Source of the DNA: Parasitella parasitica
Lineage: Eukaryota > Mucoromycota > Mucoromycetes > Mucorales > Mucoraceae
Direction of reading: 5' to 3'
DNA: 33,079 nt
Assembly: GCA_025201805.1 (NCBI GenBank)
Contig: MU619322.1
Span: forward strand, 106,672 to 139,750
This document shows positions 1 to 33,079 of this stretch, piece by piece. A program made the position numbers and the translations under genes. Below the pieces are notes generated by a model. That model was not told where the DNA came from. It ran no database searches and saw only the letters and a program-made list of their open reading frames with translations. Positions within the stretch are counted from its first letter, which is position 1. Each line of letters starts with the position of its first letter.

Positions 1-282
1 ACAGAAAGTAGGCTCTGCAGATGACGTAGAAAGAGTAGGCGATGGTGGTTTAGACGACTGGAATAATTGCGATCGAGGTCTAGGGTTCTTTTTGGTGGTA
101 TTGGTTGCTAATAATTTTGATAATTCAGACAAATCTACAGCGGAGGAATCCAAGGATTTCCTCTCAGGCTTGCTACTGGTTGCAATTGTGTGGGTTACAA
201 CTGCCGGCGACAAAGATGGGCTAGATGGAACCGATCTCTCTGGCGTCACAATATCATACCTTTGGTTGACAAGGTGAAGCAT
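1..282 (-). CDS. N-terminal part of an unrecognised Ser/Pro-rich protein (runs off the left edge)
   Basis: The reverse strand is open for 94 codons from an ATG at 282-280 to the window edge. The peptide starts MLHLVNQRYDIVTPERS and continues as a Ser/Thr/Pro-rich, probably disordered stretch with several SP motifs (PSSPSLSP, KPPSP). Such N-termini are common in fungal kinases, GAPs and transcription factors, but no domain is reached here, so I do not name it. A TATAAAA box (reverse strand, 361-367) lies about 80 bp upstream and supports this strand and start. It is divergent from the arrestin-like gene at 602. Overlapping plus-strand frames look less like protein. An intron inside the stretch cannot be excluded (GGTATGAT near 255-262). 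Confidence 0.6.
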   Translation of the reverse strand, partial: MLHLVNQRYDIVTPERSVPSSPSLSPAVVTHTIATSSKPERKSLDSSAVDLSELSKLLATNTTKKNPRPRSQLFQSSKPPSPTLSTSSAEPTFC

Positions 283-360
283 GATTCTGTTTCTAGTTGC
301 AAGAAAATTATGAAGAAAAGAAGGGAAGAAAAGAAGGAAAAATTTTGTTTGGATCCAATA

Positions 361-367
361 TTTTATA
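361..367 (-). promoter_or_regulatory. TATA box of the leftmost minus-strand gene
   Basis: TATAAAA on the reverse strand, about 80 bp before the ATG at 282, followed by a pyrimidine-rich leader. Spacing fits an RNA polymerase II core promoter. Confidence 0.5.
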
Positions 368-385
368 GTCTCTCTCTTAACTCGG

Positions 386-430
386 GACACACACACACAC
401 ACCCACACACACGCACACAAAAAAAAAAAA
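386..430. repeat. CA dinucleotide microsatellite and A-run
   Basis: An imperfect (CA)n tract followed by ten or more A. It lies in the 319-bp shared promoter region between two divergent genes and is likely length-variable. Confidence 0.85.
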
Positions 431-601
431 TAACATGTCGAATATATTTGGTTTACGGAGTTGTATCAGGATTTTAGGCATTACATATATATCTGCTAGA
501 TGTTCAAATTGTGCGTAAGGGGGGAATAGATGGCTGGCAAGTATTTAAATCGATTTCTTGTTTATTTCATTTGCTCTTTTCCTTCCAGGTTCTTTATAGA
601 A

Positions 602-1813
602 ATGTTTCGCAAGTCTGTTTCCATTGATTTAGTGGAACCGATTGTTTGTTTACGAGGCCAACCGAAAGATAAACAGACAATCAATATTCTTCGTGGTGCA
701 GTTAGATTGCAATTATCACACAGCGTCATGATTCACACCATCACCATCCAATTTGTGGGTGTATCGAAAACGCTATGGCCCGAAGGTAAATGTTGCTATA
801 CATGACTGAGCAATGGCTCATGCTCTTTTCCAGCATCCCAGCATTGGGATACGCATATTTTGGTAGATTCCACCATTCCCATTTGCAAAAACTTAGTACT
901 ACTCAAAAAAGGTACACATTCGTTCCCATTTGAAATTCTGTTGTCCAATGCACTCTCAGAATCAATCGAATGCGGACTAGGAAACGTTCGCTACAAACTC
1001 CTTTGCCAGGTGCATGTGAAACCAAGGCTCATGTTCCTCAATAAATCAGTGCTTCACACCCAGAGGCCTGTTGTCCTGATGCGATTACCCACACTGGACA
1101 GCCAACAGCAGTGTATCACTCAAACGCATGTTATTAACGATTGTGGTGGGCAATTGACATTGGTCATTGAAAAATCCCATGTAATACCTGGTATACTACT
1201 GCCAATATCGTTCTATTTCAGCTCTTCCTGTCATGTCCGCGCCGTAGAACAGGTGGGTGTAAAGTTGATTGAACGTCAAAAGTACAGAGCTCCTTCAAAA
1301 CAAACAAACCGTATTCTGCACAGTGAAATTGCGCTCTGCTCGTCACCGTCTGCACCCTCAGCTTTGTCAGAGAACCAGTTGCGCTGTGTTTACGCTGTGC
1401 CAGATAAACACACAATCCAAGTGCGTGCATCAACTTCCCATCCAAATATTCGCGTTCGCCATTGGATTCAAATCTACCTAAGGCTCGAATTGAAAGATCA
1501 AACCACAAAAGATCTGCAGATGGATGCACCTATTTCAGTTTTGTTAGCATCCGTCGACGATTATTTAAATCTGCCTGTTTATAGCAGTAAAAGCAATGGC
1601 GGTAATACTGCATTATGTACAACATGTCGTTCTACTTCTTCTTCTTCTTCTGCTTCCTCCTCAGTGTGGCTACAGAAACTATACCCAATCAAATACAATC
1701 AAAACGCTGCATCCATAAACATGTATTCTAGCTATAGCCATCATTTAATGAAACTAATCACCGCACCACCACCATCATACGAAGACATTATCTTTCAAAA
1801 AATAACTGATTAG
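602..1813 (+). CDS. Arrestin-like (ART/alpha-arrestin type) trafficking adaptor
   Basis: Two exons, 602-785 and 834-1813, joined by a 48-bp GT..AG intron (786-833). Splicing gives ...SKTLWPEASQHWDTHILVDS..., matching the N-terminal arrestin fold (the GxVxL, WPE and CxnVKYKL-type strands of fungal ARTs); 387 aa are predicted. The second half (LLPISFYFSSS, EQVGVKLIERQKYR) fits an arrestin-C beta-sandwich. Near the C-terminus APPPSYEDI contains a PPxY motif, the docking site for WW domains of Rsp5/NEDD4 ubiquitin ligases in this family; arrestin-related adaptors direct ubiquitination and endocytosis of plasma-membrane transporters. I chose the ATG at 602 because the residues before it (from 530) do not look like protein. 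A Ser run (about 1630-1665) precedes the tail. The family call is solid; the substrate is unknown. Confidence 0.85.
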
Positions 1814-2033
1814 ATAGCGAAGTTACTACCTATAATTGTAACACCAAAAGATAATAAAAAACTCCCCCCCCCAGGATTTTGCCACTGAATCTATCGAAGA
1901 CGTAGGAAATTACACTCCCATGCAGTACATTGCATTTTGCCAAGAACTTTACTTGGGTCAGAAAGAGCTTTTAAGGAGCTTTTCTTTATTTCGACACGAT
2001 GGTTCGTGTACTCCTACGTGACAATGACGACAT
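1814..2033. other. Convergent 3' intergenic region with poly(A) signals and a short open stretch
   Basis: Lies between the stop codons of the arrestin-like gene (+) and the VAP gene (-). AATAAA-type signals occur on both strands (AGATAATAAAAAAC near 1850; reverse AATAAAG near 1983-1990). A C10 run at 1863-1872 is followed by a 50-codon plus-strand open stretch (1872-2021). No gene is assigned. Confidence 0.4.
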
Positions 2034-2836
2034 TCAGCAAAACCACCATAAACAAATATTGAATATTATAATAACAAGTATGGTTGCAAAATCAAAAAGT
2101 GTTGGCTGATCTGCGATTTGTTGCACCAACCTGTCAGCTGCCGCCATTTTGTCTTTGTATTTGGTAATCTGCACGGCATGTTTTACACAAATATTTTGAT
2201 ATAAATGTCGTGAAATTGATCATTTACCTCGAAAACGGCAGGACTACTAGATATGCTGGAAGTATCTGTAACTGTTCCTTGATAAAGGCAAGGAATCAAA
2301 ACACTCTTAATAGCTTGGTCAGGTCTAGTTTCAATCTGTTGCCACTAAAAATCTCAATGTACCATACTTAAGTAAGCATTCATGCCTATTTGCAAGACAA
2401 AGATCAAATGTTACCATAGAGTCGATCGACTTCTTTATATCAGCTATGTCTACGTAAGCTATCAACACCATAAACTTGTCATTAAATTTCAGAGTGATAT
2501 CAGGCTCTTGCTTGATGGCAAACTTTTTTACTACGATTCCGTTATGCTGTTAACGATGTTTTTCCATCGATAATACAAAAATACCTAGAATTACTTGTTC
2601 TGAGTTGGGACTTATGATTCCATTGGTTGGAAGAACGCCATAGCTCTTTGGCGATGTCGTTTTAATCTTGAAAGCAAGAAATCTATGTCCATTATTTTCT
2701 ATACGCATCCTGCGTACAAGACGTGAAGTCAATGGCCCTTTTATATTGTGAGTACATTCAGTTAATTATAGAATATCCATAAGCTATGCCAGTTACCTTT
2801 AAAGACAAATGTAGCAGGACTTATTCTTATTGACAT
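2034..2836 (-). CDS. VAP/Scs2-type MSP-domain protein, tail-anchored in the ER
   Basis: Five exons on the reverse strand: 2836-2797, 2737-2595, 2546-2415, 2344-2228 and 2168-2034. The introns are 48-70 bp, all phases agree, and 188 aa result. The N-terminus MSIRISPATFVFKG followed by LAFKIKTTSPKSYGVLP is the diagnostic core of the VAMP-associated protein (MSP) domain, whose KTT..P.Y.V.P surface binds FFAT motifs of lipid-transfer proteins at ER contact sites. DKFMVLIAYVD and a conserved Trp (SMWQQIE) follow. The last exon encodes a short basic/helical linker (KYKDKMAAADRLVQQ) and a C-terminal hydrophobic anchor ending VIIIFNICLWWFC, as expected for a tail-anchored VAP. The boundary between exons 2 and 3 is the least certain. 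At 188 aa it is shorter than human VAPs (about 245) because the coiled coil is reduced. Converges with the arrestin-like gene. Confidence 0.82.
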
Positions 2837-2891
2837 TTTGAGGTATAAAGAAAAAGAGGTTATTTCCTACATTTCTCATCTATTGTAGAAA

Positions 2892-2927
2892 NNNNNNNNN
2901 NAAAAAAAAAAAAAAAAAAAAAAAAAA
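2892..2927. other. Assembly gap (10 N) and adjoining poly(A) run
   Basis: Ten N at 2892-2901 followed directly by an A26 run, about 55 bp upstream of the VAP start codon. The true sequence and length here are unknown. Confidence 0.95.
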
Positions 2928-3070
2928 CTTGGATTAGTCTAGTAATTAATCACTCAAGTAATATACAAAATGATTATGCCATCCAAACATGCTGGCTCAA
3001 CCTGATGGTTTCCAGATTTGATCTCGGTTCTGTGGTTTATTTTGCAAAAGTTATAACCAAACGACTATTA

Positions 3071-3095
3071 AGAGCATCTCCAACGGAGGTGCTAA
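3071..3095 (+). repeat. Left terminal inverted repeat (downstream end of the Fanzor gene)
   Basis: Begins AGAGCATCTCCAACGGAGG and pairs with 4640-4664. It is internally self-complementary (AGCATCTCC / GGAGGTGCT, one mismatch). It lies about 195-220 bp beyond the Fanzor stop codon. Confidence 0.85.
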
Positions 3096-3290
3096 TTTTA
3101 CAAAATTTCCAAAAGAAAATTGGTGAGAGGATGATACTTTCTTTTTTTTTTTTTTGGACAATTTTACTCACCTGTAATGGTGTATAGGATAAATCGAATA
3201 CCCATGGCGTATCAAAGAGTAATATCAATGACACACAATGCTTGCAATTATTCTTTTGATTCAGAACGCTGGAATGGTGAAAGACGAGCG

Positions 3291-4284
3291 TCATTGTTTC
3301 TTGCTGCATGTAAAAATATGTTGAGGATGTTTTTTTGCAGCCATCATATCGCAATTCCAAATAATATTATAAGCGGTTTCTTGACACTGTAATATAGAAT
3401 GTACTCTTCGCTTTGCTGATCGTTGCACAACGTTTTCAACATTTCTTTTTTCGCAGTTGTTGCAGACTTGACTGGTGAGGTATTCGTCTAACATTTGGAC
3501 TGTAACACCACGATTTTCTTTACATTTTTGAAGAGCTTTTATGATAGTCTTTGTAGGTCCAGATCTTTTGCCTCTCATGGTAGGTGAAAATCTTCCATCT
3601 CCATAGGCAATGATGGTTTTATTTGCCTTAACTGATCCATCAAGTGGTGGAGGGCGGGAGTAAGAATTGTTGTTTCTCGTTGTTGTCTTCACATTGGTGG
3701 ACGCACCCGTACGATATTTGATGCTATCATGAGTAAACATCTTGACTATTTCGCTGAAGGCTTTTTGCTTCTTTCTATAACATCTAAACTTTAATTTTGA
3801 AGACCTATTCCATTTGGTTAACACATTTTTAAAATATGTACGAGAGTTTGCTACACTTACCAAAGGCCTCTGTTATAAAATTCATACATTGTATCGTAGG
3901 ATTGTATACACTTTCTGCAAGCAATCAAGAATTTTGAAACTTCTTCGGTTTTTAATGAATCCAGTTCTGTTATCACTCTATGAGTGTTTGTGTGCTTCGC
4001 TTGATGAATCTTTCGAATGTGAGCTGCATCATTAAACCCACACAGTGATAATACTCCTTTTGACTAAGTGATCTCACTCTACCAGCTTGGTCGTCTATAG
4101 TAAAAACCGTGCTAATTCCAGGGTCTACCACCCACACTTGGCACCCATTGTCAATATCTGTTTTCAGGTCAGATGGCTTTACGGGAAGAGAGTCTTTCTT
4201 CTTTTTTGCTGTAATTCTTGAGAAGACAAAAGAAACTGAATAACCATCCGTGTAGATAACATTCCTAATATAACTTGATAAGTT
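3291..4284 (-). pseudogene. Fanzor (TnpB-like RuvC nuclease), N-terminally truncated and frameshifted
   Basis: Read on the reverse strand. An opening TDGYSVSFVFSR leads into VWVVDPGISTVFT, the RuvC-I motif with its catalytic Asp (codon 4125-4123). Reading continues to KEYYH, is broken by a one-base frameshift near 4036-4046, and resumes with GFNDAAHIRKIHQ. A 56-bp GT..AG intron (3860-3805) joins EFYNRGL to WSSKLKFRCYRKKQ. Then come YGDGRFSPTMRGKRSGP, the RuvC-II region MLDEYLTS with its acidic pair, a zinc-ribbon start CNNC, and a RuvC-III-like WNCDMMAA that keeps Asp but has Cys where the family has Arg. One Cys of the second zinc knuckle also appears lost. The N-terminal few hundred residues usual for Fanzors do not fit in the remaining 380 bp of the element. 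Probably inactive. Confidence 0.8.
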
Positions 4285-4639
4285 CTAAGGCATTACTAAA
4301 TTAAAACTATATGAACTTACTTAAAGATCTTCTTTCCATTGTATAAAGTTTAACTAACTATACAAACTTTATTAACATTTTCTAAAATGGCCAGTACTTC
4401 TGTTCTGAATGCTCATCTTAATGTTAAAAGTGTGAGGTTTATAGTATGAAATATATAAAAGTGGGTTGAATAAAAGTAGTGAGCACCAGCTCCTGTTTTG
4501 AAAGTAGAACGACTTTGCAGAAAGAAGAAAAGATAAGAATAAAATAGTAAAAGAGAATACAATGGATTCAAGAGCCAAGGGAGTAATTCAAAGAGCTTCA
4601 GAGACAGAAAAAAAAGGGATGCTTTAAATGGCTTTTTGT

Positions 4640-4664
4640 TTAGCATCTCTGTTGGAGATGCTCT
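4640..4664 (-). repeat. Right terminal inverted repeat
   Basis: Reverse complement of 3071-3095 with two mismatches. It contains a perfect 8-bp stem with a 5-nt loop (AGCATCTC-TGTTG-GAGATGCT). The flanking TA at 4665-4666 matches the left flank. Confidence 0.85.
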
Positions 4665-5195
4665 TATTTATCTAATGCTGTTAAGCTATGTTCATTTCTC
4701 CATGTATTTTCCTATTTTGTGAATTGCAGTTCCCGCTTTTTATAATTATGCCATAGATTTTTTGAATAAAAGCCCCTGAGAATTGTATACCGTACGCTGG
4801 GCTCAGTAGTATTTAGCATAAGTATATCATATAATTTTTGTTGGAAGCCAAAAGTTTATTTCATTTTCCTTGCTTTTTTTTAAAAAAAAAAAACAAAAAA
4901 AAAAGTGAAAAAACACATGTATCAAAGACATAATTCCGAGGGCTTCACTTTGTCAAAAGCAACCGGACTCAAAGTGCCTGACTTCTCTCACAGAGGTATT
5001 CCCATCACTTTATACAAAGATCAAAGAATCAAGACAACGAGTCACTCTTCAAAGATGTTACTACTCAGTAGACTCAAGAAATCTCCTCCCAACGGAGACA
5101 CGATACATTAGCAAAAGAAGATTTTTAGGCCCATGATACGACAACCGACTTGTGGGTTCTTGTTGTCGAAACCCTTCCTTGTTTATTATTTAGTA
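4665..5195. other. Intergenic region, no confident gene
   Basis: AT-rich with T/A runs near 4866-4905. A 68-codon plus-strand frame (4905-5111) is open but has no recognisable motif, no visible promoter and a biased Lys/Ser content. I treat it as chance. The F-box gene ends immediately to the right. Confidence 0.4.
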
Positions 5196-6227
5196 CTATT
5201 GTTTGCTGCTGCTAAGGTACACAGACAGCGCACTATCCTCCAGGCTTTGGTCGGTTCTGAGCCATAGCTCTCTCAGCGATCTCCTTGTTTGATCTTGGTA
5301 CTTTTTGCTGGTGACATGATAGATTTTTTGAACAGCATTCAGTGCCTGTTGGTCTTGGATGATGCGTGCAACATAGCAAGCACATACAAAGTTCAGGAAC
5401 ACTGTGATTGTATCGTACAAGTTGGTATCATTTGACTTGGCTAGAAGTCGGTATTCGATATACGTAATAAACGTTGCCATGTTTTCCCAGACCATCACTG
5501 CTACTTCGTTTTTGAAATTGGCTCCCAAACTGCACAAGAGACGAGTGGTGGCGGCTGAGAACGCTCGGGATTTGGATATGGTTATGGGCGATTGACGGCG
5601 AGACGACGCTGCTATGCCCCGACTGTTGACAAAGACAACATGGTGAAAGATGGTCTCGACAACAGTGCTCATGTTTTCTCGTACTATGCTCCGGACGATC
5701 TGATAGTGGAGCCTTCGCTCATTCTCAATAATGTAGTGGAGCCTTTTGCACTGGTATCTGATCCGCTCCATAGCAAACCCGTATTCGTTGCCTTCATCTA
5801 AGCCCGGCTCTATTGTAGGTGGGAATGCGTCTGGTGGCGACGGCGGCCTTGTCTCTGATATGGATTGGCAAGGAAGTGGGTGTTGGTAAATGGCAAGGTC
5901 ATACACTGTTGTGTCTGTCAATGTGAGAAACAGCCAATTTCGAGGGCTTTGTGGCAGTCTAGGTGGGAATGCGTATGGGTCGTATATTGTGATCCGCTTT
6001 ATGATTCTGTGGGATATGTCTGACGTAGCTATCATTGCAGCGTTGATTTGTGATCTGAGCATAGAGTTTGAGGAAATACACCATTGCTTCTTCAGCATAA
6101 GCAGTGCAATAGACCTCAGGTCTTTGGAAGCGCGGGTTAAAGTCCAGAGATCTGTAGGATTAAGGTATTGCTTTAATATATACAAAAGCACTTCGTGTGG
6201 CAATTTAAGCAGCAAGGACTGGTGCAT
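5196..6227 (-). CDS. F-box protein
   Basis: Single reverse-strand exon of 343 aa, starting at the ATG at 6227-6225 (MHQSLLLKLPHEVLLYIL). An upstream in-frame ATG at 6302 adds a Lys-rich stretch encoded by a homopolymer leader and is less likely. Residues about 8-48 (LPHEVLLYILKQYLNPTDLW... KDLRSIA) are a standard F-box, which binds Skp1 in SCF ubiquitin ligases. The rest (Pro-rich patch near PPSPPDAFPP, then a helical C-terminal half) shows no leucine-rich repeats or WD repeats that I can see, so the substrate module is unknown. Divergent from cyclin H with a roughly 205-bp shared promoter region. No introns, unlike most neighbours. Confidence 0.8.
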   Translation of the reverse strand: MHQSLLLKLPHEVLLYILKQYLNPTDLWTLTRASKDLRSIALLMLKKQWCISSNSMLRSQINAAMIATSDISHRIIKRITIYDPYAFPPRLPQSPRNWLFLTLTDTTVYDLAIYQHPLPCQSISETRPPSPPDAFPPTIEPGLDEGNEYGFAMERIRYQCKRLHYIIENERRLHYQIVRSIVRENMSTVVETIFHHVVFVNSRGIAASSRRQSPITISKSRAFSAATTRLLCSLGANFKNEVAVMVWENMATFITYIEYRLLAKSNDTNLYDTITVFLNFVCACYVARIIQDQQALNAVQKIYHVTSKKYQDQTRRSLRELWLRTDQSLEDSALSVYLSSSKQ

Positions 6228-6432
6228 TTTTTTTTCTTTTTTTTTTTGCAGTGCTTTGTGTGAGATAAGAAAAAACAAAGAATTGAAAAGAAAAGGGAGC
6301 ATGCATTGAAGCTGTATTTATGTGCATCATTGTTGCGAAATAAACTCGAGTCACTCGGAAATGAAAGGCCTAAAATTTCCAAGGTCGCTGTATACAAACA
6401 TGCGCAGCCTTTCTCCCTATTCCGTTCACATC

Positions 6433-7672
6433 ATGACAGACACCGAAGCAAAGAAACCGCAGATATTCGAGGAATCTTCGCAATACCAGCATTGGAGATT
6501 CAGCCCTGAGCAGCTGTGGGATATTCGCAACAAAAGGACCAATGAAGCCGTCAGTCGCGTGCAGAAGAACGTACAAGAAGAACAGGTCAGAAAGGTGAAA
6601 AGACAGCTTTTTTTTTTTTGGCATTGCGTTGACTGGTTTTGTAGCAAGAGAACAAACAAAATGACGACGAATCCAAGACAGAATATCTGTCGGCAAAAGA
6701 AGAGCTTACGTTGTGTCGATTTTACGAGATGCAGCTGCAGGTGATGAGCAAGCACTGCAAATTTGCAGACATGGTGATGGCAACTGCTGTCATCTACATG
6801 AAGCGCTTCTTCCTGCATAACACAGTGATGGACTACCACCCCAAAGATGTTTTGTAAGTCGCATGATTGGCTGGGTGCATTGCTTGCTAACCGTATAAAA
6901 AAAAAAAAAAAAAAAAAAGCTTGACATGTCTCTTCTTGGCAACAAAGTCAGAGAGCGAGCGGATCTCAATCGATGATTTTGGAAAGAACCTGAGGCTGCC
7001 GTCAACCAAAAATGTGCTGGATTTGGAGTTTACAGTCTCGCAGGGTCTTAAATTTCAGTATTACATCCACCATCCGTACAGACCAGCCTATGGATTCTTC
7101 CTGGACATGCAGGTAAGCCACTTGAATCGATGAGTCGAGGGCCGGACATTGAGCAGCTTTGTGCAGACTGGACCTACCGACCTCAAACTGTTGAAGGAAA
7201 CGTACAAAAGGGTGGACAAAGCAGTAGCAGAAATAGTGCTTTCCGATCTCCCGCTCATCTACCAGCCAGCGCAATTGGCTTTAGCGGCATTCATGTTGGC
7301 AGGAAAAGAGAATAAATTCGACCAGCAGGTGAAGCGATACATCACAGATAGGTTTGGACAGGACGCAGCATCACTGCTATCGATCATCGAGCGCATATTG
7401 GGATTATTAAAGACTGTGACGCCTGTGACGCAGGAAGAGGCCAAAAAGATTGACTACAAGCTACGGCTCTGTATGAATCCAGCCATGAATCCCGAATCAG
7501 CCATGTAAGATTGAGGGATTAGTTGTTTATTTACAAGAGGGTGTATATTAAATTGTATTTTAGATATAAAAAGAGATTAGCAGAGAAACATGAGGAAGAT
7601 GTCAGAAAAAAGAAAGCAAAATTGTCTTCGCCATCCACACCAGAGTCTACGTCTACCGCCAGCTCTACTTAG
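6433..7672 (+). CDS. Cyclin H (TFIIH/CAK cyclin; Ccl1/Mcs2 homologue)
   Basis: Five exons: 6433-6585, 6645-6853, 6920-7112, 7167-7504 and 7564-7672. All phases agree, giving 333 aa (human 323). The N-terminus [18 protein letters not shown] is the cyclin H signature helix region. The first cyclin box includes [24 protein letters not shown] and [17 protein letters not shown]. The second covers [19 protein letters not shown] Lys-rich tail ([11 protein letters not shown]) then Ser/Thr ends the protein. Cyclin H pairs with Cdk7 and Mat1 in the CDK-activating kinase of TFIIH, phosphorylating the RNA polymerase II C-terminal domain. The ATG at 6433 ([10 protein letters not shown]) is preferred; one at 6400 is in frame. 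Introns 1 and 2 contain long T or A runs. Its stop codon overlaps the stop of the convergent ING gene. Confidence 0.88.
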
Positions 7673-8665
7673 AGCTTCTTTTTCTTTTTGAAATCAACTG
7701 TGCAATTCTTGCAGTACCATTTCCCCCGTGGCGGCGTCTTTAACCCAACGCATTCTAAATGGAACCATTCGATCTCGCACTAAATAAAATGCTTAGCACA
7801 TTTGCATTTGCATTTGCATTTCGTTTCGTTCGTTTTGTCTTACATCTCCACTATCACATGCAACCATCTCTCCAAACGATACCTGCGAACAGTAGCAGTA
7901 GAGTGGCTCATTGGGGTCGATTGGCAGATCGCTTAAAGAAGCAGCACTAGATGACGCATTTAGCAAATTACTGCGCTACGTCTTCCTCTCCCTACACTTA
8001 CGCTTGTGCCTCCTGTATAGCATCTTCTTGGGAAAATGTATTCTCATCCGCTCTGTTATCTGTGTGTGTTTTTCTGCTCTTTTTTCTGCCCGTCTGTCTC
8101 TTTGGCGGCATGTCCTCCATAGCCGAAGCGTCTCGCTTTGCTGGCGTGCTTTGAGAAATTGATGCAGTACGGCCTGGTCCTATCAATTGTTCATCCTCTA
8201 TTTTTTGCAGGTCGTTATCTAGTCTTGTACAGTGTCGGTCTACCTATATCGCAACTGTCAATGAAAAAAAAAAAAAAACCCCCCTCCCCCAACATGCAGA
8301 TAGTGTATATGAGTGCACCTACAGTGTCGTATGTGGATTTTGCTAGAGCTAGCTTCTCTTCTCCCTTCTTTAATGTCTCGTTCAGCAGTTGTCCAATGTG
8401 CTCTAAACGTTTTTTTCTCTCGTCTACTGTTAGCTTCTTCTGGCTTTTAGTTAAAGATGTTGATTCTGTCGCGACTTGAGCCATCAAGTCCTCTGCTCCC
8501 TCGTCTAGTTGTCGAATAAGTGTGTAGTTTCTCTGTAATTCCAAAGGCAGCGCTTCCACAGCTTTTGCAGAGTGTCAGTGTGTGATTTCACCAACAAACA
8601 ATTCCATGCTTACTATCTGAATACTCAGTCAAGTAACTGGCCACAATCTCTGGTTCTTTTTTCAT
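7669..8665 (-). CDS. ING-family PHD-finger protein
   Basis: Five reverse-strand exons: 8665-8614, 8561-8323, 8243-8002, 7946-7844 and 7779-7669; 248 aa. The N-terminal ING domain reads [20 protein letters not shown] then [12 protein letters not shown], and continues through [19 protein letters not shown] basic linker ([13 protein letters not shown]) follows. The C-terminal PHD finger shows the C4HC3 pattern: [41 protein letters not shown] Lys-rich end (KKKKKL) resembles the polybasic tail of ING1/2-type proteins. ING PHD fingers read H3K4me3 and recruit histone acetyltransferase or deacetylase complexes. The start is fixed by the first exon ([12 protein letters not shown]), which restores the full ING helix. 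Intron 2 holds a long T run. Tail-to-tail overlap of 4 bp with cyclin H. Confidence 0.88.
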
Positions 8666-9033
8666 AGTTTTAAAACCACTAAGGAAAGTTGAGAAAAAGT
8701 ATAAAAAATAAATAAAAAATTAAACAGCTATTAAATGCCAGATTGATGAAAGGAGCTCCCTTTGTGTCATCCAGTGAAATCTTTTGTAGCACATGAAATG
8801 TGTTAAATTTAGAACGATGGCCAGGACCTCCCTTTCATTTTTATCAGATCCTTGGAAGCGTCAATCCAACGACGATACAACCCATCGAAATGCCAGGCAT
8901 TGACACTGGTCAAGTTGAGAAAAGCGGCCGCTCTTTTCTGTGCTCCCCCCCCCCGCGCCTTGATCGCTATACTCTTGTTCTCGAAAAATAAAAAAATTAT
9001 AAAAAATAAAGATCAGATAAATAATTCCGATCT

Positions 9034-9040
9034 TATAAAA
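9034..9040 (+). promoter_or_regulatory. TATA box of the Apd1/Aim32-like gene
   Basis: TATAAAA 56-62 bp upstream of the ATG at 9096, followed by a pyrimidine-rich leader. The rest of the 430-bp divergent region 8666-9095 contains a NotI-type GCGGCCGC and a C-run, and no gene. Confidence 0.5.
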
Positions 9041-9095
9041 GGCCCTTCCATTTCAATTTTTCGTCTTTTCTCCTTTTTCTCATACAGACATAATT

Positions 9096-10131
9096 ATGTC
9101 ATCCTTCTTCAAATCCATAGGCAATCTCATTACAGGCAGCGATGCTGCTGCTCAAACTACACAAGACAGAAAGGAAAACAAGAGCCACGACCATCCACAA
9201 GTAGAGATTGATCAAGTGCCGCCAACCGACCTTATTGTCAAGGACTGTGCAGGCTGTCAGGAAGAGTGCGACCAACATCAAAAATACCCATCCTATCTGG
9301 AGCTTGATGATGAGAGTCCGCTGCTAGGTAGCATGTCCCCGTACGGCCGCCATTTCATGATCAGTACAGCCCAATGCGATTGGCCTCCACGCATAGAGGA
9401 GGATTACGGTACTTTAGCTGCCAATTTGCAGGCTTTAATAGTAAACAACCCAATGCCATGGAGGACATTTGTGACCAACACTTCGCTCATTGCTACCCAT
9501 TCAACCACTGTGAATTGTGGTCTTGACGTGATTGTTTTGCCCGAAAACATTGTGATTGGTAATGTCACTCCGGATGATGCCCAACTGCTGTATGACGTAT
9601 TTGTGAAGTTACCATTGCCCACAGCGGACACCACTGATATCAAAATGTTCGAGCAGTTTGACTTGCAAGAAATGGCCGTATATCCCAATCCATATGACTC
9701 CATGATCCTGATCTGCTCACACAGAAAGAGGGATAAGCGGTGCGGAGTGACAGCGCCCATTTTGAATCGTGAGTTCGACCACGTATTGAGAGATTTGGAC
9801 ATTCACGACGGTGAAGGTGGCACTTCGGTATTCATGGTGAGCCATGTTGGAGGTGGGTGGAATTCAGGTTTTTGTTGGGAAGGGTTGTTATGCTGATGAA
9901 ACGATTACACAACCAATTGTTTTAGGGCATAAATTTGCAGGAAACGTGATTTGCTACATACACAAAGGCAGGACTGGAATATGGTACGGGCGTGTCAAAC
10001 CCTGTCATTGTCGCGAGATTATAAAAGAGACAATCGTCGATGGTAAAGTGATCAAAGAGCTATACCGTGGCTCCATGAACCACAGTTTTGGCAAAGTTGA
10101 TGAAAGCCAATGCAACAGGATCAAATGGTGA
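9096..10131 (+). CDS. Apd1/Aim32-like thioredoxin-fold [2Fe-2S] protein
   Basis: Two exons, 9096-9852 and 9926-10131, with a 73-bp intron; 320 aa. The sucrase/ferredoxin-like family signature is clear: an early C..C..C region (DCAGCQEECDQHQKYP), YGRHFMISTAQCDWP, then ILICSHRKRDKRCGVTAPIL and MVSHVGGHKFAGNVICY, followed by GIWYGRVKP. Cys207 and Cys216 (C-x8-C) plus His250 and His254 (HVGGH) match the two-Cys, two-His ligand set described for yeast Apd1 and Aim32, which bind a bis-histidinyl [2Fe-2S] cluster. The HVGGH motif is only complete after splicing. No mitochondrial presequence is apparent (MSSFFKSIGNLITG is weakly amphipathic), so cytosolic versus mitochondrial location is open. The physiological substrate of the family is not settled. 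Confidence 0.85.
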
Positions 10132-11032
10132 CCCTGTTTCAATAAAAATGTCTGTCGTATTTGTACATATATATAAATCATTTTGATGTGTTTGTTCCTG
10201 TATTTACCTGCCGTACAACCAGTGGAATAAATGCCGAGATATTACACCAGTATCATCGATAGACATCAACCAACCTGCATGGGTGTTTTTGTAGCAGTTT
10301 TCCCTCTGACATTCAAGGAACGTGTAATGATATAATCTCAATTCACTGCTGACAGTAGTTGATGGCTAATACCCCCTAGCGCCTTGATTTTTTTTTAATT
10401 TTTTTTTTACCTTCCTCCCTTAAAATCTGCTCTAGCAATTTTGGAACATACATCACAGGTATTCGTATCTGTTAACTGCTCTATTGATGTTCTGTGAAAG
10501 TTATCATCCCTTTTCTTCCATGAACTTTTCCGTGCAGAGCTATTAGTTGTTGTAAAAGAATATATTGTTTTTGTGTACTCCAAGTTGCATTAATGTCCAG
10601 CAGCAAATTACGTGTTTGCTTTACATTGTTGTACAGAGCCCACAAAAAATAGACATCCACACCCTGAAACCTATAGTTCAGATCTTGGCATTGAATATTC
10701 CCTGTCAATTTTGATTTGAACAAGTCGTATCATAAAGCAGTTTAATTTCATTGGGTTCATTGAAAGCCACAGGCTACGAGGAATTCGAGAGAATAAATTG
10801 GTATTCCGCGAAAATCATCTATAATGTTGATATAGTGCGATGCCTGTTCTTTGAGAGTTGTCAAGAGTTGCAAACCCAATGAACCAGTGCGATTGTAATT
10901 AAAACGTGTGCTGGCTCTATTAAGCCAACTACTAACACATTAAACTAGATGCAATTGTTGGGATGGTTCGAATGTATAAAAACATCTCTGAAAGAGCCTT
11001 GCTTTTTATTTTTTAAACAAGCAAATCCATCG
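10132..11032. other. Intergenic region with unassigned minus-strand open blocks
   Basis: Between the Apd1/Aim32-like and EFM4-like 3' ends. On the reverse strand, protein-like blocks occur at about 10930-10755 (RFNYNRTGSLGLQLLTTL, then HYINIIDDFRGIPIYSLEFL) and 10723-10481 (QGVDVYFLWALYNNV, LLLDINATW). They are separated by stops or frame changes, with a further block carrying CDVCSK near 10440. They may be exons of an unrecognised gene or a relic. I could not find a consistent splice chain, start or family. Confidence 0.3.
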
Positions 11033-11837
11033 TTATTCGGTATTGCTTGCTTTTTTGAATGCAACGGTACAGATCTTTGATCCTTGCTGTCCACCAAATT
11101 GGAAAACAGGATACTTGACACTAGAGTGATAAGTGAGATCTACAACATTGACAAGCATCAGAAACTACAGTGTAAGACGAGTTTATGAATGTTTTTACAT
11201 TTAGAAAAGCTGTTGGTCAATTCTTCCTCGGTCCAGTTACAACTAGTTATTAGAAATAGACTATCAGGACCCATCATCCCGTAGACAGACTTTACATATT
11301 CTTCCCTTGGGCCATCGACAAGATCTTTTTTGGCTTGTACCTGATCCGGATTCAATGAAATGGCATCGTAGGTGCCTTTATCCAGTAGAGTATCAAATCG
11401 GCCTTTGGGAGGACTGGCTAAAAAGTCTACAGCATCGTATTGAATCCATTCTAATCCACGGTGCTCTGCAACTGATTTTGCAAGTGTAATGGCCGATTCA
11501 GAATAGTCAATGCCATGCAGGTTTTTGTAGCCCTCAGCACTTAATTCCAATAACAAGTGTCCATTTCCACAACCTAGATCAATTATGCGGCTTTCTGGGT
11601 CGCTCACATTTTCTGTCACCCACTGCACCATGCGTTCAACGCTGTCTTCACCAAACCAAATCTCTCCAATATCGCCAATTTCTTTGAAATTAGCATTTTC
11701 CCGGTTGTACACTGTATCCCAGCTTGATTTTCCCCAACTCGTTTAGTGATTGATCATAAAGAAAATGAATCAATACATTACTATGTTTTTGTACCTAATT
11801 CTGAAGCTTCAAAATCTTGCGCTTCTGGAAGCTCCAT
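11033..11837 (-). CDS. eEF1A lysine N-methyltransferase, EFM4/METTL10 type
   Basis: Three reverse-strand exons: 11837-11782, 11737-11199 and 11139-11033; introns of 44 and 59 bp; 233 aa. Splicing the first intron restores ELGTKTYWGKSSWDTVYNRE, the LGTKxYW..xYxxE opening of this family. Then come DIGEIWFGEDS, methyltransferase motif I IIDLGCGNGHL (about residues 70-80, S-adenosylmethionine binding), GIDYSESAI, LDKGTYDAISLNPD, and the family hallmark FLITSCNWTEEEL. The last exon ends with FQFGGQQGSKICTVAFKKAS, matching the FSFGGxxGxxVxxLVFxK terminus. Yeast EFM4 (See1) and human METTL10 methylate a lysine of elongation factor 1A. The Rossmann fold and termini are complete, so the protein should be functional. 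Confidence 0.88.
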
Positions 11838-12227
11838 TTGTTATGAATTTGTGATTGCAACAGGAAAAAAAAAAGTCTAGCTGATAAATTTTTTTTTTTT
11901 AGCGCGGGCACGCAAATTTAAGCAGCGTGGAAATCGAATCCTTTGTTGGCAACTAAGAATGGTGCCTCAAAAATTAATATATGCGGGTTTATGTGTGATG
12001 TAGCACGGTGATATATAATGGAACCTTATAAAACATCAAAGAGTATATACTAGGTTATTCTACGGTAGCATTGTACTAATTGATGATTAATCTTGTGGTG
12101 AATTCCATCAATCTTTTTTGCTAGATAAAACTGATTCATTTTTTAGCCGAGAGAGACATGAGCTAAATATAAAACAATAATCAGATTCTTTTGGTTGAAA
12201 CTCCTTGGCTTTTGGTAGAACATCAAA

Positions 12228-12234
12228 TATAAAA
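12228..12234 (+). promoter_or_regulatory. Candidate TATA box of the bZIP gene
   Basis: TATAAAA about 77 bp upstream of the ATG at 12311, followed by a T/C-rich leader. The region 11838-12310 is the divergent promoter space shared with the EFM4-like gene; I see no gene in it. Confidence 0.45.
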
Positions 12235-12310
12235 CCGTGATTTTTTTTGATTTTTTTTTTCGTCTCTTCCTCCTCCCTTTCTTTCCTTCACTTTTCTTAC
12301 ACCACAAAAA

Positions 12311-14156
12311 ATGACATTCATTAAAACAGAACCTGATGTTTTGCAAGAAGAACAAGAAGACTTGATCATGTCTTACTTGAATGCGGATTATTTATCAGCC
12401 GATACGCCATTATCACCACCTTCAAGCACCTCTTCATCGTCAGAAACGACAGGCTCACCTGAAAAGAATTCAGTCGATGATTTTATGTTGGATATCCACA
12501 CAGATTTCCTAGCTAACGATCAGCAGGCCTGGGCGACAAACAATACAAACGGCCTATTTAACCCCTGTTTACCACAACAACATCATTCGTCCGACCTCCT
12601 GAATGCGTTCCCCTTTTTTTTGCCCTCCATGGATGTTGCCAATACTCAATTTATCCAACCGCTTCCTGTCACTTCATCTCCATCCAACGTAGCCAATGAA
12701 CTGCCCAAAAAACGGAGAGGAAGGAAGAAGAGAGACACTACTGCACCCGCTTTGTGCGTCCAGCAGGCTTCACTGCTGGCTCCAAAGCCTCTTGCGCCTC
12801 GGCCAGATGTGCAAATCAAGCAAGAGCCTACGGCAGTCGATATATCTAGCGCATCTCCGTTGGCTGGCCCAACAACCAAGGTGAATGAAACTGCAACAAT
12901 TAGTCAACTTGAACCTCAGCAACAAAACCAGACAGCAGCTGCGCCTACATCAATTGAAGCACAAAAACAAGCACAGATCCAAAAGAGACAGGAAAGACTG
13001 ATCAAAAATCGTGCTGCTGCTCTGCTATCACGCAAGAGGAAAAGAGAGCACTTGAGCCTCTTAGAAGATGAAAAGCAATCTTTGTTGATGGAAAACGAAA
13101 CACTGGCTCACAAAGTAGATGCGTTGGAAAGCAGAATTCAGTCATTGGAACAAGAAAACAAGGATTTGAGGGAGAGGTTGGAGCATACCCAATCCGTGAA
13201 TAACAGCAGCAATACCGTCATTCATATTGGCAGCAACAAGAAGAGCTTGGTTCAAAATGGCCAGAAGCCATCAAAGGCTACTGGTGTCGTGTTTATGGTA
13301 GGTCAGATGTGATTTTGACGTTTTTGCCACTTACTGACTTTGATGTAAAAAAAAAAGATCATTTTGTTCTCTTTTGCACTGTTCACTTTGCCTTCACGAA
13401 CTTCTGACCGTTTGACTGTGGGCGGCTCCTCGGTCTTGTCCAAGAAGCAGCTCCCTTTAATCGGCTCTTCGTCGTCTGAGTAAGTGTTTGATCATCATAT
13501 GGCGTAGTACAGATATTCTGACTATATGTGAACTTAGTGACATGGATTATTCAATCGAGCGGTTATGTCAACAACACGCGGAATACTGCGATGAGAGCAT
13601 GGAGGCCGCTTCCCCCGCTGCAGCTCCTAGCGAAAATAGCTCGACTGATCTTGTCCTCATTGACTCTGTGCGACCTCGTGATCTTCAAACGTGGATCAAT
13701 CACAAACTGGATGTCAGCAATAAAAGCCATGATAGCGATAACAAGCTGGTTAGCTGGCTCCCTAATAACGCTAATGACAGGCCTGGAAGCAAGGATTCAA
13801 ACGACGGTCATGTTTACCTGTATTCCAAGGAATTCTCGCAGCTGGCTTCAATGCACTCTACTCAAACATTGTCCAGAGACAAATCGCCCCCTACCATTTC
13901 TTTGATTTCACCGTACAATCAAACTGCTGCTGCTGCCCAAGACTCTTACTTGCAAATCGACGTTCAAGTCTTGCGCTCTCAGGTAATTAAGGGGCAGCTC
14001 ATGTCATTGCAACAATATGGCGCTGCTTCTACGGCTCTATTGGATGGCATGAAGAGGGACCTGATATCGTCCAATGTAACACGGCCCAATAAGAAGGAGG
14101 ACATGCTTGTTAAACGTGAAAAGCGTTCAAAGAAGATCTCCAGAGTCGTCATTTAA
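12311..14156 (+). CDS. bZIP transcription factor with a predicted membrane anchor (ATF6/CREB3-like layout)
   Basis: Three exons: 12311-13297, 13358-13479 and 13538-14156; 575 aa. The acidic, Ser-rich N-terminal half is activation-domain-like. It contains an AT-hook-like basic patch (KKRRGRKKR, about 133-141) and two IKTEP/IKQEP sumoylation-type motifs. The basic region ERLIKNRAAALLSRKRKREH (about 228-247) is followed by a leucine zipper to about residue 290. A hydrophobic segment, TGVVFMIILFSFALFTLP (about 324-341), crosses the exon 1/2 junction and is followed by about 235 polar residues with no DNA-binding features, as expected for a lumenal domain. This order (bZIP, transmembrane, lumenal tail) is that of ATF6, CREB3 and plant bZIP17/28, which are released by intramembrane proteolysis. 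Orthology is inferred, not proven. Reading through intron 1 stops after VFMVGQM and would give a soluble 333-residue form. Confidence 0.82.
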
Positions 14157-14554
14157 CTCTCCATCCATATATACATACTTGTTCTAAAATATTATATACA
14201 TATATACCTTTCTGTTCTTTTATTCAACAAAAAACAAAATAAAAATTGTCTCCTCATTCTTACTTTCTGTCCGTCTTGGTACAACAACTTCAAACACGCC
14301 CTACCTACAAACCCAATGTTTGGCAAGCCATTGCGTTGAAAAGTAAGCGTTTGTAATAAATCGTGTTGTTCAAGGCCTCAAAACGCTTTATTTTTGCATT
14401 AAATGTTAATCAAAATGTACAGATTTGTTTTATTTTAGGATTACTCAAACAAAAAAGCAAAAGCCAAGTGCACTCCTCTTTTTTTCTTGTTTTTTTTTTT
14501 TTTTTTTTTTNNNNNNNNNNNNNNNNNNNNNNNNNGTTGTTTGTGTACAGAAAT
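14157..14554. other. Convergent intergenic region with assembly gap
   Basis: Holds the bZIP 3' UTR (AAAATAAAAATT near 14240), a T run ending in 25 N at 14511-14535, and the thiolase 3' UTR. The apparent long plus-strand frame through the N run is an artefact antisense to the thiolase. Confidence 0.85.
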
Positions 14555-15958
14555 TTACTCGCTCTCAAAGACAGCAGCCATACCCATACCAGATCCGATA
14601 CACATAGAAGTGACACCAATCTTCTTACCTTGACGTTTCAATTCAGGGAGAAGAGTGGCAATTTGGCGGGCACCAGTGCAGCCCAAGGGGTGACCAAAGG
14701 CAATAGCGCCACCCTTAGGATTGACCTTTTCGAGAGGGATTTGGAGCTTCTCAACAGAGTAGACGGCTTGAGAGGCGAAAGCTTCGTTGATTTCGTAAAT
14801 GTCAACATCGGAAATCTTGATGCCAGCACGTTCAACAGCAACAGGGATGGCATAGGCAGGGCCAACGCCCATGATCTTGGGAGGGACGCCAACGACGGCA
14901 GAGGTGATGTATTTACCGATAATAGGAAGACCCAACTTTTCAGCGGTCTTGCGCTTCATCAGCAAAACGGCGGCAGCACCGTCGGAAACTTGAGAGGCAT
15001 TACCAGCAGTGGTAGTACCATTTTCGTCAAAGGCGGGCTTGAGCTTGGCAAGAGTCTCGGGGGTGGTACCAGGGCGAACACCGTCGTCACGGTCAACAAT
15101 GACGGTGGTCTCCTTACCGTCCTTGCCAACAACAGTAGCTTCAAGAGGAACAATCTCATCCTTGAACCAACCGTTCTTTTGAGCAGCTACAGCCTTGGTA
15201 TGAGAAGAGGCAGCAAAGGCATCTTGCTTGGCGCGAGTGACATTGAATTCGGCAGCAACGTTCTCGGAGGTGATACTAGATGTACAATTATTTAGTCAAC
15301 AGTTTTGCATAAATGATTGTGTTTTGTTTGTAAACACACAAACACCCTCTCCAAGAGCAGCGTTAAAACTATACTTTACCCCATAGGAATAAGACAATCA
15401 GCAGCAGCAGCGCAAGAATCAGCAATCTTTTCAGAGGTAGTTGAAAGAGAGGCAGCGCCGTAGTTCTTGGTCATGGATTCAACACCGGCACCAATGCCAA
15501 CTTCGATCAAGCCGGTTTGAATGGCAGTGGCGATTTGGACAACGGCTTGGAGACCGGATGAACATTGACGGTTGCAGGTAGCAACAGAGCTGGATTCAGG
15601 GAAGCCAGCGTAAAGGGCGGCCATACGGGCATTGGTTGCTCCACCACCTATTGCATTCATTAGTAACCGACTCGGCAAAATGATCTGCACAAAACTCACC
15701 AGGAGGGAGGACACCACCAACAGAGATGTCATTGACAATGGCAGGATCAATGCCAGTTTGCTTAATAACAGCCTTGAAGACACCGGCAAGGATTTCTTCA
15801 GGCAAGGTCTCAGCAAAACCACCCTTACGGGCTCTAGTGATGGCAGAACGCAGAGCAGAGACGATAACAACATCCTCAGGTGACTTGACGCCAATCTTGT
15901 TAGCGACACCATCGGTGGGGGCCAGATGACCAGAAACTTGTTGGAGACGAGAAGCCAT
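14555..15958 (-). CDS. Peroxisomal 3-ketoacyl-CoA thiolase (POT1/FOX3/ACAA1 type)
   Basis: Three reverse-strand exons: 15958-15700, 15647-15380 and 15275-14555; 415 aa, close to yeast Pot1 (417). The N-terminus MASRLQQVSGHL carries a textbook PTS2 (R-L-x5-H-L), directing import into peroxisomes through Pex7. The nucleophilic Cys lies in NRQCSSGLQAV. The thiolase signatures NEAFASQAVYS, GGAIAFGHPLGCTGARQ (catalytic His) and CIGSGMGMA (second catalytic Cys) are intact. The enzyme performs the last step of beta-oxidation, cleaving 3-ketoacyl-CoA with CoA to acetyl-CoA plus the shortened acyl-CoA. Intron 2 is longer (104 bp) than the others. A TATA box lies 63 bp upstream. Codon use is strongly biased compared with neighbours, consistent with high expression. 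Confidence 0.93.
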
Positions 15959-16020
15959 GTTTACTATTCTAAGAGATATAATTGAGAAAAGAACATTGAT
16001 ATAATTAATAAGTCTATTTC

Positions 16021-16027
16021 TTTTATA
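16021..16027 (-). promoter_or_regulatory. TATA box of the thiolase gene
   Basis: TATAAAA on the reverse strand, 63-69 bp before the thiolase ATG. Confidence 0.55.
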
Positions 16028-16090
16028 CAAATGCTGGTAAAAATGTGGAGTAAGCAACATTACGTGACCATTTCTCCATGAGAATCTGAG

Positions 16091-16104
16091 ATTCACATGT
16101 GAAT
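16091..16104. promoter_or_regulatory. Perfect 14-bp palindrome with a CACATGTG E-box, thiolase promoter
   Basis: ATTCACATGTGAAT is fully palindromic and centred on an E-box, about 140 bp upstream of the thiolase start. It could bind a bHLH-type dimer; no factor is known from this window. Confidence 0.35.
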
Positions 16105-16574
16105 GATTATGCTTACGAATCAAAAATGTACCCAAATTCGTCGAAAAGTCAATGACAAAGGAATCAATGCTGCTGGCATTTAGCTTGGGTATGGGCGCAT
16201 AGCAACAGAGAACAGCCACTGGAAAGCACCTGCCATGAAAAAAGCGCTTGGAAGGTGGAGTCTGACCTTTTTTTGATGCCATTTGAACCAGCTCTTTCTG
16301 CCTGGGAAAACTATTATAAAACCCGAGCAGCCATTGACTCTTACAAATCGTAACGTTTGAATGACACAGTTGATAGGGGGGGGGGGCATTTTGGACCATC
16401 ACAGTTATTTCAACAACAATGGCTACGAAATTCAACAAGGACCATTTCCATGTGTTGATCTCCTCCCAGTAAACTCTCTTCAAACCTTCAAATAGCAATC
16501 AGCTGCCAGCGATCAAACGGATATTTTTCCTGATGCCTTCCCCGTGTTCCTATTGGAGCTTATTTTCAGTGAAA

Positions 16575-16733
16575 TTAACGCAACCTTGTATGAGCTGCGT
16601 TGATTTTTCTCATACGGGGATCGTCATCATGGTATCCCGAATAATGGACAAACTGCTTCTTGAGCATGGAAAAGGCAATGGCTCGCAATTTGGAAAACTC
16701 ATATGTTACGCGGCCCCATATCCTTATTGCAGG
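16575..16733 (-). other. Possible terminal exon of an unrecognised minus-strand gene or relic
   Basis: After an acceptor-like TTTTAG, the reverse strand is open for 52 codons to a TAA at 16577-16575. The peptide is strikingly protein-like: PAIRIWGRVTYEFSKLRA, SMLKKQFVHYSGYHDDD, RMRKINAAHTRLR. A second open block just upstream (16870-16760: VISLDIIDWLICNALHRKLV, EKVLSLTAINC) could be the preceding exon, but the only phase-compatible donor gives a 38-bp intron, shorter than any other here. I do not recognise the family. No start or promoter was found, so it may be the end of a degraded gene. Confidence 0.35.
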
Positions 16734-17208
16734 CTAAAACAAGAAAAATTTATATATAATCATCTCATCACGTAGATACTGCAGTTTATGGCAGTCAATG
16801 AAAGCACTTTCTCAACAAGTTTTCGATGTAGTGCATTACATATCAACCAATCTATGATATCGAGGCTAATGACTCGCTGATTTATTGTTTGAAAAAAAAA
16901 AAAAAAAGAGTGGTATTCATACACTATAAATGTTTGTGGATCCCACATGCATATCAACTCAGCAGTAAAGCGTAGAAAGAAAGACATGATGGTGCTAGAA
17001 TGCCATACCATGATGGTTTTTTTATGCTTGACATGTCTGTCATTTTTATTATTCAAATATACTAGCTATTTCTCTTATGCATCTTGGTAATCTGTGATTG
17101 AAACGAGTGGAAAACATCCGCATTGAATGCATCGCCATGATTAAGGTCAAATAACACAAGCTGCCATAAAAGGTATATATTAGTCGAAAATTATACAAAA
17201 TTAAAAGT

Positions 17209-17467
17209 TGTATTCAGCTGCATGTTTAAATAATACTTCCCAAAATATCATTAATTTAAACAATGTAAACTGGTGTGTACATTTTACAGGCATTGATGAA
17301 AAGCTGAAGAAAAATCGAAAAAAAGCAGAGGCTCAATCATCACCAGCAAACACATTATTTTGCATTTCAAAATATTAAACTTTGAGATACTTGGACGAAA
17401 CTTTACGCCCTAACATTAAGCCTATATGAATGGCCCACTACTATCTTCACATACATTCGTATGCTTC
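17209..17467 (+). repeat. Dispersed direct repeat, copy 1 (259 bp)
   Basis: About 95 percent identical by eye to 28426-28685 in the same orientation (roughly a dozen substitutions and one A-run length change). Similarity stops abruptly on both sides. Confidence 0.9.
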
Positions 17468-17815
17468 AAGTACAAAATATCTGTGCGAGAACTTCGAATA
17501 AATTTTTTGAATGCTGACGAAATTGTAAAAAGTCCTTTCAACAACAATCTTCCAGGTATGCTTTCGTGCTTCCCGAATCTCAACAATTTGTTATTCTCCT
17601 TCCTTGTCCCTGTAGTATTTAGGGACATCTTGAGAGCCTGCCCAAATCTTTCGTATCTGAGGAAGCCCAATACTTCTATTGGTTGATACTTTGGTTCCTG
17701 CGAATAATTTGACTGCAGGAATGTCCCTTCTTATGCGAAGACACTTCGGGGCCCTCAATGAACTATCTATTTTCTGCAACCATAGAAACACTGGTTCATT
17801 CATTCATTAAAGAAT
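17209..17815 (+). pseudogene. F-box/LRR-like gene relic, copy 1
   Basis: The plus strand carries LRR-like segments in three frames. The first is THYFAFQNIKL, then a TGA stop where copy 2 has CGA, then TKLYALTLSLYEWPTTIF. The second is YKISVRELRINFLNADEIV, GMLSCFPNLNNLLFSFLV, DILRACPNLSYLRKPN. The third is TLVPANNLTAGMSLLMRRHF, GALNELSIFCNH. The pattern (CPNL..L, L.EL.I) resembles the large F-box/LRR families of Mucoromycota. At least two frameshifts and one stop break it. A further remnant, FASLQHLELVSSVSNF, lies near 18030-18085. The first 259 bp (17209-17467) are repeated at 28426-28685. The family assignment rests on leucine pattern only. Confidence 0.5.
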
Positions 17816-18109
17816 TGACTTTTTTCTCTTGTGTGTTATTGCCGAGTTAGCCTATTCGAGTGTTCAGCATAAACGATAGAAACGAGGGAGCCTCCTGGTC
17901 ACTACACGTATTTCTGATGGTTCCCCAATGTCAACGATGAGAGGGTAAACAGGTGCAAGGATGATGTGAAGTTGATGAGGATCTGTTTGTGGTCGGTTCT
18001 GCTCCTTGAAGAGGTGGAAAAATCTTTATACACTTTGCAAGTTTGCAACATTTGGAACTCGTCTCCTCAGTTTCTAACTTTTGTCAACAAATTGAATTCG
18101 ACGTTTAGA

Positions 18110-20740
18110 ATTTTATAATTAAATCAGCTATATATTTTATTTATGCGTGTGCTTGGTATATCAATGATTTATTAAATCTCTTAGTATTTAGCGTTATTTG
18201 TATTTTTTATCTATACAAACTATGCAAGATAACTGATTTACAGAATTGATATAAATAATTGCACAAGTATTTCCAAGTTTTCAAGAGCTGCCCAAATTAG
18301 GTAATAGTTTTTTAATAACTTGGCTGCGAGTTTCGTGTATTCTGTCAATTTAGCTATACAAGTCTTATGAAGATCCCGTGCTTGAATTTTATGACAGTTG
18401 GTTACCTTATTTCTTTGTAATTCGCACCTAAAAATGACTTTTAAGGGCAGCCACAGCTAACAAGACAGGTTGATCAGGCACAGGAACCATGCTGACAATG
18501 ATGTATTTGACACCAAGAACCTGTCATTACCTTAAAAATTTTACTTGATATGGCTCAAGTTATTGTTAATTCTATATTTATGTTTTGGCACGTGCAAGCT
18601 CTGTGCTTGACAATAAATAAACTAAGGGTCAAGAATAGGCAATATTTGACATTTGGATTTCTTTTCCATCAAAAATAAATAACTAAAAATACACATACAT
18701 TGATTGCCATAGTCCATAATGTGGCCAGTCAAGAAAGTGAGAATGGTATCAATCAGTTCATCATTTATTATTGTATTATCTTGATAAAAAAAAACTGATA
18801 AGGATAACTTCAATTTTACAAAAAATGATAGCTAACAATGTGGCAACGATACGCTTCACAACGTTGTTCGGTGATCACATTTAGGGTCTGCTCACTTAAT
18901 TATATACATTTGTATAGCGATATAATTAAAATGTACTACAAGACTTTTATTCCAATCAATTTGGCCAAAGATTAGATCAAGTTTTTCATTTTGGAGCTTT
19001 CGTTTTTATCTGATTTTGATTGTTCCAATATCGGACCATTATCAAGTGAGTCTTTGAAATGCATGGCTTGCAGTTTAGCATCCGATATAGAGCATTGCAT
19101 TTCAATGTTACTACATATTATGTCAAAATTAATCGATCAATGTTTCTCAACTGTGGGCTTGGAATCCATGATGGATTTTTTTTTTTTTTTTTTTTTTTTT
19201 GATGGTATAACCAACTGTTTTTTTTTTATTTATTTATTTATGAGGCCTCATTTGACAAGATAAAGCTTGTATAAATTTACATGCTGTGTATGTTTTGATT
19301 TCTGAATCCTAACCGCATGAAAAACTGGAACATATAAACTTAAAGAAGTGACCAAATGCCATCGACGCAGGTATAACTTGGAGCTTATTTGTGTGAAGTG
19401 AGTGCCTAATTAATTAATATTATAAAACAATCTAGATATCATATCAAAATCCGCAGAACCCTTGGTATTATAAATCATTCCATGCAGCCATGATACTGTT
19501 GTATTTGTATGCGAATACGATACTATGCATCCCTCTATACCAATATCCACAACTGAAGTTTAGCCGCGTCCGGTACGACTTTTATCGAACTCCGTGCTGG
19601 GACTCTTGACATAATACCAATATTAAACCGGATGTTACCGGACATTGTGCCTGAATTTTGTGAAATTCAAAATAATATCGCCACCAACCCAAGATCAATT
19701 GTTTGTTGTACCTAATACAATGCTTGTTGTCGTTTTCATTGTTATATTACAACATAAAGAGACAATAGAGAAAGAGTGCGAGTGATTCCTCTTTGAATAG
19801 TTTACAAGGAGCTTTTAATGAGTATAAATGTTTAGTTTATTTACATTGATTTACTCTACTTTTAGTCATCTTGATTTTCCGTTTAAGCAGCCGTGCTTTC
19901 AATGGTCATATGCATGTGACCAAAAGAAGATAAAGTTTAACGGATCAACTCTACAGTGCAGATGAATTCGATGAAAATGAAAATCATCATCGTCATTGAT
20001 TCATCAACATAGCAAAGTGTCTTTTTATTTAGTAAATATTTGTTTTGAGTTTTATCGATCAAATCACCTATAAGTGGAGTCTTTCTGAAGTATGGCAGTA
20101 TATCGTAGTTGTGCACATGCTTAGGGATTCTCATATAAACACACAACAGAGCATAATGCATACAAACCAGTGTGGGTATATAGAAGCTGCTGGATCTGCA
20201 GCCTATCTTGTTGGTTCTAATGTTATTTAGTATTGTGAGATATGTATGCACAAACACATTCTGGACTTTTCTTTAGGAGGATGTCAATGTTTGGAGAAAC
20301 AATGTGAATTTTTTTTTTCAATGTTGGGTCTATTATACAACTATAATAATACGCACCTTTATCTCTTCTTTATGATACTTGAAATAGTAGTACAGGATCC
20401 ATGATCTGTGATGATACTGATTGGTGTAACAATATTGCCATGGGCCTTTGAAATAAAGAAATAGGGTAATGCACTGCCATAAAGGGTGCATGTCTTGGGT
20501 TCCCTTGCCTTTATTAAATCTACAAATCAATTGTGTGCGCTCTTTGTGTCATGTATGGGTTTAACTCATGGGCTCTGTTGATGTGGTTGATTCTGTTTGC
20601 TGGTTGATTATTTTTTGTAATTAAGAAAAAAAAAAAGGACTATGATGCTATTGCATAGAATCAGTAAGCAATGCACATATATTCACAATTACATGCTGCA
20701 TCAGAAAAAGAACACATATATATGGAAAGCTAGATGAGAT
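18110..20740. other. AT-rich gene-poor stretch
   Basis: About 2.6 kb with no gene I can support. Open frames here (for example 19937-20257 reverse, 18991-19263 plus) are short, AT-driven and lack domains. Possible coding remnants on the reverse strand are VLGVKYIIVSMVPVPDQPVL near 18530-18436 and MQCSISDAKLQAMHFKD near 19105-18975, neither placed in a gene. A T22 run occurs at 19179-19200. Probably decayed repeats. Confidence 0.5.
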
Positions 20741-20969
20741 GTTTAAATTTCCTTGCTTCCTTTTCCCCTTTCATCTGATTTTCTTTCTCTTTTCTTTCAT
20801 TCTCTTTTGACCTCTTCTATTCACCTTCAGGTACGTTGCTATATGACTTGTAGCCCCTTTGTTTTTCATTATTTTATTGCTTTCTCCTTTTTTGAGCGAG
20901 AAAACAGCTTGAATATATGTGCATGTATTAATACAAAAATTTGTGTAGAGCAAATATTAGATATAAACT

Positions 20970-22421
20970 ATGACGACTGTTGCAACAAGTGTACCTTATA
21001 GCGAAATTAACTACATGTAAGTCGGGAGTAAGGGAGTTTGGAAGTGGTTCACAGACATTCGATCACTTGCAATGACCCTTTTTGATTTTATTATATTAAC
21101 ACTAACCTGTTAAATTAGGCGACCTTTACAGAAAACTTCATACAAGGTATTAACGAAATAGTATAAAGTGTGCCTTTTACTAAAACATGTACGCAAACAT
21201 TATCTCTCTCTCTTACTCTCAACATAGCCTCAATCCAATGAAAAAACATCTGTTTCTATCGACTTCAAGAATCTTTATGTCAAAAATCTGGACCCCATTG
21301 TGACCAACGAAGATTTTAAAAACACTTTCCGTGTGTTTGGCAATGTCATCTCGGCTAGAGTGATGACCAATCCGCAAAACGGAACATCAAAAGGTTACGG
21401 ATTTGTAAGCTTTGAGAAAAATGAAGATGCAGCTTTTGCTTTGAACGCATTAAATGGAAAACAATTTTATGAAAAATATCTGCAAATAACTTATCATACG
21501 CCCAAGAAAAAGGCTATTAAAGGTAGTACCAAAAGTTTTAACGGTACAACTTGACATTAACATATACAACAAATAGGCCAGCCAGTTATTTCGAGAGCTG
21601 CCTATCAACACAATGATAATCCTTTGAAATTACAGGTAAACACAAGACATTTTTTTTTACTCAAAATATACTCAACAGAAATATTGTACCAGCCATCAAC
21701 CCCATCCCTTGCATCACCCGCAATAGGCACAGAATCAAACATAAAAACCCAATTTCGGTTGTTTGAAAAAGCTATCAGGCAATGTGGTTACCATAACGAT
21801 ATTTCTGACATTGTACACATGATGATGACACTGCCAAGAAAGGAGCGATCTTTATGTTTATTCAACCATGACTATCTTAAAGAGCACATTAAGCGTGCTA
21901 AAGAATCATTAGCAGTGTGTTCAAATGAGTATAGGTATGCTTTATTTCATGTGCATGTTATAACTCGGATCGACTGATGTGATTATAAAACAAGTATTTC
22001 TAGTTCCCCCAGATTGTGTAGCTCTCCCAAATCGTCTTTATCTGGCACTATCAGTAATTTTTCTTTTGATACCGATATATTCAAATTTCCTGGCAAATTT
22101 AGCCCTATACCCATTGTTAAACCCCCTTCTCATGCCCTAGATACGTCCAATTCTGCAAAAATCGAAGCGTTGTTAGCTTCATTGAAGGGAAAAACTCTAA
22201 ACCAGAAAAAGAACCTTGTAGGAGCTGCGTTGTTTCCATTAGTCAAGGCCATTGGTACTACCCACAAAAACGAGACGACAGTCTATATGTTGGATAACGT
22301 TCCATTAGAGGATTTGGTCAGTGCTATGTTTGACAATACAAAATTGAAAGCTCGCGTAAATGAAGCAAAGGCAAACTTAGAGGCTCTGGAAAAGTCAAAA
22401 TTGCAAGCTCAAAAAGTTTAA
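20970..22421 (+). CDS. RNA-binding protein with one RRM and C-terminal MLLE (PABC)-like domain
   Basis: Six exons: 20970-21016, 21119-21146, 21228-21522, 21577-21635, 21693-21934 and 22004-22421; 362 aa. Exon 2 is only 28 nt. The RRM (about residues 39-115) has RNP2 LYVKNL and RNP1 KGYGFVSF and resembles a poly(A)-binding-protein RRM. The C-terminal part (about 278-352: AKIEALLASLKGKTLN, AALFPLVKAIG, VYMLDNVPLEDLVSAMFDN, LKARVNEAKANLEAL) matches the MLLE/PABC helix bundle that binds PAM2 peptides. A middle segment (about 160-217: FRLFEKAIRQCGYHNDISDI, HDYLKEHIKRAKESL) looks like a second, divergent MLLE. Full PABP has four RRMs; the layout instead recalls endosomal mRNA-transport proteins such as Rrm4 (three RRMs plus MLLEs). 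Exons 1 and 2 are the least certain. Confidence 0.72.
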
Positions 22422-22536
22422 GCACTCGCTACATAATAATCTATTTACCATTTATCATATTTAAGAAATAACTCTGCTGGAAGAGTATCTTTGCTACATG
22501 AAATAAAACACATGAATACACACACTATCTCAATTG

Positions 22537-22584
<48 letters not shown>

Positions 22585-23151
22585 GGTGGGGGCAGGGGGA
22601 GCAAGAAGTGTTTGGGATTGTAGCCAATGAGTGGGTTGCTCTTTACAAGTGTGTCGATTCGGGTGAGGACCTTATTATGTTAAATATCAATTGGGACATT
22701 ATGTACGATGAATGTAGAGGTAATGTACATGAGTTTAATGTGCCCATGTTGTTTCTTTCACAGCATACACATGAGTACAGGACATGGCGTCCGAGGAATC
22801 CAAGTAGAGCGACCGCAAATTAGCAGAAGAGCCGAATCTGCACAAGCAGAAACGGGCATGTTTAGCTGTGCACTTGTTTTCAAATCGAAAGCAGCAGTGC
22901 AGCAGTGCAGATGAGCTGAAGAGTACATTTGCTACATGCATGGATTGTGGCAGTCATTTGAGGGTAATTGAGGCAATGAGGGACGATAGTGGTCGAGTAC
23001 ATATTAACTAAAATGGATTTCCCGTAGTTTTTGCTGATACAGAATCAGAAAGACCAAGCTTTACGTTGTGACACATAAAACAGAAAACTCCTTTTTTGAT
23101 AAAAAAACACTTCTTTCTTTTCCATAAGATACAGTACAAAGAAAAACTATC
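22422..23151. other. Intergenic region with T46 run and an interrupted open block
   Basis: A 46-nt T run (22538-22583) is followed by a G-rich patch. From an ATG at 22784 one frame reads to a TAA at 23009-23011, broken by a single TAG at 22805-22807. It contains LHKQKRACLAVHLFSNRKQQ and FATCMDCGSHLRVIEAMRDD, which look protein-like. No domain is recognised. It may be a small decayed gene or a leader of the next gene. Confidence 0.35.
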
Positions 23152-25728
23152 ATGACAAACGACATTGATCATATGCTTCGTGACTTGGAGAAGCAAGTGC
23201 AAGATTTTACACTGGTAAGGGTTACAGGGAAGACGAGTAAATAAAACTGATAATATGGCACTCTATTTTTGTACCTCCTGTTTTTTTTATTTTTGCCCTT
23301 TTTCTTCTCTTCCCTTTTCCTTTGTTTTCTTTTTCCCTTTTAGAATATGAACGATCCTTCAAATACAGGTAAGTCAGATGAACTGGACCATGGAGGCATA
23401 GTTTGATGATGTCTGGCTTTGTAGAAAGACGCTATCGTGCAAGTAATACCGATAATGTTCCCCTGCAGCATTACAAAACGCGTGCGATGCCCCAAGCTGA
23501 TAGCAACGACGAAACTCCAGACGACAACATTTGTATAGGCAGCATAATGCAAAGATCAGCAACCGCTCGTCGTCCACCCAACGAAACCCCACTTGTTCAT
23601 CTCAGTCAATCAAAGTCATTAAGAAGCACAAGCAGTACAAGCAGTGCAAGTAGAAGAGCAAAGGGTCTGATTGCTCCGCCATTACCTACGCCAGAAGACG
23701 AAGAGCTTCGGTTTGCAATGCAGCGAGCTTGGGCAGTGTTGGATAGCGATGCTTTTGAAGAAAAAGCAGCAGTAGCAGAGGTATTGTTCGCATGACTCGG
23801 AACATGTGCATGTATTTACTTTACACAACATAGCCAACAGCTACAGCTACTGCTCCTTCCGAAGACTACAAACCTTCGAATATGGTTAGTACAGGTCGCA
23901 TACAAACGGTGCCATTAAAAACCTTAACAACCAGAATATACATTGACGATGCTAAAAACCATAAAGTTGTACAACTCAATAACCTTTTGACAACAGCGAT
24001 GGTTGTACAATATCTTAAAAAGAAGGGTTTGCTGGACAATACGGACGATTGGAGCTTGTTTGAAATTGATAATCAGAACGGCGTTGGTACGGATGGATTC
24101 TGCACTTGCACAAACAGCGGATTGATGGTTTTTTTTGAATTCCTGTAGAACGGCCTCTGCGTGAATGGGAAATTGTATTAGATGTTCTGAGTGTTTGGGA
24201 ACAAGATGCAAGCAATGCTCTCCTAGTCAAAAAGTATTCATACCATTACACTTTAACTTCAGAGGTAAGGAGTGTTGGTTTTAATAGGGAGTGAAAATCA
24301 GTATATTAAAGCTTGATATAACACACAGAGCATTTTGCAGAAGAAAATCCCTCCAATGCATGGGTGGTTATCCATCGAATATAAAAAAGGAAAATGGCAA
24401 AAGAAATATTGTTTCGTCAAAGATAATGCGATTTACCACTCAAAGGATAGCAAGGTTGGTTTTTTACGCACTGACTTGTTATGCATACGACACTAATGCT
24501 AAATTAAGGGATCCTCCTCGTCCATTTTGTGTCATTTGGCTACATATGATGTCTACACGCTTCTCCAGCCGTTGAGAATCAGCCCTACACCGTTCATCTT
24601 TGCGATCAGAGCACAGGATAGATTCAGCATTTTCGAAAAAGAAAGCGACTATATGCGATTCTTGGCTGTGGAGGATCAGGAAGACATGAAGAATTGGGTA
24701 CTTAGTATTCGTTGTGCTAAGGTAACACACAATTTAATACGCGAAAAACAGGCAAGAGCCTCACAACAAATAATTCATAGGGCAATATCCAATATCAGCA
24801 TCACCCCAATAGAGTGACAAATCCATTGGCCCATATTTCTCTAGACAGCACTGCAGATGATTCTCAAACTAATTTTGTGCGTAGGCATAAATCTGCAAGG
24901 GAATTGAAATCAGACGATCATGCGAAACATATTACAACAGTGTCTTCATCTGTCCCCAGTTTGCCTAGAAGTGAATCTACCCGTCGTGTAGAGCAAGATG
25001 GCCCAAAACGTCCGTTGGGCAGAAGCGGAACCACACGTGGTGGAATCACTGATGCAGAGAACCATCTCACTGCCGCCAATACACTCACAGAAGGGACTCT
25101 AATCAACTGCTTTAGTCAACCCACATTTGCTAAGGGATCATTACTGGCTAAAGACGAACAAGCAGAGCAAATTTCGCACAGACAACTGCAGCAACAACAA
25201 GAGCCATTACAGCAACAACAGCAGCAACAGCAGCAACAGCAACAACAGCAGCAACAGCAACAACAGCAACAACAGCAACAGCAACATGAAGAATCTTCCA
25301 CGCTAATTCAAATCGACGATCGCATTAAATTTGCTAAAGGATCATTACTTGACCAAAACGAGCACGGCGTCACAAAGATGACTAGATCAAGAAGCGTGCG
25401 AGAGGTCTCTTCATCAAATAGCAATGCTGGCGAGGAATCACCCTCTCATCGTCGCCATGCATCGCTTCGAAGAAAACCTACTGGAGGTAAAAGATCACAC
25501 CATGATGTTCCATTACCAAACAATGCAGCTATTGCATCGTTACCTACTTCTCCTCCACCTGCAACACCGCCCTCCGCTGCATCCTCCATGCTGAATAGTA
25601 ACAATAACGGTAACAATACACTATTACAATTGAACAATACACAAGAAAGATTTCATACAAGAGAATTGCATGCTAGAAATGTTAAACCACTGCTAAATTT
25701 TGACTCTCCCACCGCCACAAGAAAATAA
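23152..25728 (+). CDS. RA-PH domain adaptor (MRL/Grb7-like tandem) with polyglutamine tract
   Basis: Eight exons: 23152-23214, 23344-23368 (25 nt), 23425-23780, 23834-24086, 24149-24264, 24329-24454, 24509-24721 and 24781-25728. All phases agree, giving 699 aa. A short N-terminal helix (MTNDIDHMLRDLEKQVQDF) precedes a Ser-rich linker. A Ras-association ubiquitin-like domain follows (about 181-271: RIYIDDAKNHKVVQLNNLLT through REWEIVLDVLSVWEQD), then a PH domain (about 280-384: MHGWLSIEYKKGKWQKKYCF to the conserved Trp in MKNWVLSI). This tandem is typical of the Mig-10/RIAM/lamellipodin and Grb7/10/14 families, which link Ras-type GTPases and phosphoinositides to actin. The tail is disordered with 25 consecutive Gln (about 528-552), two FAKGSLL repeats and Pro-rich patches (SPPPATPPS) that could bind profilin or SH3 domains. 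Fungal function is inferred. Confidence 0.8.
25210..25284 (+). repeat. CAG/CAA repeat encoding 25 consecutive Gln
   Basis: Uninterrupted mixed CAG and CAA codons in the last exon of the RA-PH gene. The mixing of codons suggests protein-level selection for Gln rather than recent pure-repeat slippage. Confidence 0.9.
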
Positions 25729-25765
25729 ATTTGTAAACATTTTTATATTTATTTATTTAAGCCTT

Positions 25766-25806
25766 TTATGTTTGAAGATTGATGTGTTGTTGAGACTGTT
25801 GCTGAG

Positions 25807-25849
<43 letters not shown>

Positions 25850-26569
25850 GTTAGATGGGGAAGGAGTAGTATTCTCTTTTGAAGCATTCAATCCATCATC
25901 TGTGGGTAATTTGCCAGATTTTTGCAATTCAGCGATTTCAGCAGCAGCTGTATTTTCGTTAATATGTATTGATAGAATCATACAAACAACTTACTCAAAA
26001 ATCGTCCACCTGGACCTCTAGGACGACGCATAGCATGCTTATGTCGGCTTTCATGGAGATATGGCTTTCTTGTTCTCTCTAATTTATGTAATTCCTCAAG
26101 CTTAAGACGAGCAGCACGTCTTTTGAGAATGCGATGATATTGTTTTGCATTTACGTATAGAGGCTCTTCCTCGACAACAGGAGCAGCAGGGACAACTGTT
26201 AAACAATCAGTATCTCGTCTTACACTGAAAAAAAATAAAATAGAAAAAGTACCTTGACCAGCTTGAGCAGTTAACATACTGCCAGGCTATTTCAAATTAT
26301 TTCAATAAATCATCAAGAAAGAAAAAATTTTCATTTAAATTTACCATGGCAACGTGTTGTTGAGGGAAACCAAGATGTGTTGGAGGCTGCTGTTGTACCT
26401 GTCTGTGATAAGCCAATGGAGAACCGTGAGCTTCAGTCTACAAACATTGCAAATGAGTTTCTCCTGCTCCCTTTCTCCTTCCCACACATACCATAGATTC
26501 TGAAGCAGCAGGTTGAGATGTGGCTTGCAACTGTTGGTTCTGGGCAGTGTTATCACTGTAATTATTCAT
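25766..26569 (-). CDS. NF-YA / HAP2 subunit of the CCAAT-binding factor
   Basis: Five reverse-strand exons: 26569-26492, 26437-26345, 26286-26253 (34 nt), 26195-25995 and 25947-25766; 195 aa. The core domain reads [59 protein letters not shown]. That is the complete NF-YA subunit-interaction helix followed by the DNA-contact segment, which inserts into the CCAAT minor groove with the NF-YB/NF-YC histone-fold dimer. The N-terminal part is short and Gln-rich. The C-terminus carries a run of 14 Gln and further Q patches, suggesting a transactivation tail. Starting at [13 protein letters not shown] avoids an implausible upstream extension. Only 37 bp separate its stop from that of the RA-PH gene. 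Confidence 0.92.
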
Positions 26570-26879
26570 TTTTTTCGAGTCTTTGCTTGGATCTATGCGA
26601 ATGCTTGATGGATATATTTTGCGGAGAGTGAGACCTGTCAAGTTTGTAGTGAAGAGCAAATGTGATAGGACAATGGTTTCTCCCAATCAAAAGAAAAACA
26701 AAATAAAAGAACAACAAAAGGAGGAGGGCCATCAGTTTTCAGAAAAGGCTTTTAATTCGACGAACATTGAATAGTCATTTCGCTAGACCAATATCATCAC
26801 GTCACCAGATGCGGTATATCATAGATCCATTCTCCTGAGATTGAACAATGCCAAGTGATACAGATGTTCCGTCTGGACA

Positions 26880-28105
26880 ATGGATTTTGACCGTTATCAG
26901 CAAAATCAACAGATTTTATCCCAAGTTACTCGCCATACAACTTCAAGCATCAAGATATTGCAAACCAGAGTCGCACAGTGGAACAATGCCACCGTGAAAG
27001 AAATGCAAGCAGACCTGGATTTGGTTCATTTTATTTTCAAACATGGTCGCGCATGTTGCTCCTCCTTTGCCTCCGCTTGTGCAGCTCAAATACTCTATCC
27101 ACAACTAGCTCGACTAGTTCTTGACCAAACTAACGACAAAAAAACAACCGCGCTGTCATATTCATTATTGGTGTGTATGGTTGATCTAGTCAAACAGGAT
27201 TCGTTATTCTCACTTACTTCATCGCAGTTGCTCAAATTTATCACTATGGCCTCTCCTCTATGGTTACATCACAAGATTTACATTTGCCGCAAATCCATGG
27301 AGTTATGCTACCGCTTGCTATATCATGCAATAGACGACAATCAAGGTAGCATTATTGTGAATAGCGTTGTTTTGTATATTCGCCAATGCCGAATACACAT
27401 GACACGAGCAGATGTGGAAAAGATCAGATCACATGAATACACAGAATTCTATTTCAATTATTTTAATGGTGTCGATACCTTGCCAATGATCTACGATCGC
27501 ACTACCATTACATGGCTCGTTCAAATCACATTTGCTTTATTTTTAAAGCAGGTTGGAAATCATCAAGCTCTGATAAAAGAAATCAAAGGTAGTTTACAAA
27601 AATCGTGTTGATATATAGGTCCTTGCTGATAGGATATCTAGATCTATATAAGAGCAACTGCCTGTACAACATGAGAGAATTATTATTTGACATTTGCTGT
27701 GCAAACGATGATGACACTGTGCAGTTTTTAGATACAATTCTGTCAATATACCAGCAGCCACAACAACAAACTGCTCAGTTTTTTTCAACAATAGACATCA
27801 ACCCACATAGTCTCTTCCTTTTTTTCGTTCAGAAATGTGGAAACACGCATGATATCCTAATAGACCTGCTTTTAGAAAACGATTCAGGATTCATTTCTTA
27901 TTTTCATCGCTACATCCTATACGCTACACGATACATGGATGCATTCAAGGACGCTATTCATAGCAGTGCGGGTACTGATTTGGATACGATACAAACGATC
28001 ATTACAAACACGATTCTTGTTTTGGAAAGAGACGGGTTTCCGTACAATGCAAAGCCATTGATTCGACGTCTTACTATTTTTGAGGAGAAACTGTTTGAAG
28101 GCTGA
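26880..28105 (+). CDS. Lines-like protein (Lines C-terminal domain)
   Basis: Two exons, 26880-27588 and 27633-28105, with a 44-bp intron; 393 aa. The protein is an all-helical repeat-like chain. Its C-terminal region (FLFFVQKCGNTHDILIDLLL, SGFISYFHRYILYATRYMDA, LVLERDGFPYNAKPLIRRL) resembles the C-terminal domain of animal and plant Lines/LINS proteins, where a VLLDLL..FL.YL.RYL block precedes an LFPYN..PLL end. The similarity is by eye and moderate. In-frame stops precede the ATG at 26880. A separate upstream ATG at 26849 opens an overlapping frame of about 49 codons that could reduce translation. The biochemical role of the family is poorly defined. Confidence 0.6.
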
Positions 28106-28425
28106 TGTATGATAGAGACTGTACCAGTACGGTCTTGAAATATGTGCAAAGCTACTTTTTTTTTTTTAATATGACTATTATGATAATAAATAACACCATG
28201 ATATTACCATTTCTATGGAGGCTATTGTTTTTGAAGCAGCAGAAGAAGGAAAACTTTATGTACTAACTAACACGTGTTTATAATGCTTAAATCTGATGGC
28301 TCAATTCACATATAATGCGGGTAACCCTAACAATCAAATTACTACTACGTGTCAGTAAACGGGTCTAATAAATGATGTGTATTAGTTAAAAATAACATAA
28401 TTTTTAGGTGATAATATGCAAAGGC

Positions 28426-28685
28426 TGTATTCAGCTGCATGGTTAAATATAACTTCCCAAAATATCGTTAATCTGAACAATGTAAACTGGTGTGTACATT
28501 TTACAGGCATTGATGTAAAGCTGAAGAAAAATCGAAAAAAAAGCAGAGGCTCAATTATCACCAGCAAACACATTATTTTGCATTTCAAAATATTAAACTT
28601 CGAGATACTTGGACGAAACTTTACGCCCTAACATTGAGCCTATATGAATGGCCCACTACTATCTTCACATACATTCGTATACTTC
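28426..28685 (+). repeat. Dispersed direct repeat, copy 2 (260 bp)
   Basis: Direct repeat of 17209-17467, 11 kb away, about 95 percent identical by eye. Confidence 0.9.
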
Positions 28686-28786
28686 GCTTGATTGGTGTTC
28701 TTAACGTCTCGGACGAACTTATCGGTTATGTACTGATCAATATTTTGCAGCTCTTATGGAATCGGTATAAATTGTTAAATATGTGA
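28426..28786 (+). pseudogene. F-box/LRR-like fragment, copy 2
   Basis: Shares its first 260 bp with 17209-17467. From about 28571 one frame is open to a TGA at 28784-28786: HYFAFQNIKLRDTWTKLYAL, TLSLYEWPTTIFTYIRIL, NVSDELIGYVLINILQLLWN. Here CGA (Arg) replaces the TGA of copy 1, so this copy preserves the older reading frame. After the shared block the two copies diverge completely. No F-box or start codon remains. Confidence 0.5.
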
Positions 28787-28955
28787 AATACATTCACCAT
28801 GATGATCTGCATTCCACTTCTAGATTCATTCAGTTACCTTAAATTGATATAAACTACATATGCGCACAGATAATAAGATGTGCAATACAGATTTATACTA
28901 TATAAGATATAAGCTAGAGACGGCACCATTAGGATGGATGACGCTATAGACTGAT

Positions 28956-29610
28956 ACTTATATCTCGACACGAGCCTTAGACATTTACTAGATTTAGAAT
29001 ATGCTACGAGCTTATGCTATATAAGATCTATCCTTCAGATGTGTATTCCCAGTTTCTAAATACGCATTACAAGACATATACTTATATCCATGATACTGGC
29101 TACAGATACATCATGTAATACAGACTTGTACAATATGTGCAATGCTATAGATATGCTTATGAAATGCTTAAGACATGCTACATATACCGATATATGCTAA
29201 GATGAATACCAAGTGATATACACTCAGACATGTACTATTAATATAGACTGGATAAGACTATACAAGGAATGATATACGCTTATGGATCGATATTAATAAT
29301 CTTCGCATAGAAGATTGATCTGGGTGCTACCTCGGTTAAAGTCTATCTCCTCACTCAAATAGATTTAAGTTATCTTGAGTCTGCTGATATGTAGCTTAGC
29401 ACAAAGTTAAGATGCTAGTTACGCATTATTGTCGTACATGTTAAATTGCGAGAATAGAATATTCATCCACAGTTGAAGTATATAAAGGTTCATCTACCTG
29501 GCCAGTAGATAAACTGGAGCTTTATACACCGGTCGATTTGATAATAAAACCTATACCTTTATCAAGTTGACTTTATTGTTTTTTTTTATTATAATTTTTT
29601 TCCGTGAATC
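28956..29610 (+). repeat. Left arm (655 bp) of a giant inverted repeat
   Basis: Exact reverse complement of 29643-30297 at every position I checked: both ends and several internal anchors, with no indel. Any base x pairs with 59253-x. The arm has no ORF of 60 codons. Near its inner end it has TATATAAA (29479-29486) pointing towards the spacer and an ATAATAAAAC poly(A)-like signal downstream, like the regulatory end of a retroelement LTR. Confidence 0.92.
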
Positions 29611-29642
29611 TATTTTGTGGAATCGGTATAAATTGTTATATG
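29611..29642. repeat. 32-bp spacer of the inverted repeat
   Basis: Contains TGGAATCGGTATAAATTGTT (29618-29637), also present at 28757-28776 just left of the palindrome; the identity extends one more base on both sides of that copy pair. It joins the two arms and would form the loop of a hairpin. Confidence 0.85.
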
Positions 29643-30297
29643 GATTCACGGAAAAAAATTATAATAAAAAAAAACAATAAAGTCAACTTGATAAAGGTAT
29701 AGGTTTTATTATCAAATCGACCGGTGTATAAAGCTCCAGTTTATCTACTGGCCAGGTAGATGAACCTTTATATACTTCAACTGTGGATGAATATTCTATT
29801 CTCGCAATTTAACATGTACGACAATAATGCGTAACTAGCATCTTAACTTTGTGCTAAGCTACATATCAGCAGACTCAAGATAACTTAAATCTATTTGAGT
29901 GAGGAGATAGACTTTAACCGAGGTAGCACCCAGATCAATCTTCTATGCGAAGATTATTAATATCGATCCATAAGCGTATATCATTCCTTGTATAGTCTTA
30001 TCCAGTCTATATTAATAGTACATGTCTGAGTGTATATCACTTGGTATTCATCTTAGCATATATCGGTATATGTAGCATGTCTTAAGCATTTCATAAGCAT
30101 ATCTATAGCATTGCACATATTGTACAAGTCTGTATTACATGATGTATCTGTAGCCAGTATCATGGATATAAGTATATGTCTTGTAATGCGTATTTAGAAA
30201 CTGGGAATACACATCTGAAGGATAGATCTTATATAGCATAAGCTCGTAGCATATTCTAAATCTAGTAAATGTCTAAGGCTCGTGTCGAGATATAAGT
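29643..30297 (-). repeat. Right arm (655 bp) of the giant inverted repeat
   Basis: Mirror of the left arm, with TATA motif at 29767-29774 on the reverse strand, also directed at the spacer. Outer flanks on the two sides are unrelated, and no target-site duplication is evident. Confidence 0.92.
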
Positions 30298-31145
30298 TGT
30301 TGAGGTCTGCAAGATCGAAATAAGAATCGTATAAAATAAAACGTTGAATTAACGAGATAAGAAAACTTGATTACTTTATTAAAGATTCAACTTTGCATCT
30401 GCTATTTACACTTTTCACAACTACATAAATTTTTGGTGACTGATTTAAAATACTAGTCGATACTAATCGATAAGAATAATTTGCAAGCAACATCATATCC
30501 TTAACAGGGTACGATGTATTATTATACTACAACGCTATTGATCTTTGATCTGACAGTACCTTATTGTTTGTCAATCATACAGATCTGTGTTGCAGAAAAC
30601 CTTCTTGATTTGAAACAAAAACTTTATTCTCCTATTTCGACAAGTATAAAAACACATTATTGGACAATCTCCAATTTTTAATTGAAGTACATTATCATGA
30701 TCTCCTATCCTACATTATGGCAGATCACAACTGAGAGAATTATAACTTATTGATTTATCATACACTAGTACATCAACATCAATAAGGTTTATACTTTTCT
30801 GATTTTATATGGTACGTAGCTCTAACTCTATTTATCACTTTGCCAATATAATATAATTTATAGAGACCGTTGTAATACTAGGATGTTGTTATGCGCAGAG
30901 GATATATAAATATGATCTGCTCAAAAAAATTTATAACTTTATAAACATAAAATCAGACACAAAAACTAATGACTTTATTGATAAGAAAATACCATCTTTT
31001 ATACTAGATTATATCTATTGTAACACTATTTGTCATCATGGTTAAACATTGAACTTGGTATGTAATACCAAGTTTATTACATGTTCTATTGTACATTAAT
31101 AGCTTATTCCTTGTCATTGTATACAAAGAATTACCAATCTAATAA
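30298..31145. other. AT-rich non-coding stretch
   Basis: No ORF or recognisable gene. Several loosely similar motifs around ACTTTATT (30374, 30632, 30971) recall the inner part of the palindrome arms, so older copies of the same repeat family may lie here. Identity is too weak to delimit. Confidence 0.4.
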
Positions 31146-33079
31146 TTACTTGATCTCATGCCTTTCTGGCACAACAGATGTCAAGCAGGCTACGCTGCGG
31201 TAATAGTGCCGACAATCGTATGTGAATTCTAGCTGCAGAAATTTAGAGTATACTCGCGCATTTGAGTGGACAGCCAACAACAAAATGAAACAGATCTTCC
31301 GGAGCCAGACCACACAGAGCACAAAGAGGAGACGGAACTTTTGCTGGCACTATACGATGGCACCAAGATCGGTGAGCCACTTGATCATGTAACAATCGCC
31401 ACCAAGGTGTGAATGCTTTTGCAGGCGGGTCCAGGGACCAAAAAAAGACACCAATAAGGAGGAGGTAGTCGCAAATGGACAGGCAGAAGAAGTGGAGGAC
31501 CCATACTAGAGGTAATTATATCCTTTGCAGGATGCCAATACCTTCGCAGGGCGTTCAAAGACAAGCGAGCCACAGAAACAGAAGAACGAGAGGAATTGGA
31601 AATTGTCCAGTGTGAGCAATTTGGCATCCACGAAGAAGCATCATCAGAACGGGGCATAGTATGATAGTCTGCATGAGACAAGACTATCTTACTATCCATG
31701 ACAGGCGGGAAAACCAGAGAGACAGGACCAAGATCTTTGTTGACATCTAAATATACACGACGGACTTTTGTAGGCCACGCTAGAAGATGACAAATAACGT
31801 CCTCGATAATGCCAAGTTCAGACTGTCAAAAGCAAATGCCAGACACCAAGTAGCGAGAATCCAAAGTAGCATGATCAACCATCGAAGGAACTGATGACAC
31901 AGTACTGAGTACATAACACAATGAAAAATCAAGAAACCACCTGGCAGACCAACCAGAAGAAGGAACTAGCTTGGGTAGTTTTATCACGAGATTGATAAGA
32001 TGTTTAAGAACAGGCACAGAAGATACACGGAATTTGAACTTGTCTGGAAAAGAGAACCAAGGCAAGACAGATTTATGACCAGTGTTACTTGGAAGGCGTA
32101 AACCAACCAAGCAGTGACAAAATTAGAAGGAGAAGGTGGACGCAACAAGCGTTGCAAATAGACAAGATGCAGAGCCAAGCTCTGATCTGCTATATCCACT
32201 AAACCAACACCACCAAACTTGCGAGGAAGACATAAAGTTGACCAAGCAACACCAGGACGAAACGACACCAAATAGTCCCGAATTACTTTCTTGAGAGCCA
32301 TCACCCACGACTCAGTAGCAGGGCCACCAGGAACAACACGCAACACATGATAGACCTTGGACGACAGCAACGAGTTAGCCACAAGTCTAGCTCCCCGAAT
32401 GGAGAGATTTCTTTGCTTCAACAAGTTGCAGTGCCTTTGGACCTTTACTAATAAGTCATTTAGAAAATCACTCAGTTGACTATCAGTATGATACAAGGGA
32501 GAATCCAAGTATCGGACCGCACCACTAAGAGAGAGCATCATGCCACTGGGTATCAGCAGCATGCGCCAAAGCAACCCAAGTGGAATGCGGCCTACCAGAA
32601 AGAGATACCAGCACAGTCTTGCTAAGATTGGCCTTCGCGTTACACGCTCGGCCATATAGATCCAATAGAGACAACAAGACTGGCCACTCATCTGGGGACG
32701 ACAAGAACACTTCCAGATCATCAGCATAACTGAGGATCTTGACAGGAGACGGAGCACCAGTACGACTAGCATAGTCCAATTGTCGATTGCAGGAACCATC
32801 ACCAAGATCCACACGAACTTCCACCGGTGAAGGCTTCCATTTTTGTGGGATACTGACAGGCGAGAGGGTGACACCAGAAAGACCAGGACAAGCAAGCAGA
32901 GAACGAAGAAGTGGCTCAAACGCCAAATTGAACAGCAATGGAGACAAGGGATCACCTTGACGAAGACCTCGCAATTGAGGGACAGGAGCACCAAGCCAAC
33001 CATTGATAGACACCGAAATCTTTGTTCCAAAGAACAAAGACAACAAGCAAGACACCAAACCAGCAGGAAAACCAAAATG
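31146..33079 (-). mobile_element. LINE (non-LTR retrotransposon) remnant, runs off the right edge
   Basis: The reverse strand encodes a non-LTR reverse transcriptase from inside the RT domain to the C-terminus. RT motifs: LRGLRQGDPLSPLLFNLAFE, then KILSYADDLEVFLSSPD (the catalytic YADD). The thumb region follows in another frame: RNLSIRGARLVANSLLSS, KFGGVGLVDIADQSLALHL. A C-terminal block (AFTPWWRLLHDQVAHRSWCH, then CALCGLAPEDLFHFVVGC) forms the C-x2-C-x8-H-x4-C knuckle typical of L1/Tad-like LINEs. Frame changes near 32535 and 32115, with more up to 31440, and a stop after the knuckle show decay. The 5' part lies beyond the window. Confidence 0.85.
32525..33079 (-). pseudogene. Reverse transcriptase domain of the LINE remnant (longest open piece)
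   Basis: Open from the window edge to a stop at 32525. It holds the palm motifs including GDPLSPLLFN and YADD, and ends QWHDALS where the following thumb sequence continues in a shifted frame. Within this block the catalytic Asp pair is intact, but the element as a whole is frameshifted. Confidence 0.85.

Follow-up and report, generated by a model that had tools for sequence, protein, structure and literature searches.

Fanzors belong to a kind of enzyme for which RNA-guided cutting of DNA is known from elsewhere, and the locus considered here raises the question of how a gene of this kind came to lie between two short inverted ends in the genome of Parasitella parasitica, and of what could have moved it. 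The window, by which we mean the whole stretch of 33,079 nucleotides that was analysed, corresponds to positions 106672-139750 of contig C86 in an assembly of 30.7 Mb and 232 contigs, and the element occupies 3072-4663 of it (GAGC...GCTC; Table 1). We consider it highly probable that the locus is a broken, internally deleted Fanzor1 gene in a non-autonomous transposon, whose movement in trans likely depended on a PIF/Harbinger transposase with the same ends.

Table 1. Features of the Fanzor-bearing element, in positions of the window
Feature	Position	Strand	Remarks
Left target-site flank	3069..3071	.	TAA (3-bp TWA); size taken from the empty sites of a relative
Left TIR	3072..3095	+	GAGCATCTCCAACGGAGGTGCTAA; adjoins the 3' end of the Fanzor gene
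Fanzor stop to element end	3072..3290	-	candidate place of an omega (guide) RNA
Fanzor exon	3291..3804	-	RuvC-II (DEYLTSQVCNNC), zinc ribbon, RuvC-III NCDMMAA; frame lost past MAAKK
Predicted intron	3805..3860	-	56 nt, GT...AG, splits the Trp codon of NRGLW|SSKLKF; from sequence comparison
Fanzor exon part	3861..4063	-	LCGFNDAAHIRK...FYNRGL; one frame off the upstream piece
Open reading frame	3973..4284	-	TDG (VIYTDGYSVSF), RuvC-I (VVDPGISTVFTI); frame lost past KEYYH
Deletion junction A	4338..4343	.	microhomology TACA; 5 copies
5' region of the element	4344..4639	-	retained
Right TIR	4640..4663	-	TTAGCATCTCTGTTGGAGATGCTC
Right target-site flank	4664..4666	.	TTA; middle base unlike that of the left flank

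The Fanzor gene in the window copy

An earlier note on this DNA had described a relic of a RuvC nuclease on the reverse strand, and the profile search agreed with it: the open reading frame at 3291-3872 on that strand matched the Pfam family PF07282 with an E value of 3.5e-5 and 24.3 bits, below the Pfam cut-off of 26.3 bits, and L043, the longest Fanzor copy, reached 36.2 bits, above that cut-off. The three RuvC motifs that the note had called readable were found as VDPG (RuvC-I), DEYLTSQVCNNC (RuvC-II together with the zinc ribbon) and NCDMMAA (RuvC-III), the last with its Asp retained and the preceding Arg lost (RD to CD). The C terminus of L043 had the Fanzor1 of Guillardia theta as its best match in the PDB (E 6.4e-4); a PDB search with the window open reading frame alone gave no Fanzor, its best hit being a bacterial entry at E 0.17.

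A first protein search returned two relatives, the better of which came from Pilobolus umbonatus (690 aa; 49% over 77%), and a second search returned 15 with the query included, among which the named relatives belong to Thamnidium, Rhizopus microsporus, Cokeromyces, Mucor, Pilobolus and Phycomyces. The closest named proteins to the window Fanzor are from Mucorales. The window gene was read against the proteins P0001 (Pilobolus umbonatus) and P0002 (Thamnidium elegans); TDG and DPG share one frame, the frame change follows KEYYH, and the exon join at the predicted intron is consistent with P0002. An AlphaFold2 model of P0002, for which the input alignment held 14 sequences (P0002 included, P0015 left out), was discarded with a mean pLDDT of 48.1 and a pTM of 0.26.

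According to PMC10711439, in the part available, Fanzors have as their fingerprint a DPG together with a Glu that precedes the zinc motif by six residues, and Fanzor1 is characterised by a TDG motif that is assigned to the WED domain. The window gene has VDPG and, in EYLTSQVCNNC, a Glu six residues ahead of the CxxC, and in VIYTDGYSVSF it has the TDG motif of Fanzor1. Where Fanzor1 has a C4 zinc finger followed by RD, a zinc Cys of the window gene has become Tyr and RD has become CD, which makes the window copy a member of Fanzor1 by descent, dead rather than active. RD is intact in L043, in which the first zinc Cys is Ser, and is present in P0002, P0003, P0006, P0007 and P0012; P0004 has CD. 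Together with an N-terminal deletion, the frame change and the loss of frame at the C terminus, these two substitutions make up the lesions of the window copy. Judged by its sequence, the window gene is a broken Fanzor1-type nuclease gene.

Two further features of the window were observed. An open frame of 373 aa on the reverse strand (5196-6317), with an F-box-like match (PF12937, E 3.2e-6), adjoins the element. Farther along, 28956-29613 and 29640-30297 form an inverted repeat of 658 nt, 100% complementary with a spacer of 26 nt, for which a fold-back element, a recent inverted duplication and an assembly artefact are the alternatives.

Element ends and target sites

The inverted ends that had been described as 25 bp long were recovered as arms at 3069-3095 and 4640-4666, 27 nt in length and 93% complementary. 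Across the family, the terminal inverted repeat (TIR) measures about 24-27 bp, begins with G and is of the GAGCATCTCCAAC type. For the analysis of ends we used 43 of them, setting aside the left end of L053 and 7 ends whose outer bases are degraded or shifted. All 43 start with GAGC or a one-letter variant, and the bases preceding it, going outward, are A (43/43), A or T (43/43) and T (40/43).

Both ends could be read in 17 copies. Identical 3-bp TWA flanks are present in 10 (7 Fanzor copies, 2 MITEs and 1 MITE with a nested Tc1), and another 4, all Fanzor copies (the window, L035, L038 and L025), are flanked on either side by TWA but differ in its middle base, the window copy reading TAA/TTA. 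The other 3 have a non-TWA flank, on one side in L021 and L046 and on both sides in L032, which has a degraded end. Agreement in 10 of the 14 TWA/TWA copies, against the 7 that a free middle base would be expected to give, is weak, and the argument therefore rests on empty sites. A 634-bp element, L052, lies inside a repeat, where its filled site reads GACATG-TAA-element-TAA-CCGC, and paralogous empty sites on C136, C38 and C77 read GACATG-TAA-CCGC with a single TAA; a fourth and more distant place of this type, on C50, has a junction too diverged for reading. These sites, which are those of a MITE with the family ends and not of a Fanzor-bearing copy, indicate that the family ends are cut at GAGC and duplicate 3 bp. 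The comparison of empty sites thus replaces the TA duplication proposed earlier with the 3-bp TAA seen in a relative that has the same ends.

In L025, the right flank is part of a repeat with which the left flank fails to align. This copy may be recombinant-like, and recombination may account for mismatched flanks generally, the observation being of L025 only. At position -4, A or T occurs in 19 of 20 5' flanks and in 16 of 23 3' flanks, a weak asymmetry that might reflect a target-side motif. The target-side motif of GtFz1, TTAAN, is not unlike the ATTAA/AATTA 5' flanks of the window family (PMC10432273, by its available part).

Copies in the genome and shared deletions

The earlier note had set a genome search with the end as a test beforehand, and other copies do have the same ends: the genome contains 45 matches to the 16-nt end TAAGAGCATCTCCAAC at no more than one mismatch, the reversed control giving 0, and some of these matches are on contigs without a match to the element itself (e.g. 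C7, C40, C52, C58, C75 and C116). The whole element matched at least 60 places, several per copy, and since the element search scored 40 of 57 candidates, the copy counts are lower bounds.

We mapped 35 loci on L043 as the reference, 31 with parts of the Fanzor element (including L047, which has only the 5' region of the element and adjoins N) and 4 transposase loci. L043, on C70, measures 3655 bp between its TWA flanks and is the only one of the 31 to span the whole Fanzor gene, in a broken frame. The anticipated relatives exist in number; the intact copy that had been envisaged among them was found at none of the 31 mapped loci, and because 7 of the 35 loci contain 800 or more N, intactness cannot be judged for these remaining copies.

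Internal deletions are shared between copies. Junction A (reference 670/2430), which relative to L043 takes out most of the N-terminal Fanzor region, is common to the window copy, L002, L003, L042 and L044; junction B (1585/2982) to L031, L038 and L049; junction C (1670/3103) to L032, L036, L037 and L021; and junction D (1270/2552) to L034 and L035. Together these cover 14 of the 31 loci, each junction being the same in its copies apart from nearby point differences and having a few bases of microhomology; L011 ends close to junction A without having it in common. The same junction at different sites implies that the deletion came first and that the deleted copy then spread, larger-segment duplication being ruled out for the copies in which both flanks were compared. 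As copies amplified in this state have no transposase, we infer that the deletion derivatives moved in trans. The earlier description of the window element holds: it is a non-autonomous cargo copy containing a Fanzor relic, and its ends recur in many relatives.

Other Fanzor-related loci were observed as well. PF07282 had 36 matches in the genome, several of them (C77, C33:6297, C25, C158 and others) at places without an element match, and around two such PF07282 loci, L060 and L063, no inverted repeats of at least 24 nt were found within about 3.2 kb. Since there are matches away from the element, Fanzors of more than one family seem to be present in this genome. L039 (C2:168500-178000) is a Fanzor copy of about 3.5 kb in which the N-terminal open frame enters, by eye, another sequence that resembles a transposase and is probably a nested Tc1.

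Harbinger transposase relics with the family ends

For the PIF/Harbinger transposase family PF04827 there were 13 matches, distributed over four loci (C71, C98, C87 and C49), and none in the window. All four loci are broken, an open frame that covers the whole family being present at none of them, and no intact transposase was found in the genome. Each has at least one family end, and both ends are present at C71 only. There, L046 is an element of 1863 bp with both TIRs, pieces of PF04827 (E 6.1e-22 and 5.7e-21) and a stretch of 188 bp from the 3' region of the Fanzor, at 94%. As the sole transposase copy with both ends, L046 is flanked by TAA/TTG, and the duplication is therefore shown by no transposase copy. 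At C98 (L045), the transposase is accompanied by a convergent partner open reading frame (by eye) and a stretch of about 230 bp from the 3' region of the Fanzor, at 93.5%; at C87, by a partner frame and a degenerate end at 84-87%; and at C49 (L066), by one end at 88%. The partner frame at C87 matched the NAM-associated family PF14303 (E 1.1e-12), and a frame of similar sequence lies at C98 (by eye); a Pfam scan of the N-terminal piece of the partner frame gave no Myb/SANT match. Most candidate autonomous Harbinger elements have a second open reading frame with a Myb/SANT domain, and Harbinger TIRs are mostly shorter than 60 bp with A or G usually as the first base, as described in the available part of PMC4482050.

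The read-through of the C49 transposase had 251 protein matches at 1e-20 or better. Among the 120 of these listed, several are named HARBI1, ALP1-like or Harbinger transposase-derived, and to P0017, P0022 and P0023, which bear HARBI1 or Harbinger transposase-derived names, the C49 transposase showed 43% over 100%. A search of solved structures with the transposase read-through gave nothing at 0.01. We also observed that the named relatives of L066 (C49:64700-66350) among the same 120 of 251 are mostly from plants, with two from Puccinia and one from an oomycete, and that none is labelled Mucorales; this may be sampling or a hint of transfer.

The area of the 5' end of L043 contains 40 bp and 64 bp of the 5' region of the C71 element, at 95% and 92%, and the 64-bp stretch sits in an open frame running into the PF04827 match; Pfam gave no match for the 74 aa of that frame itself. 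With the sharing of ends, these internal stretches indicate that the Fanzor and transposase copies share sequence both at their ends and inside. A tree of 23 3' ends was star-like with weak support and gave no order of events, and the ends from C98 and C71 fell, with the same weak support, inside the set of Fanzor copies. L045 and L046 retain the Fanzor 3' end without the gene, and in this they recall the Fanzor ghost loci described in the available part of PMC10432273.

The 3' end as a candidate guide RNA and the palindromic TIR

The region 3072-3290 is present in the aligned Fanzor copies and also in two Harbinger transposase copies. For the 150-nt 3' end, the folding z-scores were -3.42 in L043, -3.15 in L004, -2.78 in L046 and -1.60 in the window, the window fold being the weakest; the TIR hairpin appears in all four RNA folds. 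The modelled folds offer a lead, namely that the 3' end is a candidate omega RNA. Because the TIR hairpin is the last RNA fold before the flank, it would adjoin the guide if such an omega RNA exists.

The TIR is a palindrome, AGCATCTCC-AAC-GGAGATGCT, and the ends that had been described as able to fold back on themselves do have 9 bp of self-complementarity at both ends in most copies. Over the 43 ends there is very little variation in the outer arm, while the inner arm varies, with 12 changes at position 15 and 11 at position 19. The 11 changes at position 19 give T-G, which can pair as a wobble in one strand and is mismatched in the other, and no compensated pair, with both sides changed and still Watson-Crick, was found in the 43 ends. 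A palindrome without covariation leaves a special hairpin function unsupported. The palindrome may be the remnant of a symmetric binding site. A text search of the literature for the letters of the TIR gave three papers, whose titles do not concern transposons, and a further one gave 15 of 366 entries without specificity.

Alternative explanations

The identity between the ends of the Fanzor element and those of the Harbinger relics makes it likely that a Harbinger transposase moved the Fanzor element; the degenerate end at C87 and the broken state of all four transposase loci count against this, and the shared ends could also stem from recombination. In a history of that sort, the Fanzor and Harbinger elements would have been separate and recombination or gap repair would have swapped ends between copies, either with the Fanzor reaching the family ends late or with the transposase copies gaining the Fanzor 3' end by exchange. 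The position of the C98 and C71 3' ends within the weakly supported star-like set of Fanzor copies, the recombinant-like flanks of L025 and the four TWA/TWA copies that differ in the middle base fit such exchanges. However, both ends are shared and L043 contains sequence from inside the transposase region, and we regard the two variants, taken together, as rather unlikely; they concern history and are compatible with Harbinger as the carrier. Less probable still, in our view, is a composite Harbinger-Fanzor transposon, in which transposase, partner and Fanzor once lay within one pair of TWA-targeting ends, an RNA-guided Fanzor cut would have acted on restored TWA empty sites with repair copying the element back, and the gene-less 3' ends at C71 and C98 would have been ghost guide loci served in trans.

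The remaining alternatives concern the class of the element and of its gene. A Tc1/mariner-type transposon with a TA duplication could be read from the TA that borders the window copy on either side (AGAGC...GCTCT) and from a Tc1-type transposase (DDE_3, E 1.6e-26) inside the family ends at C89; but that Tc1 has its own 71-bp inverted repeats and, by eye, is nested beside a TA in a MITE of the 634-bp type, a 2-bp flank with AGAGC agrees in 3 of the 14 TWA/TWA copies (hand count), and the empty sites carry TAA. We rejected this carrier on the nested Tc1, the TWA flanks and the TAA empty sites, and hold it to be highly improbable. Palindromic ends acting as functional hairpins, through hairpin-type transposition or as Helitron2-like ends, would agree with the self-complementarity at both ends of most copies, with the hairpin form that the 3' end is predicted to take as RNA, and with Helitron2 elements that have hairpins at both ends and carry Fanzor1 (PMC3627910, in the part available). 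In the 43 ends, however, the outer arm does not follow the changes of the inner arm, and in view of the absence of compensated pairs this candidate was rejected as very unlikely. To our knowledge, the features of Helitrons do not include a 3-bp TWA duplication or DDE transposases. Finally, the gene might be a prokaryotic-type TnpB or another RuvC protein, given that PF07282 covers TnpB too (the control genomes were prokaryotes) and that the window frame alone stayed under the curated cut-off and had no Fanzor match in the PDB; against this stand the TDG, the DPG, the alternative Glu and the predicted intron of the window gene, the best PDB match of L043, which is the Fanzor1 of Guillardia theta, and the Mucorales origin of the closest named proteins, and we see almost no likelihood in it. 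The nested Tc1-type transposon itself occupies 753-2442 of L053 (C89:127000-129720), within a Harbinger MITE of the 634-bp type.

Under the explanation that we prefer, mobilisation in trans by a Harbinger transposase, this enzyme would have excised elements at their GAGC ends and reinserted them at TWA sites, and the Fanzor would have travelled as cargo. By analogy with other Fanzors, an intact Fanzor of the family may have used an RNA from the 3' end of the element (from window position 3290 towards 3072) and may have drawn its guide from the flank beyond that end. The window copy itself would be incapable of these activities, given its N-terminal loss, its frameshifts and the change of RD to CD.

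Discussion

Fanzor1 proteins ride on many transposon classes (PMC3627910, in the part available), to which PMC10711439, as far as available, adds hAT and Crypton. With PIF/Harbinger elements of the PHIS superfamily, as the accessible part of PMC4482050 describes them, the window family has in common a TWA duplication, a short TIR starting with G and a Harbinger DDE transposase, as well as a second open reading frame and short non-autonomous copies; it differs in carrying a Fanzor and in that its transposase copies are relics. Other Harbinger cargo is known, namely TET/JBP genes in rust fungi (PMC12730594, in part).

The available part of PMC3627910 also describes MCi-5 of Mucor circinelloides (Bao and Jurka 2013), for which the role of the Harbinger transposase was called unclear. 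MCi-5 resembles the window family as a Fanzor1 in Mucorales with a Harbinger-type transposase at three of five MCi-5 loci. By the same description, it has no significant TIRs and a putative 6-bp duplication, ATTTAT, whereas the ends, the TWA flanks and the empty site of the window family are of the Harbinger type. The link between Harbinger and Fanzor was left open in 2013 because MCi-5 was without Harbinger ends or duplication. The MuDR-type elements ROr-4, PBl-3 and MCi-4 in that source are likewise Mucorales carriers of Fanzor1 with TIRs and no transposase of their own, but they have 9-bp duplications and MuDR-like ends. SpuFz1 and GtFz1 are intact and have been assayed (PMC10432273, in part), whereas the window family is known from sequence alone; for the ends of Spu-1, the accessible part of the same source states that no transposase was found within. 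In our literature search, which had most subscription papers and a 2023 survey outside it, no paper turned up that places a Fanzor on an element whose ends are clearly those of Harbinger and whose flanks are TWA.

The window family unites ends, TWA flanks, empty sites, transposase, partner gene and Fanzor, and with all of these parts meeting in one family, the link between Harbinger and Fanzor becomes testable. From the sequence evidence, the window element is a dead, repeated Fanzor1 cargo copy, likely on a PIF/Harbinger carrier; it bears on the question left open in 2013, and we do not claim priority. The family contributes a carrier of the cut-and-paste type, for which the 3-bp target is defined, and predicts a possible border of the targets of this Fanzor lineage, and its ends can be used for finding intact copies in other Mucorales.
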